Assembly (NCBI GenBank): GCA_905234475.1
Contig: CAJOHX010000005.1
Span: 1 to 64,000 of the forward strand
DNA length: 64,000 bases
Direction of reading: 5' to 3'
From: an uncultured Bacteroidales bacterium
GTDB taxonomy: Bacteria; Bacteroidota; Bacteroidia; Bacteroidales; UBA932
A model generated the notes under the pieces. That model was not told the origin of the DNA and made no database searches. It was given only the letters and a program-made list of their open reading frames with translations. Positions 1-64,000 of the stretch are shown here, one piece after another. Made by a program: the position numbers and the translations under genes. Position 1 is the stretch's first letter. Each line of letters opens with the position of its first letter.

Positions 1-213
1 TACTTCAGAGCCATGGTATCAGAAACCGAAAGAGAAGACATCGCCGCCGCCAACTACGAAGACGGCTTCAATGATGGCATGGAGAAGGGCATGGAGAAGG
101 GCATGGAGAAGAAAGCCTTCGACACCGCCCGGCGGATGTTGGAGAAGCAATACCCAGCTGAGGTTATCGCAGAACTAACCGGCATCACTGAAGAGCAGGT
201 CCGGGCGCTGTAG
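1..213 (+). CDS. Rpn-type PD-(D/E)XK nuclease/putative transposase, C-terminal fragment (cut by window edge)
   Basis: The frame is open to the left edge, so this is only the 3' end of a gene; the ATG at base 13 is an internal methionine. What remains is the charged tail typical of the Rpn recombination-promoting nuclease / PDDEXK transposase family: a glutamate/lysine-rich linker with three near-identical MEKG units (visible as tandem GGCATGGAGAAG in the DNA), then a short helical module ending ITEEQVRAL. In the family this tail follows the PD-(D/E)XK nuclease core, which lies outside the window. These genes are spread in Bacteroidota genomes and often decay. Whether this copy is intact cannot be judged here. 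Confidence 0.7.
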   Translation, partial: YFRAMVSETEREDIAAANYEDGFNDGMEKGMEKGMEKKAFDTARRMLEKQYPAEVIAELTGITEEQVRAL

Positions 214-242
214 CCATCGTCCTGTAGATACTAAGACCCACA

Positions 243-434
243 TCAGTCATCCTGACCTGCAAGCTTCTTCAGCCGCTTGCGGTCATAGACCTTCTTCGAT
301 TTGTGGGTAAACCGCCGGAAAGAAACAGGCTTCCCGTGCTCGGCAATCTCTTCGAGCCGGGCTGCCCTGCGGTTGGCCAGCATAAAGTCGGCCTCCGTGA
401 TCCGCAGCTTCTTCTGTTTCCGCTTCGGTTTCAT
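243..434 (-). CDS. Small basic conserved hypothetical protein (63 aa)
   Basis: Highly basic small protein, rich in Lys/Arg at both ends, with the segments ITEADFMLANRRAARLEEI and HKSKKVYDRKR. I recall similar short proteins of unknown function in Bacteroidales, but no function can be assigned. The pattern of charged helices suggests nucleic-acid or ribosome association, which is only a guess. A TAATTTCG element, a one-base variant of the -7 consensus, sits 15 nt upstream of the ATG, so it has its own promoter. It converges on the Rpn fragment. Confidence 0.6.
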   Translation of the reverse strand: MKPKRKQKKLRITEADFMLANRRAARLEEIAEHGKPVSFRRFTHKSKKVYDRKRLKKLAGQDD

Positions 435-449
435 ATCTGTTTAGCCATA

Positions 450-457
450 CGAAATTA
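450..457 (-). promoter_or_regulatory. -7 element TAATTTCG for the 63-aa gene
   Basis: Minus-strand TAATTTCG matches TAnnTTTG with one mismatch and lies 15 nt before the ATG. The same TTCG variant occurs before the Gfo/Idh/MocA gene. Confidence 0.4.
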
Positions 458-492
458 GTCATTTCTCCGCAAATGGCCAAACCCCGGGATCT

Positions 493-588
493 CTGCCGGG
501 AGCGGAAAAGGCCCCCAGCGCTCCCCGGAAGCAAAAAAAACGGCTGCCGGGAGCGGAAAAGGCCCCCAGCGCTCCCGGGAAGCGAAAA
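493..588. repeat. Two tandem hairpin-forming repeats, 51-bp period
   Basis: Two nearly identical ~44-bp units, starting at 493 and 544, each begin CTGCCGGGAGCGG and end CAGCGCTCCC. Each folds on itself through CCGGGAGCG/CGCTCCCGG arms around a GAAAAGGCCCCCA loop; the stem is perfect in the second copy and has one extra C in the first. They lie between the 63-aa gene and the esterase promoter, in non-coding DNA. They could be twin terminators, a REP-like element or a small duplication. No T-tract follows either stem. Confidence 0.7.
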
Positions 589-623
589 TAGTGGAGCTTT
601 TCCTTTTTTTCTGTGATTCTCTC

Positions 624-631
624 TATATTTG
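624..631 (+). promoter_or_regulatory. -7 element TATATTTG before the carboxylesterase
   Basis: A perfect TAnnTTTG box follows a T-rich stretch. It ends 9 nt before the first ATG and 21 nt before the second. This rules out the TTG start listed in the ORF track, which lies inside the box. Confidence 0.65.
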
Positions 632-640
632 CGGATACAA

Positions 641-2221
641 ATGTACCGTCCTATGCTTAAGTTCTGTCAGAGACTCCTTCTCGCTGCGGTCGCGGTGGCA
701 GCGGCCTGCGCCTGCGCTCCTTCCGATCCGCTCGTCGTCCGCACCCAATCCGGCCTGGTCAAGGGCATCGAAGAAGAGGGCACGCTTGCCTTCAAGGGCA
801 TCCCGTATGCCAAAGTCGAACGCTTCATGCCCCCGCAGCCCGTGGACAAATGGGACACGGTAATGGTCTGCGACCATTTCGGCCCGCAGGTGATGCAGGG
901 CAACGGCCGGCGACCGATGCCTGAGAGCATGATGTCGGAGAAGAATTCCTGCGTGCTGAACGTCTGGACCACGGACACGAAGGCCCGCAAGCCGGTCATG
1001 CTGTGGATCCACGGCGGCGGCTTCGATTCCGGCTCCGCCGCGGGCAATCCCGGCATGGGCCTGGCGAAGCAGGACGTGGTGGTGGTGAGCCTCAACCACC
1101 GGCTCAACATTCTCGGATTCCTCGACCTGTCCACCTTCGGTGAGAAATACAAGCACTCCGGCATGGTCGGCATGCTCGACATCGTGCAGGCCCTGGAGTG
1201 GATCCGGGACAACATCAAGGCCTTCGGCGGCGATCCGTCCAACGTGACCATTTTCGGCGAATCCGGAGGTGGCGGCAAGGTCGGCACCCTGATGTGCATG
1301 CCTGCCGCGAAGGGGCTGTTCCACAAGGCCATCATCATGAGCGGCACCATCCTTAATGTCAACACCAAGGCGATGACCGAAGAGCTCGGGCGCGCCGTCG
1401 TGGCGCAGCTCGGCCTGGGGCCGGACCAGCTGGACCAGCTCGCAGAGGTCCCGTATGCCGAACTGGTCGAGGCCGGCCAGAAGGCGATGGCCGCAAGCAT
1501 CGGCACCCGCACTCCGGGCACGCCGATGATGTGGGGCTTCGGTCCGGCGCCGGATGGGGAAGTGCTGCTCCAGCAGCCGTTCCAGCCCGATTTCGCCGAG
1601 ATCTCCTCGGATGTGCCCCTGATGATCGGGACGACCTTCAACGAACTCCAGCGCGCCGTGTACAACACCCCTATGACCCTGGACGAGGCCAAGGTGCAGC
1701 TGAAAGCGACCTTCGGCGACCGGGTGGATGAATATGTCTCCGCCTTCGCCCAGGCATGGCCGGATTACATCCCGCAGGACCTCCTGTCAATCGACATGAT
1801 GTTCCGTCCCAAGACCCTGATCACCGCGGATGCCGTCGCGCCCGTGCGCAAGGCGCCCACCTATATGTATATGTTCACGTGGGCGTCGCCCGTCGACCAC
1901 AATTCCGCCCACGGCTCGGAGCTGAACTTCTGCTTCAACACGCCGAACCTCCACGGCCGGGTGCTTCCCGAGCCGTCCGAGGCCGACTGGCAGCTGGCGG
2001 AGAACATGAGCCGCAGTTGGGCCAACTTCGCCCGGACGGGCAATCCCAACGTCGATGGCCTGCCGGCCTGGAAGCCCTACGCGCCGGAGAACGGCGAGTG
2101 CTTCATTTTTGATTACGAATGCCATGTGCGCAACAATTTCGACCGCCCCTTGCAGCAGATCCTGAACGACTGCTGCTTCAAGCAGCTGGATGCTTTAAAA
2201 TCAGCGCACAAAACAGAATAG
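641..2221 (+). CDS. Type-B carboxylesterase family lipoprotein
   Basis: Alpha/beta-hydrolase of the para-nitrobenzyl esterase/cholinesterase class, about 526 residues, a normal length. An N-terminal hydrophobic stretch ends in a Cys-rich lipobox-like AAACAC, so the protein is probably exported and lipid-anchored. Visible landmarks: oxyanion segment HGGGF (~125); nucleophile elbow GESGGGG with Ser at ~207 (the usual Ala after the Ser is Gly); Glu ~334 in TTFNELQ; His ~423 in SAHGSE. The family hydrolyses carboxylic esters; in gut Bacteroidales such lipoproteins are often thought to remove acyl groups from plant glycans. The start is the first ATG after the -7 box; the ATG 12 nt further in is also possible. 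An outer-membrane protein gene follows 16 nt downstream, probably in the same transcript. Confidence 0.85.
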   Translation: MYRPMLKFCQRLLLAAVAVAAACACAPSDPLVVRTQSGLVKGIEEEGTLAFKGIPYAKVERFMPPQPVDKWDTVMVCDHFGPQVMQGNGRRPMPESMMSEKNSCVLNVWTTDTKARKPVMLWIHGGGFDSGSAAGNPGMGLAKQDVVVVSLNHRLNILGFLDLSTFGEKYKHSGMVGMLDIVQALEWIRDNIKAFGGDPSNVTIFGESGGGGKVGTLMCMPAAKGLFHKAIIMSGTILNVNTKAMTEELGRAVVAQLGLGPDQLDQLAEVPYAELVEAGQKAMAASIGTRTPGTPMMWGFGPAPDGEVLLQQPFQPDFAEISSDVPLMIGTTFNELQRAVYNTPMTLDEAKVQLKATFGDRVDEYVSAFAQAWPDYIPQDLLSIDMMFRPKTLITADAVAPVRKAPTYMYMFTWASPVDHNSAHGSELNFCFNTPNLHGRVLPEPSEADWQLAENMSRSWANFARTGNPNVDGLPAWKPYAPENGECFIFDYECHVRNNFDRPLQQILNDCCFKQLDALKSAHKTE

Positions 2222-2237
2222 TTACAACTAAAATACA

Positions 2238-2927
2238 ATGAAAAAGATTGCTTTGCTGGCCCTTGCGGCCCTGATCACCGTCCCGGTGTTTGCCCAGGAA
2301 GAGGCGTGGGACGGACTCGTGTATGCTTCTCCGAATGATGTCGTCCGCTTCGAAGTGCTGTCCAGTGTCGGCTACGGATATCATATCGTCAACACACAGG
2401 ATTTCCGTTCCAATGCCTCCAGTGAGTATTTCCTCAATCTGATGAGCCTGGGGCTTTATCCCATTGACGCCATCGGCTTCGAGCTGGGGCTGGATCTGAT
2501 GTTCAACAATTTCGGCTCCCGCACTCATGCCTTCACGCTGAACCAGGAGCGTAAGGTCCAGGCCACGGATTTCTCCCAGTTTGAGGTCGGCACCCTGGAC
2601 CGCCATCGCGGAGACTTCAATATCTTCAGCCTGAACGCACCGCTGGTCGTTAAGTTCCGCGCCGGGGAATTCTGGATTGGGGGCGGGGCCGTGGCCTCGC
2701 TGAACCTGCTGGGGAGTACGAACTACTATTACCGTCAGGACTACCGCACGGTGGAAGTTACCGAACGGAGGGCGAAACTCAACACCTTTACGTATGGTCT
2801 GGTGGCGACGCTGGGCTACAACGGCTTCGGGGCCTACTTCAAGTATTATCCCAAGACGTCCCGCCTGCTGCCCGCGGGCAGCGTGGACATGAGCTACATG
2901 ACGATTGGTTTCGTCTTCGACTACTAG
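2238..2927 (+). CDS. Outer-membrane beta-barrel family protein (hypothetical)
   Basis: A 229-residue protein with a clear type I signal peptide (MKKIALLALAALITVPVFAQ) and, after it, alternating amphipathic strands rich in Tyr, Phe and Gly ending in an aromatic residue (GFVFDY), the hallmark of small outer-membrane barrels. Likely 8 strands judging by length. No specific ligand or enzymatic motif is visible. The gap of 16 nt to the esterase gene suggests co-transcription. It converges on the next gene with only 8 nt between stop codons. Confidence 0.7.
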   Translation: MKKIALLALAALITVPVFAQEEAWDGLVYASPNDVVRFEVLSSVGYGYHIVNTQDFRSNASSEYFLNLMSLGLYPIDAIGFELGLDLMFNNFGSRTHAFTLNQERKVQATDFSQFEVGTLDRHRGDFNIFSLNAPLVVKFRAGEFWIGGGAVASLNLLGSTNYYYRQDYRTVEVTERRAKLNTFTYGLVATLGYNGFGAYFKYYPKTSRLLPAGSVDMSYMTIGFVFDY

Positions 2928-2935
2928 GCGCGCGC

Positions 2936-3283
2936 CTATTTCATCCGCGCCTGGATGGCGGCGAGGAGGTCCTTTTTCTTCCAGCAGCCGAGTTTGGTCC
3001 GGGTGCCGTCCTTCTCGATGATGTAGAAGGTCTTCAGGATGCCGCTTTTGAGTTCCTGGATATCAGACAGATCGAAGGCCCTGGGAGGCTCTTTGGGATC
3101 GATGTCCGGGTCGAAGAAGAAATAGAGTTTATCTGCGGTCAGTGCGAACTGGCCATAGTGGGGGTCGGCAGCGCTGAGGTGCAGGACCGCGCCGCTTTTG
3201 AAGGTGCTTACCGGGTGAACTTTTTCGATGGTGAAGTCGTCGCTTAGGATTTGCATCGTGGTGTTGGTTTTGGTTTCAGTCAT
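2936..3283 (-). CDS. Conserved hypothetical protein, 115 aa
   Basis: Soluble-looking protein with no signal peptide or membrane segment. It contains beta-strand-like segments (YGQFALTADKLYFFFDPD, TFYIIEKDGTRTKLGCWKKKDLLAAIQARM) that resemble a small PH- or GRAM-like fold, but that is an impression and not an identification. A minus-strand TATATTTA box overlaps the first ATG. If that box is the promoter, translation more likely begins at the second methionine (MQILSDD, codon 10, base 3256), giving 106 residues. A strong hairpin lies just upstream. Confidence 0.6.
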   Translation of the reverse strand: MTETKTNTTMQILSDDFTIEKVHPVSTFKSGAVLHLSAADPHYGQFALTADKLYFFFDPDIDPKEPPRAFDLSDIQELKSGILKTFYIIEKDGTRTKLGCWKKKDLLAAIQARMK

Positions 3284-3291
3284 AAATATAG

Positions 3292-3324
3292 AACAAGCGG
3301 CGATAGGGTGTATCGCCGCTTGTT
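3292..3324. terminator. Perfect 14-bp hairpin between two minus-strand genes
   Basis: Arms AACAAGCGGCGATA and its exact complement flank a 5-nt loop. It starts 43 nt after the porin stop codon on the minus strand and is followed by an A/T-rich stretch without a long T-run. It is best read as the porin terminator; it abuts the putative promoter of the 115-aa gene, so it could equally act in that gene's leader. Confidence 0.6.
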
Positions 3325-3367
3325 ACATTTGGGCTATCAGCAAAAGATTTTGGCGCCTTATTGAAAA

Positions 3368-4366
3368 TCAGCGCTTAATCACATCCAGGCGCCAGGTGAT
3401 GCCGATGTCGAAATTGTCGATACCGATGCTGCTGCTCTTGAAATACACGGCGTGCAGGCGCAGCCGGTCGCGGTCGGGCAGGGGGAAGAATTCCACGCCG
3501 CAGCCGGCGTAGATGTTCTTCGTGCCGGGCGCGACGGCGAGGTCCAGCGCGCGGCCCAGGGCGTCCACGTTCTCGATGGCGTTCTCCTCATATCCCGCCT
3601 TGGCGCAGAGGTTCCATTTGCCCACGGTCCAGATGATCTTCGAGATGACAGTGTAGTCCGAGAAGAAACGGTCCTGGCCGCGTCCCGCGCGGTTCATCCA
3701 TTCCACGTCCACGGCCAGCGGGCCGAAGATGAAACGGTTGCCCAGGGCGATGTAGTTGATCGTGCGGTGGAACTCGTCTTCCACAAAGTTGACGCTCCAG
3801 AGGGTGTTCCACCAGGGAGCGAAACTGCCGAACCATTCGAAATTGTAAGCGTACAGGTTCTGGAATCCCAGGGAGAGGGGAGAGTTGCAGAACTGGAAGG
3901 CGAGGGTCTGCTCCGGCAGGAACTCATATTCGGCGTTGACGCCGAAGGAGAAGCCCTGGTAGAGGTTATTACAGAAGTTGCTGTAGTAGTAGACGTCGAT
4001 CGGGACGGCGTCGAATTCGTAGCCGCCGATGTAGAGGGCGTTCTTGCCCACGGTGAACGACAGTTTGGGGGTCGCGTGCCATTTCAGGTACAGGAAATCC
4101 GTTGCGTTGAACATGTTGCGCTCGTCGAAGACCTTCTTGTTGAGGCGCTGGCGGACGCGGAAATCCAGTTTTTCGCCCAGCGATCCGCGGATGTTGAGGT
4201 TGAAATGGTCGCCGGTGAACTGGCTGTTGTACTGCCCGCCGGCGACCTCCTGGTGGAAGGATGCGCGGGTGTCGAAATAGAGTTGTGAGATCTGTACCTG
4301 GGCGGATGCCGCCTGGCAGAGCAGCATGGCGGCCGGTATTATGAGAACAAACAGTCCTTTTTTCAT
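3368..4366 (-). CDS. OprO/OprP-like outer-membrane porin
   Basis: About 332 residues with a signal peptide (MKKGLFVLIIPAAMLLCQAASAQ). The mature part is almost entirely alternating beta-strands: DTRASFHQEV, FRVRQRLNKKVF, FLYLKWHATPKLSFTVGK, ending FDIGITWRLDVIKR. This pattern matches the Bacteroidota phosphate-selective-porin-like family (OprO/P). It probably forms a passive outer-membrane channel. The start was moved 33 nt into the track ORF because the signal peptide begins there and a TATATTTG box lies 30 nt upstream. Divergent from the ATP-grasp gene. The substrate is unknown. Confidence 0.75.
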   Translation of the reverse strand: MKKGLFVLIIPAAMLLCQAASAQVQISQLYFDTRASFHQEVAGGQYNSQFTGDHFNLNIRGSLGEKLDFRVRQRLNKKVFDERNMFNATDFLYLKWHATPKLSFTVGKNALYIGGYEFDAVPIDVYYYSNFCNNLYQGFSFGVNAEYEFLPEQTLAFQFCNSPLSLGFQNLYAYNFEWFGSFAPWWNTLWSVNFVEDEFHRTINYIALGNRFIFGPLAVDVEWMNRAGRGQDRFFSDYTVISKIIWTVGKWNLCAKAGYEENAIENVDALGRALDLAVAPGTKNIYAGCGVEFFPLPDRDRLRLHAVYFKSSSIGIDNFDIGITWRLDVIKR

Positions 4367-4396
4367 CGATTGAAGGTTTTCAATGGAAATTGAGTG

Positions 4397-4404
4397 CAAA
4401 TATA
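4397..4404 (-). promoter_or_regulatory. -7 element TATATTTG for the porin gene
   Basis: Perfect minus-strand TAnnTTTG, 30 nt upstream of the porin ATG. Only 12 bp separate it from the opposing -7 box of the ATP-grasp gene, so the two polymerase sites overlap. Confidence 0.7.
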
Positions 4405-4416
4405 AGGGAAAAGCCG

Positions 4417-4424
4417 TATCTTTG
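4417..4424 (+). promoter_or_regulatory. -7 element TATCTTTG, 4 nt before the ATP-grasp start
   Basis: The box ends 4 nt before the ATG, so transcription should begin at or next to the start codon (leaderless or near-leaderless mRNA). Confidence 0.65.
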
Positions 4425-4428
4425 AAAT

Positions 4429-6111
4429 ATGAAAAGCCACATAGTAATTGTCGAAATCATTTCCACAGGATTTAACTACGTAGAAGATGTCCTTGCCCGC
4501 GGGTATCAGCCCGTCGTTGTGGAAGCCATGTATCCCGGTACGGATGAAGACCGTGCCCCCTTCCTTGAGAGCCAGGAGATGGCGCGTGACCGCCTGCCTG
4601 AAGGCACGCCGCTTATCATGGCGAATCCGGATTATGATGCCGTCCTGGCGCAGGTGCGCGCGTTCGCTCCCATCGCCGTCGTTGCGGGCAGCGAGTTCGG
4701 CGTCGAGCTTGCCACGCATCTTGCCTTCGACCTGGGGCTTCCTGGCAATCCCTGGTCCATCATCGGCAAGATGACCCGCAAGAACGAGATGCACCAGGCC
4801 CTCGCTGACCACGGCGTACGCTCCATTCGGGGACGTCTGATCCGCAGCGAGGCGGAGGCGGAAGCCTTTTACAAGGAGCTCGGAACCACCCACACCGTCA
4901 TCAAGCGTACCCGGGGTGCCGGCACGCAGGGTGTGTATCTTTGTGAGGGTTATGACGAGACGATGGCTGCCGTACGTCAGGAGCTCTCGCTGTCCGCGGA
5001 AAATGAAAACGTGGGCGACATCCTGATGCAGGAGCGTATCATCGGCAAGGAATACATCGTCAACACGGTGTCCTGCGCCGGACGGCACCGGATGGTGTCC
5101 ATGTGGACCTACGACAAGATCCAGATGAACGGCAGCAACATTTACAACTATTCGGAATCCATCAACCGCCTGGATATCGGCCACACGGCGCTGGTACGCT
5201 ACGCTTTCGACGTGCTGGATGCCATCGGGATTCAGTACGGTCCGGTACACGGGGAATATATGGTGGACGAGAAGGGCCCCGTGCTTATCGAGGTGAACTG
5301 CCGTCCGATGGGTGGCGGCATGGAGCGCCATTTTATTGAAAAGATATTTGGCCAGCACGAGACGGACAGCGCCCTGGATGCGTATATCGATCCGGTCAAA
5401 TTCGAACATGACCGCCTTCTGCCGTACCGTCCGCTTCGAAAGGGCGTGCTCAAAACCTTCATCCTGCCTTCTGACGTGACGCTGGAGTCCGCCCCGGTGC
5501 TTCAGCTGGTGCAGCAGTTGCCCAGTTTCTTCAGCGGCTCATTCGTCCGCCTGGGCCGCGATCCTTTCCTGGCCCGTACGCGGGACCTCGAGACTGCGGG
5601 CGGGTCGGCGTTCCTCGTGCATGACGACGAGCGCGTGGTGATGGAAGACTGCGCCTTCCTGCACCGGCTGGAGATGCAGTTCCCGCAGATGCTCTTCAAT
5701 GAGTTCCGGCCGGATGCTGACACCGGGGCTGTCGCCCGGATTCCGCTTGAGGCGCTTTTGCTGGAGGCCGGTTGCCATGGCTCGACCCTGGTGTTCAGCG
5801 ACACCGAGACGTCTGCGCCGGGCGCTGTCGTCGTGTCAGGCGACACCTTGGACGCTGCCTACGACAGCTACGAGAATGCCATCCTTGACTTGAGCCGTCC
5901 AGAGTCCTTTGCCGACGCCGAGAGCGTGATGGAGCAGATCTTCGTGATGCTCGGAAAGATCCGCACTGGTGGGCGTGTGCTGATCCCCGAGAGCACGTAT
6001 TGCCACCTTCCCTACGGAGCTACCGGCATGGAGATCCTCCTCCACGCCAAGGGGTTCCGCATCGAAGCCCCCCTTGCCGGCAAGGGCCGGATAATGATTG
6101 CCTCGGCGTAA
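4429..6111 (+). CDS. ATP-grasp domain-containing ligase
   Basis: 560-residue cytoplasmic protein. Residues ~1-100 form a pre-ATP-grasp Rossmann-like domain (MKSHIVIVEIISTG...); ~105-310 carry the ATP-grasp fold with the KxxxNEMHQAL segment, VIKRTRGAGTQGVYL, the QERIIGKEYIVNTV strand and the Mg-binding VLIEVNCRPMGGG. Residues ~320-560 form an extra C-terminal part I do not recognise. The layout resembles the amino-acid/dipeptide ligases of the BacD/PurK-like carboxylate-amine ligase class, which make an acyl phosphate from ATP and join it to an amine. Substrates cannot be read from the sequence. The -7 box 4 nt before ATG fixes the start. The GH95 gene begins 11 nt after the stop, so the two are probably co-transcribed although functionally unrelated. 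Confidence 0.75.
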   Translation: MKSHIVIVEIISTGFNYVEDVLARGYQPVVVEAMYPGTDEDRAPFLESQEMARDRLPEGTPLIMANPDYDAVLAQVRAFAPIAVVAGSEFGVELATHLAFDLGLPGNPWSIIGKMTRKNEMHQALADHGVRSIRGRLIRSEAEAEAFYKELGTTHTVIKRTRGAGTQGVYLCEGYDETMAAVRQELSLSAENENVGDILMQERIIGKEYIVNTVSCAGRHRMVSMWTYDKIQMNGSNIYNYSESINRLDIGHTALVRYAFDVLDAIGIQYGPVHGEYMVDEKGPVLIEVNCRPMGGGMERHFIEKIFGQHETDSALDAYIDPVKFEHDRLLPYRPLRKGVLKTFILPSDVTLESAPVLQLVQQLPSFFSGSFVRLGRDPFLARTRDLETAGGSAFLVHDDERVVMEDCAFLHRLEMQFPQMLFNEFRPDADTGAVARIPLEALLLEAGCHGSTLVFSDTETSAPGAVVVSGDTLDAAYDSYENAILDLSRPESFADAESVMEQIFVMLGKIRTGGRVLIPESTYCHLPYGATGMEILLHAKGFRIEAPLAGKGRIMIASA

Positions 6112-6121
6112 AAGGGCCCGG

Positions 6122-8440
6122 ATGAGCGCGCATCATCTTTGGCTGCTTCTGTTGCTGCCGCTGGCGGCCTGCTCGCCTGCGCCGCTGGTTCTACACTATG
6201 ACCACCCTGCGAACTGTCTCGAGGAGGCGCTGCCACTCGGAAACGGGCGCCTCGGCGCGCTGGTTTACGGGGGGACGGACGAGGATCGCATTTCATTGAA
6301 TGACATTACCTTGTGGACGGGCGAACCGGACCGCGGCGCGGAGCATCCTGACCTGTTGGACGGTACTGGTGCGCACGCGGCGCAGACGATTCCCCTGATC
6401 CGGGAGGCGCTCGCGCAGGAGGACTACCGCACGGCGGAGCGCCTGCAGCGGCAGGTGCAGGGCCATTTCAGCGAATCCTACATGCCGCTCGGTACGCTCC
6501 GGATCCGACACCTTGACGGCGGCTCCGTTTCCAGTTACCGACGCTCCCTGGACCTTGCGACGGCCGTGGCCCGGACGGTGTACAAGCGTGACGGGAAGGC
6601 CTATGAGGCGTCGTATTATGTTTCTGCTCCGGATTCTGCCATCGTGGTGCGTCTGCGTGCAGACGGTGGCCTGCATGTCCGCCTCGCGTTGGATTCTCCG
6701 CTGCCGCATACGGTTTCTGCAGGTGACGGGAAGATTATCTCGGATGGCTATGCCGCCTGGCATACCCTTCCTGATTATTATGATTCCGGTGGGGAGAAGA
6801 TGCGGTACGACCCCGGGCGGGGCATCCATTTCCGTACGGTGCTGTCTGTTCGCGCTTCAGGCGGCAGCGTGTTGACGGAAGGGGACGAACTGGTGCTGGA
6901 AGGCTGTCGGGAGGCGACCCTGCTGCTGGTCAACGCCACCAGCTTCAACGGCTTCGACAAGGATCCGGTCCGGGAAGGCCGGCCGTACCGGGAGCTTGCC
7001 GATGCGCAGGCTGCGCGGGTCGTCTTGCTGGATGACGCCACGCTGCTTGCTCGTCACTTGAAGGACTACCGGTCTCTTTTCGACCGGGTCCGGCTTGACC
7101 TGGGCCGTACGTCTGCCGACATCCGGGCTTTGCCTACTGACGTTCAACTGCGGCGTTATGCGGCAGGGGAGTCAAATCCCGAACTGGAGGCGCTCTACTT
7201 CCAGTACGGCCGCTATCTGTTGATTTCTTCGTCCCGCACGCCGGGGGTGCCCGCCAACCTGCAGGGACTGTGGAACGAGAGCGTGGAGCCCCCGTGGAGC
7301 GGCAATTACACGTTGAATATCAACCTCGAAGAGAATTACTGGCCCGCCGAGGTGACCAATCTGGGCGAGCTGGCCGGGCCGCTGCTGGACTTCACGCACA
7401 GCCTGGCTGCCAACGGCCGTGGCGCTGCGTCATATTATTATGGGGTGCAGCGTGGCTGGAACACAGGGCATAATTCTGACATCTGGGCCATGGCCTGCCC
7501 GGTGGGCCTGGGGACGGGGAGTCCCAGCTGGGCCAACTGGACGATGGGCGGCGCCTGGCTGTCCACGCACCTCTGGGAGCACTGGCTGTTCAGCCGCGAC
7601 CGCGCCCGTCTGGAGCGGGACTATCCTGTGCTGCGCGGGGCGGCGGAGTTCTGCCTGGACTGGCTGGTGGAGCGGGATGGAGAACTGATTACCTCTCCCG
7701 GCACTTCGCCGGAGAATATCTATATAACGGATACGGGCGTGCGGGGTGCCACGCTATACGGAGCCACGGCCGACCTGGCCATCATCCGTGAATGCCTGAC
7801 GGACGCCGTCGCCGCCGCCCGTGAACTGGGGGTCGATGCGGATTTCGCCGCCGAAGCGGAGAGGGCGCTCTCGCGTCTGCATTCTTATCAGGTGGGCGCA
7901 GACGGGAGGCTTCAGGAATGGTACCGCGACTGGGCTGACCAGGAGCCGGAGCACCGCCACCAGTCGCATCTGATCGGGGTGTATCCGGGACATCAGATTT
8001 CGTTAGGTCCTTTGGCTGATGCAGCACGCAAGACATTGGAGATCAAAGGTTTCGAGACGACAGGCTGGAGCTGCGGCTGGCGGATCAACCTGTACGCGCG
8101 GCTGGGAGATGCGGAGAATGCCTACCGGATGTACCGGCGGATTCTGCGCTATGTCAGCCCTTCGTCCGACAGCGATGAGCCGGATTATCAGGGCGGGGGA
8201 GGCACTTACCCCAACTTGCTGGACGCGCATCCGCCTTTCCAGATCGACGGCAATTTCGGCGCCTGCGCCGGGGTGGCGGAGATGCTGCTCCAGTCGGACG
8301 CCGACGGTACGTTCACGCCGCTCCCGGCGCTGCCCGTCGCCTGGCCGTCCGGCCGTGTGACCGGCCTGCGCACCCGCGGCGGGCAGACGGTGGACATGGT
8401 CTGGCGCGGCGGCAAACTTCGCCGCCTGCGTGTCCGTTAG
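6122..8440 (+). CDS. Glycoside hydrolase family 95 (alpha-L-fucosidase type) lipoprotein
   Basis: About 772 residues, the normal GH95 size. The signal sequence MSAHHLWLLLLLPLAACS gives a lipobox Cys, so it is probably surface- or periplasm-anchored. Family landmarks: ALPLGNGRLGALVYGG near the N-terminus, TLWTGEP, NINLEENYWPAE (~400), the acid/base region SPGTSPEN with Glu ~528, HRHQSHLIGVYPG (~611) and GWSCGWRINLYARLGD. GH95 enzymes invert alpha-1,2-L-fucosides, some alpha-L-galactosides. The TTG start in the track was rejected for the ATG that begins the signal peptide. It may remove terminal fucose from plant xyloglucan side chains or host glycans; which one is not decided by sequence. Confidence 0.88.
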   Translation: MSAHHLWLLLLLPLAACSPAPLVLHYDHPANCLEEALPLGNGRLGALVYGGTDEDRISLNDITLWTGEPDRGAEHPDLLDGTGAHAAQTIPLIREALAQEDYRTAERLQRQVQGHFSESYMPLGTLRIRHLDGGSVSSYRRSLDLATAVARTVYKRDGKAYEASYYVSAPDSAIVVRLRADGGLHVRLALDSPLPHTVSAGDGKIISDGYAAWHTLPDYYDSGGEKMRYDPGRGIHFRTVLSVRASGGSVLTEGDELVLEGCREATLLLVNATSFNGFDKDPVREGRPYRELADAQAARVVLLDDATLLARHLKDYRSLFDRVRLDLGRTSADIRALPTDVQLRRYAAGESNPELEALYFQYGRYLLISSSRTPGVPANLQGLWNESVEPPWSGNYTLNINLEENYWPAEVTNLGELAGPLLDFTHSLAANGRGAASYYYGVQRGWNTGHNSDIWAMACPVGLGTGSPSWANWTMGGAWLSTHLWEHWLFSRDRARLERDYPVLRGAAEFCLDWLVERDGELITSPGTSPENIYITDTGVRGATLYGATADLAIIRECLTDAVAAARELGVDADFAAEAERALSRLHSYQVGADGRLQEWYRDWADQEPEHRHQSHLIGVYPGHQISLGPLADAARKTLEIKGFETTGWSCGWRINLYARLGDAENAYRMYRRILRYVSPSSDSDEPDYQGGGGTYPNLLDAHPPFQIDGNFGACAGVAEMLLQSDADGTFTPLPALPVAWPSGRVTGLRTRGGQTVDMVWRGGKLRRLRVR

Positions 8441-8448
8441 CGATTCTA

Positions 8449-8480
8449 TTTGGGCGAATTCCGAAATTATACTATCTTTG
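8449..8480 (+). promoter_or_regulatory. Complete Bacteroidota promoter for tRNA-Val/ssrA
   Basis: A -33 TTTG (8449-8452) and a -7 TATCTTTG (8473-8480) are separated by 20 bp, the canonical spacing. The tRNA begins 24 nt after the -7 box. Confidence 0.8.
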
Positions 8481-8504
8481 CAATCCTTATTGACCAGCGC
8501 AACA

Positions 8505-8582
8505 GGGAGATTAGCTCAGTTGGTTCAGAGCACTTGCCTTACAAGCAAGGGGTCACTGGTTCGAACCCAGTATCTCCCACCA
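8505..8582 (+). tRNA. tRNA-Val (anticodon TAC)
   Basis: The cloverleaf can be read directly: acceptor GGGAGAT/ATCTCCC, D-arm GCTC...GAGC, anticodon arm CTTGC-CTTACAA-GCAAG with anticodon TAC, T-arm with GTTCGAAC, discriminator A and an encoded CCA. It has its own strong promoter. The tmRNA starts 10 nt after the CCA, so both RNAs are likely cut from one primary transcript. Confidence 0.96.
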
Positions 8583-8592
8583 ATTATCTTTC

Positions 8593-8972
8593 GGGGATGT
8601 TCTGGTTTTGACAGCACTGACTTCGGATGGTAAGCACGTCGGGCGTAGGGGGCTGGCCCGTTAATCCCAGCCTTCGAGCCATAACTGGCAACTACAACTT
8701 TGCATACGCTTGCTAATCTCCAAGAGATTCAGCATTAATCGATTCCGCCTAGGCTGCGGGACGACGTATATCCCTCCAGCTTTAGGCCGGTTCAGTCTGG
8801 ATCCAGGGGTATCATCAAAACCGGATGCGCGGGGCAGACGCCTCTAGGACCCGCTAAGACCCGTAGTGGCCTGCCTTCCGGCAGCTCCGGGCCGACAATC
8901 AAAGAAAGGATAAGCGTGTAGAAAGCCACCTGGGGCTTTGTTTGGACGGCGGTTCGACTCCGCCCATCTCCA
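8593..8972 (+). ncRNA. ssrA: Transfer-messenger RNA (tmRNA)
   Basis: The 5' end GGGGATGTTCTGGTTTTGAC and the 3' end GGTTCGACTCCGCCCATCTCC form the tRNA-like domain, pairing GGGGATG with CATCTCC through one G-U pair. It frees ribosomes stalled on broken mRNAs and tags the nascent chain for proteolysis. The tag frame runs from GGC at 8687 to TAA at 8714-8716 and reads GNYNFAYAC; the family tag usually ends in LAA, so the YAC end is unusual. The exact resume codon is not certain. CCA is not encoded after the discriminator A. The 3' acceptor strand is also the left arm of a long inverted repeat. Confidence 0.93.
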
Positions 8973-9015
8973 CGAAAATAGCCATCGCGGTCGCGATGGC
9001 TATTTTCGTGGAGAT
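8966..9015 (+). terminator. 23-bp perfect inverted repeat overlapping the tmRNA 3' end
   Basis: Arms 8966-8988 and 8993-9015 are exact complements around a GGTC loop. The left arm contains the last seven bases of tmRNA plus the CGAAAATAGCCATCGC that follows; the right arm regenerates TGGAGAT. It serves best as the tRNA-Val/ssrA terminator, yet the stem would compete with the tmRNA acceptor stem until 3' processing. Confidence 0.75.
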
Positions 9016-9167
9016 CAACCTCAACCCCCTCGGCCTGTCGGCCGGTCCCCCAGGGGACATGCGGCCTTCACTTCGTTTCGGCCGGCGGCTCCGCTGCTTC
9101 GATGCTTCGCATCTCGCTGACGCTTCACCGCGCGCCTGACGGCGCCTCGCTTCGCTCGGACTGTCCG
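9016..9167. other. Non-coding stretch of short GC-rich palindromes
   Basis: Roughly 150 bp between the tmRNA hairpin and the deoD stop codon. It contains many small self-complementary GC-rich words (CGGCCTGTCGGCCG, GGCCGGCGGC, CGCTTCGCTCGG) but no convincing gene, promoter or T-tracted terminator. Track ORFs here are in frame with nothing recognisable. Confidence 0.5.
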
Positions 9168-9884
9168 TTATATGAGATCCAAGGCAACTTCCACCATGTG
9201 GTTGAAGGTGGTCTGGCGCTCTTCGGGGGTTGTGACTTCGCCGGTGAGGATGTGGTCGGAGATGGTGCAGATTACGAGGGCCTTCCGGCCGGCATAGGCG
9301 GCGTTCATGTAGAGGGCGGAAGCCTCCATTTCTACGGCAAGGACGCCCATCTGGCGCCATTTCTCCGTCTGCGGATTCGCGGAGTAGAAGACATCGGAAG
9401 AGAGAACATTGCCCACTTTGTAATGATAGCCGTGCTCCTCGCAGGAGGCGGCTGCCCTGCGCAGCAGGTCAAAGTCGGCGATGGGGGCATAGGTTCCCGG
9501 CAGGTTGTACTGGGCGCCGTAATTGGAGTCCGTGCTGGCGCCCATGGCGATGACCAGGTCGCCGAGGTGCAGGTCGGGATCGTACGAGCCGGCGGAGCCC
9601 ACGCGGATGATGGTCTTGACGCCGTAGAAATGGTAGAGCTCGTAGGTGTAGATGCCGATGGAAGGGATGCCCATGCCGTGGCCCATCACGCTCACGCGCT
9701 TGCCGCGCACGGTGCCGGTGAAGCCCAGCATGTTGCGGACGCTGTTGAACTGGACGGGATTCTCCAAATAATTCTCGGCGATGAATTTGATGCGCAGCGG
9801 GTCGCCCGCCATGATGACGGTCTCGGCGATCTCGCCTTTCTGCGCCCCGATGTGGGGAGTGGGTGTATTGGCCATATTATTCAT
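9168..9884 (-). CDS. deoD: Purine nucleoside phosphorylase, DeoD type
   Basis: A 238-residue enzyme of the hexameric PNP/UDP family; it reversibly cleaves purine (deoxy)nucleosides with phosphate to free base and (deoxy)ribose-1-phosphate in nucleoside salvage. Visible motifs: TPHIGAQKGEIAETVIMAGDPLRIKFIAENYL at the N-terminus, the phosphate/sugar loop RVGSAGSYDPDLHLGDLVIA, and VEMEASALYMNAAYAGRKALVICTISDHI with the substrate-binding MEA. The first ATG overlaps the end of the upstream dipeptidase gene by 8 nt (ATGAATAA); the ATG three codons later, just after that stop, is equally plausible and gives the more typical N-terminus. Translational coupling to the dipeptidase is likely. Confidence 0.92.
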   Translation of the reverse strand: MNNMANTPTPHIGAQKGEIAETVIMAGDPLRIKFIAENYLENPVQFNSVRNMLGFTGTVRGKRVSVMGHGMGIPSIGIYTYELYHFYGVKTIIRVGSAGSYDPDLHLGDLVIAMGASTDSNYGAQYNLPGTYAPIADFDLLRRAAASCEEHGYHYKVGNVLSSDVFYSANPQTEKWRQMGVLAVEMEASALYMNAAYAGRKALVICTISDHILTGEVTTPEERQTTFNHMVEVALDLI

Positions 9885-10755
9885 ATTGTCTGACGGGGAA
9901 AGTGAAATAGGTGTCCGGGTAGGGCTCGTCCTTGAGGGTGAAATGCCACCACTCGGAGTCGAGGGTCTTGAAGCCGTGACGCACCATCGCGTCGCGCAGG
10001 AGCATCCGCAGGGCGAACTGCTCCGGAGTAATGGTGGCAGTGTAGTCGGGATGCGACTCCTCGCCGAACCAGTCGAAGGTGCCGCCCATGTCGACCTCCC
10101 GCTCCGTGGCCATGTCGAAGAGCGTCAGGTCCACGGTGGAACCGCGCGTGTGACCGGATTTCTCCATGATATACTCCTGCTCGAAGAGCACGGATTTATC
10201 CAGGTCGGGATAGAAATAGGGCTTCATCAGCGTGTCGGAGACGTCCGCCGCCCAGCGGACGAAATGGTCCACCGCGCACTGCGGACGGTACGCGTCGAAG
10301 ATCTTGATGCGGTAGCCCTGCTCCTTGAGGTCGTCGCTCACGGCGAGCAGCGCCTCCGCGGCCTCGCGTGTCAGCAGCGCCGTGGGCTGCTCGTAGCCGT
10401 CGATGGGCACGCCCACGAAATTGTAGGAGGTATGGTAGCGGATCTCCAGGATGGCGTCCGGGATAAACTCGGCCAGGTCCACGAAATCGTCGTAGTTGGC
10501 CTCCGGGGCCTCCTTGGCCTTGCCGAACAGGCCGAAGACGGTGCGGATGGCGCGGGAGTGGCGGCGGGCGTCGCCTTTGACTTCGGCCACGGAGGCGGCG
10601 GAGATGCCGTCGATGCCCTTGATCTTGTTCTCGAACCGGGCAATGCCCAGGTACGCCGGGCGCAGGCGCTGCTCGTTGCTGGCCCAGCAGAGCAGCAGCA
10701 CGAGCACGGCGAGGAGGATCCACAGGATGCGGCGGGAAGTGCGTTTCTGTTTCAT
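9877..10755 (-). CDS. D-alanyl-D-alanine dipeptidase, VanX/DdpX family (peptidase M15D)
   Basis: 292 residues: a short N-terminal membrane anchor (RRILWILLAVLVLLLCW), an unusual ~75-residue spacer, then the zinc peptidase domain. The metal-binding motifs SGHTRGSTVDLTLFD and SEWWHFTL are intact, with DMGGTFDWFGEESH between them as in VanX-type enzymes. The family hydrolyses D-Ala-D-Ala; with an export anchor it probably recycles or trims peptidoglycan-derived dipeptide in the periplasm and need not confer vancomycin resistance. No VanS/R/H/A neighbours exist. A TATCTTTA box ends 4 nt before the ATG. deoD overlaps its 3' end. Confidence 0.85.
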   Translation of the reverse strand: MKQKRTSRRILWILLAVLVLLLCWASNEQRLRPAYLGIARFENKIKGIDGISAASVAEVKGDARRHSRAIRTVFGLFGKAKEAPEANYDDFVDLAEFIPDAILEIRYHTSYNFVGVPIDGYEQPTALLTREAAEALLAVSDDLKEQGYRIKIFDAYRPQCAVDHFVRWAADVSDTLMKPYFYPDLDKSVLFEQEYIMEKSGHTRGSTVDLTLFDMATEREVDMGGTFDWFGEESHPDYTATITPEQFALRMLLRDAMVRHGFKTLDSEWWHFTLKDEPYPDTYFTFPVRQYE

Positions 10756-10759
10756 GATG

Positions 10760-10767
10760 TAAAGATA
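10760..10767 (-). promoter_or_regulatory. -7 element TATCTTTA, 4 nt before the dipeptidase start
   Basis: One mismatch (final A for G) to TAnnTTTG; the gap CATC then ATG predicts a leaderless transcript. Confidence 0.55.
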
Positions 10768-10800
10768 TTCAAAATAATTGCAAACCCCGCCGGGATTGAT

Positions 10801-10808
10801 TATTTTTG
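10801..10808 (+). promoter_or_regulatory. -7 element TATTTTTG, 4 nt before the first fimbrillin-like gene
   Basis: Perfect TAnnTTTG with an ATTG at 10777-10780, spaced 20 bp, as a likely -33 element. It ends 4 nt before the ATG, so the whole four-gene lipoprotein operon appears to be led by a leaderless mRNA. Confidence 0.65.
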
Positions 10809-10812
10809 CATT

Positions 10813-11691
10813 ATGAAAAACATCAGAATTATCCTTTTTGCGGCCGTCGCTGCTCTCTCATTCATATCCTGCCAAAAAGAGCTGAAGCCTTCCCACGCCA
10901 TCACCATCGAGGCCGGCATCGGTTCGATGAGTCGCGCGACCACTGCAGGCAACACCACCACTTTCGTCACCGGAGACATCCTCTCCGTCTATGCCTGGAT
11001 GGGCAGCAAGACGGCGGTTTCCACGCCCCTCGTGGTCAATGGGGTGGAAAACACCCTGGGGACCGACGGCAAATGGATCCCCGCCCGCCAGATGCTCTGG
11101 AGAGACGTCACTTCCGCCCACTACTTCCTGGGCATCTACCCAAAGCGGACCGTCACCAACTTCACGGCGGATCCCTTCACGCTGAACCCGGCCGACTACG
11201 AAGCCAGCGACCTTCTCGTCGCCACCAACCTCACCGGTCTCAAGGCCAGCGACAACCCCGTGACGCTGAACTTCGACCACACAGTGGCCAAGCTCTTTGT
11301 CAACCTCAGCTTCCGCGACCAGTGGACCACGGCTCCTACGGTCACCGCTGTCACGGTCAAGGCCCGGAAGACGGGCACAGTGGATTATCTCACCAAGACC
11401 ATCACGGCTTCGGGCACGGAAACTGCTGCTCCGATCGCACTCTCCAAAATCGACAATGCCGCCTGGAGCGGCCTGCAGATACCCCAGTCGGGTGTGCAAA
11501 CCATCATCATTACCATCGAAGGCAACGACTTCGTCTTCACTCACTCGTCCGACATCCCGCTGGTGGGCGGCCAGTACACGACCGTCAACCTCAATGTGGG
11601 CCGCAATACCATTGAACTGGCCTCGGTCGGCGTCTCCAACTGGGCCGCCGGCACGACCATCGACGATGGCGACGCGCAGATTGTCGACTGA
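10813..11691 (+). CDS. Fimbrillin-family lipoprotein (short, no C-terminal domain)
   Basis: 292 residues. Signal peptide with lipobox (AALSFISC), then a fimbrillin-like fold: ITIEAGIGSMSRATT, FVTGDILSVYAW, a conserved NTLGTDGKWIPARQMLWRD strand, HYFLGIYP, ASDLLVATN, VTLNFDHTVAKLFVNLSF, and a terminal YTTVNLNVGRNTIELASVGVSNW. These are the landmarks of Bacteroidales Mfa1/FimA-like proteins (PF13149 group), exported as lipoproteins and sometimes polymerised into fimbriae after Arg-specific cleavage. The track ORF starts 1 kb too early; the real ATG follows the -7 box by 4 nt. First gene of four with 4-5 nt gaps; the third and fourth share the N-terminal module and add C-terminal domains. Confidence 0.8.
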   Translation: MKNIRIILFAAVAALSFISCQKELKPSHAITIEAGIGSMSRATTAGNTTTFVTGDILSVYAWMGSKTAVSTPLVVNGVENTLGTDGKWIPARQMLWRDVTSAHYFLGIYPKRTVTNFTADPFTLNPADYEASDLLVATNLTGLKASDNPVTLNFDHTVAKLFVNLSFRDQWTTAPTVTAVTVKARKTGTVDYLTKTITASGTETAAPIALSKIDNAAWSGLQIPQSGVQTIIITIEGNDFVFTHSSDIPLVGGQYTTVNLNVGRNTIELASVGVSNWAAGTTIDDGDAQIVD

Positions 11692-11696
11692 AGTCA

Positions 11697-12572
11697 ATGA
11701 GAATAAGAGAAACAGTCATCCTGGCCGTCACAGCCCTCCTGGCGCTGGCTTCCTGCACCAAGGGCCTTGGCGTGGCTCCCGTTGGTCCCCTGGAGATGCG
11801 GCTGGCTCCTTCGCTCGCAGACGGGCAGACCAAGGCCAGCCTCACCACGGAGGACCTGTATGCGTTCTGGCTGAAAGTGGACTGCCCGACCGATCCGACA
11901 TACAGTTATTATGAGAGAATAACCAAGACGGAAACGGGCTGGAAAGCCTCCAGGCCACTGTTCTGGAAAAACGAAACCACGCCGGTAACCTACTGCGCCG
12001 CTTTCGTCAACGGCTACAACTTTACGGAATGGGATTTCTCGAACAGTGTCAGTCATCTTGAAGTACTGGTCGACCAAAGCACGCTTGAGTATTTCCTCAA
12101 GAGCGATCTGCTTATTCTCGAACCATCCAGCATTGACTATGAATCCACCACGGATGGCGCGCTGCCGATAACGCTGAAACATGGCCTTTCCAGGGTGCGC
12201 TTCGTACTCAGTCTTGGGAACTCCTATTATGATAATGGCATCGGCCTGACGGACAACCCGGTTTCTAATTTGAAATTATACGGAATCAAGCTTGGATACG
12301 TTTATACGCCGGGCACCGGAGAGGTCGTTGGCAAAGTTTCGTTGTCGCATTTTCCTCGGGTTTTACCACTTCTGATCAGCTACACCCCCGGCACGGCATC
12401 GGATAAGACATCTACGGCTGTTTTTGAGGCCATTCTGCCTCCGCAGGTCTGCGAGCCCGGTTCCATCAGCGTGAGTTTCAGCATTGGGCCGACCGACTTT
12501 GAATGGATCAACGACAGAACCATTACCTTTAATCAGGACAAAACACTTGTCCTCCCCATCAGCTTGAACTAA
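11697..12572 (+). CDS. Divergent fimbrillin-like lipoprotein
   Basis: 291 residues with a lipoprotein signal (ALLALASC). The mature part has the same strand order as its neighbours but weak identity: LTTEDLYAFWLKVDC, PLFWKNETTPVTYCAAFVNGYNF, LLILEPSS, LPITLKHGLSRVRFVLSLG (matching the LNFDHxxAKLxVNL strand), and a final strand NQDKTLVLPISLN. It lacks the TDGKW signature of the others. Most likely a second structural or anchoring fimbrillin. Starts 5 nt after the previous stop. Confidence 0.7.
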   Translation: MRIRETVILAVTALLALASCTKGLGVAPVGPLEMRLAPSLADGQTKASLTTEDLYAFWLKVDCPTDPTYSYYERITKTETGWKASRPLFWKNETTPVTYCAAFVNGYNFTEWDFSNSVSHLEVLVDQSTLEYFLKSDLLILEPSSIDYESTTDGALPITLKHGLSRVRFVLSLGNSYYDNGIGLTDNPVSNLKLYGIKLGYVYTPGTGEVVGKVSLSHFPRVLPLLISYTPGTASDKTSTAVFEAILPPQVCEPGSISVSFSIGPTDFEWINDRTITFNQDKTLVLPISLN

Positions 12573-12576
12573 GATC

Positions 12577-14160
12577 ATGGTGAGAATCAAAACACATGTC
12601 CTGGCTGCCGTAATGCTTCTGGCGTTAACTGCCTGCAACAAAGACTTTGCTCCGGAGTCGGGGGGCATCATTGTCATTGATGCCGGCATCCGTGCCGGTA
12701 CCAAGGTGAGCTACGAGGGCGACGCCACGGAGTTCTCTGCCGGGGACCGGATTGCCGTGTATGCCTGGACGGGCGGTGCCGACGCCGTGCCGTCCAACCG
12801 CGTGGTGGACGGCGTGGGGAACACCCTCGGCACCGACGGCAAGTGGACGCCGGAGTCACGGATGTTCTGGTATGACGAAACGACGCCTCATTTCTTCCTG
12901 GGCATTTTCCCCGTTCCGGATGCCGTTGCCGACTTTACGGCCGATCCCTATACGCTGGATCCTTCGTCTGCGGCTTATACGGCCAGCGACCTGCTCGTTG
13001 CCACCAATTTCGGCACGGCGGGAGCAGGCCGCAAGGTTACCGACGGCGCGGTCCCGCTCAATTTTGACCATGTCCTGGCCAAACTGAACGTAAACCTGAA
13101 GTTCAATAGCCAGTGGGCAACCACGCCTGCGGTAAGCTCCGTGAGCGTCACGGCGCGGAAGACCGCCACGGTGAACTACCTTACCAAAACCGTCACCGCT
13201 ACGGCTACAGAGACTCCGGCCCCGGTGGACATCCCGGCCGCGGCTTCTGCTGCCACGGGTTATGCTCTCAGCTACAGCGGCCTGCAGGTGCCCCAGGGGG
13301 GTGTCACGGACGTGACCGTAACCATTGCCGGCAAGCATTACGTGTATGAATCCGCCTCCGACATTCCGCTCATCGCCGGCCAGTACACGACCCTTGGCCT
13401 GGTGGTGGAACTGGACAAAATCGTGCTGGGAAGCATTTCCGTGACAGATTGGGATACGGAATCTTTTTCCGACACGGAGCCGGTGCTGACGACGGTGGTG
13501 GACGGCCACGAGTTTGTAAATATGGGCGACGGGATCAAATGGGCCACTTGCAACGTCGGCGCTGCAAACCCATGGGAACGTGGTTTCAGTTATGGCTGGG
13601 GTGAGAAGATTCAGACGACAGCCTATCATTATGATGAACATTTTAATCCACATCCTACCGGTCCGGATGATTTGATTATAACGACCCCTCCTGATTGGTC
13701 AAACTACTCGTTCAATCCTTCTCATGACGGAGCATCATTTACCAAGTATACTGGAAGTGACTATACCGCGTTGCAAGCCGGAGATGACGTGGCTACGGCG
13801 ACGTGGGGCAGCCATTGGCGCATTCCTACACGCGATGAGTGGGCGACACTGCGCGACCCTTCCAAGTACCTTTGGAAATTGAAATGGATAAATGGCGTTC
13901 CCGGATTGGAGGTAATCCGCCTCTCTGGCTACTGCGCCGGCAACGCTATCTTTCTGCCCTGGACCGATGAGTTTAATGTAATTGTTATCCCACGCAAGTC
14001 AGGCAACTATTGGTCTTCCTCCCTTGACCAGAATAATCCATGCAAGGCCTGGAGCATGTTGTTCAATTTCACGGAAACCGAAGAGGATGGAGATATCTAT
14101 TTAGGGGAGTCCTCTCTGGAGCGCTGCCATGGTTTGTTTATTCGTCCTGTTACAGATTAA
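12577..14160 (+). CDS. Fimbrillin-like lipoprotein with C-terminal FISUMP domain
   Basis: 527 residues. Lipoprotein signal (MLLALTACN), then a fimbrillin-like module (~20-300) with AGDRIAVYAW, NTLGTDGKWTPESRMFWYDE, HFFLGIFP, ASDLLVATNF, VPLNFDHVLAKLNVNLKF. From ~313 onward it is a Fibrobacter-succinogenes-major-paralogue (FISUMP) domain: GDGIKWATCNVGAANPWERGFSYGWGE, WGSHWRIPTRDEWATLRD, GNAIFLPW, GNYWSSSL. FISUMP domains occur in secreted proteins of fibre-degrading bacteria and have no assigned activity; they resemble C-type-lectin-like or formylglycine-generating folds. The combination suggests a surface stalk carrying a binding head. 4 nt from the previous stop. Confidence 0.78.
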   Translation: MVRIKTHVLAAVMLLALTACNKDFAPESGGIIVIDAGIRAGTKVSYEGDATEFSAGDRIAVYAWTGGADAVPSNRVVDGVGNTLGTDGKWTPESRMFWYDETTPHFFLGIFPVPDAVADFTADPYTLDPSSAAYTASDLLVATNFGTAGAGRKVTDGAVPLNFDHVLAKLNVNLKFNSQWATTPAVSSVSVTARKTATVNYLTKTVTATATETPAPVDIPAAASAATGYALSYSGLQVPQGGVTDVTVTIAGKHYVYESASDIPLIAGQYTTLGLVVELDKIVLGSISVTDWDTESFSDTEPVLTTVVDGHEFVNMGDGIKWATCNVGAANPWERGFSYGWGEKIQTTAYHYDEHFNPHPTGPDDLIITTPPDWSNYSFNPSHDGASFTKYTGSDYTALQAGDDVATATWGSHWRIPTRDEWATLRDPSKYLWKLKWINGVPGLEVIRLSGYCAGNAIFLPWTDEFNVIVIPRKSGNYWSSSLDQNNPCKAWSMLFNFTETEEDGDIYLGESSLERCHGLFIRPVTD

Positions 14161-14164
14161 TAGT

Positions 14165-16699
14165 ATGAAGTTCAAGAGGATAAACAGATTCATCGGACTG
14201 GCGGCTGCGCTCTTCGCATTGATGGCCTGTGCAAAGGATCCCGGTCCGGCCGGGACGGGGGAGATTACCGTGGAGGCGACGGTCGGATCCATGACCAAAG
14301 TCAGCGACGACGGCGTGCACACCCGGTTTGCCGCCGGCGACAAGATTGCCGTCTATGCCTGGACGGGCAGTGCCGCGACGATTCCCGCCACCCGTGTGGT
14401 GGACGGCGTGGAGAACACTTTCAACGGCACCCAATGGACTCCCGCCGAGCCGATGCGTTGGAAGAACCCGACCGACGCGCATTTCTTCCTGGGGATCCAC
14501 CCGGTTCCTTCGTCGGCCATCGGGGATTTCACGGCCGTTCCGTACACGGTGGACCAGACTGACCCAGCGGCCGGAGACCTTCTCTTAGCCACCCATTTCG
14601 GCGGCGGGAATGCCGGCGTAAAGGCCTTCGACGGCGTCGTTCCGCTGGTGTTCAGCCATGTCATGGCCCGGCTCAGTGTAAACCTGCGTCTGCGTAATCG
14701 TTTTACGCCTGTTCCATCAGCGAGCGATGTCCATGTGACCATCGTTTCAAAGGACGGTGCCACGGTCAACTATCTGGCAAAGACGGTCTCTCCCACCGGT
14801 TCTGCCACCACCATTTCTCTTCCTGTTGCCGCGACTGTCGCATCGGGCTACACCCTCAGCTACAGCGGTATCCAGGTCCCGCAAGCCGGTGTGAAGAAGA
14901 TTACCGTCTCCATCGCTGACGATGAGTATGTTTATGAGTCGGCTTCCGATATCCCGCTGACGGGCGGAAAGCATACCAGCTTAGGCTTTGTCCTGGGCGT
15001 GGATAAGCTGGAACTCAGCAATGTCACGGTGGCTGATTGGGGGACCGACGAAGTCCTTCCCACCGTACAGGTGCTTCCGTCCATGACGGCCAACCCGCTT
15101 ACATTCGAAGCAAAGACGGCGGGTGCGGAGGTAAGGTTCAAAGTCTGCACTGCGGCCGCTGCAAACCCTGTTTTCTTCCGTACCTTTGATGGCTCGACAT
15201 GGATGGATTGGGCGGAATATACCAGCAACGAAGCAATCGTGTTGGCTCACGCCGGGGATTATGTGCAGTTCCGGTCTTCCAATACTTCTTATGCAACAAG
15301 TGCCGATGTGGATGAATCCAGTCATTTCTCCCTCTCTGCCGACTGTTATGTCTATGGCAACATCATGAGCCTCATTGATAAAGACAACTTTGCTGATATT
15401 GATAATATAACGCTGACGGGCAGTTACAACTTCTGCAACCTGTTCAGGGACGACACGCACCTGATGGTGCATCCCTCAAATCGACTCGTGCTTCCCGTCA
15501 CGACGCTGGCCGAATGGTGCTACGCATATATGTTCTACGGCTGTACCAACCTGAGCTCTGCGCCCGGGTTGCCGGCCACGTCGCTTGCCACGGGTTGTTA
15601 TCATGGGATGTTCGAGGGCTGTAGCAACCTGACGTCTGCACCCGGCTTGCCTGCTACGACTTTGGCTGAGAGTTGCTACAGCCGGATGTTCGCGAAATGT
15701 ACCCATCTGACCGCCGCGCCCGGGCTGCCCGCAACAACGTTGGCGAACAGTTGCTACAACAGCATGTTCTTGGGCTGCACGAAACTGTCAGCTGCTCCAA
15801 CGCTACCTGCGCCGACGCTGACGGCGTCATGTTATGCATCTATTTTCTCCGGTTGCAGCAGACTCAACTACGTGAGATGCTATGCCGCTGACATCACGGC
15901 CGCATATTGCCTGTTGGATTGGCTTGGAGATGCGGGCATAGCCGACGGTTGCGAACGCGTGGTCTATGCCAGACTGGATATGCTGAGCGTTGGAACGGAC
16001 GATGCAGATGCCCAGTGGAGGCTCACGGTATCCGGAACCGATGGCAAGCGCTGGACGCTGGCCGACCGCTACCGCTACGTTGAGATGGGTGATGGCCTCC
16101 AGTGGGCAATGTGCAACATGGGCGCCGACAATCCCTGGGATTACGGCGACTACTTTGCCTGGGGCGAGACTGCACCGAAATCTTTCTTTACTTGGAATTC
16201 CTACAAGTTTACCGTTTCGTATTCGAACCCGGGCAGTTATATCGAACGGGTAGTCGTCTTATCGAAATATAAATGGATCCCGGGAGAGGAAGACTGGTAT
16301 CATTGTGATTATTACGAATTGCAAACCGAGGATGATGCCGCACAACAGATCTGGGGCGATGGCTGGCGTATTCCTACGAAGGAGGAATGGCAGGCGCTGA
16401 TGGATTTGGCCAACTTCGACTGGAGCTGGACTTCTGATTACAACGGTACCGGCATCGCAGGCATGGTTGTAACCAGTAAGGTGACTGGCTACGAAGGCAA
16501 CAGCATCTTCCTCCCTGCTGCCGGCCGCTATGACGGAGGCAGTCTCGGCTATGCGGGATCCAGTGGGCAGTATTGGTCTTCGACCATCTTCAACCTCGAT
16601 CCGGATTATGCCCATACCCTTTATTTCCCGGATAATGGTGTCCAGATTGACGGTCTCGAACGCTGCTGGGGCCGCTCCGTCCGTGCCGTTCGGAACTAG
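14165..16699 (+). CDS. Large fimbrillin-like lipoprotein with five 26-aa repeats and C-terminal FISUMP domain
   Basis: 844 residues. Lipoprotein signal (LAAALFALMAC), a fimbrillin-like module (~20-300: AGDKIAVYAW, NTFNGTQWTPAEPMRWKN, HFFLGIHP, GDLLLATHF, VPLVFSHVMARLSVNLRL), a linker with a WMDWAEYTSNEAIVL segment, five tandem repeats (~442-572) of the pattern LPxTxLAxxCYxxMFxGCxxLxxAPG, then a FISUMP domain (~639-844: GDGLQWAMCNMGADNPWDYGDYFAWGE, WGDGWRIPTKEEW, GNSIFLPAAGR, YWSSTIF). The repeats resemble BspA-like leucine-rich surface repeats seen in adhesins. The track start lies in the preceding gene; the ATG chosen is 4 nt after its stop and begins the signal peptide. Probably the tip or adhesin subunit of the locus. 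Confidence 0.78.
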   Translation: MKFKRINRFIGLAAALFALMACAKDPGPAGTGEITVEATVGSMTKVSDDGVHTRFAAGDKIAVYAWTGSAATIPATRVVDGVENTFNGTQWTPAEPMRWKNPTDAHFFLGIHPVPSSAIGDFTAVPYTVDQTDPAAGDLLLATHFGGGNAGVKAFDGVVPLVFSHVMARLSVNLRLRNRFTPVPSASDVHVTIVSKDGATVNYLAKTVSPTGSATTISLPVAATVASGYTLSYSGIQVPQAGVKKITVSIADDEYVYESASDIPLTGGKHTSLGFVLGVDKLELSNVTVADWGTDEVLPTVQVLPSMTANPLTFEAKTAGAEVRFKVCTAAAANPVFFRTFDGSTWMDWAEYTSNEAIVLAHAGDYVQFRSSNTSYATSADVDESSHFSLSADCYVYGNIMSLIDKDNFADIDNITLTGSYNFCNLFRDDTHLMVHPSNRLVLPVTTLAEWCYAYMFYGCTNLSSAPGLPATSLATGCYHGMFEGCSNLTSAPGLPATTLAESCYSRMFAKCTHLTAAPGLPATTLANSCYNSMFLGCTKLSAAPTLPAPTLTASCYASIFSGCSRLNYVRCYAADITAAYCLLDWLGDAGIADGCERVVYARLDMLSVGTDDADAQWRLTVSGTDGKRWTLADRYRYVEMGDGLQWAMCNMGADNPWDYGDYFAWGETAPKSFFTWNSYKFTVSYSNPGSYIERVVVLSKYKWIPGEEDWYHCDYYELQTEDDAAQQIWGDGWRIPTKEEWQALMDLANFDWSWTSDYNGTGIAGMVVTSKVTGYEGNSIFLPAAGRYDGGSLGYAGSSGQYWSSTIFNLDPDYAHTLYFPDNGVQIDGLERCWGRSVRAVRN
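15491..15880 (+). repeat. Five tandem 78-bp coding repeats
   Basis: Units begin at 15491, 15569, 15647, 15725 and 15803, all in frame, encoding 26-residue repeats with two conserved cysteines (CY and GC/KC). The middle units are closest to each other, the last is degenerate, as expected for repeat-number expansion within the adhesin-like gene. Confidence 0.8.
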
Positions 16700-16703
16700 C
16701 GTT

Positions 16704-16720
16704 GCCCGATCAGCTCGGGC
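16704..16720 (+). terminator. Small hairpin after the fimbrillin operon
   Basis: GCCCGA/TCGGGC arms around a 5-nt loop, a few bases after the operon stop and before the COG0523 gene. There is no T-run, so termination strength is doubtful. Confidence 0.4.
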
Positions 16721-16736
16721 ATAACGATATAGAAAT

Positions 16737-17954
16737 ATGACAATAGAATTGGAAAACAAGCAGTTGCCGGTCCTGCTGCTGACCGGCTACCTGGGGAGCG
16801 GGAAGACCACGCTCCTCAACAGGATCCTCTCGAACCGCCGCGGCATCAAGTTCGCCGTGATCGTCAATGACCTGGGAGAAGTCAACATCGATGCCGACCT
16901 GATCGAGAAGGGCGGCGTCGTGGGCCAGACGGACGACAGCCTCGTGGCCTTGCAGAACGGCTGCATCTGCTGCACCCTCAAGATGGACCTCATCGCCCAG
17001 CTGGAGGAGCTCTCGCGGATGAACCGCTTCGACTACATCGCCATTGAGGCCAGCGGCATCTGCGAGCCGGCCCCGATTGCGCAGACGATCAACTCCTATC
17101 CGCACCTTTCGCGCCCGTCCTATCCGGGTGTGTCCGTCCCCACGCTGGACTGCATCGTGACGGTGGTGGACGCCCTGCGGATGAAGGATGAATTCGCCTG
17201 CGGCGAGGCCCTGCAGCGCGAAGATCTCGACGAGGAGGACATTGAGAACCTCGTGATCGAGCAGATCGAGTTCTGCAACATCGTGCTGCTCAACAAGGCT
17301 TCCGAAGTGACGCCCGAGGAGCTCGGCCGCGTCAGGAGCATCGTGCGGGCCCTGCAGCCCAAGGCCGAGATCCTGACCTGCGACTACGGCGAGATCGATC
17401 TCGACAAGCTCCTGCACACGGGCCTGTTCGATTTCGACAAGGTGGCCACCAGCGCCGCCTGGATTGCGGAAATCGAGCGGGATGACCATGACGACCATGA
17501 CGAAGACGATGATGACGACGACGAACACGAGGAGCACGGGCATCATCACCACCACCATCATGACGATGAAGGCGAAGCCGAGGAATACGGCATCGGGACC
17601 TATGTCTACTGCTCGCGTCCCGCGCTGGACATCAACAAGTTCGACTACATGGTGGCCCGCAGGTGGCCCAAGGAGATCATCCGTGCCAAGGGCCTGTGCT
17701 ACTTCAGCGCCGACACGGACAAGTGCTACATCTTCGAGACCTCCGGCCAGCAGAAGAACATCAAGGATGCCGGCTACTGGTTCGCCACCATGCCCCGCGA
17801 GGAGCTGGAGGAAGTGATGTCCCGCGACAGCAAGCTGCGCCATGACTGGGATCCCGAGTACGGCGACCGCATGAACAAGATTGTTTTCATCGGGCAGCAC
17901 CTCGACAAGGAGGCCATCGAGTCCCTGATGGACAGCTGCCTGGCGGACGACTAG
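16737..17954 (+). CDS. COG0523-family G3E GTPase (CobW/ZNG1-like metallochaperone)
   Basis: 405 residues. Walker A GYLGSGKTTLLNRIL (~17-31), Asp in VIVNDLGEVNID, the family-defining CxCC metal site in NGCICCTLK (~75-80), guanine-specificity NKAS, and a C-terminal CobW_C domain (WFATMPREEL...HDWDPEYGDRMNKIVFIGQ). Between the GTPase and C-terminal domains (~250-281) there is an extreme Asp/His run with seven consecutive His, typical of Zn- or Co-handling members. The family uses GTP hydrolysis to deliver a divalent metal to client proteins, in many bacteria under zinc limitation. The client is not evident here. Its stop codon overlaps that of the convergent EamA gene (CTAG). Confidence 0.85.
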   Translation: MTIELENKQLPVLLLTGYLGSGKTTLLNRILSNRRGIKFAVIVNDLGEVNIDADLIEKGGVVGQTDDSLVALQNGCICCTLKMDLIAQLEELSRMNRFDYIAIEASGICEPAPIAQTINSYPHLSRPSYPGVSVPTLDCIVTVVDALRMKDEFACGEALQREDLDEEDIENLVIEQIEFCNIVLLNKASEVTPEELGRVRSIVRALQPKAEILTCDYGEIDLDKLLHTGLFDFDKVATSAAWIAEIERDDHDDHDEDDDDDDEHEEHGHHHHHHHDDEGEAEEYGIGTYVYCSRPALDINKFDYMVARRWPKEIIRAKGLCYFSADTDKCYIFETSGQQKNIKDAGYWFATMPREELEEVMSRDSKLRHDWDPEYGDRMNKIVFIGQHLDKEAIESLMDSCLADD

Positions 17955-18889
17955 AGCAGAAAGAACAGCGCGACGCCGATCATGCTGACGGTCACGCCGA
18001 GGATTTCCTTCGGCGTGATCTTTTGTTTGTAGATCAGCGCGTAGGGGAGGAGGATGAGTACGGGGGTGAGCGCCATCAGGGTGGAGGCGATGCCGGCGCG
18101 GGCGTACTGCACGGCCATCAGCGAGAGCGACACGCCGATGAAGGGCCCGAAGAGGGTGGTTAGGGCGGTGTACTTCATGCCGCCGCGGTTGTGGACCGCT
18201 TCGCGCAGCTTCGGCAATTGCCCGATCAGGGCCATCCAGAGGAAGAATCCGGCCGTGCCCACCAGCGAACGGATCATCGTGGAAGCAAAGGGGAGCGCCC
18301 AGTCGAACGCCGCAGGGGCGCCGGCGGGCAGGGCCGCCTCGTAGTGCTGCATGCCGATCTTGCTCAGGACAAGCCCCACGCCCTGGCCGAGTGCGGCTCC
18401 GATGCCGAGCAGTACGCCCTTGAGGGGCAGGCGCAGCGAGAGCCTGCGGCCGTCCCCGGAGCGGCTGAGAATGGAGATGGCGATACCCGTCAGGGTCACG
18501 GCCATGGCCAGCCAGGAGCGCCAGGAGAGCGTCTCGCCGAGCATGGCCCAGCCGGCGACGGCGGCAAACAGCGGCGCGAGCGTCATGAAGAGCTGGCCGA
18601 AGCGGGCGCCGATCACCACGTAGGAATTAAACAGGCAGAAATCCCCGAACACATAGCCAACCAGCGCGGACAGGCCCATCCATAGCCAGGTCTTGCCGTC
18701 GGCATAGACAGGGTAAGGCTGCCCGAGCACAATCCACAGCAATACGGCGAGCAGGACGGATGAGAAGGCCAGCCGGAAGATATTGGTGCTCATCGCTCCG
18801 ATCCGGCGGCTTGCCTGGTCGGCGAAGAGCGCGGTGGCCGTCCACAGGACAGCTACCGCCAGCGAAATGATTTCTCCGAGATATTGCAT
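17951..18889 (-). CDS. EamA/DMT-family transporter
   Basis: About 312 residues and ten predicted membrane helices in two repeats of five, the standard EamA layout (LGEIISLAVAVLWTATALFADQASRR..., LSWRSWLAMAVTLTGIAISIL; second half ending LLPYALIYKQKITPKEILGVTVSMIGVALFFLL). The family exports or exchanges small metabolites; specificity cannot be inferred. The start was set at the MQYLGEI methionine, 22 nt downstream of a minus-strand TATTTTTG box. The gene shares a 4-nt stop-codon overlap with the convergent GTPase gene and a divergent promoter region with the Dcu gene. Confidence 0.82.
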   Translation of the reverse strand: MQYLGEIISLAVAVLWTATALFADQASRRIGAMSTNIFRLAFSSVLLAVLLWIVLGQPYPVYADGKTWLWMGLSALVGYVFGDFCLFNSYVVIGARFGQLFMTLAPLFAAVAGWAMLGETLSWRSWLAMAVTLTGIAISILSRSGDGRRLSLRLPLKGVLLGIGAALGQGVGLVLSKIGMQHYEAALPAGAPAAFDWALPFASTMIRSLVGTAGFFLWMALIGQLPKLREAVHNRGGMKYTALTTLFGPFIGVSLSLMAVQYARAGIASTLMALTPVLILLPYALIYKQKITPKEILGVTVSMIGVALFFLL

Positions 18890-18911
18890 ACAATACTGAC
18901 CAACCTGGGGG

Positions 18912-18941
18912 CAAAAATACAAATTAAAATCATTATATTTG
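18912..18941. promoter_or_regulatory. Divergent -7 elements for the EamA and Dcu genes
   Basis: Minus-strand TATTTTTG (18912-18919) and plus-strand TATATTTG (18934-18941), both perfect matches, face away from each other with 14 bp between them. Confidence 0.7.
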
Positions 18942-18976
18942 TTGGTTAGACGATAATACTAAAACGAGATACCCCT

Positions 18977-20353
18977 ATGTCTTTTGTCATGATTATTGAG
19001 CTGCTGATCGTGCTGGCCGCCCTGTATGTGGGTTCGCGCTACGGCAGCCTGGCGCTGGGCGCCATTTCCGGCATTGGCCTCGCCATCCTCGTGTTCGGTT
19101 TCGGGCTCAAGCCCGGCACGCCGCCGACGGACGTCATCTACATCATCATCGCCGCTGTGACCTGCGCCGGCACGCTCCAGGCCTCCGGCGGTATGGACTG
19201 GATGATCCAGGTGGCGGAGCGGCTCCTGCGCAAGCATCCCGACCATATCACGTTCCTGGGCCCGCTGACGACCTTCTTCCTGACGGTGCTGGTGGGCACG
19301 GGGCATGTCGTTTACACGATCATGCCGATCATCTGCGACATCGCCCTCAAGAAGGACATCCGTCCCGAGCGCCCCTGCGGCGTGGCTTCCATCGCCTCGC
19401 AGGTGGGCATCACCTGCTCGCCGATCGCCGCCGCCGTGGTCGCTTTCGTGACGATCTCCAACGCCAACGGCTTCATGGTGTCCATCCCGCAGGTACTCAT
19501 GGTCACGATCCCGGCCTGCCTGTGCGGGCTGATGTGCGCCGCTGCGGCTTCCTACAAGCGTGGCAAGGACCTGGACAAGGATCCGGAATTCCTGAAGCGC
19601 AAGGCGGATCCCGAGATGTATAAGTATATGTACGGCAACAGCGCTACGACCCTGGACAAGGTGATCACCAAAGAGGCCAAGGCCTCCGTGTTCATCTTCC
19701 TGGGCGCGCTGCTCGTCATCGTGGCCTTCGCGTTCTGCCAGATGCTTCATGTGAAGGATGGCAGCACGGTCGCGGAAGCCATCAAGCTGCCGAAGATGAA
19801 CATCATCATCCAGATCATCATGCTCACGGCCGCTGCCGCCAACATCATGTTCTGCAAGGCGCAGCCCAAGAAGGCCGTCGGCGGCGCCGTGTGGCAGTCC
19901 GGCATGGTGGCCGTGGTGGCCATCTACGGCATCGCCTGGCTGGCTGACACCTATTTCGGCAACTACCTGGATGAGATGAAAGTCATGCTGGCGGATCTCG
20001 TGACCAACTATCCCTGGTCAATCGCGTTCGTGTTTTTCCTGGTGTCCGTGTTGATCAACAGCCAGGGTGCCGTGGTCGTGGCGATGCTTCCACTCGCGTA
20101 CGAGCTGGGTATTCCGGGTCCCGTGCTGCTGGGCGTGCTGCCGAGCGTATACGGCTATTTCTTCATCCCGAACTATCCTTCCGATATTGCCACGGTCAAC
20201 TTCGACCGCTCCGGGACGACCAAGATTGGCAAGTATCTGCTCAACCACAGCTTCATGATGCCGGGCCTGATCAGCGTCACCGTGTCCACGATCCTGGGCT
20301 ACCTGATTGCCAATGTGGCCTTCCACGGCTACTTCACCACCTTCATCCAATAA
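18977..20353 (+). CDS. Anaerobic C4-dicarboxylate transporter, Dcu family
   Basis: 458-residue membrane protein with 10-12 hydrophobic helices. The DcuA/DcuB signature is clear: GLKPGTPPTDVIYIIIAAVTCAGTLQASGGMDWMIQVAE, GTGHVVYTIMPIICDIALKKDIRPERPCGVASIASQVGITCSPIAAAVVAF and the C-terminal GYFFIPNYPSDIATVNFDRSGTTKIGKYLLNHSFM. Dcu carriers exchange fumarate, aspartate or malate for succinate during fumarate respiration, consistent with a succinate-forming Bacteroidales. Whether it is DcuA or DcuB type is not decided. GH31 follows after 15 nt, so dcu may head a transcript with the glycosidases. ATG lies ~35 nt after a perfect -7 box. Confidence 0.9.
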   Translation: MSFVMIIELLIVLAALYVGSRYGSLALGAISGIGLAILVFGFGLKPGTPPTDVIYIIIAAVTCAGTLQASGGMDWMIQVAERLLRKHPDHITFLGPLTTFFLTVLVGTGHVVYTIMPIICDIALKKDIRPERPCGVASIASQVGITCSPIAAAVVAFVTISNANGFMVSIPQVLMVTIPACLCGLMCAAAASYKRGKDLDKDPEFLKRKADPEMYKYMYGNSATTLDKVITKEAKASVFIFLGALLVIVAFAFCQMLHVKDGSTVAEAIKLPKMNIIIQIIMLTAAAANIMFCKAQPKKAVGGAVWQSGMVAVVAIYGIAWLADTYFGNYLDEMKVMLADLVTNYPWSIAFVFFLVSVLINSQGAVVVAMLPLAYELGIPGPVLLGVLPSVYGYFFIPNYPSDIATVNFDRSGTTKIGKYLLNHSFMMPGLISVTVSTILGYLIANVAFHGYFTTFIQ

Positions 20354-20368
20354 ATCATTATTAAAAAC

Positions 20369-23224
20369 ATGCGATTGAATAAAACCTTTCTTCTGATCCC
20401 TGTCCTGTGCCTTCTGGCTGCGTGCAGCGGCCCTGTGAGCAAGCGGGGAGACAGCGTGACCGTGCAGGTCGCACAGTTGTACGACGGCAGTCCGGGCCAG
20501 CTCCGGCTGCAATGGGTGGCCGAAGACATCGTCCGCGTGAGCGCGACGCCGGAGCGCAGGTTCTCCACCCGGCCCAGCCTGATGGTGGTCCCGCAGGCGG
20601 GCTACCGCGGTTTCCGGCTCTCTGAGACGGATGCCGCCGTGGTGGCGGAAAGCCCGTCGCTGCGCGTCGAGGTGGACAAGACCTCGGGCGCTGTGCGCTT
20701 CCTGGACGCCTCCGGGCGTGAACTGCTCGGCGAAGTTGCCGGTGGCGGCAAGAGCTTCACCCCCATCGAGGTGGAAGGGAAGAAGGAATACTCGGTGCGC
20801 CAGGTCTTCGACTCGCCGGACGACGAGGCCTTCTACGGCCTGGGCCAGCAGCAGTCGCTGGAATTCAACCACAAGGGGCTCGACGAAGAGCTCTACCAGT
20901 ACAATACCAAGATTTCCGTCCCCTTCGTGTGGAGCACGCGCGGCTACGGCTTGCTCTGGGACAGCAACGCCTGGAGCCGCTGGGGCAATCCCGAGCCGTA
21001 CCGTCAGCTGCAGCGCGTCTTCAAGCTATATGACAAAGATGGCGTGGAAGGGGCCCTGACCGGCACCTACAAGCCCCTGCGCGGCGAGCCGCTGGTCCAG
21101 CGCGAGGATTCGCTCTTCTATGAGAATGAGCAGATGGTCCAGCTGCTGCCGAAAATGCGCCTCAAAGGCGCCGAGGTCAATTATGAGGGCTCTCTGGTAG
21201 CGCCCGAGACGGGCGAATACAGCTTCATCCTCTACTATGCCGGCTACCAGCGTGTCTGGATCGGCGGGGAGGAGGTCGTGACCGAGCGCTGGCGTCCGGC
21301 GTGGAATCCCAATTCCTACAAGTTCTCCGTGCATCTCACGGCGGGGGAGAAGACCCCGATCCGCGTGTCCTGGCGCCCGGACGGCGACGTGTCCTACCTG
21401 GGCCTGCGTGTGGCTGATTTCCGCACGCCCGAGGAGCGCGGACAGCTGTCGTTCTGGTCGGAGATGAATCCGGAGATTGATTACTATTTCATCGCCGGGG
21501 AGAATGCCGATAAAGTAATCGCCGGCTACCGCAGGCTCACCGGCAAGGCGCAGGTGATGCCGCGCTGGGCCTTCGGCTTCTGGCAGAGCCGCGAGCGCTA
21601 CACCACGCAGGAAGAGCTGGTCGGCACGCTCGCGGAGTTCCGCCGCCGGGGCATCCCGGTGGACAACATCGTCCAGGACTGGCACTACTGGCTGGAGGAT
21701 CAGTGGGGGAGCCACGAATTCGACGCCTCGCGCTATCCGGACCCGGAAAAGATGCTGGACGACGTGCATGCCATGCACGGCCGCTTCATGATCAGCGTCT
21801 GGCCGAAATTCTATACCAACACGGACCACTACAAGGAGCTCAAGGCCGCCGGTTTTGCCTACACGCATGCGGAGGATACGGGTCTCGTGGACTGGCTCAA
21901 CCATCCCCAGACCTTCTATGACGCCTACGCCGAAGGCGGGCGCAAGATGTTCTGGCGCCAGATGGACGAGAGCCTCTATACCCGCTATGGCAAAAAGATC
22001 GACGCCTGGTGGATGGATGCCAGCGAGCCCAACCTGCGGGACTGCCTCCCGTGGGACTATTTCAAGTGGCTGCTGACGCCCACGGCGCTGGGTCCCTCGA
22101 CGGAATATTTCAACGCCTATTCCCTCGTCAACGCGCAGGCGATTTACGAAGGCCAGCGGGGCGTGGACCCCGACAAGCGGGTGTTCCTGCTCACGCGAAA
22201 CGGCTTCGCCGGCCTGCAGCGCTACTCGACGGCCAGCTGGAGCGGCGACATCGGCACCAGCTGGCTGGACATGCATGCCCAGATGGCTGCGGGCCTCAAT
22301 TATTCGATGAGCGGCATCCCGTTCTGGGGCATGGACATCGGCGGCTTCTGCGTGGAGGACCGTTTCTCCATGGCGCAGCGCGTATTTGACGCGACCGGCA
22401 GGGAGACGCCCGACCTGAAAGAATGGCGGGAACTCCAGACGCGCTGGCACCAGTTCGGCACCTTTGTGCCGCTGTTCCGCACGCACGGCCAGTGGCCGAC
22501 CCGCGAGCTCTGGAACATTGCTCCGGAGGGCTCCGAGACTTATGAGAGCATCCTCTACTACATGAAGCTTCGCTACCGCCTGATGCCGTACCTGTACTCG
22601 ATTGGCGGCGCCATCCATTTCGAGGATGCGACGATGCTGCGCGGTCTTCCGATGGACTTCCCGGACGATCCGGCGGTGCGCAATCTCGACGACCAGTGGC
22701 TCTTCGGCCCGGCGCTCATGCCGGCGCCGGTCTATGAATACGGCGCCCGCAGCCGCCGGGTGCATTTCCCGGCAGGGAGCGACTGGTACGACTTCTACGA
22801 CGGCCGCCTGATCCGCGGCGGGCAGGATCTGGAAGTCGCTGCCCCGTACAGCCGCATTCCGTTGTACGTGCGCGCGGGCTCCATCGTGCCGGTCGGACCG
22901 GACATGCAGTGGTCCGACGAGAAAGCCGCCGATCCGATCCGGATCTTTGTGTATGCCGGCGCTGACGCCCGGTTCACCCTCTACGAGGACGAGAATGTCA
23001 ACTACAACTACGAGAAAGGCGCCTATGCGATGATTCCGCTGCGCTATGACGATGCATCCCGTACCCTGCAGATCGGGGCCCGCGAGGGATCGTTCCCGGG
23101 CATGCTGCAGGAGCGTACCTTCATCGTGGTGCCGGTGGATGCGGCGCACCCCGTGGCCAGCGCGACGGACGCCCCGGGTATCGAACTCCGCTACACAGGA
23201 GAGGAAGTGATAGTAAAACTGTAA
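20369..23224 (+). CDS. Glycoside hydrolase family 31 lipoprotein with PA14 insert (alpha-xylosidase type)
   Basis: 951 residues. Lipoprotein signal (LCLLAACS), GH31 N-terminal beta-sandwich interrupted by a PA14 domain (~227-355; ETGEYSFILYYAGYQRVWIGGEEV), then the (beta/alpha)8 barrel. The nucleophile lies in DAWWMDASEPN (Asp550), acid/base in TASWSGDIGTSW (Asp627), with RNGFAGLQRYS between. PA14 insertion in this place is known from the Bacteroides ovatus xyloglucan alpha-xylosidase, and I infer the same activity: removing alpha-1,6-xylose from the non-reducing end of xylogluco-oligosaccharides. An alpha-glucosidase activity cannot be excluded. The GH3 gene follows after 10 nt. Confidence 0.88.
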   Translation: MRLNKTFLLIPVLCLLAACSGPVSKRGDSVTVQVAQLYDGSPGQLRLQWVAEDIVRVSATPERRFSTRPSLMVVPQAGYRGFRLSETDAAVVAESPSLRVEVDKTSGAVRFLDASGRELLGEVAGGGKSFTPIEVEGKKEYSVRQVFDSPDDEAFYGLGQQQSLEFNHKGLDEELYQYNTKISVPFVWSTRGYGLLWDSNAWSRWGNPEPYRQLQRVFKLYDKDGVEGALTGTYKPLRGEPLVQREDSLFYENEQMVQLLPKMRLKGAEVNYEGSLVAPETGEYSFILYYAGYQRVWIGGEEVVTERWRPAWNPNSYKFSVHLTAGEKTPIRVSWRPDGDVSYLGLRVADFRTPEERGQLSFWSEMNPEIDYYFIAGENADKVIAGYRRLTGKAQVMPRWAFGFWQSRERYTTQEELVGTLAEFRRRGIPVDNIVQDWHYWLEDQWGSHEFDASRYPDPEKMLDDVHAMHGRFMISVWPKFYTNTDHYKELKAAGFAYTHAEDTGLVDWLNHPQTFYDAYAEGGRKMFWRQMDESLYTRYGKKIDAWWMDASEPNLRDCLPWDYFKWLLTPTALGPSTEYFNAYSLVNAQAIYEGQRGVDPDKRVFLLTRNGFAGLQRYSTASWSGDIGTSWLDMHAQMAAGLNYSMSGIPFWGMDIGGFCVEDRFSMAQRVFDATGRETPDLKEWRELQTRWHQFGTFVPLFRTHGQWPTRELWNIAPEGSETYESILYYMKLRYRLMPYLYSIGGAIHFEDATMLRGLPMDFPDDPAVRNLDDQWLFGPALMPAPVYEYGARSRRVHFPAGSDWYDFYDGRLIRGGQDLEVAAPYSRIPLYVRAGSIVPVGPDMQWSDEKAADPIRIFVYAGADARFTLYEDENVNYNYEKGAYAMIPLRYDDASRTLQIGAREGSFPGMLQERTFIVVPVDAAHPVASATDAPGIELRYTGEEVIVKL

Positions 23225-23234
23225 CGAATTAGAT

Positions 23235-25559
23235 ATGAGACGTTTGATTATTATTGCGGTGGCCGGCCTTTGCCTGCTGACCGCTTGCCAGAAGCGGAAT
23301 GCGGCCGCCCCGGCCATTCCGCGCGATGCGGACATCGAGGCGCGCGTGGAGAAGGTCCTGCGCGGGATGACCCTGGAAGAGAAGGCGGGCCAGATGGTCC
23401 AGCTGACCATCATGACCCTCGAGGATGATACCCACGAGGCGCTGGATCCGGCCAAACTGGAGCTGATCCTCGGCAAGTACAAGATCGGCTCCATCCTCAA
23501 TGTGATGAACGACCGCGCCCACACGCGGGCGGAGACGGCGGAGATGGTCCGCCAGATCCAGGAGAAATCGATGGAGCTCATCGGCATCCCCTGCATATAC
23601 GGTATCGACATGATCCATGGGGCGAGCTACCTCACGGACGGGACTTTCTTCCCGCAGGAGATCAACCTGGCCGCCACCTTCAACCGGAAATATGCCGCCC
23701 AGATGGGTGAGGCGATGGCCTACGAGACCCGCGCGGCCATGGTGCCGTGGGTGTTCTCCCCGGTGATGGATCTCGGCCGCGACGCGCGCTGGCCGCGCCT
23801 CTGGGAGAGCTGGGGCGAGGATCCGTACCTGTCTTCAGAGATGTCTGTGGCGGAGACGGTGGCCCTGCAGGGTGCTGATCCGAACCATGTTGACCTGGAG
23901 CATGTCGCCGTGAGCGTCAAGCATTTCATGGCTTATGGCGCCCCGCTCAGCGGCAAGGACCGCACGCCCGCCTATCTGGCGGAGAACGACCTGCGCGAGC
24001 GCTATTTCCGCCCCTTCAAGGAGTGTTTCGAGGCGGGCGCGCTGACGGCGATGATCAATTCCGCTTCGATCAACGGCGTGCCTACCCACGCCAACCGCAG
24101 GCTCCTGACCGGCTGGGTCAAGGAAGACCTGAACTGGGACGGCATGATGGTCACCGACTGGGGAGATATCGACAACCTCTATGTCCGGGACCATGTGGCT
24201 GCTAACAAGGAGGAAGCGATTGCCCTCGGCATCAATGCCGGTATTGACATGATCATGGACGCGTACGATCCCGACTGCTGCATGCAACTGTGTGCGGCGG
24301 TGAGCGACGGGTTAATCCCGATGTCCCGCGTCGACGATGCCGTGCGCCGTGTGCTGCGGCTCAAATTCCGCCTGGGGCTCTTCGACAACCCGACCTGGGA
24401 CGTGAGCGGCTATGACCGTTTCGGCTCCGACGAATTCAAGGCGCAGTCGTATGCAGCGGCCGTCGAGTCGCTGGTGCTGCTCAAGAACGACGGGAACCTT
24501 CTCCCGCTCGCTCCCGGCAGGCGTATCCTCGTGGCGGGTCCGAACGCCAACTCGATCCGGACCCTGAACGGCGGCTGGTCCTACACCTGGCAGGGCTTTG
24601 GCGCCGACCTCTTCGCACCGGACTGCAACACCATCCTGAAGGCGCTCCAGAAGCGTTTCGGCGCCGCAAATGTGATCTATGAGCCCGGCGTGACCTACCA
24701 GGACATTCCGATGGCCTGGGAGCTGGAGAACGCCCCGCAGATCGACCGGGCGGTGGCGGCTGCACGCCGTGCCGACGTGATCGTGTGCTGCGTGGGTGAG
24801 AATACCTACTGCGAGACGCCCGGCAACATGAACGACCTTAATCTTTCCGCCAATCAGAAGGAGCTGGTCCGTGCCCTGGCGAAGACCGGCAAGCCGCTGG
24901 TGCTGGTGCTGAACGAGGGCCGGCCGCGTATCATCGGCGACATCGAGCCGCTTGCCGGCGCCGTTGTGGACGTGATGCTGCCCGGCAATTACGGCGGCGA
25001 TGCCCTGGCGGCGCTGCTCGCCGGCGACGAGAACTTCTCCGGCAAGCTCCCGTTCACCTATTCCAAGCACATCAACTCGCTGCACAACTATGACTACAAG
25101 GTCTCCGAGCACCGCGAGGTGATGGAAGGCTCCTACAACTACGACGCCGTGATGGACATCCAGTGGCCCTTCGGCTACGGCCTGAGCTATACGTCCTTCG
25201 CCTACAGCAACCTGCGCACCGACGCGACCTCGTTCCGTTCCGGCGACGTGCTGCACTTCAGCGTGGACGTGACCAATACGGGCAGCCGCAGCGGCAAGGA
25301 AGCCGTGTTGCTTTATTCCAGCGACATCGTCGCGAGCATTATTCCGGACGTGAAGCGCCTGCGTGCCTTCGACAAGGTCTGCCTGGAGGCAGGGGAGACG
25401 AAGACGGTGGAATTCGACGTCCCGGCCGACGAACTCTCGTTCGTGGGCGACGACAACCGCTGGCGGCTGGAGGAGGGCGATTTCCGCATCTCCTGCGGCG
25501 GACAGGCCGTGACGGTGCATTGCACGCAGACGCGGGTGTGGGACAATCCGAACCGGTAA
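23235..25559 (+). CDS. Glycoside hydrolase family 3 beta-glucosidase (BglX-like) lipoprotein
   Basis: 774 residues. Signal with lipobox (AVAGLCLLTAC), GH3 N-terminal barrel (VLRGMTLEEKAGQMVQLT, YGIDMIHGASYLTDGTFFPQEINLAATFN, SVKHFMAYGAPLSGKDRTP), nucleophile Asp308 in GMMVTDWGDI, GH3 C-terminal alpha/beta sandwich (SLVLLKNDGNLLPLAPGRRILVAGPNAN) and a fibronectin-III-like tail (~660-760; VTNTGSRSGKEAVLLY). This is the layout of BglX, an exo-beta-glucosidase acting on short beta-glucans. Downstream of the likely alpha-xylosidase it would take the glucose exposed after xylose removal. Same operon as GH31. Confidence 0.9.
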   Translation: MRRLIIIAVAGLCLLTACQKRNAAAPAIPRDADIEARVEKVLRGMTLEEKAGQMVQLTIMTLEDDTHEALDPAKLELILGKYKIGSILNVMNDRAHTRAETAEMVRQIQEKSMELIGIPCIYGIDMIHGASYLTDGTFFPQEINLAATFNRKYAAQMGEAMAYETRAAMVPWVFSPVMDLGRDARWPRLWESWGEDPYLSSEMSVAETVALQGADPNHVDLEHVAVSVKHFMAYGAPLSGKDRTPAYLAENDLRERYFRPFKECFEAGALTAMINSASINGVPTHANRRLLTGWVKEDLNWDGMMVTDWGDIDNLYVRDHVAANKEEAIALGINAGIDMIMDAYDPDCCMQLCAAVSDGLIPMSRVDDAVRRVLRLKFRLGLFDNPTWDVSGYDRFGSDEFKAQSYAAAVESLVLLKNDGNLLPLAPGRRILVAGPNANSIRTLNGGWSYTWQGFGADLFAPDCNTILKALQKRFGAANVIYEPGVTYQDIPMAWELENAPQIDRAVAAARRADVIVCCVGENTYCETPGNMNDLNLSANQKELVRALAKTGKPLVLVLNEGRPRIIGDIEPLAGAVVDVMLPGNYGGDALAALLAGDENFSGKLPFTYSKHINSLHNYDYKVSEHREVMEGSYNYDAVMDIQWPFGYGLSYTSFAYSNLRTDATSFRSGDVLHFSVDVTNTGSRSGKEAVLLYSSDIVASIIPDVKRLRAFDKVCLEAGETKTVEFDVPADELSFVGDDNRWRLEEGDFRISCGGQAVTVHCTQTRVWDNPNR

Positions 25560-25587
25560 GGTTATTATTTATTTATTTTTTATTATC

Positions 25588-25619
25588 TTCACGGCAGATA
25601 TTCGTTTATTTGCCGTGAA
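25588..25619 (+). promoter_or_regulatory. Leader dyad covering the GTG start codon
   Basis: TTCACGGCA and TGCCGTGAA are perfect complements separated by 14 nt; the GTG start lies in the right arm. The left arm overlaps TATCTTCA, a degenerate -7 box in a context (TTTTTTATTATCTT) that also precedes the symporter gene. Confidence 0.5.
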
Positions 25620-26838
25620 GCCTTTTAAATATTCCCTGACCCTTTTGGGATTGCTGGTCTGCTGCCTTGCTTTCGGCCAGACCGACTCGCTCCGCTTCGT
25701 TGTCCGCGGATCCGTGGTGGATGCCGACAACGGCCGGCCCCTGTCCTATGTCTCTGTGACCCTGCCGGGCACGAACTACGCCACCGTCACCAACGCCGAC
25801 GGCACGTTCGTAATCAAGTCCGACTCCGAGCCGCACTCCGTCACGTTCTCGCTGCTGGGTTACAAGGTGGCCACCGTCCCGGCGGACCGCGACAAGGACA
25901 TGCGCGTGTTCCTCTCGCGCGGTCCCTTCACGCTGGATCCGGCCACGGTCCTCACCGGCGACCCGTACACGATCCTGCGGACCGCGATCTACAAGATCCA
26001 GGACAACTGCCCGTCGGAGCCGGAGCTGTTCGACTGCTTCTACCGGGAGACGGCGCAGAAGCGCCAGCGCTTCATCTATATTTCCGAGGCGGTCACGAAG
26101 ATGTACAAGACTTCCTTCCGCCCGAACATCGGCTTCGACCGGATGGCGGTGGAGAAGAGCCGCCTGCTGACGAGCCCGCGCAGGGCCGACACCCTGGCCA
26201 TCAAGGTGATGGGTGGTCCTACGCAGGCCGTAGACCTGGACGTTGTCAAGAACCGCATGCTTGTTCTTAACGAACAGGACCTGGACAATTATTATTTCAC
26301 GATGCTTGAGCCGGAGATGATCGACGACCGCCGCCAGATCGTTATCGGCGTGGAGCCGGCGCGCGACCTTGAATATGCCCTCCATACGGGACGCATCTAT
26401 ATCGACCAGGAGACCCTTTCCTTCACGCGCATCGAACTCTCGCTGGACATGTCGGATCCCGACAAGGCCACGCGCGTGATGCTGGTGCGCAAGCCCTCGG
26501 ATATCCGTTTCAAACCCAAGGAAATGACGCTGCTGCTGAACTACAAGCGGGAGGATGACAAGAGCCGTCTGAGCTATGTCCGCACGGTCTTCCGCTTCGA
26601 CTGCGACGCCCGCAGGCGCCTTTGGCGGACGGAATTCACCGCCGTGGCGGAGATGGTCGTAACCAACCGCTACATCGGCGAGGCGGTGGTGCCGATCGAC
26701 CGCAAGGAGAGCTTCCGCAGCCACGACGTCCTGGCCGACAAGACGCAGATGTATGCCGATCCGGACTTTTGGAAGGACTATAATATCATTGAGCCGACCG
26801 AAAGCCTGGAACACGCTATCGATCGGCTCAAGAAATAG
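25615..26838 (+). CDS. CarboxypepD_reg-like domain protein with signal peptide
   Basis: 407 residues with a type I signal (LTLLGLLVCCLAFGQ). Residues ~25-110 form a carboxypeptidase-regulatory-like beta-sandwich (FVVRGSVVDADNGRPLSYVSVTLPGTNYATVTNADGTFVIKSD), common at the N-terminus of TonB-dependent receptors and surface proteins. The remainder (~120-400) has the look of the Bacteroidota family of such proteins with a beta-rich C-terminal region (DLEYALHTGRIYIDQETLSFTRIELSLDM). There is no barrel or TonB box. Role unknown, probably periplasmic or cell-surface. GTG start inside a leader hairpin. Nearest upstream gene is GH3, 55 nt away. It converges on the esterase with a 12-nt gap. Confidence 0.7.
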   Translation: MKPFKYSLTLLGLLVCCLAFGQTDSLRFVVRGSVVDADNGRPLSYVSVTLPGTNYATVTNADGTFVIKSDSEPHSVTFSLLGYKVATVPADRDKDMRVFLSRGPFTLDPATVLTGDPYTILRTAIYKIQDNCPSEPELFDCFYRETAQKRQRFIYISEAVTKMYKTSFRPNIGFDRMAVEKSRLLTSPRRADTLAIKVMGGPTQAVDLDVVKNRMLVLNEQDLDNYYFTMLEPEMIDDRRQIVIGVEPARDLEYALHTGRIYIDQETLSFTRIELSLDMSDPDKATRVMLVRKPSDIRFKPKEMTLLLNYKREDDKSRLSYVRTVFRFDCDARRRLWRTEFTAVAEMVVTNRYIGEAVVPIDRKESFRSHDVLADKTQMYADPDFWKDYNIIEPTESLEHAIDRLKK

Positions 26839-26850
26839 TTCTGCGGCCTT

Positions 26851-28419
26851 CTATTTCTCCTGGGACCTTCTCCAGGCGAAGTACTCGTCAAGCACCCACA
26901 TGGCGTCCTCGGAAGCGACCGGGGCGGGATGCGGGCCTGCACCCGTCAGGACCATGACCTGGGAATTCTCGTTCTTGAAGAGCGGCCAGGTGGGGAGGTC
27001 AGGATCGTCGCCCTTGCCGTTCGGATCACAGTATTTCGCGAAATTCGTCCAGTACTTGAGCATGTATTTCGCGAGGGCCTGGTCCGTGGGGTTGCGGCTG
27101 CCGTTGGGCCCGTTTGTCCGCAGGCTCTGGAACACGAAGTCCACGTCCTGTCCGTGCGGGGAGGCGTGGCCGTAGCGGCGGTCTCCTTCCGGATACATCG
27201 GATCCTGGTCGAAGTAGTACATGTAGACCGGCTGCTTGCCCGTCTCGTTCTGCAGGCGTCCCCAGATCCAGGTGCCCCAGCCGAAGGCGGAGTCGCGGCC
27301 CAGGTCGCGGGCGGTCTTGCCCACCTTGCCGTCCTTCTCCAGCGGATAGACTGCGAGGAGCTTTTCAGCGTAGTCTTCATAGCGCTCTTTCGTCGCGGCA
27401 ACATGCTCCTTCGGATCCTCGGTGAATCCGAAACTGTCGCCCTCGTCGGAGTTGTAGCCGATCAGCAGGGCCACGTCGTTGTAGTTGCCGGCCTTGTACA
27501 TCTTGTACTGGTCGTCCGGAATCACGTAGCCGTCCGTAATCGGCCAGGCGCCGCCGGTCACGAGCGTCTGCTTGTTGAGCTCGGTGGGGTCGAGAGCGCG
27601 GAGTTCGGCGGCGGTGTTGGCGCCCATGGCCTTGCCGTATTCGACGCCTTCCTGCTCGCAGGTGGCGAGGGTCTGCATGTTTTCACCCGGGTAGGATTTC
27701 GGAAGCACGGGACCGAAGGAACTGCCGCTCTCGGAGATGGCGCCGCGGAACAGGCCTTTGGCCAGCGGGGAGGCGCAGAGCATGCTCACGGAGATGGCAC
27801 CGGCGGATTCGCCGAAGATGGTGACCTTGGCCGGGTCGCCGCCGAACGCGGCGATATTGTCGTGGACCCACTGCAGGGCGGCGATCTGGTCGAGGATGCC
27901 GTAGTTGCCGGAGACATGGTGCGGGTCCTCGGCGCTCAGGGCCGGATGGGCGAAGTAGCCGAGCTTGCCGACGCGGTAGTTGATTGTGACGAGGATTACC
28001 CCCTCGCGTGCGATGGGGGCGCCGTCATACATGGACGAGGAGCCCATGGAGAAGCCGCCGCCATAGATCCAGACCATGACCGGTAGCTTGTCTTTCGGGG
28101 ATTTGGCCGGGGTCCAGAGGTTCAGGTAGAGGCAGTCTTCGCTGGCGTCGCGGGGGAAACCCATGTTGGAGATGGGGCTGGGGCCGAACTTGTCGGCCTG
28201 GCGGACGCCCTCCCAGGGGATTACGGGCTGGGGGGCCTTCCAGCGCAGGTCGCCGACGGGCGGAGCCGCAAACGGGATGCCTTTGAAGATCATCATGTCT
28301 TCTTCGACGACGCCCTGGACGAGACCGCCGGTGACCTTCACGAGGCCCGGCGTCTTAGGCTGGGAGCTGCAGGCCATAAGGGCCAGTGCAGCCACACAGA
28401 ATGTCAGGATTTTTTTCAT
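26851..28419 (-). CDS. Type-B carboxylesterase family lipoprotein (second copy)
   Basis: About 522 residues with lipoprotein signal (FCVAALALMAC). Canonical family landmarks: GLVQGVVEEDMMIFKGIPFAAPPVGDLRWKAPQP, EDCLYLNLWTP, oxyanion YGGGFSMGS, nucleophile GESAGA with Ser205, Glu in IGYNSDEGDSF, His in YGHASPHGQDVDFVF. It hydrolyses carboxylic esters. Unlike the first copy near the left edge it keeps the standard GESAG elbow; the two share overall layout but are not close duplicates. Start chosen at MKKILTF, 29 nt after a TAATTTTG box flanked by an inverted repeat. Located between two plant-glycan hydrolases, so deacylation of hemicellulose is a reasonable but unproven role. Confidence 0.87.
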   Translation of the reverse strand: MKKILTFCVAALALMACSSQPKTPGLVKVTGGLVQGVVEEDMMIFKGIPFAAPPVGDLRWKAPQPVIPWEGVRQADKFGPSPISNMGFPRDASEDCLYLNLWTPAKSPKDKLPVMVWIYGGGFSMGSSSMYDGAPIAREGVILVTINYRVGKLGYFAHPALSAEDPHHVSGNYGILDQIAALQWVHDNIAAFGGDPAKVTIFGESAGAISVSMLCASPLAKGLFRGAISESGSSFGPVLPKSYPGENMQTLATCEQEGVEYGKAMGANTAAELRALDPTELNKQTLVTGGAWPITDGYVIPDDQYKMYKAGNYNDVALLIGYNSDEGDSFGFTEDPKEHVAATKERYEDYAEKLLAVYPLEKDGKVGKTARDLGRDSAFGWGTWIWGRLQNETGKQPVYMYYFDQDPMYPEGDRRYGHASPHGQDVDFVFQSLRTNGPNGSRNPTDQALAKYMLKYWTNFAKYCDPNGKGDDPDLPTWPLFKNENSQVMVLTGAGPHPAPVASEDAMWVLDEYFAWRRSQEK

Positions 28420-28442
28420 ATGAGATCGGTAAAATGAGGTTT

Positions 28443-28475
28443 CCGACGCAAAATTACGCAATAATCCTGCGTCGG
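28443..28475 (-). promoter_or_regulatory. Esterase promoter flanked by an 8-bp inverted repeat
   Basis: CCGACGCA (28443-28450) and TGCGTCGG (28468-28475) are exact complements enclosing the minus-strand -7 box TAATTTTG (28449-28456). A dimeric regulator could occlude the promoter; no candidate regulator gene is adjacent. Confidence 0.45.
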
Positions 28476-28538
28476 ATTTTCACATTCTTTCCGATTCTTT
28501 GGATAATTCTTCCAGCATCTTCTCCTTTAACACAGGGC

Positions 28539-32399
<3,861 letters not shown>

Positions 32400-32405
32400 T
32401 TATTG

Positions 32406-32618
32406 TTACGCCCACTCTTCGTCCCCGTACATCTCCGGCTGGTCAGCAATATGCCGGCCAGCGGTGTCGTCGATGACGCCGTCGAAGCCCGTGAGGGCGG
32501 CGAAGGGGGCGAACTGGGCAGCGCGGTCGGCGATGGGCATGCGCGGGTGGCGCTGCGGGTCCGGATCCGGGTGCGGCAGGTCGATGATATCGTCGTAGCG
32601 GTGGTCGAAATCGTTCAT
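32406..32618 (-). CDS. Small acidic protein paired with Y-family polymerase
   Basis: 70 residues, acidic, with the motif MPIADRAAQFAPFAALTGFDGVIDDTA. I recognise DRAAQF(A/S)PFAALTGY/F as the core of a small family found next to Y-family DNA polymerase genes in Clostridia and Bacteroidota, sometimes grouped with YolD-like proteins. Its ATG overlaps the polymerase stop (ATGA), so it is translated with it. The arrangement implies an accessory role in translesion synthesis, perhaps binding the polymerase. No activity is known to me. Confidence 0.75.
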   Translation of the reverse strand: MNDFDHRYDDIIDLPHPDPDPQRHPRMPIADRAAQFAPFAALTGFDGVIDDTAGRHIADQPEMYGDEEWA

Positions 32619-34096
32619 GCCTTGTGTCCTCCGATCTGTCTGTTACGGTCGCGCCCGGTGGCGCCTTCTTCGAAATTGGTGCCCGTCAGGATGGCGTTGG
32701 CGCCGTATTTCCGCTTGATGGCGAGAATAGCCTCCTGGCGGCTGCGCTCGCGCTCGTCGTCCTCGGCCGGATCCGCGAAGAGGTCCAGCTGCACGGCCTG
32801 GATTTTCGATTCGTCCACGAGGTGCGCCGCCACCACGTACATGCGCCGGACGAGCAGTGCCGGATTGACGATTCGGTCGAAGAGATCCAGCACCGCGTCG
32901 GCAATGATCCGCGTGGAAGAGGTCTGGCGGGGGAGGTTGACGGAGCCGTGGGCGGGCTTCGGGACGGGGCGGCCGTACCAGTCTTTGGTCACGGGACCGT
33001 CGTATTGCGCCCGTACCGCCGGGTCGGTCAGGCTAGTGACGTCGTAGCCGACGCTCAGCACCATCTGGTCCGTGACCAGGCCCTTGTCCACCAAACTCAG
33101 GACCAGATGGTCCGTCATCTCGTGGATGACCACGCGCGCCTTCTCAAAGGTATAGGGCTCGGAAAGCACCTGTCCGTTCTGGAGGCTGCTGGAGGCGGGG
33201 CGGTAGGCCCGGATGTCGGCCATGGTGCAGGGCTCCCACCCCCAGGCATGGTCGATGAGGAGTTCGGCATTGACGCCGAACAGTTTATACAGCAGTTCCG
33301 GGTTCAGGCGCTCGTAGGGCTTGCCGATCGAGCAGCGCGCCACGTCGCCGAGGGTATAGAGCCCGTTGGACTCGAGCCGGGCGGCGATGCCGCGCCCAAT
33401 TCGCCAGAAATCCGTCAGGGGCCGGTGCGTCCAGTATTTGCGGCGGTAGGACATCTCGTCCAGCTCCGCGATGCGCACCCCGTCGGCGTCCGCCGGGCTG
33501 TGCTTGGCCTCGATGTCCATGGCAATTTTGCATAAATACAGGTTGGGACCGATGCCTGCGGTGGCCGTGATGCCGGTCTCGGAGAGCACCTCCCGGATGA
33601 GCTTTCGCGCGAAATCGTGGGCGGACAGCTTGTAAGCCTTGAGGTAGTCGGTGGCGTCGATGAAGACTTCGTCGATGGAATAGACCTGGATGTCCTCTGG
33701 GGAGACGTAGCGCAGATAGATACTGTATATGTGGGCACTGACTTCCATGTAATGGGCCATGCGCGGCGGCGCCACGATGTAGTCCAGCTCCAGGGAGGCA
33801 TCCCGCTGGAGTTCGGAGTGGATGTGGCTTTTGCCGCGGAAACGCCGTCCGGGCGCGCACTCCCGCCGCTGCCCGTTGATGCGGCGCACCGCCTGCACGA
33901 CCTCGAAGAGCCGTGCGCGCCCGGCAATCCCGTAGCTCTTGAGGGAAGGGGAGACGGCCAGACAGATGGTCTTCTCGGTGCGGGTCTTGTCTGCCACCAC
34001 GAGGTGGGTGTCGAGCGGATCAAGCCCCATCGCCACGCACTCCGCGGAGGCGTAGAAGGACTTCAGGTCGATGGCGATGTAGGTGCGGGGTTTCAC
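32615..34096 (-). CDS. Y-family DNA polymerase (DinB/UmuC-like)
   Basis: 493 residues, longer than DinB (~350) and UmuC (~420). Palm motifs are intact: YIAIDLKSFYASAEC with the first metal-binding Asp, YSIDEVFIDAT with catalytic Asp-Glu, and the helix-hairpin-helix thumb region (RIGRGIAARLESNGLYTLGDVARC). The C-terminal little-finger region is extended with basic and acidic stretches (DPAEDDERERSRQEAILAIKRKYG). The enzyme performs error-prone translesion synthesis. The start codon is GTG, 4 nt after a TAACTTTC box, so the mRNA is probably leaderless. No LexA-like palindrome is visible. Coupled to the 70-aa partner. Confidence 0.88.
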   Translation of the reverse strand: MKPRTYIAIDLKSFYASAECVAMGLDPLDTHLVVADKTRTEKTICLAVSPSLKSYGIAGRARLFEVVQAVRRINGQRRECAPGRRFRGKSHIHSELQRDASLELDYIVAPPRMAHYMEVSAHIYSIYLRYVSPEDIQVYSIDEVFIDATDYLKAYKLSAHDFARKLIREVLSETGITATAGIGPNLYLCKIAMDIEAKHSPADADGVRIAELDEMSYRRKYWTHRPLTDFWRIGRGIAARLESNGLYTLGDVARCSIGKPYERLNPELLYKLFGVNAELLIDHAWGWEPCTMADIRAYRPASSSLQNGQVLSEPYTFEKARVVIHEMTDHLVLSLVDKGLVTDQMVLSVGYDVTSLTDPAVRAQYDGPVTKDWYGRPVPKPAHGSVNLPRQTSSTRIIADAVLDLFDRIVNPALLVRRMYVVAAHLVDESKIQAVQLDLFADPAEDDERERSRQEAILAIKRKYGANAILTGTNFEEGATGRDRNRQIGGHKA

Positions 34097-34100
34097 AAGG

Positions 34101-34130
34101 GAAAGTTAGCAATTTTTATTTGTATATTTG
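34101..34130. promoter_or_regulatory. Divergent -7 elements for the polymerase and M15 peptidase
   Basis: Minus-strand TAACTTTC (34101-34108) ends 4 nt before the GTG start; plus-strand TATATTTG (34123-34130) ends 18 nt before ATG. They are 14 bp apart, back to back. Confidence 0.55.
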
Positions 34131-34148
34131 TAGAAATTGACCTGCCGT

Positions 34149-34868
34149 ATGCGTACTTTTTCTTTCCGTCTGATTTCTGTCCTGGCGATAGCCGCCCTGT
34201 GTATGCTGACCGCCTGCCGCCAGCGCGGCTCCCGGGCCCCGGAGGCCGCCCTTTTTGACGCACCCGCCGAAGTGGCGGAAACGGCCCCCGCGCCCTTCGT
34301 GCCTGTGTTCAGCGCCGCGGCAATCCCGCCGGAGGTGGAAGAGCGCATGCGCGGGAAATCCTATCCCGAAGGAGCTACAATCGCCCTTTCCGAGCTGTGC
34401 TACCTGCGTCTCTCCTACGTGGATTTCGACGGGGAGCCCCAGACCGGGGAAATGGTCTGCAACGCAGCCATCGCCGACGACCTGCTGGAGATTTTCCAGG
34501 CGCTCTACGAGGCGAAGTACCCCATCTGCAGCATCCTGCTGGTGGATGATTTCGGCGGCTCCGACGACGAATCGATGAAGGCGGACAACACTTCCTGCTT
34601 CAATTACCGCACGGTGCCGCTCTCCAAGAGCCTTTCCCGCCATGCGTTCGGCATGGCGGTGGACGTGAACCCGCTGGAGAATCCCTACATCAACCGCAGC
34701 GGCATCGTCATGCCCGCCGAAGGGGAGCCGTATGTGGACCGCAGCCGGGATTTCCCGCACAAGATCACCCGGGACGACCTCTGCTGCCGGCTCTTCCTCG
34801 AGCATGGCTTCACCTGGGGCGGAAGCTGGTCCGACAGGAAGGATTACCAGCATTTTGAGAAGCGGTGA
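34149..34868 (+). CDS. M15-family D-Ala-D-Ala carboxypeptidase-like lipoprotein
   Basis: 239 residues with lipoprotein signal (ALCMLTAC). The C-terminal half is a peptidase M15 fold of the VanY/M15C type: SRHAFGMAVDVNPLENPY supplies His and Asp zinc ligands, YQHFEKR the last His, with GFTWGGSW before it. Such enzymes cleave peptidoglycan stem peptides (D,D-carboxypeptidase or L-alanyl-D-glutamate endopeptidase). As a lipoprotein it would act in the periplasm on the wall. The track start (TTG) was replaced by the first ATG, 18 nt after the -7 box. Monocistronic in appearance. Confidence 0.83.
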   Translation: MRTFSFRLISVLAIAALCMLTACRQRGSRAPEAALFDAPAEVAETAPAPFVPVFSAAAIPPEVEERMRGKSYPEGATIALSELCYLRLSYVDFDGEPQTGEMVCNAAIADDLLEIFQALYEAKYPICSILLVDDFGGSDDESMKADNTSCFNYRTVPLSKSLSRHAFGMAVDVNPLENPYINRSGIVMPAEGEPYVDRSRDFPHKITRDDLCCRLFLEHGFTWGGSWSDRKDYQHFEKR

Positions 34869-34923
34869 GACTACAGTACAAGTATTTGGTGCAATCGGCA
34901 TCCTGAATTTCCCGTTTTACTCC

Positions 34924-34931
34924 TATCTTTG
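34924..34931 (+). promoter_or_regulatory. -7 element TATCTTTG for the GH9 gene
   Basis: Perfect TAnnTTTG, 21 nt upstream of the ATG; no clear -33 TTTG. Confidence 0.65.
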
Positions 34932-34952
34932 GGAAAAGTCTAAATCCAAGAT

Positions 34953-37478
34953 ATGAAGAAAATCGCTTTCCTTTTCCTTCCGCTGCTGGTGGCGGCCTGT
35001 GCCAAGACGGCAGATTCCGGTCTTGAACTCAATGACCTGGAGTATTTCGAGCGCCGTGGCGTGAATGTCCTGGTGTACAACAACACCTTCTCCGGCGGCT
35101 TCAACGACGAGAAGAATTCCGGCATCGAGATCATCCACCACGGCGTCCGTACCGTACAGGGCGGCGCCATCCGGCTGGTCAATACGCCGGAGCAGTGGGA
35201 CCTGGTCCCCGAGACAACCTTCCGCAATGTGGATGCCCAAGCCGGTACGGTCGAGGTCGGCCTCCGCTATCCCGACTATGATTTCGATTCACGGCTCGTG
35301 GTGAGCCGTGAGGGCAAGGCCTTTCGGATCGACGTCTGGTTGGACAAACCGCTTCCGGCGGAGCTGGAAGGCGACGCCGGCCTCAACATCGAGTTCCTTC
35401 CGTCGCAGTACTGGAACAAGGCCTATGTGATGGACGGCAAGGCGGAGCGCTTCCCGCGCTATACTGCCAGCGCCACCGTCACGCGCCCCAATGAGGAAAA
35501 GATCAGGCAGTTCAAAGGGTATCGCACCTACGACGACCGGGGCACCGGCCGCTTCGTGGATCCGCTCCCGCTCTCCGTCGGCCACACCCTCGTGGCGGCC
35601 CCGGATGCGCCGGAGCGCATGGTCAAGGTGACTTCCGAGGATGCGGAACTGATGCTCTTTGACGGCCGCGTCCTGGCCCAGAACGGCTGGTACGTGCTGC
35701 GCAGCCTGCTTCCCGCCGGCAAGACCGGCAAGGTGCTGAGCTGGACCATTGAGCCGAATTCCGTTCCGGGCTGGATCCGCGAGCCGAATGTGGGCTTCTC
35801 CCAGGTCGGCTACCTCCCGGCGCAGCCGAAGGTGGCCGTGGTGGAGCTGGACAAGAACGATAAAGTGCGCGCCACAGCCGAGCTCTGGCGCGTCAATGCG
35901 GACGGGACCACGGCCCGCGCCTTCTCCGGTCCGGTGCGTTCATGGGGCGATTACTACAAGTATCATTACGCGAAATTTGACTTCTCCTCTGTGCAGGAGC
36001 CGGGTGTGTACTACATCAAGTACGGGGACGTCCAGACCAACAACTTCATCATCGGAGAGGATGTGCTGGACCGCATCACGGACGCCACGAGCGATGTCTG
36101 GATCCCGATCCACATGAATCATATGATGGTCAACGAGGCCTACCGCGTCTGGCACGGCGAGCCCTTCAAGGAGGGCTACCTGCAGGCGCCGGCCAACACC
36201 GACCACTTCGACCTGCACAGCCAGGGCCCCATCGACACGAAATACAAGGCGCTGCAGCTGATCCCCGGCCTGAACGTGGGCGGTTTCTTCGACGCCGGCG
36301 ACTTCGACATCGAGACCGGGTCCAACATCAGTGTGGTGCAGAACCTCGTGTCCGACTGGGAGCGCTTCAAGCCCATGCGCGACGAGACTTTCGTCAGCGA
36401 GAAGCAGCGCTACGTGGACCTGCACCGTCCGGACGGCGTTCCCGACGTGCTTCAGTACATCGAGCACGGCGTGCTGAACCTGGTGGCCCAGGCCGAGAAT
36501 ATCGGCCACATGTCCCAGACGCTCTCCAACTCGGTGCTTGACAACTACCACCACCTGGGCGACGCCGCGGCGATTACCGACGGCCTGCACTACGACCCGC
36601 GCCTGAAGCCGTACGAGAAGTCGGCCGACGGCAAGTCCAGCGGCACGCCGGACGACATGTGGGCGTTCACGACCCGCAACCCCTACCTGGACCTCCAGGC
36701 GGCGACCATGTTTGCGGCGGCCAGCCGCGCCCTGACGGGCTACAACGACGACCTCGCCAAGCGGGCCCTGACCCAGTCCAAGCGCCTGATGAAGGAGGGG
36801 ACTGAGCTGATGCAGCGCAACCCGATGGCCGGCGGCCGCAACCGCGGCGGTTTCGGCAACATGTCCACGAACCTGCAGCTGTTCGTCTCGACCGGCGAGC
36901 AGCACTACCTGGACGACTTCCAGGAGCAGATCTGGCCGGCGCTGGACCGCAACGTCCAGTCTGCCATCCAGCCGGCCCTGGACGCCATCCCGTACCTGGA
37001 TGCGGCTTACAAGGAGCGTCTCGTCCCGTACGTGCAGCAGTATAAGGAATACCTCGACAGCATGGACGAGGACAACCCGTACGGCGTCCCCATCGGCCAG
37101 GGCAACTGGGCCGGCAGCGGCAGCGTGGTCAGCTTCGGCACCACGGCGGCGTTTGCGAGCAAGTATTTCCCCGAAATTGTCGGGCCGGAATATGCCCTCA
37201 AGGCAGCGGGCTACATGTTCGGCTGCCACCCGTACCACAACTATTCGCTGGTGGCCGCCGTCGGCGCCACGCGTCCGAAAGAGGTGTTCTACGGCAACAA
37301 CCGCGCGGACTTCTCCTTCATCCCCGGCAACGTGGCCCCCGGCGTGCTGTTCCGCCATCCGGACCATTTCGAGAACTTCGATGACTGGCCCTTCCTCTGG
37401 GGACAGAACGAAGGTACGATCGCCGGCAATACGTCGTACCTAATCTTCGGCGCTGCGCTGCAGAATCTGGTCCGCTAG
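34953..37478 (+). CDS. Glycoside hydrolase family 9 (cellulase-type) lipoprotein
   Basis: 841 residues. Lipoprotein signal (LPLLVAAC); residues ~25-265 form an extra beta-rich N-terminal domain of unknown role; ~270-365 is the immunoglobulin-like CelD_N domain (FSQVGYLPAQPKVAVVELDKN); from ~375 the (alpha/alpha)6 barrel. Catalytic base pair Asp447/Asp450 lie in GGFFDAGDFDIETG; the proton donor is Glu820 in GQNEGTIAGNTSYL; HPYHNYSLVAAVGATRPKEVFYGNN matches the conserved GH9 HPRH-like segment with His retained. GH9 enzymes invert beta-1,4-glucans; Bacteroidales lipoprotein forms include xyloglucan and mixed-linkage glucan endoglucanases and exo-glucosidases. A strong terminator follows. Confidence 0.85.
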   Translation: MKKIAFLFLPLLVAACAKTADSGLELNDLEYFERRGVNVLVYNNTFSGGFNDEKNSGIEIIHHGVRTVQGGAIRLVNTPEQWDLVPETTFRNVDAQAGTVEVGLRYPDYDFDSRLVVSREGKAFRIDVWLDKPLPAELEGDAGLNIEFLPSQYWNKAYVMDGKAERFPRYTASATVTRPNEEKIRQFKGYRTYDDRGTGRFVDPLPLSVGHTLVAAPDAPERMVKVTSEDAELMLFDGRVLAQNGWYVLRSLLPAGKTGKVLSWTIEPNSVPGWIREPNVGFSQVGYLPAQPKVAVVELDKNDKVRATAELWRVNADGTTARAFSGPVRSWGDYYKYHYAKFDFSSVQEPGVYYIKYGDVQTNNFIIGEDVLDRITDATSDVWIPIHMNHMMVNEAYRVWHGEPFKEGYLQAPANTDHFDLHSQGPIDTKYKALQLIPGLNVGGFFDAGDFDIETGSNISVVQNLVSDWERFKPMRDETFVSEKQRYVDLHRPDGVPDVLQYIEHGVLNLVAQAENIGHMSQTLSNSVLDNYHHLGDAAAITDGLHYDPRLKPYEKSADGKSSGTPDDMWAFTTRNPYLDLQAATMFAAASRALTGYNDDLAKRALTQSKRLMKEGTELMQRNPMAGGRNRGGFGNMSTNLQLFVSTGEQHYLDDFQEQIWPALDRNVQSAIQPALDAIPYLDAAYKERLVPYVQQYKEYLDSMDEDNPYGVPIGQGNWAGSGSVVSFGTTAAFASKYFPEIVGPEYALKAAGYMFGCHPYHNYSLVAAVGATRPKEVFYGNNRADFSFIPGNVAPGVLFRHPDHFENFDDWPFLWGQNEGTIAGNTSYLIFGAALQNLVR

Positions 37479-37493
37479 CGAAATACTGACTGG

Positions 37494-37530
37494 AAATACG
37501 GATTGTCTTCGCGGCAATCCGTATTTTTTT
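37494..37530 (+). terminator. Rho-independent terminator after GH9
   Basis: AAATACGGATTG and its exact complement form a 12-bp stem with a 9-nt loop, running straight into a T-tract. The -7 box of the next gene begins 1 nt after the T-tract. Confidence 0.85.
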
Positions 37531-37531
37531 G

Positions 37532-37539
37532 TATTTTTG
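37532..37539 (+). promoter_or_regulatory. -7 element TATTTTTG for the binding-protein/phosphatase operon
   Basis: Perfect TAnnTTTG directly abutting the upstream terminator; leader of 20 nt to the ATG, containing a four-codon ORF. Confidence 0.65.
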
Positions 37540-37545
37540 TAGGAG

Positions 37546-37560
37546 ATGAACCCGCGCTAA
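37546..37560 (+). promoter_or_regulatory. Upstream mini-ORF MNPR overlapping the start of the binding protein
   Basis: ATG-AAC-CCG-CGC-TAA whose final A is the first base of the next gene's ATG (TAATG). AGGAG precedes it by one base. It could couple translation re-initiation to the main gene. Confidence 0.4.
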
Positions 37561-38504
37561 TGTCGAAGAAACTTTTCTCCATATTATTAATCATGGCCGC
37601 TTCCTGGTCGCTGACTGCACAGGAAGCCGATTTTGTGTTTACCCCCCAGTGGACGGCACAGGCCCAGTTCGCAGGTTACTACGTTGCGAAGGAGATGGGC
37701 TTCTATGACGAAGAGGGGGTCAAGGTCCAGATCGTGCATCCGTCCATCTCCCAGTCCGCCATAGACCGTATCCGCTCGAACCAGAGCCAGGCCACCACGC
37801 TGATGCTTGCGCAGGCGATGGAGGTCGTGGACAACGGCATTCCGCTGGTGAACATCCTCCAGACCTCGATGAACAATGCGCTCGTCATCATCTCCCGCAG
37901 CGGCAAGGACCCGCTCCAGATGCGGGGTGCACGCGTGGGAATCTGGAATGCCGGCTTCGGCCAGATGGCCATCTGCATGAACGAGATCGAGCATCTGGAC
38001 TATGAGTGGGTCCGGTATGTGAGCAATGTGTCGCTTTTCGTCTCCGGGGCCCTGGACGCCACGCTGGCGATGAGTTACAACGAATACTACCAGCTTCTGC
38101 AATCCGGCATGGAGCTGAACGAGACGAACGTCTACCGTTTCTGTGACCACGGCTACAATGTCCAGGAAGACGGCGTGTACATGACGCTGGAGGCCTATCG
38201 CAGGCAGCCGGAGAATGCAGAGCGTTTCGCCCGGGCCAGCCGGCGCGGCTGGGAGTGGGCGGCGGAACATCCCGAAGAGACGCTCGCCATCGTGATGAAA
38301 TATGTTCAGGAAGAGCACATCGCCACCAACCGTGTCCTGCAGAAGATGATGCTCCATGAGATTCTCCGTCTCCAGCTGGACCGTGAATCGGGCGAACGCG
38401 AATTCCGCCTGCGTCCCGACATGGTGACCCTGGCCAGTGACCTGATGGTCCGCTACGGAATGCTGAAGAAGCCCGTCACCTATCAAGATCTGCTTGCCCG
38501 ATGA
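37560..38504 (+). CDS. NMT1/THI5-like periplasmic substrate-binding protein
   Basis: 314 residues with a type I signal (FSILLIMAASWSLTAQ). The N-terminus FTPQWTAQAQFAGYYVAKEMGFYDEEGVKVQIVHPS is the hallmark of the NMT1/THI5/SsuA family, which binds pyrimidine precursors of thiamine, sulfonates or related ligands. The GAR-type segment (MRGARVGIWNAGFG) and FVSGALDATLAMSYNEYYQLL of the second lobe are present. There is no ABC permease or ATPase anywhere near. Instead it overlaps by ATGA with the membrane phosphatase gene, so it may present its ligand to that sensor and not to a transporter. Start set at the signal-peptide methionine. Confidence 0.82.
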   Translation: MSKKLFSILLIMAASWSLTAQEADFVFTPQWTAQAQFAGYYVAKEMGFYDEEGVKVQIVHPSISQSAIDRIRSNQSQATTLMLAQAMEVVDNGIPLVNILQTSMNNALVIISRSGKDPLQMRGARVGIWNAGFGQMAICMNEIEHLDYEWVRYVSNVSLFVSGALDATLAMSYNEYYQLLQSGMELNETNVYRFCDHGYNVQEDGVYMTLEAYRRQPENAERFARASRRGWEWAAEHPEETLAIVMKYVQEEHIATNRVLQKMMLHEILRLQLDRESGEREFRLRPDMVTLASDLMVRYGMLKKPVTYQDLLAR

Positions 38505-40438
38505 AGAAAAGAATCCTTGCCTCCGTGCGCGATTCGCTCGCGTCCCGTCTCGGTCTGTGGGTGGTGTCCATCTCGACCCTGATCTTTATCGCTGCGCTCG
38601 GCTATCTCTTCTTCGAATCCCGCAAGGCGGTCAAGCTGGAAGCGATTGAACATGCCACCCAGCTGCTGGAAAAAACCGTAATCCGCGTCAACGGCATCCT
38701 GGACGACGCCACGATTGCCGCTGACAACATCGACTGGTTGATCTACAAGAATCTGGATAATCCGGATGCCATGATCGACCTTGCCCGGAACGTGATTGTG
38801 AACAATCCGGAGCTGTACGGGTGTTCCATCTCCTTCGAGCCCTGGTACTATCCGAAAAAAGGACTGTATTTCTCCCCGTATGCCCACATGCAGGACGGAT
38901 CCGTGGCCATTGAAATGGATGGCGGCGACGATTTCCAGTACTTCTACATGGACTGGTATCAGTTGCCGCGTCTGCTTAACCAGCCCTGCTGGACGGAACC
39001 CTACATTGATGTCGACAAGGTGGACGGACATGCGGAATTCGTCACATCCTATTGCAAACCGCTTATCGGGAACGACGGAGAGTTTGCCGGCAGCCTGTCG
39101 CTGGACCTGTCGCTGGAGTGGCTTTCGGAGACCATCCTGTCCGTGAAGCCTTACCCCAATTCCTACAGCATCGTGCTCGGTCGCGGAGGCAATTACCTGG
39201 TGCACCCCGATCCGGAGAAACTGTTGTACCAGACCATTTTCACGGAGACGCTGGAGACGCCGAATCCGGAGATCACGGCCCTGGGCCATGCGATGCTGGA
39301 CGGCGAGGAGGGAATGCGCATCCTGGAAATCGACGGCGTGCAGAACTATGTGTTCTTCAAGCCCATCAAGGCGACAAACTGGAGTGTGGCCATCATTTGC
39401 CCGGAGAAGGATATCTTCGGTGCGTTCGCCCATTTGAGGAATCTGGTCATCGCCATCGTCATCGTGGGCCTGATTCTGATGTTTATCGTCTTCACGAGAC
39501 TGATATCCAACGAATTGACCCCGCTCCGGCGCCTGGTGGACCAGGCGGATACCATCTCCACCGGCCGTTTCAGCGAGTCCCTTCCCGAGCCGGAGCACGA
39601 CGACGAGATCGGGCGGCTGACCCGGTCATTCGGCCACATGCAGAGCTCGCTCGTCAACTATATCAAAGAGCTCACGGAGACGACGGCCAACAACGAGCGG
39701 ATCGAGGGTGAGCTCCGTATTGCCCGCAACATCCAGATGTCGATGGTGCCGCGCGTGTTCCCGCCGTTCCCGGAGCGCAGGGAGATCGATCTCTTCGCCT
39801 CGATGACCCCGGCCAAGGAAGTCGGCGGAGACCTGTATGACTACTTCCTTTTCAAGGATAAACTGTTCTTCTGCATCGGCGACGTCAGCGGCAAGGGCGT
39901 GCCCGGCAGCCTGCTGATGGCCGTGTCGCGGAATATCTTCCGCGTCGTGCTCAAGCAGGAGCTTCCGCCGGCACAGATCGCCCGCCAGATCAACGAGATC
40001 ATCTCGGCCGACAACGAGCAGATGATGTTCATGACCATGTTCATCGGCATGATTGACCTGTCGACCGGCCGGATGGAATACTGCAACTGCGGCCACAACC
40101 CGCCCGTGGTCTTCTCTGGGGACCATGCCGAATTCCTGACGGTCAAGTCCAATGTGCCGCTTGGCATCGATCCGTCGTTCGAGTTCGCAGGGGAGGAGAT
40201 AGCGGATATCCGCGAGCAGCCGTTCCTGTTCTATACGGACGGCCTGAACGAGGCGGAGAACTACGTGCATGAGCAGTATGGCGACGAGCGCATCCTGGAG
40301 GTGCTTCGCAGCCGCCCGTACAGTTCAGCCCAGGACACCATCCAGCGGATACAGACAGACCTCGCCGCCTTCGTGAACGGCGCTGAAGCCAGCGATGACT
40401 TGACGCTGCTTTGCCTGAAGATAGCCCGTCTGGCTTAG
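38501..40438 (+). CDS. Membrane-bound sensor phosphatase: dCache-HAMP-SpoIIE (PP2C)
   Basis: 645 residues. TM1 (~20-40), a large periplasmic double-Cache-like region (~41-312; YGCSISFEPWYYPKKGLYFSPYAH, GEFAGSLSLDLSLEWL), TM2 (~313-332; LVIAIVIVGLILMFIVF), HAMP (~333-385; LTPLRRLVDQADTISTGRF), a short coiled coil and a SpoIIE/RsbU PP2C domain (~400-645; IARNIQMSMVPRVFPPFPERREIDLFASMTPAKEVGGDLYDYF, GDVSGKGVPGSLLMA, FYTDGLNEAEN, ASDDLTLLCLKI) with the metal-binding Asp residues intact. It would dephosphorylate an anti-sigma-antagonist-type partner in response to a periplasmic signal. No STAS or anti-sigma gene is adjacent. Translationally coupled to the binding protein. The stop overlaps the convergent DUF1846 stop. 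Confidence 0.87.
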   Translation: MKKRILASVRDSLASRLGLWVVSISTLIFIAALGYLFFESRKAVKLEAIEHATQLLEKTVIRVNGILDDATIAADNIDWLIYKNLDNPDAMIDLARNVIVNNPELYGCSISFEPWYYPKKGLYFSPYAHMQDGSVAIEMDGGDDFQYFYMDWYQLPRLLNQPCWTEPYIDVDKVDGHAEFVTSYCKPLIGNDGEFAGSLSLDLSLEWLSETILSVKPYPNSYSIVLGRGGNYLVHPDPEKLLYQTIFTETLETPNPEITALGHAMLDGEEGMRILEIDGVQNYVFFKPIKATNWSVAIICPEKDIFGAFAHLRNLVIAIVIVGLILMFIVFTRLISNELTPLRRLVDQADTISTGRFSESLPEPEHDDEIGRLTRSFGHMQSSLVNYIKELTETTANNERIEGELRIARNIQMSMVPRVFPPFPERREIDLFASMTPAKEVGGDLYDYFLFKDKLFFCIGDVSGKGVPGSLLMAVSRNIFRVVLKQELPPAQIARQINEIISADNEQMMFMTMFIGMIDLSTGRMEYCNCGHNPPVVFSGDHAEFLTVKSNVPLGIDPSFEFAGEEIADIREQPFLFYTDGLNEAENYVHEQYGDERILEVLRSRPYSSAQDTIQRIQTDLAAFVNGAEASDDLTLLCLKIARLA

Positions 40439-41931
40439 AGTTCCTCTTCGAGGCTGGTCTTGGGATCCTTGATCTTCAGGACGGGATCGCAGGTCAAGTC
40501 GATTCCCAGTTTCTTGAAAGTCTTGCGGTCCACTTCACTTAGCATCACGGTGGAGTGGACCTGTGCGCCCTTGAGCTTGGGCAGCTGGTCCAGGGCCAGC
40601 TTGCAGTTCTCGTCCAGCAGGCTCATCATGGAGATGGTGACCAGCACCTCGTCCGTGTGCAGGCGGGGATTGTGGCCGTGCAGATAGGTCACCTTGGTCT
40701 TCTGGATCGGGGCGATCATGGTCTTGGGGATGAGCTTGACGTTGTGCTCGATGCCGGCCAGGTGCTTCAGGGCGTTGAGCAGGAGCGCCGCGCTCGGGCC
40801 GAGCAGGGGAGAGGTCTCCGCCGTGAGGATGGTGCCGTCCTCCAGCTCGATGGCTGCCGTGGCGCCGCCCGCCTTCTCGAGGCGTTCGTGCGCGGCGACG
40901 GTGGTCTTGCGGTCGGCCGTGGTGATGCCGGCCTTCTTCATCAGCAGCACCAGCTTGTTGACCTCGGCTTCCGTGGTCTTGCCTTCGGCGAATTTGCACA
41001 GCGCCGTGTAGTAGCGGCGGATAATCTCCTGCAGGGAGGCCTCGCGGCACACCGCGTCGTTGCTGATGCAGGAGCCGATCATGTTGACACCCATGTCGGT
41101 CGGTGACTTGTAGGGCGACTCGCCGTAGATGTCCGTGAACAGGGCGTTCATCACCGGAAAGATCTCGATGTCGCGGTTGTAGTTGACCGCTGTCTCGCCG
41201 TAGGCTTCGAGGTGGAACGGATCGATCATATTGACATCCTCGAGGTCCGCCGTGGCGGCCTCGTAGGCGATGTTGACGGGATGGTTCAGCGGCATGCTCC
41301 AAACGGGGAAGGTCTCGAATTTGGCGTAGCCGGCCTTGACGCCCCGCTTGTTCTCCTGGTAGAGCTGGCTCAGGCAGACGGCCATCTTGCCGCTGCCGGG
41401 GCCGGGCGCCGTCACGACGACGAGCGGCTTGCTTGTTTGCACGAAATCATTCTTGCCGAAACCCTCGTCGGAGTCGATCAGGGCCACATTGTTGGGATAG
41501 CCTTCAATCGTATAGTGGTAGTAGACCTTGATGCCCATGCGCTCCAGGCGTTTGCGGTAAGCGTCCGCGCTCGCCTGGCCGTTGTAGTGGGTCACGACGA
41601 CGCTGTTGACGCTGAATCCGCGCTCCATGAACTCGTCCCGCAGGCGCAGCACGTCCACGTCGTAGGTGATGCCCAGGTCGTTGCGGATCTTGTTCTTCTC
41701 GATGTCGACGGCGCTGATCACGATGACGATCTCCAGGTCATCCTTCAGCTGGTAGAGCATCTTGAACTTGCTGTCCGGCTCGAATCCGGGAAGTACCCGA
41801 CTGGCATGGTAGTCGTCGAACAGCTTGCCGCCGAATTCCATGTACAGTTTGTTGCCGAATTCGGCAATGCGCTCCTTGATGTGTTCTGATTGGATCCTGA
41901 GATATTTCTCGTTGTCGTACCCGTATTGCAT
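40435..41931 (-). CDS. DUF1846 domain-containing protein
   Basis: About 498 residues, matching the DUF1846 family over its length (MQYGYDNEKYLRIQSEHIKERI near the start; VVVTAPGPGSGKMAVCLSQLYQENKRGVKAGYAKFETFPVW, with a P-loop-like GPGSGK; GVNMIGSCISNDAVCREASLQEIIRRYY; HSTVMLSEVDRKTFKKLGIDLTCDP at the C-terminus). Structures of the family are known but the function is not established; an ATP/nucleotide-binding cytosolic enzyme is likely. Common in Firmicutes and Bacteroidota. The start is placed at MQYGYDN, 28 nt after a TATTTTTG box, not at the track's early methionine. Confidence 0.88.
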   Translation of the reverse strand: MQYGYDNEKYLRIQSEHIKERIAEFGNKLYMEFGGKLFDDYHASRVLPGFEPDSKFKMLYQLKDDLEIVIVISAVDIEKNKIRNDLGITYDVDVLRLRDEFMERGFSVNSVVVTHYNGQASADAYRKRLERMGIKVYYHYTIEGYPNNVALIDSDEGFGKNDFVQTSKPLVVVTAPGPGSGKMAVCLSQLYQENKRGVKAGYAKFETFPVWSMPLNHPVNIAYEAATADLEDVNMIDPFHLEAYGETAVNYNRDIEIFPVMNALFTDIYGESPYKSPTDMGVNMIGSCISNDAVCREASLQEIIRRYYTALCKFAEGKTTEAEVNKLVLLMKKAGITTADRKTTVAAHERLEKAGGATAAIELEDGTILTAETSPLLGPSAALLLNALKHLAGIEHNVKLIPKTMIAPIQKTKVTYLHGHNPRLHTDEVLVTISMMSLLDENCKLALDQLPKLKGAQVHSTVMLSEVDRKTFKKLGIDLTCDPVLKIKDPKTSLEEEL

Positions 41932-41959
41932 GATATGGAATAGTTGTGAATACGGGTTA

Positions 41960-41967
41960 CAAAAATA
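41960..41967 (-). promoter_or_regulatory. -7 element TATTTTTG for the DUF1846 gene
   Basis: Perfect minus-strand TAnnTTTG. The divergent hypB gene has only a weak TAACTTGC at 41980-41987 as possible -7 box. Confidence 0.6.
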
Positions 41968-42035
41968 CAAAAAAATTCGTAACTTGCAGAACCAAAACGA
42001 CACCACATTATAATAACCGTTTTCACCGACCACGC

Positions 42036-42710
42036 ATGGACGAAGTGAAAGTCATCGAGATCAAGAAGAGCGTCTTCGCAGCGAACGACCAGGATGCCGA
42101 CGCCCTTCGTAAGGAATTGAAAAACAAAGGGGTTTATCTGCTGAACCTCATGTCTTCGCCGGGCAGCGGCAAGACCACGACCCTCATCCGCACCATCAAT
42201 CTCCTTAAAGACAGACTCCGCGTCGCCGTCATGGAAGCGGACATCGACAGCGATGTCGACGCCCGCCGGATCCAGGCTGCGACCGGCATCCCGTCCATCC
42301 AGCTCCACACCGGCGGCATGTGCCACCTCGATGCGGAGATGACCCGGCAGGGCTTGGACAACCTCCCCCTGGAGGATTTCGACCTGGTCGTTCTGGAGAA
42401 TGTGGGCAATCTGGTGTGCCCGGCCGAGTTCGATACCGGCGCCGTGCGCAACGCCATGATCCTGTCCGTCCCGGAAGGGGACGACAAGCCCCTGAAATAC
42501 CCGCTGATGTTCTCCGTCTGCAACGTGGTCGTGGTGAACAAGACGGACGTGATGCCTTACTTCGACTTCGACCTGGACCGGTGCCGGGAGCATGTGCGCA
42601 TGCGCAACCCCAGGGCCCGCGTCATCCCTATCTGCGCCAAGACGGGAGAAGGCGTCGATGCCTTCGCCGACTGGCTGCTCGAAGAAGTCAAAACCTGGAA
42701 ACAACACTAA
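42036..42710 (+). CDS. hypB: Hydrogenase/Ni-enzyme maturation GTPase HypB
   Basis: 224 residues. SIMIBI-class GTPase with Walker A MSSPGSGKTTTLIRTI (~39), EADIDSDVDARRI switch, HTGGMCHLDAEM (the family's metal-site His/Cys between GG and LDA), VLENVGNLVCPAEFD, and NKTDV for guanine. It lacks the N-terminal CxxCGC high-affinity Ni site and the His-rich stretch of some HypBs. HypB hydrolyses GTP to help HypA insert nickel into [NiFe]-hydrogenase. The upstream in-frame ATG in the track was discarded because family homology begins at MDEVKVIE. First gene of a five-gene run with hypA fourth from the end; no hydrogenase subunit is nearby. Confidence 0.92.
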   Translation: MDEVKVIEIKKSVFAANDQDADALRKELKNKGVYLLNLMSSPGSGKTTTLIRTINLLKDRLRVAVMEADIDSDVDARRIQAATGIPSIQLHTGGMCHLDAEMTRQGLDNLPLEDFDLVVLENVGNLVCPAEFDTGAVRNAMILSVPEGDDKPLKYPLMFSVCNVVVVNKTDVMPYFDFDLDRCREHVRMRNPRARVIPICAKTGEGVDAFADWLLEEVKTWKQH

Positions 42711-42725
42711 AACGATACCACCCCT

Positions 42726-45554
42726 ATGCCTGAGATGTCCACCAAATTTATCCCCAAGCACTTTGGAGACAAGAACCCCAATCCCAAGCTGCTGAAGTTT
42801 GTCCGCCACGTCACGGACCGCGTCCCCGGCAAGATCAAGATGACCACCGAAGCCCCCGAGTACTGGGGCCTGGCGTGCATCTTCGAGGACGAGATGGACG
42901 CCGTTACCCGGGAAGCCTCCCTGGACCTCCTGCTGGACATGCTTCCGAAGAACTTCCTGAAAGTGCGCGAGCACCGCACGTACCGGCTCCTGCACGAATG
43001 GAATGCGAAAAAGCACTACACGCCGGACGATGCTTCCTTCGACGAACTCCTGGACAAGCTGTCCTATTTCGGCATGCTGGAGTACGACTACGGCGACCAT
43101 TACACCAACGGCCAGGGACCTGATCCCGGCACCACGTTCAACCGTGAGGATCGCATCTACTGGGTCCCGATGTTCGTGCCCGGCAGCGCCGAGTACACCA
43201 ACATGAACACCGACCTGATGGACCGGCACCCGGAGCTGGCGATGTTCTTCGAGCGCATGACCTTCCTGCCCCTGGAGAAGATCACCCCGATGGTGCCCAT
43301 GGGCGGCTCGGGCATCGGCATGCACGTCATCCCGGTGGAGAAGGCCATCTCGATGGAGAACCGGTCGGTGGACATCGAGCATATCTCCTACTGGCTCAAG
43401 AAATACGAAGGCCATCTGGGCGTTGGCATCTGCTCCTGCCGCTACGGCCGCAAGAAACTCGACGAGGGCTGCGCCGACGACTACCGTGACTGGTGCATCG
43501 GCGTGGGCGACATGGCGGACTACCTGCGGGAGACCGGCCGTGGCCATGACATTACCTACGACGAGGCGATGGCCATTCTCCGCAAAGCCGAGGACCACGG
43601 CTTCGTGCACCAGGTCACCAATATCGACGGGGAGGGCAAGATCTTCGCCATCTGTAACTGTAACGTCAAGATATGCAATGCCCTGCGTACATCGCAGCTG
43701 TTCAACACACCGAACATGTCGCGGAGCGCATACGTCGCCGAGGTGGACCCGAAGAACTGCGTCGCCTGCGGCCGCTGCGTGGAATACTGCCCGGCCGGCG
43801 CCGTCAAACTGGGCCAGAAGCTTTGTACGAAGAACGGCCCGGTGGAGTATCCCAAGCAGGAGCTGCCGGATGCCGCTAAATGGGGCAAGCACAAGTGGAA
43901 CGAGGACTACCGTGACCGCAACCGCATCAACTGCTACGACACCGGCACGTCCCCGTGCAAGACGGCCTGTCCGGCGCATATCGCCGTCCAGGGCTACCTC
44001 AAGAAGGCCGCCGAAGGCAAATACACGGAGGCGCTCGAGCTTATCAAGCGGGAGAATCCCTTCCCGGCCGTGTGCGGCCGTGTCTGCAACCGCCGCTGCG
44101 AGGATGCCTGCACCCGCGGGACCATCGACCAGCCCGTCGCCATCGACGCCGTCAAGAAATTCATCGCGGAGCAGGACCTCAAGGCCGAGACGCGTTTCGT
44201 GCCGGAAGTCAACATCTGCTCCAACGTCCAGGACCGCTGGGAGGAGAAGATCGCCATTATCGGCGGCGGCCCGGCTGGCCTGAGCTGCGCCTATTACCTC
44301 GCCACCATGGGTTACAAGCCCACCGTGTTTGAGAAGAACGAAGAGCCCGGCGGCATGCTCCGCTACGGCATCCCTTCCTATAAGCTGGAGAAAGACGTCA
44401 TCAAGGCCGAGATCGACATCATGAAGGAGATCGGCGTGGAGATCCGCACCGGCGTCGAAGTGGGCAAAGATGTCACCATCGCCGGCCTGCGCGAGCAGGG
44501 CTACAAGGGCTTCTACGTGGCCATCGGCTGCCAGGGCGGCCGCTTGCCGGGCATTCCCGGCGAGACGGTGCCCGGCACCACCACTGCCATTGATTTCCTG
44601 CACGACGCCAACTGCGGCAAGGTCAAAGTCAGCGGCCGGGTGGTCGTGGTCGGCGGCGGCAACGTCGCCATCGACGCGGCGCGCGTGGCGAAGCGCTGCG
44701 GCGCCGCTGAGGTCACGATGCTTTCCCTTGAGACCGAGGACATCATGCCCGCATCGCTGGAGGAGCGCGCCGAAGCGCGAGAGGACGGCGTGGTGATCAA
44801 CCCCGGCTGGGGCCCGAAGGAGGTCCTGGGCACGGACAAGGTGAGCGGCATCGTCTTCAAGAAGTGCACGTCCGTGTATGACGCGGCGCATAAGTTCGCT
44901 CCAGAATACGATGAGAATGAGCTGATTACACTGGACGCCGACATGGTCATCTTCGCCATCGGCCAGACGGTCGTCCTGAAGGACCTGCTGAAGGACACGA
45001 AAGTCGAATTCTTCCGCGGCGTGTATCCCATTGCCGACAAGCTCACGTACCAGACCGCCGAGCCCGACATCTTCGTGGGCGGCGACGTCTTCACCGGCCC
45101 CAAGTTCGCCATTGACGCGATTGCCGCCGGCAAGGAGGCTGCCGAGAGCCTGCACCGCTACGTGCAGCACGGCCACATGACCATCGGGCGCAACCGTCGC
45201 GACTTCATCGAGCTGGACAAGCAGAATATCGTGGTGGAGAGTTACGACAACAGTTCCCGCCAGGATCCGGGCGTGGTGCCCGACAAGGACAATTTCCGTG
45301 AGTACCACGGCACCCTCACGGAGGAGCAGGTGCGTCGGGAGACGGCCAGGTGCCTCGGCTGCGGCGCGTCCGTCGTGGACGAGAACCGCTGCATCGGCTG
45401 CGGCATCTGCACCACCAAGTGCGGTTTCGATGCCATCCACCTGTTCCGCAAGAACCCGGAAGCCAGCCACATGATCACGTCGGAGGAGAAGTTCGACCTG
45501 ATCCTGCCCTACATGCTCCAGCGTACCAAAAAGATATTGTTTAAAAAGAAATAG
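42726..45554 (+). CDS. Multidomain FAD/NAD(P)-dependent oxidoreductase with Fe-S clusters (GltD-like)
   Basis: 942 residues. (1) ~1-330: a domain with cysteine motifs CSCRYGRKKLDEGC and CNCNVKIC. (2) A ferredoxin-like CVACGRCVEYCPAGAVKLGQKLC (~343-365). (3) A GltD-type Fe-S entry domain (CKTACPAHIAVQGYLKKAAEGKYTEALELIKRENPFPAVCGRVCNRRCEDAC). (4) FAD domain IIGGGPAGLSCAYYLATMGY (~513) and NAD(P)-binding VVVGGGNVAIDAARVAKRCGA (~641) with GGDVFTGP near the flavin. (5) C-terminal 2[4Fe-4S] CLGCGASVVDENRCIGCGICTTKCGF. The core resembles glutamate synthase small subunit and NfnB, which pass electrons between NAD(P)H and ferredoxin-type partners. With no GltB subunit next to it, the electron partner is unknown. 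It lies between hypB and hypA. Confidence 0.87.
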   Translation: MPEMSTKFIPKHFGDKNPNPKLLKFVRHVTDRVPGKIKMTTEAPEYWGLACIFEDEMDAVTREASLDLLLDMLPKNFLKVREHRTYRLLHEWNAKKHYTPDDASFDELLDKLSYFGMLEYDYGDHYTNGQGPDPGTTFNREDRIYWVPMFVPGSAEYTNMNTDLMDRHPELAMFFERMTFLPLEKITPMVPMGGSGIGMHVIPVEKAISMENRSVDIEHISYWLKKYEGHLGVGICSCRYGRKKLDEGCADDYRDWCIGVGDMADYLRETGRGHDITYDEAMAILRKAEDHGFVHQVTNIDGEGKIFAICNCNVKICNALRTSQLFNTPNMSRSAYVAEVDPKNCVACGRCVEYCPAGAVKLGQKLCTKNGPVEYPKQELPDAAKWGKHKWNEDYRDRNRINCYDTGTSPCKTACPAHIAVQGYLKKAAEGKYTEALELIKRENPFPAVCGRVCNRRCEDACTRGTIDQPVAIDAVKKFIAEQDLKAETRFVPEVNICSNVQDRWEEKIAIIGGGPAGLSCAYYLATMGYKPTVFEKNEEPGGMLRYGIPSYKLEKDVIKAEIDIMKEIGVEIRTGVEVGKDVTIAGLREQGYKGFYVAIGCQGGRLPGIPGETVPGTTTAIDFLHDANCGKVKVSGRVVVVGGGNVAIDAARVAKRCGAAEVTMLSLETEDIMPASLEERAEAREDGVVINPGWGPKEVLGTDKVSGIVFKKCTSVYDAAHKFAPEYDENELITLDADMVIFAIGQTVVLKDLLKDTKVEFFRGVYPIADKLTYQTAEPDIFVGGDVFTGPKFAIDAIAAGKEAAESLHRYVQHGHMTIGRNRRDFIELDKQNIVVESYDNSSRQDPGVVPDKDNFREYHGTLTEEQVRRETARCLGCGASVVDENRCIGCGICTTKCGFDAIHLFRKNPEASHMITSEEKFDLILPYMLQRTKKILFKKK

Positions 45555-45582
45555 ATCTTTCCACGCGGCCTGACGGCCTTGG

Positions 45583-45635
45583 TCGAGATGACAGGTTGTC
45601 ATTTCGAGCGTAGCGAAGCAAAGTCGAGAAATCTC
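45583..45635. repeat. Dispersed intergenic palindromic repeat
   Basis: TCGAGATGACA-GGT-TGTCATTTCGA forms a hairpin with one G-U-capable mismatch, followed by GCGTAGCGAAGCAAAGTCGAG. This TGTCATTTCGAGCG...AGTCGAGAAATCT word is one I recognise as a widespread intergenic repeat in Bacteroidota and neighbours. Its end abuts the hypA ATG, inside what otherwise is one operon. Confidence 0.7.
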
Positions 45636-45636
45636 A

Positions 45637-45984
45637 ATGCACGAATTAGGGATCGTCTTCTATATTATCCGGGACGTCAAGCAGGCGGCCGGGGAGAACG
45701 GCGTGTCGCACGTGGATGCCGTGGTGATGGACATCGGCGAGGTGTCCACCATCGTGCCGGAGTACCTGACCGACTGCTGGCGCTGGGCCGCCGACAAGGA
45801 GGAGCTCCTGCGGGGATGCGAGTTGAAGATCAACACCATCCCTGCCGTGACGCACTGCGACGACTGCGGCGGAGAATATGAGACGGTCCGCTATGGGAAG
45901 ACCTGCCCCTGCTGCGGGGGAGAGCACACCTGGCTGCTTCGTGGTAATGAGATAGAAATCAAAGAAATACAAGTAAACAATTAA
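45637..45984 (+). CDS. hypA: Hydrogenase nickel-incorporation protein HypA
   Basis: 115 residues. It begins MHE, with the His2-Glu3 nickel site that must be at the mature N-terminus, and carries the zinc site as CDDCGG and CPCCGG. This fits HypA throughout, although the family is usually a little more conserved at the zinc finger (CxxCG...CPxCG). HypA carries Ni(II) to HypB and to the hydrogenase large subunit. It is separated from the oxidoreductase gene by 82 nt filled by a dispersed repeat and followed after 11 nt by a membrane protein gene. hypC, D, E and F are not in the window. Confidence 0.92.
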   Translation: MHELGIVFYIIRDVKQAAGENGVSHVDAVVMDIGEVSTIVPEYLTDCWRWAADKEELLRGCELKINTIPAVTHCDDCGGEYETVRYGKTCPCCGGEHTWLLRGNEIEIKEIQVNN

Positions 45985-45995
45985 ATAATCACATT

Positions 45996-46337
45996 ATGTC
46001 CTGTTTTGTTGTACCCCTTGTGGAAGCCATCGTCGTGAGCGCATGCCGGAAACGCGCCGTGCAGTCCGGGCGTCCCGTCTGGCGGGAACTCCCTGCACTC
46101 GAGAAAATGCTCTGGGGCGGCACCCTGATGCTGATCGTAGACCATGTCATCAACGGCGAGCTCACCTGGCGCTTCCCGTTCTTCACGGCCCTCAGCCTGG
46201 AAGGCGGAGGCGGCGTAATGCTCCGCGAAATGCTCACCGTCGGCGTGCCGATGGCACTGGTCCTCACGGCCGCCTGGGCCGTCTGGGCGCTGCTCAAGGA
46301 ACGCAACCATCGAATCCTACATCCTAATTTATCTTAA
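45996..46337 (+). CDS. Small membrane protein of the hyp cluster
   Basis: 113 residues with hydrophobic stretches MSCFVVPLVEAIVVSAC, ALEKMLWGGTLMLIVDHVI and MLTVGVPMALVLTAAWAVWALL, so probably three membrane passes. No recognisable domain. A Cys-His pair is not evident. Co-transcription with hypA (11 nt) and the DUF5692 gene (17 nt) ties it to the same process, possibly as a subunit of a membrane complex with the DUF5692 protein. Confidence 0.7.
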   Translation: MSCFVVPLVEAIVVSACRKRAVQSGRPVWRELPALEKMLWGGTLMLIVDHVINGELTWRFPFFTALSLEGGGGVMLREMLTVGVPMALVLTAAWAVWALLKERNHRILHPNLS

Positions 46338-46354
46338 CACTAAAACCTTCTAGT

Positions 46355-47458
46355 ATGTTTTTCCAAGTTTATGGGGCTCATGCCCTTGCGCAATGGGGAA
46401 TGCTGATTGTGGTCCTGCTGGGCCTCATCCTCCTCAATGAATTCGCCCGTCGCACCAAACTCGGCGGCTGCATCATGTTCTTTGCGGTGCCGCTCGCACT
46501 CACGATCTACTTCCTCGCCATCCTGATCGGCGTGAAGTCCGGTGCGCAGTGGGCGCTGCAGAACCAGACGCACGTCTACATGCAGGGCTGGTTCCACTAC
46601 GCCAAGCTTTACGCCGCCACCGCCGGGTGCATCGGCTTCATGATGATTAAGTACAAATGGGGCATCGGCGCCAAGCACTGGTTCAAGCCGTTCCCGTTCA
46701 TCATCGTCGGCATCAACATCCTCATCGCCTGCGCCTCCGATTTCGAGAGCGCCATCATGGGCTGGAACAAGTGGTGGCTCACCTCTGAGGGTGTCTGGCA
46801 GTACGGTGGCTGGCACAACGTGATGAACGGCGTGGCCGGTCTGATCAACATCATGTGTATGACTGCCTGGTGGAATGTGTATCCTTCCAAGGACAAGAAG
46901 GACATGATCTGGGCTGACATGACCTGGGTCTACATTGTGATCTATGACATCTGGAACTTCGCCTACACCTACAACTGCCTGCCTACGCACAGCTGGTACT
47001 GCGGTGTCGCCCTGCTGCTCGCCCCGACCGTGGCTGCGCTGCTGTGGAACCGCGGCGGCTGGATCCAGAACCGCGCCAACACCCTCGCCATGTGGTGCAT
47101 GTTCGCCCAGGTGTTCCCGCTCTTCCAGGAGACCTTCAAGAACGGCCAGCAGTGGTTCAACTGGGCCACGCTGCCTGTCCTGTATCCCGAAGGCGTCGGT
47201 ACCATCGAGAAGCTCTATGCCGCAGGCGGCCAGGCGGCTGTCGACGGCATCGTTGGCACGACCGTGGATCCTTCCGTGGTGGCGGCCAATCCGACCATGA
47301 TGACGGTCATCAGCGCCCTGGCGCTCATCACCAACATCATCGCCATCTGCTACATCATCTGTGTGTCGAAGAAGCGCCACATCAATCCGTACAAGGAAGA
47401 TGTGTTCGTCGACCAGAAGTACTACAAGGACGCCATGGCCCGCGCCGACGTCAGCTAG
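46355..47458 (+). CDS. DUF5692 family polytopic membrane protein
   Basis: 367 residues with about nine or ten hydrophobic helices (MLIVVLLGLILLNEFA, GCIMFFAVPLALTIYFLAILIGV, PFIIVGINILIACA, MTWVYIVIYDIWNFAYTYNC, ALALITNIIAICYIICV) and aromatic-rich loops such as GVWQYGGWHNVMNGVAGLIN and QNRANTLAMWCMFAQVFPLFQETF. I recognise it as DUF5692, a family without assigned function. Its place at the end of the hypB-oxidoreductase-hypA run suggests an association with the redox enzyme, for example as quinone- or ion-linked membrane partner; this is inference. It converges on the flavodoxin-like gene with 14 nt between stops. Confidence 0.82.
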   Translation: MFFQVYGAHALAQWGMLIVVLLGLILLNEFARRTKLGGCIMFFAVPLALTIYFLAILIGVKSGAQWALQNQTHVYMQGWFHYAKLYAATAGCIGFMMIKYKWGIGAKHWFKPFPFIIVGINILIACASDFESAIMGWNKWWLTSEGVWQYGGWHNVMNGVAGLINIMCMTAWWNVYPSKDKKDMIWADMTWVYIVIYDIWNFAYTYNCLPTHSWYCGVALLLAPTVAALLWNRGGWIQNRANTLAMWCMFAQVFPLFQETFKNGQQWFNWATLPVLYPEGVGTIEKLYAAGGQAAVDGIVGTTVDPSVVAANPTMMTVISALALITNIIAICYIICVSKKRHINPYKEDVFVDQKYYKDAMARADVS

Positions 47459-47472
47459 GCTTCCCGCTTCGC

Positions 47473-48828
47473 TTATTGGCGGAGGTCCCTTTCCCGGGCC
47501 TCCGCTATTTTTTCATAGGGGGCGATCATCCCTTCGGTCATCCTGCCGGTCAGTTTCTTTTTCAGTTTGGGATTGTTCATCATCCCGCCGACGAGGTACA
47601 TCATCCAGGAGGTCTTCCACTGCTTTTGCGGGAAGTCGTACTGGCCGTGGCTCTTGAAGAACTTGTGGTCGGCCCGCATCAGGCCGCGCATCATGTAGAT
47701 GAGGTCTCGGAAGATCTTCATGCCGCCCACGCCGAGGAAATTCTGCGGCGGGGTGTACTGCTTGTCCATTGCCCAGGCCACCGTGGCGGCCAGGGCGTCG
47801 ATGTCCCGGTCCACCTCGCCTTCGTCCGTCGCGACGCCGGCGAGGAAATTGCCGCCCACCTGGGCCCGGGCTTCCAGCAGGAGCCGCAGGTTCTCCTCGA
47901 CGGAATAGTCGCCTTCGACGAGATAGCCGAAGGACGTGCCCATCGTGACGGTGCGGTGGCCGTTGCAGAACTGCCGGTCGTCGTACATCTTGAACCGGGC
48001 GCCCATGGAGTGGTCCTTGATCCGGAAGGCGTACAGGATGGCGTCGTGCTTGTGGATGGTCCCGCGCAGGAATTCGTCGAAGCCGTCCCTGTAGACGCAT
48101 TTGCCGCTGGCGGCGCAGCCGAAGCAGCTCAGGCAGCCGCCCTGGAAGGGGAAATCCTCGATATTGATGACATCGCACCCGTAGGGGAACACGGCCACGA
48201 AGCGGTCGATCATGGCCTTCAGGGCCGTATCCTCCGGCAGCAGGTCCGTCACGATAACGGCCTTCCTGCTGCCGTCATGCGGGACGGCCTCCGGGACGGT
48301 GGCTGCGTGGCGGATGCCTTTGCCCTCAAAAAGCTGCGGCTGCTTGAATTCTTTGCGGGAGTGCTTCCAGAGCGTGAATTCCAGCCAGTCCACGGCCTGC
48401 TTCTGCCCCTTCTCGGAGAGGATGTCGTCCATGTCGGCTGACAGGCCGTCCAGGAAGGGGAGTGAGAGGTCTGCGCAGTTGTCCTCGACGAAGCGGTGGG
48501 CCGTGACGTCGTAGAAATGCTTGGATGTCGTGACCTGCGTGGCGGCCTTGCCGGAAAGGTCCACACCGGAGTCCTTCATCAGCTCCACGAAGCGGTGCAG
48601 CTGGCTCGGCACGAGGAAGGTGTAGACCGGGTAACAAAAGACGATCAGGTCCGCCTCCCGGAGGGCCTCAAGGGCGGGGGAGAAGTCCTTCTCCAGGGCC
48701 TTGATCTTCTGTCCGGCGTCCACATAAATGAAATGGTGGTCCGGAAACCTTTTCTCGAGGAAAAGGCAGGTGTGCAGCGTGATGGAATTCTTCCCTTTGG
48801 GGCTGCCGTTGATAACGAGGATATTCAT
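47473..48828 (-). CDS. Double flavodoxin-like NAD(P)H-dependent oxidoreductase
   Basis: 451 residues. Two flavodoxin-like alpha/beta domains in tandem: the first starts MNILVINGSPKGKNSITLHTC with the FMN-phosphate loop GSPKGKNS and LIVFCYPVYTFLVPSQLHRFVE; the second (~190-330) starts KAVIVTDLLPEDTALKAMIDRF and keeps a Cys-rich loop GGCLSCFGCAASGKCVYRDGF typical of iron-sulfur flavoproteins of the NADPH-dependent FMN-reductase group. The C-terminal third is helical and basic. It probably reduces a quinone, flavin or other acceptor. The -7 box TAACTTTG ends 7 nt before the ATG. Divergent from glnA with overlapping promoters. Confidence 0.75.
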   Translation of the reverse strand: MNILVINGSPKGKNSITLHTCLFLEKRFPDHHFIYVDAGQKIKALEKDFSPALEALREADLIVFCYPVYTFLVPSQLHRFVELMKDSGVDLSGKAATQVTTSKHFYDVTAHRFVEDNCADLSLPFLDGLSADMDDILSEKGQKQAVDWLEFTLWKHSRKEFKQPQLFEGKGIRHAATVPEAVPHDGSRKAVIVTDLLPEDTALKAMIDRFVAVFPYGCDVINIEDFPFQGGCLSCFGCAASGKCVYRDGFDEFLRGTIHKHDAILYAFRIKDHSMGARFKMYDDRQFCNGHRTVTMGTSFGYLVEGDYSVEENLRLLLEARAQVGGNFLAGVATDEGEVDRDIDALAATVAWAMDKQYTPPQNFLGVGGMKIFRDLIYMMRGLMRADHKFFKSHGQYDFPQKQWKTSWMMYLVGGMMNNPKLKKKLTGRMTEGMIAPYEKIAEARERDLRQ

Positions 48829-48835
48829 AGCTATA

Positions 48836-48863
48836 CAAAGTTAGCAAAGAATCCGTATCTTTG
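48836..48863. promoter_or_regulatory. Back-to-back -7 elements for the flavodoxin-like gene and glnA
   Basis: Minus-strand TAACTTTG (48836-48843) and plus-strand TATCTTTG (48856-48863), both perfect, with 12 bp between. Occupancy of one would block the other. Confidence 0.7.
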
Positions 48864-48884
48864 TGTCCGCTAACCACAAATATA

Positions 48885-50399
48885 ATGGAAAACACAATAG
48901 CACTGAACCCGAACGAGGTGGTGGCTTTCCTTCAGAAAGCTCCTGAATCTTTTACCCGCGAAGATATCCTCCGATTCATCTGCGAGAAAGGAATCCGGAT
49001 GATCGATTTCATGTATCCCGCCGAGGACGGGCGGGTCAAGACCCTGAATTTCACCGTCAACAGCCTCTCCTATGCGGAGACCGTCATCACCGAAGGAGAG
49101 CGGGTGGACGGCTCCAGCCTGTTCCCTTCCTTCATCGAGGCCGGCAATTCCGACCTGTACGTGATCCCGCGCTACCGTACGGCCTTCGTGGACCCGTTCA
49201 ACGAGATTCCCACCCTGTGCCTGCTCTGCGACTTCTACGACAAGAGTGGCGAGAGTTTCGACTGCGGCCCGCACGCCACGCTGATGCGTGCCGAGAAGGC
49301 ATTCGAGGTCTCGACGGGCATGCAGTTCGAGGCGATGGGGGAGTTGGAGTACTACGTCATCTGCGCCGATGACGCCAAGTTCCCCGCCACCGACCAGAAA
49401 GGCTACCACGAGAGCGAGCCGTTCGCCAAGCTCAACGATTTCCGTCGCGAATGCATGGACAATGTAGCCAAAACGGGCGGGCAGATCAAATACGGTCACT
49501 CGGAAGTGGGCAATTTCACCCTGGACGGCAAGATCTACGAGCAGAACGAGATCGAATTCCTCCCTTGCCCCCTGGATACGGCGGCGGACCAGCTCCTGCT
49601 GGCGAAATGGGTCATCCGCAACCTGGCCTACCGGCGTGGCCTGGACGTCAGTTTCGCCCCCAAGATTACCATGGGTAAGGCCGGTAGCGGCATGCACATT
49701 CACATGCGCCTGATGCGCGACGGCCGGAACGTGACGGTGGGTCCCGGCGGCAAGCTCTCCGACGAAGCCCGGGCCGCCATTGCCGGGCTCATGACCCTGG
49801 CCCCCTCCATTACGGCCTTCGGCAACAAGAACCCTACCTCCTATTTCCGCCTGGTGCCCCATCAGGAAGCCCCCACCAATGTCTGCTGGGGCGACTGCAA
49901 CCGCAGTGCGCTCGTACGCGTGCCGCTGGGCTGGAGTTCCGGGGTGGACATGTGCTCCCTGGCCAATCCGCTCGAGGGTTCGGTGGAGCGTGACACCACC
50001 GCCAAGCAGACCTTCGAGATGCGCAGTCCGGACTGCACCGCCGACATCTACCAGCTCATGGCCGGCCTGTGCGTGGCCGCCCGCAAGGGCCTGGAAATGC
50101 CGCGCGAGGAGGCCTTGAAGCTTGCCCGGGAGACCTATGTGGACATGGACATCCACCGGAGCGAGAATGCCGCCCGGCTCTCCACGCTGAAGCAGCTGCC
50201 CGCCTCCTGCATGCAGTCGGCCGACTGCCTGGAGAAGGACCGTGCCATTTATGAGGAGGCAGATGTGTTCCGTCCCCGCATGATCGACGGTATCCTGAAG
50301 GCTCTGCGCGTCCACCATGACGAACGGCTCCGCCACGACGCCCAGAGCGACGCCAAACTCATGCGAAAGCTGGTGGCCGACTTCTTCTACTGCGGCTAG
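48885..50399 (+). CDS. glnA: Glutamine synthetase (GS catalytic-domain family)
   Basis: 504 residues, between classic GSI (~470) and longer forms. Beta-grasp N-terminal domain (FICEKGIRMIDFMYPAEDGRVKTLNF), a substrate segment VDGSSLFPSFIEAGNSDLYVIPRY, metal-binding EAMGELEYYV, the ATP/ammonia site GSGMHIHMRL, NPTSYFRLVPHQEAPTNVCWGDCNRSALVRVP, and EMRSPDCTADIYQLMAGL. It condenses glutamate and ammonia with ATP to glutamine. The adenylylation-site tyrosine region typical of enterobacterial GSI was not recognised. The start is ATG 21 nt after the -7 box (track ORF begins inside the box). It shares a CTAG stop overlap with the convergent dehydrogenase gene. Confidence 0.88.
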   Translation: MENTIALNPNEVVAFLQKAPESFTREDILRFICEKGIRMIDFMYPAEDGRVKTLNFTVNSLSYAETVITEGERVDGSSLFPSFIEAGNSDLYVIPRYRTAFVDPFNEIPTLCLLCDFYDKSGESFDCGPHATLMRAEKAFEVSTGMQFEAMGELEYYVICADDAKFPATDQKGYHESEPFAKLNDFRRECMDNVAKTGGQIKYGHSEVGNFTLDGKIYEQNEIEFLPCPLDTAADQLLLAKWVIRNLAYRRGLDVSFAPKITMGKAGSGMHIHMRLMRDGRNVTVGPGGKLSDEARAAIAGLMTLAPSITAFGNKNPTSYFRLVPHQEAPTNVCWGDCNRSALVRVPLGWSSGVDMCSLANPLEGSVERDTTAKQTFEMRSPDCTADIYQLMAGLCVAARKGLEMPREEALKLARETYVDMDIHRSENAARLSTLKQLPASCMQSADCLEKDRAIYEEADVFRPRMIDGILKALRVHHDERLRHDAQSDAKLMRKLVADFFYCG

Positions 50400-51382
50400 T
50401 CGTCCATGGGATAGCGGACGCCCCACCGGGCCCGGAGACCGTCCATGAGCTCCATGATGTAGAGCGTCTCTTCGAGGGGCATCTGGCGCGGCTCCAGCAG
50501 GCCTTCCGCGATGGCATCCCGGCAGGCGACGAACTGGTATTCGTAGCCGGTGATTTGCTGAGGTACGGACAGTTCCTCCTCGAACACCCGGTCCGGTCCG
50601 TTGATCCGGATCTTCTGCGGGTTGTTGATGTTGTCGATAATCAGGTTGCCTTCCGTGCCGGCAATCACGCCGATGTTGTCGCCCACGCAGCAGGCCGAGG
50701 ACTGGACGTTGGCCAGGATTCCGTCGCCCAGCACGATGGAGACGGCGTTGCTCAGGTCTATCCCGGTGTCTGATTTAACGCATTGTGAATCAATGGACAG
50801 AATGGGCTGATCGCAGAACATCCGGACAAAATTGAGGGCATAGACCCCAAGGTCCAGCAGGGCCCCGCCGCACAGGTCGGCCCGCATGATGCGCTCCTTG
50901 TCGCCCATGCTGTAGCCCAGGGTGGCGGTGATCAGCCGCACCCGGCCGATGCGGCCGTCGCGGATGATCTTCCGGACCATCTCCACGGCCGGCTGGTAGC
51001 GCGTCCAGATGGCTTCGGCGAGGAACACTTTCCGGCTCCGGGACAGGTCCACGACGGCCTGGGCCTGTCTGCGGTTGGCCATGAAGGCCTTCTCGACCAG
51101 GCAGGGGCGGCCCTTTTCCAGGGCCTCGCAGGTAATGTCGAAATGATGTGAATGGGGGGTGGCCACGTAGACCAGGTCGACCGCGGGATCATCCAGCAGG
51201 GCGGAATAGGATCCATAGGCTTTTTCGATGCCCCAGCGGGCAGCAAAGGCGTTGGCTTTCTGCTGGGAGCGGGAGGCGATGGCATAAGCGCGCAGGCCGG
51301 AAAGCCCGTTCAGTGTGATGGCGGCTTTCTCCGCAATCCATCCGGCACCGACGATGCCGACTTTGAAATCAGGGTTCTGCAT
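50396..51382 (-). CDS. Gfo/Idh/MocA family NAD(P)-dependent oxidoreductase
   Basis: About 328 residues. N-terminal Rossmann fold (FKVGIVGAGWIAEKAAITL), the diagnostic VDLVYVATPHSHHFDIT and catalytic-site Lys in PCLVEKAFM (the EKP-like motif with Ala for Pro), then the C-terminal beta-sheet domain (GGALLDLGVYALNFVRMF). Members oxidise or reduce sugars, polyols or dihydrodiols; the overall look resembles the trans-1,2-dihydrobenzene-1,2-diol dehydrogenase-type subgroup. Specific substrate unknown. Start placed at MQNPDFKVG. Divergent from the hydrolase gene across an 18-bp perfect palindrome. Confidence 0.86.
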   Translation of the reverse strand: MQNPDFKVGIVGAGWIAEKAAITLNGLSGLRAYAIASRSQQKANAFAARWGIEKAYGSYSALLDDPAVDLVYVATPHSHHFDITCEALEKGRPCLVEKAFMANRRQAQAVVDLSRSRKVFLAEAIWTRYQPAVEMVRKIIRDGRIGRVRLITATLGYSMGDKERIMRADLCGGALLDLGVYALNFVRMFCDQPILSIDSQCVKSDTGIDLSNAVSIVLGDGILANVQSSACCVGDNIGVIAGTEGNLIIDNINNPQKIRINGPDRVFEEELSVPQQITGYEYQFVACRDAIAEGLLEPRQMPLEETLYIMELMDGLRARWGVRYPMDD

Positions 51383-51404
51383 ATGAAAGGATAGTTTGTC
51401 TTTG

Positions 51405-51434
51405 CGAATGTACGAAGAATTCTTCGTAATTTTG
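51405..51434. promoter_or_regulatory. Palindromic operator between divergent -7 boxes
   Basis: TACGAAGAATTCTTCGTA (51411-51428) is a perfect 18-bp palindrome. Its outer TA pairs are the first bases of the minus-strand TACATTCG box (51405-51412) and of the plus-strand TAATTTTG box (51427-51434). A TTTG at 51401-51404 may serve as plus-strand -33. Confidence 0.65.
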
Positions 51435-51448
51435 CCCAAACGTCAGTG

Positions 51449-52129
51449 ATGGATATCGAACATTTCTACATAGACGAAGGTCAGGGCGAGCCGCTGATCC
51501 TGCTGCACGGCAACAGCGAGAACTGCGACTATTTCGCGGGGCAGATCACGGAGTTCGCCCGGCATTTCCACGTATATGCCCTGGATACCCGGGGGCACGG
51601 GCGGACGCCGCGGGGTACTGCGCCATTCACCATACGCCAGTTTGCCGACGATTTGCTGGGCTTTATGGACGCGCATGGCATTGCCAAAGCGCATATCCTG
51701 GGATTCTCGGACGGCGGCAACATCGCGATGATCTTCGCGATAAAGCACCCGGAGCGGGTGGACCGGCTGATTCTCGACGGCGCCAACCTGGATACGAAAG
51801 GCGTGAAGCGCTCCGTCCAGTTCCAGATCGAGCTGGGCTACCGCTTCGCGAAATTGTTTGCCGCGAAAAGCGAATCGGCCCGGAAGAATACGGAGATGCT
51901 CGGACTGATGGTCAACGACCCGAACGTTCGGCCGGAGGAGCTCTCGCAGATTCAGGCCAGGACGCTGGTCATTGCCGGTACCAAAGACATGATCAAGGAA
52001 GAACACACCCGGCTGATTGCCTCATCGATTCCTGACTCGCAGCTTGTCTTCATTGAAGGCGACCACTTCATCGCAAACAAATGCGCGGAACCCTTCAACC
52101 GGGCCGTGCTGGAATTCCTTCAATCCTGA
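51449..52129 (+). CDS. Alpha/beta-fold hydrolase
   Basis: 226 residues, cytoplasmic. Oxyanion motif LLHGNSENCDYF, nucleophile elbow LGFSDGGN with Ser87, acid Asp ~179 in VIAGTKDMI and His ~205 in EGDHFIANKCAEPFN, so the triad is complete. The GFSDGG elbow groups it with small esterase/2-hydroxymuconate-hydrolase-like proteins. The track uses a GTG one codon earlier; ATG was preferred. Shares the palindromic control region with the divergent dehydrogenase, so both may respond to one signal. The nitroreductase gene follows with its own promoter. Confidence 0.84.
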   Translation: MDIEHFYIDEGQGEPLILLHGNSENCDYFAGQITEFARHFHVYALDTRGHGRTPRGTAPFTIRQFADDLLGFMDAHGIAKAHILGFSDGGNIAMIFAIKHPERVDRLILDGANLDTKGVKRSVQFQIELGYRFAKLFAAKSESARKNTEMLGLMVNDPNVRPEELSQIQARTLVIAGTKDMIKEEHTRLIASSIPDSQLVFIEGDHFIANKCAEPFNRAVLEFLQS

Positions 52130-52150
52130 CGGCAGACTCGTTAATAATCG

Positions 52151-52158
52151 TATATTTG
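52151..52158 (+). promoter_or_regulatory. -7 element TATATTTG for the nitroreductase gene
   Basis: Perfect TAnnTTTG 33 nt before the signal-peptide ATG. It shows that the track's upstream methionines are not used. Confidence 0.65.
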
Positions 52159-52191
52159 CATCTGGAACATAGCGAATTAATGATATATTTT

Positions 52192-52818
52192 ATGAAAAAA
52201 AAAGCCCTATTGACCGCCCTGGTGGCGGCAGCGCTCCTGTGTGGCTGCAAGGCCCAGGACAGCGCTCCTTCGGCCCTGGATGTCATCATGACCAGGACCA
52301 GTATCCGCAGTTTCACCGGCGAGGCCGTGTCGAAGGCCCAGCTGGAGACCATCCTCAAGGCCGGTATGGCCGCCCCGACCGCGATGAACGGCCAGCCCTG
52401 GCGTTTCGTGGTCGTGACCGACAAGGACAAGATGGCTTCGGTATTCGGAGCCGGTCCGCGCAGCGAAATGTTCACGACCGCCGGTGCCGTCATCGTCGTC
52501 TGCGGGCAGACCACTTCGATGGGACGCCCGTTCGGCGCGCAGCCGGATGCGCCCGAGCAGGAGATGCCCAACATGTTCTGGTATGAGGACTGCTCCGCTG
52601 CCGCGGAGAACATCCTCCTGGCGGTCAAGGCCCTCGGCCTGGGCGCCGTCTGGACCGCCGGATACCCGGCTGAGGAACGGATCGCCCCCATCGCCGCCGC
52701 GCTGGGGCTGCCTGCCAACATCAAGCCGCTCTGCATCATTCCGGTCGGCGTCCCGGCCGAAGACCCGGCTCCGAAGGACAAATGGAAGCCCGAGTACATC
52801 CACTGGGAGCAGTGGTAG
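52192..52818 (+). CDS. Nitroreductase-family lipoprotein
   Basis: 208 residues. Signal MKKKALLTALVAAALLCGC with lipobox Cys, then an FMN-dependent nitroreductase fold: TRTSIRSFTGEAVSKAQLETILKAGMAAPTAMNGQPWRFVVVTD (phosphate-binding Arg/Ser and the APTAMNGQPW segment), EDCSAAAENILLAVKALGLGAVWTAGYP, PLCIIPVG. The family reduces nitro groups, quinones or flavins with NAD(P)H; export as a lipoprotein is less usual, though seen in Bacteroidales, and raises the question of its electron donor outside the cytoplasm. A bidirectional terminator follows. Confidence 0.87.
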   Translation: MKKKALLTALVAAALLCGCKAQDSAPSALDVIMTRTSIRSFTGEAVSKAQLETILKAGMAAPTAMNGQPWRFVVVTDKDKMASVFGAGPRSEMFTTAGAVIVVCGQTTSMGRPFGAQPDAPEQEMPNMFWYEDCSAAAENILLAVKALGLGAVWTAGYPAEERIAPIAAALGLPANIKPLCIIPVGVPAEDPAPKDKWKPEYIHWEQW

Positions 52819-52836
52819 GAGACTGGCGACAGATGA

Positions 52837-52868
52837 AGAAAGGGAGGCCTTTGCGGGCCTCCCTTTCT
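52837..52868. terminator. Bidirectional terminator between nitroreductase and higA
   Basis: AGAAAGGGAGGCC and GGCCTCCCTTTCT make a perfect 13-bp stem around a 6-nt loop, with A-rich and T-rich flanks on either side. It serves both convergent genes. Confidence 0.85.
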
Positions 52869-52883
52869 AATTATTGGGACAGG

Positions 52884-53249
52884 TTAATTGCTTAGGATGA
52901 TTGCGGGGGAGATGTTGAGCTTCTGATAGATCTTCTTGGCAGTCTTCAGGGTCGGCTCTGCTCGTCCCATGAAATAATCGTTAACCCGGGAAGGGCTGAC
53001 TTCGAGCAGTTTGGCGAGGTCCTTCTGGCTGAGCCCCAGCTCGTGCATCCTGAGCTTGAGGACTTCCCTGAGGCTCGGCTCGCCGATGTCGAAGACTTCT
53101 TCGGAGTAGTCGGCGACAAGGTTCGACAGCAGCTCAAGTTCGATGCTTGCCGGGTCGTTCCGGGGAGTCGTGTCGTTGACAAAGGGTAGAAGCTGCTCTA
53201 CCCTTTGTATGGCCCATTCATACTGCTCCCTGGTAGTGATCCGGGTCAT
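52884..53249 (-). CDS. HigA-type antitoxin / helix-turn-helix regulator
   Basis: 121 residues. An N-terminal helical part (ITTREQYEWAIQRVEQLLPFVNDTTPRNDPASIELELLSNLVADYSE) typical of the longer HigA antitoxins, then an XRE helix-turn-helix (~65-105; LKLRMHELGLSQKDLAKLLEVSPSRVNDYFMGRAEPTLKTAKKIYQKL). In the family it neutralises the HigB mRNA interferase and represses its own promoter. Here it is third in the operon, its ATG overlapping the stop of an exported-protein gene (ATGA) instead of directly following the toxin gene. Confidence 0.85.
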   Translation of the reverse strand: MTRITTREQYEWAIQRVEQLLPFVNDTTPRNDPASIELELLSNLVADYSEEVFDIGEPSLREVLKLRMHELGLSQKDLAKLLEVSPSRVNDYFMGRAEPTLKTAKKIYQKLNISPAIILSN

Positions 53250-53644
53250 TCTATTTCCATCCGTTTCGCCAGGTAGACTTCTCCGAGCTCATTCCATTTG
53301 GCGTTGGAGCGGGCGGCGTAGAAACGCTTGCCGTCGAGCTTGTTGACCAGGAAGTTCTCCTCGGTCTTGAGGGAGTCGGGGACGTGGCAGTAAGCGAAGA
53401 TGAAGTTCTCGAGCAGCGCGGCGCGCAGCTCGGGATAGTCCTCGATGGCCTTCGTGCAGGCCGCGAGGTCGGCGGCCATATTGAGCTGGTCGTAGCCGGA
53501 GGAGATCTCCACAAGCTGCTTGAAGGTGTCTTCTGCAAGCTGTTCGCGCCCGGGGGCGTAGCGTGCGTTACATCTGTCCTGTGCAAAGGCGGCTCCGGCG
53601 AGGAGAACAAGGGAAACGAAGAGGGTGATGGATTTTTTAAGCAT
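53246..53644 (-). CDS. Small exported protein inserted between HigB and HigA
   Basis: 132 residues with a strong type I signal peptide (MLKKSITLFVSLVLLAGAAFAQ). The mature part is predominantly alpha-helical with three cysteines (DRCNARY, LAACTKAI, FAYCHVPD) and no domain I recognise. It starts 25 nt after the toxin-like gene and overlaps the antitoxin gene by 4 nt, so translation of the antitoxin is coupled to it. A secreted protein has no obvious place in a type II toxin-antitoxin operon; either the operon captured it or it forms a third component. Confidence 0.7.
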   Translation of the reverse strand: MLKKSITLFVSLVLLAGAAFAQDRCNARYAPGREQLAEDTFKQLVEISSGYDQLNMAADLAACTKAIEDYPELRAALLENFIFAYCHVPDSLKTEENFLVNKLDGKRFYAARSNAKWNELGEVYLAKRMEIE

Positions 53645-53669
53645 GGCTGTAGTTATTTATGGATTAGTA

Positions 53670-53936
53670 TTATGCAGGTGTGGCGGCCAGAGACCGGATG
53701 TTGATGAGTTGGATGGTGAAATTGACGACGACGACGAGCTGATGGCGGTTGCCGAGTATGCCGAAAGCGTACTGCTGGTCCCCCATGCAGCTGACGTCCG
53801 CGAAGCTGCCTTTCATGTCTGCGAAACACGTCCACTGGCTCTTTTTGACGACGGCAGCCCACTCCTGGAGGGCCGTTTTGGTCTCCGGGTGCTCGCCGAT
53901 GTACTCCTTAAGAGGCTGTTCCGTGAAGATTCGCAT
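53670..53936 (-). CDS. HigB-like toxin with altered C-terminus
   Basis: 88 residues. The N-terminal part MRIFTEQPLKEYIGEHPETKTALQEWAAVVKKSQWTCFADMKGSFADVSCMGDQQYAFGILGNRHQLVVVVNFTIQLINIR follows the HigB mRNA-interferase family closely. After INIR the family normally continues RF(V/I)GTHxxYDK; here the frame reads SLAATPA and stops. In the -1 frame the DNA gives VSGRHT, which resembles the lost segment, so a one-base deletion is likely. The toxin may therefore be weakened or dead. TACCTTTG ends 4 nt before the ATG. Confidence 0.75.
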   Translation of the reverse strand: MRIFTEQPLKEYIGEHPETKTALQEWAAVVKKSQWTCFADMKGSFADVSCMGDQQYAFGILGNRHQLVVVVNFTIQLINIRSLAATPA

Positions 53937-53940
53937 GGCC

Positions 53941-53984
53941 CAAAGGTAAAAAGAAAATTTTGAATTACAAAAGAAAATCTTGAA
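53941..53984 (-). promoter_or_regulatory. hig promoter with duplicated 16-bp operator
   Basis: Minus-strand -7 box TACCTTTG (53941-53948) and -33 TTTG (53968-53971) with 19-bp spacing. Two direct repeats, AAAAGAAAATTTTGAA (53949-53964) and AAAAGAAAATCTTGAA (53969-53984), differ at one base and are 20 bp apart. One fills the spacer and the other covers the -33 element, as expected for autorepression by HigA. Confidence 0.6.
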
Positions 53985-54034
53985 AAATAATATTTCCTTT
54001 TGAAGAAAGTGAAAGGGGGCGGGATATAAAACAC

Positions 54035-54060
54035 ACCCCCGTCTGGTTATCGGCGGGGGT
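54035..54060. terminator. GC-rich hairpin between the hig operon and the LMW phosphatase gene
   Basis: ACCCCCG/CGGGGGT arms around a 12-nt loop, about 70 nt after the phosphatase stop on the minus strand. The remaining DNA between 53985 and 54129 holds no gene I can support. Confidence 0.55.
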
Positions 54061-54129
54061 TCGATTACAAAATGTTCGAGGTGAGGTGCGCAGCCGGCAG
54101 GCGCGTATTACCGGCTTATTGCGAAAGCA

Positions 54130-54588
54130 TCATGAAGACACTGCGACTGCCTGCAGCATCGCTTCGCAGCCTTCCAGAATGTCCTGGAAGGCTTGCTCGA
54201 AGTCGCCCGTGTACCACGGATCGGCTACGTCGCGGCCAACGCCCGTGTAGGACATCATGAGGTGGATCTTGCCCTGCGGGTCATCCGGAATGATCCGCCT
54301 GATCCACCGCAGGTTGGAGGCGTCCATGCAGATGATGCGGTCGAAGCGGTCGTAGTCGGCCCGGGTGACCTGACGGGCGCGTTTGCCGTTGTCGAAGGGT
54401 ATGCCGTGCTGGTTCAGACAGCGTTTTGCCGGCGGATAGATGGGATTGCCCGTCTCCTCCGTCGAGACTGCGGCGGATTCAATATAGTATTGCCCCTCAT
54501 GGCCTTTGGCTTTTACCAGTGCCTTGAGAATGAACTCGGCCATCGGGCTCCGGCAGATATTGCCATGGCAGACAAATAAGACCTTCAT
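54130..54588 (-). CDS. Low-molecular-weight protein tyrosine phosphatase
   Basis: 152 residues, the normal size. The P-loop VCHGNICRSPMAE has nucleophile Cys7 and Arg13; the general-acid loop is DPWYTGDF. The family dephosphorylates phosphotyrosine on proteins or, in related branches, arginine-phosphate or capsule kinases. No tyrosine kinase or capsule gene is next to it. A TAGATTTG box lies 27 nt upstream, back to back with the M16 peptidase promoter. Confidence 0.92.
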   Translation of the reverse strand: MKVLFVCHGNICRSPMAEFILKALVKAKGHEGQYYIESAAVSTEETGNPIYPPAKRCLNQHGIPFDNGKRARQVTRADYDRFDRIICMDASNLRWIRRIIPDDPQGKIHLMMSYTGVGRDVADPWYTGDFEQAFQDILEGCEAMLQAVAVSS

Positions 54589-54615
54589 TTTAAATAAATC
54601 ATGTCATCACCTCTG

Positions 54616-54642
54616 CAAATCTAACGATTATTTCTATATTTG
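54616..54642. promoter_or_regulatory. Back-to-back -7 elements for the phosphatase and M16 genes
   Basis: Minus-strand TAGATTTG (54616-54623) and plus-strand TATATTTG (54635-54642), 11 bp apart. Confidence 0.65.
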
Positions 54643-54684
54643 TCATAGGTTAGTATGCATTATCAAATCCAAACCCTATACAGT

Positions 54685-57462
54685 ATGAGAAAGACAGTCA
54701 AGTCAGTGGCAGTCGTGTGCGCCGCACTGCTGGCCCTTGCGTCCTGCAAGAGCAAGAGCGATGTCATGCACATCGACTATGAAGAGTACACCCTGGACAA
54801 TGGTCTCAAGGTGGTGCTCCACGAGGATCACAGCGATCCCATCGTCGCCCAGGCGATTGCATTCCATGTCGGCAGCGCCCGTGAGAAAGAGGGCAAGACC
54901 GGCTTTGCCCATTTCTTCGAGCACATGCTCTTCCAGCGCTCCGAGAACCTTCCGCGCAATGCGTTCTTCAACAAGATCGCCGACATGGGCGGCACCTTCA
55001 ACGGAGGCACGTCCAATGACTACACGATCTACTATGAGTGCGTCCCGCGCGACGCCCTGGAGAAGATCCTCTGGATGGAGTCCGACCGCATGGGCTTCTT
55101 CATCAACACCGTCACCCAGAGCGGCCTCGAGCGCGAGATTGACGTGATCTGCAACGAGAAGCGCCAGACCGAGGTGAACAATGCCTACGGCATGATGGAC
55201 GACGTGATGTGCAAGAATTTCTTCCCCGCGAGGCACCCCTACAGTTGGACGGTCATCGGCGAATTTGAGGACATCAAGTCGGCCACCGTCGAGGACGTGA
55301 AGGAATTCTACGCTACTTACTACGTCCCCTCCAACGCTACCCTCTGCATCGCCGGCGACTTCGACCCGAAAGAAGTCAAGGCATTGATTGAGAAATACTT
55401 CGCGGAGATCCCCAGCCACCCGGTCGAGAAGCCGGCCGTGTGGGATGTCACGCTCGACGAGACCAAGGCGCTGTACTACGAGGACCAGTTCGCCAGCATG
55501 CCGGGCGTCGAAATCGCCTGGTCGTCCGTGGCCTCCGGCCATGAGGACGAGGCGGCCCTGGATGCATTCTGCAGCCTCTTTGGCCGGGGCAAGAATTCCC
55601 CGCTCTACAAGAACATCGTCGAGAAGAATCTCGCTCCCAACGTGTCCGCATTTAACTATACCCGCGAGAGCGCCGGGCAGGTCGACATCAGCGCCACGGC
55701 CTATCCGGGCGTGGACATTGACCTGATCATGGCAGCCGTCGAGCAGGCCATGGCCGATTTCGAGGCGAACGGCGTCGACGAGGAGGAGCTCGCCACGCTC
55801 AAGGCGGAGAACGAGACTTCGGCCTACCGTCGTCTCGGCAGTGTGCTGGGCAAGGCCCAGATGCTCGCCCAGAGCAAGGAATTCTACGGCAAGGCCGACA
55901 AGTTCATCGACGAGATCGCGGACTTCAATAAGGTGACTGCCGAGGATGTGATGCGGGTTTACAACCAGTACGTCAAAGGCAAGAACTACGTCGCTGTCGT
56001 GGCCGTGCCGAAGGGCCAGGTCGCGCTCTCCATCGAAGGCAGCGTGCCTGCGAAGCTCACGATGGAGGATCAGAGCAAGCAAACGATGAAGAGTGCCGCC
56101 GGCGCCATCGTGGACGATGACTACGAGCGCACCCCGTCCAAGATTGACCGCAGCGTTGAGCCGGCATACCTGCCGAATGCACCCAAGACCAACACCCCGG
56201 CCATCTGGCGGACCACGCTTGCCAACGGCATCGATGTCGCCGGCATCACCCAGAGCGAGATCCCCATGGTCAATCTCACCATCACCATCGACGGCGGCCA
56301 GCTCCTGGATCCTGCGGGGAAGCGGGGCACGGCTTCCATCAACGCGCGGATGATGAACGAGGGCACTTCGGAGCACACCGCCGTTGAGCTGGAGCAGGCG
56401 CTCCGCAAACTCGGCGCCAGCGCACGCGTCAGCGTAGGCTCGAAAGCCACCACCGTCAACGTCAGCTCCCTGTCCAAGAACCTGCCGGAAGTCATGGAGA
56501 TCGTCTGCGAGATGATCACCAAGCCGAAATTCGACGAGGCGGCGTTCGGCCGTGCCGTGAAGAGCGAGAAATCATCCATCCAGAACGCCCTCACGAGCAT
56601 CACCTCGCTCGGCTCCCGGGCAGCGAACAGGCTCTGGCTTGGAGACTGCGTCTACACGGACTACACAACCAACGAGAGCATCGATGCGATCACGATGGAT
56701 GACATCAAGGCGTATTACGCTACGCTCACGCCGAAGAACGCCCATGTCGACCTGGCCGGTGACATCAACCTCCCGACGGTCCGGAAGGCGCTTGCCGCCC
56801 TGGAGAAATGGGACGGCGCCGAGGTCGACGTCCCTGCGGTCAAGATAGGGGAGAGCGCCGCTCCCGGCACCTATTTCATCGATTTCCCGGGATCCAAGCA
56901 GTCCTACATCTATATCGTCGGGCCCGGTATGCTCGTCAGCAACCCGGATTACTACAAGCTTGACGTCCTCAACGAGAAGCTCGGTGCTGGCTCTGCCGGG
57001 CGCCTGTTCGAGGTGCTCCGTCTCCAGCGAGGCTATACCTATGGCGCCAGCTCGGCGTTCCTTGCCAGCCCCGAATACGGCTATTTCCGCGCTGCATCCA
57101 GCGTCCAGGGCAGCTCCACCAAGGAGTCCGTGGCCCTGTTCAAGGAGATCATCGACCACTTCGGCGACGACTATTCCCAGGAGAAACTTGACGGTGTGAA
57201 GGATGCCATGCTCCGCTCGAATGCTTCGGCCTTCGAGACGACCTCCAGCCTGGTAAACCTCCTCTCGAGAATCCGCAACTACAACCTTCCTGACGACTAT
57301 GTCGCCCGCGAGGAGGCTGTCGTGAACGGAATGACCCTCTCGGACATCAAGGCCCTGGCGGAGGACTATCTGGACACCGACGACATGATCATCGTGGTCG
57401 TCGGCGATGCGGCCACCCAGTTCAAGAACGTCCCGGGCGCCAAACTCATCCAGGCGATCTAA
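54685..57462 (+). CDS. M16-family (insulinase-like) metallopeptidase lipoprotein
   Basis: About 925 residues: lipoprotein signal (AVVCAALLALASC), then two M16 halves. The first keeps the inverted zinc motif H76FFEH80 in GFAHFFEHMLFQRSENLP and the distal Glu in DVICNEKRQ; the second half (~510-925) has lost it, as in other two-domain M16 proteins where only one half is catalytic. R/Y substrate-binding elements near the end (GSAGRLFEVLRLQRGYTYGASSAF) are present. Probably a periplasmic peptidase that degrades signal peptides or oligopeptides. The start is the signal-peptide methionine, 42 nt after the -7 box. Stop overlaps the convergent phosphatase stop. Confidence 0.9.
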   Translation: MRKTVKSVAVVCAALLALASCKSKSDVMHIDYEEYTLDNGLKVVLHEDHSDPIVAQAIAFHVGSAREKEGKTGFAHFFEHMLFQRSENLPRNAFFNKIADMGGTFNGGTSNDYTIYYECVPRDALEKILWMESDRMGFFINTVTQSGLEREIDVICNEKRQTEVNNAYGMMDDVMCKNFFPARHPYSWTVIGEFEDIKSATVEDVKEFYATYYVPSNATLCIAGDFDPKEVKALIEKYFAEIPSHPVEKPAVWDVTLDETKALYYEDQFASMPGVEIAWSSVASGHEDEAALDAFCSLFGRGKNSPLYKNIVEKNLAPNVSAFNYTRESAGQVDISATAYPGVDIDLIMAAVEQAMADFEANGVDEEELATLKAENETSAYRRLGSVLGKAQMLAQSKEFYGKADKFIDEIADFNKVTAEDVMRVYNQYVKGKNYVAVVAVPKGQVALSIEGSVPAKLTMEDQSKQTMKSAAGAIVDDDYERTPSKIDRSVEPAYLPNAPKTNTPAIWRTTLANGIDVAGITQSEIPMVNLTITIDGGQLLDPAGKRGTASINARMMNEGTSEHTAVELEQALRKLGASARVSVGSKATTVNVSSLSKNLPEVMEIVCEMITKPKFDEAAFGRAVKSEKSSIQNALTSITSLGSRAANRLWLGDCVYTDYTTNESIDAITMDDIKAYYATLTPKNAHVDLAGDINLPTVRKALAALEKWDGAEVDVPAVKIGESAAPGTYFIDFPGSKQSYIYIVGPGMLVSNPDYYKLDVLNEKLGAGSAGRLFEVLRLQRGYTYGASSAFLASPEYGYFRAASSVQGSSTKESVALFKEIIDHFGDDYSQEKLDGVKDAMLRSNASAFETTSSLVNLLSRIRNYNLPDDYVAREEAVVNGMTLSDIKALAEDYLDTDDMIIVVVGDAATQFKNVPGAKLIQAI

Positions 57463-58565
57463 TCCTTTACGATCAGATATTCGCGCAGACGGTCGATCTC
57501 CTCGTACGAGAGGGGGTCGACCGTTTCGGAATGGCGGGTGGTGGCCCAGTTCAGCACCAGTTCATTGATGCTGGACACTTCCGGGTAGCCGAACCGTCTC
57601 AGGTAGGTGACCAGTTCGTAGAGGATGTGGGTTTCCTTTTCCGTGGCGCGGTAGTTCCGCAGGCGCGTGTTGGTCCGGGCCAGGGTCGTCAGTTCGTAGT
57701 CCTTGGACAGGTCGCTTTCCGACACGCCCAGCAGGGCCTCGATCAGGAAGGCGAGCGTGCCCGTTCGGTCCGCGCCGCCGGCGCAATGGAAGTAGACGGC
57801 CTTGCCTTCGCCCAGCCAGCCGACGATGGCGCGGATGGCCTGCTGGTAGAGTTCCTGGGTGTTGCCGGTGCCCCGGCCCATGTTCTTCTCCACCGGGAGC
57901 TTGAGGTATTCGGCTTTCTCGATGACGGGGCCGTAGTGGGCTTCGCTGGCCTTGATGCCGCGCAGGTCCAGGTCCACGCCGATGTGCAGCTGGTTGGAGA
58001 AGATGTCTTTCGCACCCTCGGTCATCCGGGAGGAGGAGAGCTGGGCGCCCCGGTAGAGCTTGCCGTAGGCGATATGCCCGCCGTCGGCCTGCCAGCCGCC
58101 CAGGTCGCGGACGTTCTCGACGATGCCGTTGATCCATCGCAGCGGGCCCACGGGCCGGACGCAGCCGGTCTTCAGGACCACGCCCTCCCGGCCGAGCACC
58201 TTGTAGTAATAGTCAACGCCCGGGATCAGATTGTAGATCTCCGCCGGCGATGCCGACCCGGGCAGGTCGATAATCTCCTTGAAATTGGGGGTAGTAGACA
58301 GGACAATCCGGGCTGCCGGAGCGCCCGTCCAGGCGATCGTCACCGGGAGCGGCTTGTCGTTGGCGCCGTACTGCTCCCTGTAGTCCTTGACAAAAGACAG
58401 GGTATAGGCCGTGTCGCGCGTATAGTCCACTTCCTCCAGGAACTTCCGTGTCCCGGGATTCTCGATGTCACATTCCTCCACGGCCGCCCGCTTCAGCGAG
58501 GCAGCCGGTCCGCAGGAGACGGCGATGGCGGCAAGGACCGCAATAATCAGAACCCTTTTTTTCAT
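57459..58565 (-). CDS. Tyrosine/serine protein phosphatase lipoprotein (Y_phosphatase3 type)
   Basis: 368 residues. Lipoprotein signal (IIAVLAAIAVSC), an N-terminal beta-sandwich-like domain (~30-135; PLPVTIAWTGAPAARIVLS, YNLIPGVDYYYKVLGREG), then the phosphatase domain with NVRDLGGWQADGGHIAYGKLYRGAQL and P-loop VYFHCAGGADRTGTLAFLIEALLG (Cys ~260). The family (PF13350) includes phosphotyrosine and phosphoinositide phosphatases such as LipA/MptpB. As an exported lipoprotein its substrate must be periplasmic or extracellular. Separated from the GNAT gene by 1 nt, hence co-expressed. Confidence 0.87.
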   Translation of the reverse strand: MKKRVLIIAVLAAIAVSCGPAASLKRAAVEECDIENPGTRKFLEEVDYTRDTAYTLSFVKDYREQYGANDKPLPVTIAWTGAPAARIVLSTTPNFKEIIDLPGSASPAEIYNLIPGVDYYYKVLGREGVVLKTGCVRPVGPLRWINGIVENVRDLGGWQADGGHIAYGKLYRGAQLSSSRMTEGAKDIFSNQLHIGVDLDLRGIKASEAHYGPVIEKAEYLKLPVEKNMGRGTGNTQELYQQAIRAIVGWLGEGKAVYFHCAGGADRTGTLAFLIEALLGVSESDLSKDYELTTLARTNTRLRNYRATEKETHILYELVTYLRRFGYPEVSSINELVLNWATTRHSETVDPLSYEEIDRLREYLIVKD

Positions 58566-58566
58566 A

Positions 58567-59055
58567 TTACATATTCATTGGAAGCAGGTAGTAAACGCTT
58601 TCTGCGTCGCGGTAGAATTCGCGGGCGCCCCAGCGCTGCCAGTATTGATGCGTCTTCAGCCGGTGAAGCACGGGGATGAAGACGAAGTCGTAGCAGGCCT
58701 TCAATTCGGGCAGGATGGATGCCAGCATGTCGTAGTTGAGCCGCGTGCCGCGCCAGTCCTCCCGCACGATAAAGGAGAAGACGGCGGTGTAGCGCAGCGA
58801 ATTGAGCCTCCCGAGCAGCTCCGGGGCGTCGCGGCGGATCTGATCCGTCTCTTCTTCAATGCGGTAGTCGCTCATGTTGAGCAGCCCGATCACCTCGCCA
58901 GTCTCGTCCAAAGCCTTGACGCTCAGCGGCCAGTTGAAATGCAGGTCGCGCACCCATCCTTCGACTTCGGTGCGGTCGAAGCCATACTGGCGCGTGATCC
59001 ATTCCACGGTGAGCGGCGCGTCGGCGGGGGACATCCTATGCAATGTGTACGACAT
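58567..59055 (-). CDS. GNAT-family N-acetyltransferase-like protein
   Basis: 162 residues with GNAT-type strands and helices: FSFIVREDWRGTRLNYDMLASILPELKACYDFVFIPVL, where VREDWRGTRL stands where the acetyl-CoA-binding Q/RxxGxG/A loop is expected (one Gly retained only), and a C-terminal YWQRWGAREFYRD. The acetyl-CoA loop is atypical, so acyl transfer is plausible but not certain. Overlaps the DUF2156 gene by 20 nt upstream and the phosphatase by 1-nt spacing downstream. Confidence 0.7.
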   Translation of the reverse strand: MSYTLHRMSPADAPLTVEWITRQYGFDRTEVEGWVRDLHFNWPLSVKALDETGEVIGLLNMSDYRIEEETDQIRRDAPELLGRLNSLRYTAVFSFIVREDWRGTRLNYDMLASILPELKACYDFVFIPVLHRLKTHQYWQRWGAREFYRDAESVYYLLPMNM

Positions 59056-59941
59056 TGAACGTCAATAGTTCTACAGGGTGATACGACAGTTTTGCCTGGC
59101 GCAGGCCCGACAGGCCCATGTCCTCTTCGCGGTTGACGAAGGTGAAGCGCTCCGGCAGGTGGGCGCAGAACTGCTGGTTGATGATGCTGAAGGCGCCTTC
59201 GACGCTGAGGTCGGCCTTCTCGACGCAGACATCGAACGTGTCAGGGGTGATGGCGCCGCCATAAGTGAAGGCCACCATGCGGCCGCCCAGGAAGATGCTG
59301 CCGCCCAGCATCCCCAGTTCGTCCCAGTGGGCGAAGACGGTCTCCATGGCGCGCTTTTCCACCTCGATGGTGTCTCCGTACACCGGGTTGTCGTGCTGCT
59401 TCCCGTCGTGCCAGAGGGCGGCGACCCGGCGGCATTCGCCGAAGAGCGACGGCTCCAGCGGGCGGTATTCGAAATCGGGGTATGCGGCCCGGAAATGGTT
59501 GACATGGTTGCGCTTGGCCTGCAGTTTGCCGCCGTGCAGCCCGGCAAGGTCTTCGCGGCGGTAGAGATAGTCATACTGGTCCCTGCGGGCCTCGACGCTG
59601 ATATTGATGCCCTTCCGGCAGGCATTCTGCTGCAGCTGCAGCGCCGCTTCATCCTCGAGCCCGAGCAGGGTCAGCGCGTGGCTGCAATCCTCGCAGAGCG
59701 CTGCCAGAAGCTCGCAGGAGGGGACGCCTTTGGTGCAGATCATATAGGCCCGGTCGCCGTCAAGGGAGAAACGCAGCACCACGGCGTCGGGCAGCACGCA
59801 TACCTCGGTGCTGTACCAGAACTGCCAGCCGACGAGGTTGGCAAGGGAGAAATTGCAGTTGCGACGTCCCGCCTCGAAAGTGACCTCCTGCACCGCGGCG
59901 CGGTCGGCAATGGTCAGCGTATGGAAACTCAAATCAATCAT
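59036..59941 (-). CDS. DUF2156 (phosphatidylglycerol lysyltransferase C-terminal-like) protein
   Basis: About 301 residues made of two GNAT-like halves, the LPG_synthase_C/DUF2156 family: NFSLANLVGWQFWYSTEV, YDYLYRREDLAGLHGGKLQAKRNHVNHFRAAYP (a signature of the family), GGRMVAFTYGGAITPDTFDVCVEKADLSVEGAFSIINQQF, and FVNREEDMGLSGLRQAKLSYHPVELL. In MprF the related domain transfers lysine from tRNA to phosphatidylglycerol; free-standing versions without the flippase are common in Bacteroidota and have unknown acceptors. The promoter TATCTTTG lies 15 nt upstream. First of a three-gene run. Confidence 0.88.
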   Translation of the reverse strand: MIDLSFHTLTIADRAAVQEVTFEAGRRNCNFSLANLVGWQFWYSTEVCVLPDAVVLRFSLDGDRAYMICTKGVPSCELLAALCEDCSHALTLLGLEDEAALQLQQNACRKGINISVEARRDQYDYLYRREDLAGLHGGKLQAKRNHVNHFRAAYPDFEYRPLEPSLFGECRRVAALWHDGKQHDNPVYGDTIEVEKRAMETVFAHWDELGMLGGSIFLGGRMVAFTYGGAITPDTFDVCVEKADLSVEGAFSIINQQFCAHLPERFTFVNREEDMGLSGLRQAKLSYHPVELLTFNVVHIA

Positions 59942-59956
59942 GTGGATTCGGTGGAT

Positions 59957-59995
59957 CAAAGATAGGAAAAACTAACTACTTTTTTATTATCTTTA
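59957..59995. promoter_or_regulatory. Divergent -7 elements for the DUF2156 and symporter genes
   Basis: Minus-strand TATCTTTG (59957-59964); plus-strand TATCTTTA (59988-59995) ending 4 nt before the symporter ATG. Confidence 0.6.
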
Positions 59996-59999
59996 CGGC

Positions 60000-61583
60000 A
60001 TGTTAGTTAAGTGTATTCTCCTTGTCCTGTTCTTTGCCGTGATGATCGGCGTCGGCATCTACTGCCGCAGGACCGCATCTGATGTTCAAGGCTTTGTGCT
60101 GGGTGGCCGCAACGTCGGCTCCTGGCTGACTGCGTTTGCCTTCGGCACGTCCTATTTCTCGGCCGTCATCTTTGTCGGCTACGCCGGCCAGTTCGGCTGG
60201 AAATACGGCCTTGCCGCGACCTGGATCGGCATCGGCAACGCACTGATCGGCTCGCTGCTGGCCTGGCGCATCCTTGGGCGTCGCACGCGCCTGATGACGC
60301 AGCACCTGCAGAGCGCGACGATGCCCGACTTTTTTGGGAAGCGCTTTTTCAGCGGCGCGCTCAAGGTGGCCGCTTCCGTGATCGTATTCATTTTCCTCAT
60401 TCCCTATACTGCATCGCTCTACAACGGCCTTTCGCGGCTTTTCAGCATGGCATTCAACGTGGATTACGTGTGGTGCGTGCTGGGTATGGCGGTGCTGACC
60501 GGCGTCTACGTCCTGGTGGGGGGCTACATGGCGACGGCGGTGAATGATTTCATCCAGGGCATCATCATGCTGGTGGGCATCTGCGCCGTGATTGCCTCCG
60601 TACTGAACGGCAACGGCGGCTTCACGGCAGCGATTGAGAGTCTCTCGCTGGTGCCGTCCGAGTCGGCGCCGGCGCTTAACGGCGCGTTCGTGTCGTTCCT
60701 GGGACCGCAGCCCCTCTATCTGCTGGGAGTCGTCCTGCTGACCTCCCTCGGCACCTGGGGCCTACCGCAGATGGTCGGTAAGTTCTACGCCATCCGCAAC
60801 GAAGACGCCATCCGCAAGGGGACGATCATCTCCACTTTTTTCGCCATCATCGTGGCCGGCGGATGCTATTTCCTCGGCGGTTTCGGCCGGCTTTACGGCC
60901 AGAGCATCGAGTATACTGCGGCGGGCAGCCCGGTCTACGACAGCATTGTCCCTTCAATGCTGGCATCACTGCCGGATCTGATGATCGGCGTGGTCATCAT
61001 CCTGGTGCTCTCGGCATCCATGTCAACGTTGTCCTCGCTGGTACTTACTTCGGGTTCCACCCTGACGCTGGACATCATCGACCCGGCGGTGGCCAAGGTG
61101 CGCAAGGGGACCCGGCTGGACGAGAAGAGCCAGCTGCTGTGCATCCGCCTGCTGGTGCTCTTCTTCATCATCGTATCTTCCGTCCTGGCCATCGTCCAGG
61201 CCAAGAGTTCCGTGACGTTCATTGCCCAGCTGATGGGCATTTCCTGGGGTGCACTGGCCGGAGCCTTCCTGGCCCCGTTCCTGTACGGCCTCTACTGGAA
61301 GCGTACGACGCCGGCATCGGTGTGGGCTTCCTTCATCGCCGGTGTGGCCGTGATGTGCGGCTGCATGTACTGCACCTTCACGGGCAAGACGTTCATCAGC
61401 CCGTACTTCACTTCGCCGATCAACGCCGGTGTGCTGGCCATGGTGCTCGGTCTCGTGATCGTGCCCGTGGTCAGCCTGTTTACCAAGGTAAGCCGGAAAG
61501 ATGAGGTGGCGGAAATGTTCAGCTGCTACGACACGACCGTGACGGTCCGCGCCACGACGGCCCTGGTCGACGAGCAGGAGTAA
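60000..61583 (+). CDS. Sodium:solute symporter family protein
   Basis: 527-residue membrane protein with about 13 helices in the LeuT-like SSS arrangement. Recognisable pieces: DVQGFVLGGRNVGSWLTAFAFGTSYFSAVIFVGYAGQFGWKYGL in helices 1-2, TGVYVLVGGYMATAVNDFIQGIIML, GLPQMVGKFYAIRNEDAIRKGTIIS and the Na2-site region VLSASMSTLSSLVLTSGSTLTLDI. The family couples Na+ entry to uptake of sugars, amino acids, carboxylates or sialic acid; the substrate is not evident. The mRNA is probably leaderless (box 4 nt before ATG). Converges on the DUF2490 gene with a 3-nt gap. Confidence 0.9.
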   Translation: MLVKCILLVLFFAVMIGVGIYCRRTASDVQGFVLGGRNVGSWLTAFAFGTSYFSAVIFVGYAGQFGWKYGLAATWIGIGNALIGSLLAWRILGRRTRLMTQHLQSATMPDFFGKRFFSGALKVAASVIVFIFLIPYTASLYNGLSRLFSMAFNVDYVWCVLGMAVLTGVYVLVGGYMATAVNDFIQGIIMLVGICAVIASVLNGNGGFTAAIESLSLVPSESAPALNGAFVSFLGPQPLYLLGVVLLTSLGTWGLPQMVGKFYAIRNEDAIRKGTIISTFFAIIVAGGCYFLGGFGRLYGQSIEYTAAGSPVYDSIVPSMLASLPDLMIGVVIILVLSASMSTLSSLVLTSGSTLTLDIIDPAVAKVRKGTRLDEKSQLLCIRLLVLFFIIVSSVLAIVQAKSSVTFIAQLMGISWGALAGAFLAPFLYGLYWKRTTPASVWASFIAGVAVMCGCMYCTFTGKTFISPYFTSPINAGVLAMVLGLVIVPVVSLFTKVSRKDEVAEMFSCYDTTVTVRATTALVDEQE

Positions 61584-61586
61584 TCC

Positions 61587-62231
61587 TTAGAATACCAAGG
61601 TATAGCCGGCACCCAGCAGATGGCAGGCGCCGGTCAGGCCTGCCATGTCATAGAGGTGGTACATGTAGAAGAAATCCAGCGAATGGCCGCCTCCGAGGCT
61701 GATTTCCGTGCCGGCATAGTGCAGCGAGCGGACCCATCCCTTGCCGTCGAGACTGCCGAAGATCTCGTACATGAGGTAGGGGGTCAGGATGCTGTCCGGG
61801 GCCTTGTATTGCCCGCGGAGCCGGACCCGGAGGGTGTTGCTGCAGGATTGGGAGGCCGGGTTGTAGGCCAGCTCATATTTCTGCCGGAAGGCGACGGCAA
61901 GGCCTTCGCGCTTGAGCGTCTCCGTGAAGCTCAGCACGGCCTTGTGCTGCTCCATTTTCCCTGCCGAGGGAATGTTCCAGTACTCGTAGCTCAGGTCTCC
62001 CTTGAGCCAGTTGTTGAAGTTGTAGCCGCCGCCGGCCATGGCGAACCAGCATTCCGTGCTGCGGATATGGTCGAAGGAACGGTGCTCGAGCCGCGCCATG
62101 GCGTAGGGTGCCCCGAATGACTTAATAAGCTGGATGCTTGTCCAGGTGCCATAATCAGATTGCGTCTGCGCGCCAGCATGCGGCGAGAAGGCCAGCAAGG
62201 CGGCCAAAATGGAAACAAAAACTCTTTTCAT
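61587..62231 (-). CDS. DUF2490 family outer-membrane beta-barrel protein
   Basis: About 214 residues with type I signal (MKRVFVSILAALLAFSPHAGAQ). Barrel-like strands (YAMARLEHRSFDHI, AMAGGGYNFNNWLKGDLSYEYWN, RQKYELAY, TLRVRLRGQYKA) with a terminal aromatic (YTLVF). The pattern fits DUF2490, small outer-membrane barrels without assigned function. The track start was moved to the signal-peptide methionine; a TATCTTTG box ends 7 nt before it. Confidence 0.78.
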   Translation of the reverse strand: MKRVFVSILAALLAFSPHAGAQTQSDYGTWTSIQLIKSFGAPYAMARLEHRSFDHIRSTECWFAMAGGGYNFNNWLKGDLSYEYWNIPSAGKMEQHKAVLSFTETLKREGLAVAFRQKYELAYNPASQSCSNTLRVRLRGQYKAPDSILTPYLMYEIFGSLDGKGWVRSLHYAGTEISLGGGHSLDFFYMYHLYDMAGLTGACHLLGAGYTLVF

Positions 62232-62238
62232 ACCGGGA

Positions 62239-62246
62239 CAAAGATA
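62239..62246 (-). promoter_or_regulatory. -7 element TATCTTTG for the DUF2490 gene
   Basis: Perfect TAnnTTTG with a 7-nt gap to the ATG, so the leader is at most a few bases. Confidence 0.6.
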
Positions 62247-62290
62247 ATAAAAACGTAATTTCCACAAAGAAATTAACGGCAAAAATGAAA

Positions 62291-62341
62291 ATATCGCTTG
62301 CGATATAAAATAATCGTCGTATATTTGTATCGCGAACGATA
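62291..62341 (+). promoter_or_regulatory. Promoter with two OhrR-type operators
   Basis: Two copies of TATCG-N4-CGATA: TATCGCTTGCGATA (62292-62305) and TATCGCGAACGATA (62328-62341), 36 bp apart. Between them sits the -7 box TATATTTG (62320-62327). The first copy contains a CTTG at the -33 position, the second covers the transcription start. This is the expected layout for autorepression by the MarR/OhrR protein encoded second in the operon. Confidence 0.75.
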
Positions 62342-62355
62342 TAAATAACGAACAT

Positions 62356-62898
62356 ATGGCAAAGATTTATGATTTCAAAGCCCTGAACAACAAGGGCATC
62401 GAGGTAGACCTCGCACAGTATGAAGGGAAGGTCCTTCTCATTGTCAACACCGCCTCCAAGTGCGGCTTCACCCCGCAGTATGACGGACTGGAAGACCTTT
62501 ATCAGAAATATAAGGACCGGGGACTCGTCATCCTTGGCTTCCCCTGCGACCAGTTTGCCCACCAGGAGCCCGGCTCAAACGAGGAGATTGCGGAGTTCTG
62601 CCGCATCAACCATGGGGTCACTTTCCCGCTGATGGCCAAAATTGAAGTCAACGGCGAGAACGAGCATCCGGTTTATGGCTACCTCAAGTCTGTCGCTCCG
62701 ACGGAAGAGTACAAGGGCCTTAAGGGAAAAGCGACCCGCACCATGCTGAAGGGGCTCAGCAAGAGCGCCAAAAAGGACAGCGACATCCTCTGGAACTTCA
62801 CCAAGTTCCTGGTCAGCCGCGACGGCTCCGTGGTCAAGCGCTTTGCGCCCGTGGCCGAGCCCGTTTCTTTCGAAAAGGACATCGAGGAGATGCTGTAA
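62356..62898 (+). CDS. Glutathione peroxidase family protein (cytoplasmic)
   Basis: 180 residues without signal peptide. Thioredoxin-like fold with peroxidatic Cys36 in VNTASKCGFTPQYDGLE, GFPCDQFAHQEPGS (a second Cys that can act as resolving residue) and the WNFTKFLV motif with the catalytic Trp-Asn. It reduces organic hydroperoxides, in most Cys-type bacterial members with thioredoxin instead of glutathione. No selenocysteine codon. Its stop overlaps the MarR start (TAATG). Controlled by the double operator upstream. Confidence 0.92.
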   Translation: MAKIYDFKALNNKGIEVDLAQYEGKVLLIVNTASKCGFTPQYDGLEDLYQKYKDRGLVILGFPCDQFAHQEPGSNEEIAEFCRINHGVTFPLMAKIEVNGENEHPVYGYLKSVAPTEEYKGLKGKATRTMLKGLSKSAKKDSDILWNFTKFLVSRDGSVVKRFAPVAEPVSFEKDIEEML

Positions 62899-63350
62899 TG
62901 GACGGTCGCTTCAAACTGGACAACCAGCTCTGTTTCCGGCTGTATACCGCCTCGCGTCTCATCACGCAGGCGTATCATCCGCTGCTGGCCGAACAGGGAC
63001 TGACCTACCCGCAGTACCTGGTGCTCATGGTGCTGTGGGAGAAGGATGCCCAGCCGGTCAATGACATTGCCAGGCGGCTGATGCTGGAGACCAACACCGT
63101 CACGCCGCTGCTCAAGCGGATGGAGGCTGAAGGCATTCTGACCCGCACCCAGGGAAAGAAAGACGCCCGGCAGATGATTGTGAAACTGACGCGAAAGGGG
63201 AGGGACCTGCAGGACAAACTGATGCGTGTCCCGGAGACCGTCGGCAGCGCCGTCCTCTGCGAAAGCGTCACGCCCGAGACGGTCCCGGGCCTGTTTACTA
63301 TGCTGGATAACATCATCAATCAATTGAAAAACAAATCAGAAAACAGTTAA
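62898..63350 (+). CDS. OhrR-type MarR family transcriptional regulator
   Basis: 150 residues. The N-terminus LDNQLCFRLYTASRLITQAYHPLLAEQGLTYPQYLVLMVLWE is the OhrR signature, including reactive Cys12 and the tyrosine residues that bond to it upon oxidation. A winged-helix follows (VNDIARRLMLETNTVTPLLKRMEAEGILTRTQGKKDARQMIVKLT). OhrR represses peroxide-defence genes and releases DNA when its Cys is oxidised by organic hydroperoxide. The operon here replaces the usual Ohr thiol peroxidase with two glutathione-peroxidase-like genes. Translationally coupled to the first peroxidase. Confidence 0.92.
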   Translation: MDGRFKLDNQLCFRLYTASRLITQAYHPLLAEQGLTYPQYLVLMVLWEKDAQPVNDIARRLMLETNTVTPLLKRMEAEGILTRTQGKKDARQMIVKLTRKGRDLQDKLMRVPETVGSAVLCESVTPETVPGLFTMLDNIINQLKNKSENS

Positions 63351-63353
63351 GTT

Positions 63354-63965
63354 ATGTCACTTGGAAGAACCCTTTTGCTCGTTGGCGCCCTTCTTTTCGC
63401 CTTCAGCTGCACGAACCAGTCAAATACCATCTACCGGTTCAAGACTGTGTCCAACGACGGTGAAGACGTGAACTTCGCCGACTACAAAGGCAAAGTTCTG
63501 CTGGTTGTCAACACTGCATCAAAATGCGGCTTCACACCCCAGTATGACGGCCTGGAAGCCCTCTATAAGAAATACCGGCACCAGGGTCTGGTCGTCATCG
63601 GTTTCCCCTGCGACCAGTTCGGCCACCAGGAGCCCGGCTCCGACGAGGAGATCGTGGAGTTCTGCCGGCTGAATTACGGTGTCACCTTCCCGCTGATGGC
63701 CAAGTCGGACGTGAACGGAGAGAACGCGAATGAAGTGTTCAAGTGGCTGTACTCCGAGAAGCCCTTTGCCGGATGGGGAGACAGCGAGACGGGACAGTTC
63801 ATGGACGGGATGCTCTCCCGGAATGATCCGGACTATGCCTCCAATCCAGACATCAAGTGGAATTTCACCAAGTTCCTGATTGACCGCAAGGGCAGGGTTG
63901 TTGCCCGCTTCGAACCCGTCGTTACTCCCGCGGAGCTTGAGGCGGAAATCGAAACGCTTTTATAA
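63354..63965 (+). CDS. Glutathione peroxidase family lipoprotein (exported)
   Basis: 203 residues. Lipoprotein signal (LLLVGALLFAFSC), then a peroxidase domain with Cys58 in VNTASKCGFTPQYDGLEALYKKY, GFPCDQFGHQEPGSDEEI and WNFTKFLIDRKGRVVARF. The two peroxidases of the operon are strongly similar over the core, so a duplication followed by gain of an export signal is likely. This copy protects the envelope; how it is re-reduced outside the cytoplasm is unknown. 3 nt after the regulator's stop. The last 35 bases of the window after it show no feature. Confidence 0.9.
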   Translation: MSLGRTLLLVGALLFAFSCTNQSNTIYRFKTVSNDGEDVNFADYKGKVLLVVNTASKCGFTPQYDGLEALYKKYRHQGLVVIGFPCDQFGHQEPGSDEEIVEFCRLNYGVTFPLMAKSDVNGENANEVFKWLYSEKPFAGWGDSETGQFMDGMLSRNDPDYASNPDIKWNFTKFLIDRKGRVVARFEPVVTPAELEAEIETLL

Positions 63966-64000
63966 CTGCTTCAAGCAATTGAACTTATTTGACAGCAAAC

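Follow-up and report, generated by a model that had tools for sequence, protein, structure and literature searches.

The window analysed here, a 64,000-nt stretch of DNA from an uncultured gut Bacteroidales bacterium, carries on its minus strand (53936–52884) a HigB-family open reading frame of 88 aa, a signal-peptide protein of 132 aa (designated Exp) and a HigA-type repressor of 121 aa. This three-gene order and the ATGA overlap by which exp runs into higA (53246–53249) had been described in an earlier sequence-only reading of the locus, and both were found, with all three ORFs on the minus strand. Two further points go beyond that description: the arrangement is kept in five genomes, and its HigB is shortened and lacks the most conserved C-terminal motif. 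We favour, with somewhat better than even confidence, the explanation that a disarmed higBA pair has been co-opted as a HigA-autoregulated expression cassette for the exported protein. To a further proposal, in which the TA module has become a stable switch that regulates itself and drives an exported stress protein while the disarmed pseudo-toxin stays on as a regulatory partner of HigA, we give slightly less than even weight. Coordinates of the individual features are collected in Table 1.

Table 1. Features of the higB–exp–higA locus in the window and the evidence on which each assignment is based
Feature	Position	Strand	Evidence or remark
higB-like gene, 88 aa, RelE-type HigB fold without the C-terminal RFIGTHxEYDxI motif	53670–53936	minus	PF09907, E 5.6e-15; AlphaFold match; C-terminal loss relative to 22 ordinary HigBs
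exp, 132-aa all-helical putative exported protein between higB and higA	53246–53644	minus	ORF; four orthologues in the same position; AlphaFold; dN/dS
higA-like gene, 121 aa, C-terminal HTH	52884–53249	minus	HTH_3, E 9.5e-14; 28 of 30 HigA-invariant positions; dN/dS 0.02–0.12
Operator repeat 1, TTCAAGATTTTCTTTTGTAA, containing -33-like TTTTG	53965–53984	minus	20-nt lag repeat
Operator repeat 2, TTCAAAATTTTCTTTTTAC, overlapping the -7 box	53946–53964	minus	20-nt lag repeat
Bacteroidetes -7 element, TACCTTTG (TAnnTTTG)	53941–53948	minus	19 nt after TTTTG, 4 nt before higB ATG
Hairpin 3' of higA, GGGAGGCC-CGCAAA-GGCCTCCC-TTT	52842–52866	minus	Read directly from the sequence

A scan of the genome collection returned two close relatives (L004 and L005) and one distant relative (L006). 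The complete higB–exp–higA order was present in five of approximately 400 genomes sampled from the genus (G000, G090, G232, G354 and G112), and this conservation in five separate genomes, together with the dN/dS ratios, rules out decay or an assembly artefact. Across the orthologue sample, which consists of five cassettes from closely related genomes, dN/dS was 0.02–0.12 for HigA, the most constrained of the three cassette genes, 0.07–0.24 for Exp and approximately 0.10–0.34 for HigB when calculated over the whole gene. A chance insertion in one genome, a possibility which the sequence-only reading had allowed for, is contradicted by the order kept in five genomes and by purifying selection on all three genes. 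Downstream of higA, the hairpin listed in Table 1 likely serves as a bidirectional terminator common to higA and a convergent nitroreductase gene.

Homologues of Exp were detected by profile search in 11 of 400 genomes of the genus. All close homologues (~ 74–86% identity to the protein in the window) were located between higB and higA; those at ≤ 48% identity all lay outside TA loci. The latter included stand-alone genes outside higBA in G316, G291 and G209 (42–48% identity to the window Exp) as well as two genomes, G177 and G119, in which the Exp domain is the N-terminal part of a longer protein (~ 510–525 aa); the match in G040 was weak and partial. The fusion proteins (510–525 aa; L015:391–1923, minus strand, and L016:1501–3078, plus strand) had no Pfam match anywhere along their length. 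Outside the genus, a single weak match was obtained in 393 genomes sampled across the order, and no homologues were found in plasmids, phages or viral contigs. The expectation that Exp homologues would repeatedly lie between higB and higA genes was, in other words, borne out for the close homologues and failed for the distant ones, a split by identity which points to one capture event followed by retention.

HigA homologues (E ≤ 1e-10) were present in 128 of 400 genomes of the genus, and 22 of the best 25 HigA loci outside the cassette gave an alignable full-length HigB preceding higA, providing the set of ordinary HigBs used below. Cassette HigAs formed one clade (support 99/92), as did cassette HigBs (support 100/100), and in both trees the nearest neighbour was the ordinary higBA of G136. 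Since both trees place the cassettes beside the same ordinary pair, higB and higA derive from one module, and the arrangement is most simply explained by a single insertion of exp into a normal higBA. A genus search centred on G136, which drew essentially the same genomes, produced nothing new in the way of intermediates with an intact HigB and exp.

A neighbourhood with gpx adjoining the cassette is common to G354, G112 and G232, and this exact gpx-adjacent arrangement is absent from the window and from G090. An alpha/beta hydrolase gene (~ 72% identical) was also seen beside the cassette in the window (51446–52129, plus strand) and in L018 (6449–7141, plus strand) and L019 (6196–6903, plus strand); it is found on different sides in the window, G354 and G112, suggesting a common neighbourhood that has been rearranged.

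The Pfam match of the HigB-like protein (55.8 bits, cut-off 27) is confined to profile positions 2–64 of 74, and its AlphaFold model, although of low confidence (mean pLDDT 62), gave as best matches the E. coli/Shigella HigB structures 5ifg, 6kml and 5ycl (E 7e-5). In each of the 22 ordinary HigBs of the genus, which are 97–98 aa long, the C terminus takes the form R[FW][IV]GTHxxY..., in which R, G, T, H and Y do not vary. The cassette HigBs are 86–88 aa long and end in RSLAATPA, RSLGTTTA or TNLIHN; the C-terminal RFIGTHxEY motif is absent from every one of the five cassette proteins and present in every one of the 22 ordinary ones. Columns shared by 21 or more of the 22 ordinary HigBs were treated as conserved. 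Of these, the aromatic/glycine core (W26, W35, F38, F45, F58, G62, L67 and F73) was kept in 5/5 cassettes. D49, N53, V57, N59, H86 and Y89 were lost in all five, G84 and T85 in four, and R66 and R81 in three each. A catalytic role of the invariant HigB residues is presumed from their invariance and from general knowledge of RelE-type toxins, and the loss of the motif leads us to infer that the toxicity of cassette HigB has been lost. Two cassette sublineages carry different HigB tails: in an alignment-dependent comparison, a 23-nt difference in length puts a common 3' sequence into different frames. This suggests that the two sublineages lost or remodelled the tip independently, or did so more than once.

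The distribution of amino-acid changes between HigB residues 1–48 and 49–82 was 15:19 in the cassettes and 105:44 in ordinary HigBs (Fisher p = 0.005), so that the fast-evolving half of cassette HigB is the RNase half and not the helical half, the reverse of what is seen in ordinary HigBs. The N-terminal half of the cassette protein remains constrained (dN/dS 0.08–0.2), and the stem leading to the cassettes measured 0.49 in the HigB tree versus 0.20 in the HigA tree. Cassette HigB has apparently been retained, but not for its RNA-cleaving part, although the continuing selection on it could alternatively mean an activity that is altered but retained. Another contig of G000 (C47:1472–2067, L062) carries an ordinary higBA whose HigB matches 74 of 74 Pfam positions, and an apparently intact TA pair coexists in that genome with the disarmed one.

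In contrast to HigB, HigA keeps its canonical features, and the 28 invariant positions counted in Table 1 are kept in all five cassette proteins. The paired direct repeats which the sequence-only reading had placed in the promoter are there (53984–53965 and 53964–53946) with a spacing of 20 nt, and they exceed what is obtained with dinucleotide shuffles (p = 0.006 for the window; 0 of 1000 shuffles for the five cassettes together). The TAnnTTTG element, corresponding to the Bacteroidetes TTTG/TAnnTTTG promoter consensus (PMC7366714), is conserved in 5/5 cassettes. Among the 22 ordinary higBA loci, a lag of 20 gave the top summed match of all lags from 12 to 31 (268 versus 213 for the next), which on sequence grounds marks the 20-nt repeat as the control element that ordinary higBA loci of the genus generally share. 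With both HigA and this operator repeat conserved, the regulatory part of the module looks active, as had been proposed. In the window (53936–53948), only 4 nt separate the -7 box from the higB ATG, and the distance is similar in the other four cassettes; with the box this close to the start codon, the operon mRNA may be leaderless or nearly so. In B. thetaiotaomicron, 5' UTRs under 10 nt account for only ~ 3.7% (PMC7366714).

The junction between exp and higA is an ATGA overlap in the window and in G090 and a gap of 2–3 nt in the other three cassettes. At the resolved higB–higA junctions of ordinary pairs in the genus (a few were unresolved), ATGA-type (-4) overlaps are common and most of the others are gaps of 3–6 nt. 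The overlap had been interpreted as coupling antitoxin synthesis to translation of the exported protein; as it is usual in ordinary pairs and was taken over by exp, the translational coupling of HigA appears to be inherited and not a new link to export.

The N terminus of Exp is a textbook signal-peptide sequence when read by eye (MLKKSITLFVSLVLLAGAAFA/QD), and the protein is predicted to be exported. Its AlphaFold model shows an all-helical mature domain with a pLDDT of ~ 90 over residues 31–100, and Cys86 is invariant in 10 of 10 aligned homologues. No family was found for it in Pfam, NCBIfam or PADLOC, no SecB match in the Pfam or PDB searches, and no fold match below E = 1 against the PDB and viral models. 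A possible assignment to PepSY_2 (PF13670) was rejected, as the score of 21.5 bits was below the cut-off of 24.3, the match fell mostly on the signal peptide, and the model is all-helical and not alpha/beta. Genomic context connects exp and its relatives with gpx and marR: in G209 the stand-alone exp homologue (L014) starts inside the end of marR, which in turn overlaps a glutathione-peroxidase gene, a gpx–marR pair is found beside the cassette in G354 and gpx in G232 and G112, and a gpx–marR–gpx group is situated 8.4 kb from the cassette in the window. This linkage provides a weak hint of a role for Exp in peroxide or envelope stress. The group in the window (62356–63965, plus strand) is a tight array of gpx, marR and a lipoprotein-like gpx, with a 1-nt overlap of gpx and marR; the slot after marR is the one taken by L014 in G209.

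Compared with known systems, the locus is a variant of HigBA rather than a separate kind of system, and the arrangement is real and conserved. Like type II HigBA modules (PF09907; 5ifg, 6kml, 5ycl), it combines a HigB fold with a C-terminal-HTH HigA, in higB-first order, with an operator over the promoter and an ATGA-type junction. Both family members are present, but a third gene separates them, and the cassette further departs from such modules in a HigB without the C-terminal motif and in evolution concentrated in the RNase half. The ordinary higBA pairs of the genus (e.g. those of G136 and G134) supply the nearest relatives of its HigB and HigA, share with it the 20-nt repeats over the promoter (predicted HigA sites), and have a HigA start that overlaps the preceding stop or falls within a few nt of it; they differ in having no inserted gene and in HigBs ending RFIGTHEEYDRI....

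The M. tuberculosis HigB1–HigA1–SecB-TA toxin–antitoxin–chaperone system (TAC), in which the antitoxin bears a C-terminal chaperone-addiction extension (PMC5105189), resembles the cassette in joining HigBA to a third operon gene with a conceivable link to export. The third gene of the cassette, however, encodes a helical signal-peptide protein positioned between higB and higA which is not SecB-like, the toxin is probably disarmed, and the 121-aa HigA can be aligned over its full length with the ordinary HigAs of the genus and has no such extension. In PADLOC, the component A model of PD-Lambda-2 matched the HigB-like protein (9.8e-18) and the component B model matched HigA at positions 7–118 of 402 only; unlike PD-Lambda-2, the cassette is without the rest of component B, and Exp matches no PADLOC model. 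The ubb/higBA locus of B. fragilis was considered as a parallel and set aside as a different case, ubb and higBA being alternative alleles of one site (PMC5705921). No exported protein between higB and higA was found in the papers searched.

Several other explanations were weighed against co-option. The locus might be an anti-addiction remnant, in which HigA is kept because it neutralises HigB toxins from higBA modules that arrive from outside or already reside in the genome, HigB is a vestigial folding or binding partner and exp a passenger. The strong constraint on HigA, the abundance of higBA in the genus and the ordinary full-length pair elsewhere in the same genome would all be expected in such a case, but purifying selection acts on exp too and every one of the five cassettes has retained it, and the genome's other HigA is only a distant sequence relative (E 8e-26 versus 8.5e-78), making cross-neutralisation unlikely a priori; we regard this explanation as rather improbable. 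Somewhat less probable still is that exp only exploits the higBA promoter, with HigB slowly decaying and no regulatory logic involved. A captured gene merely riding on the promoter would look similar to the cassette, distant Exp homologues do occur outside TA loci, and HigB has evolved faster than in ordinary modules, as its longer stem indicates; set against this are the preserved N-terminal half of HigB, the conserved operator and the fact that neither higB nor higA has been lost from any cassette.

The locus could also be an active three-part TA system, in which the shortened HigB is still somewhat toxic or acts on another target and control involves the exported protein. HigB does remain an open, selected frame with a recognisable fold in five genomes, but the invariant GTHxxY tip is broken, the polar residues N53 and N59 are gone throughout, the tails differ between the two sublineages, and it is the RNase half that evolves fast. 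The absence of the C-terminal motif from all five HigBs speaks against a working TA module with an exported member, and we consider such a system unlikely. That the module senses secretion capacity, with export of the middle protein gating antitoxin synthesis, was suggested by the signal peptide together with the ATGA coupling in the window and G090, and is in our estimation very improbable: the same overlap is an ordinary higB–higA junction, three of the five cassettes are gapped, there is no SecB-like partner or chaperone, HigA is of ordinary length and without the extension found in TAC, and nothing ties the level of HigA to export. With the toxin probably disarmed, the antitoxin would have nothing to gate.

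Co-option as a regulatory switch, also raised in the sequence-only reading, accounts for the data better than an ordinary type II module does. Under this explanation, a normal higBA of the genus would have acquired exp once, between higB and higA, and the toxin would afterwards have lost its RNase tip, while HigA, the operator and the remainder of HigB would have been retained. HigA, probably with the disarmed HigB as a partner or co-repressor, would bind the 20-nt repeats that lie in tandem across the promoter. A fall in HigA, for example through proteolysis under stress, would let the operon fire and the exported protein be made; HigA, being translated last, at or next to the exp stop, would then shut the operon again.

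There is a long argument as to whether chromosomal TA modules are kept for their toxicity or can be domesticated as plain regulators. The five genomes described here represent a natural experiment in this respect, in which the toxin has lost its RNase part, its non-catalytic half has been kept along with the repressor and the operator, and a cargo gene sits inside, and the idea of a toxin serving as a regulatory partner without toxicity becomes directly testable with one cloned operon.
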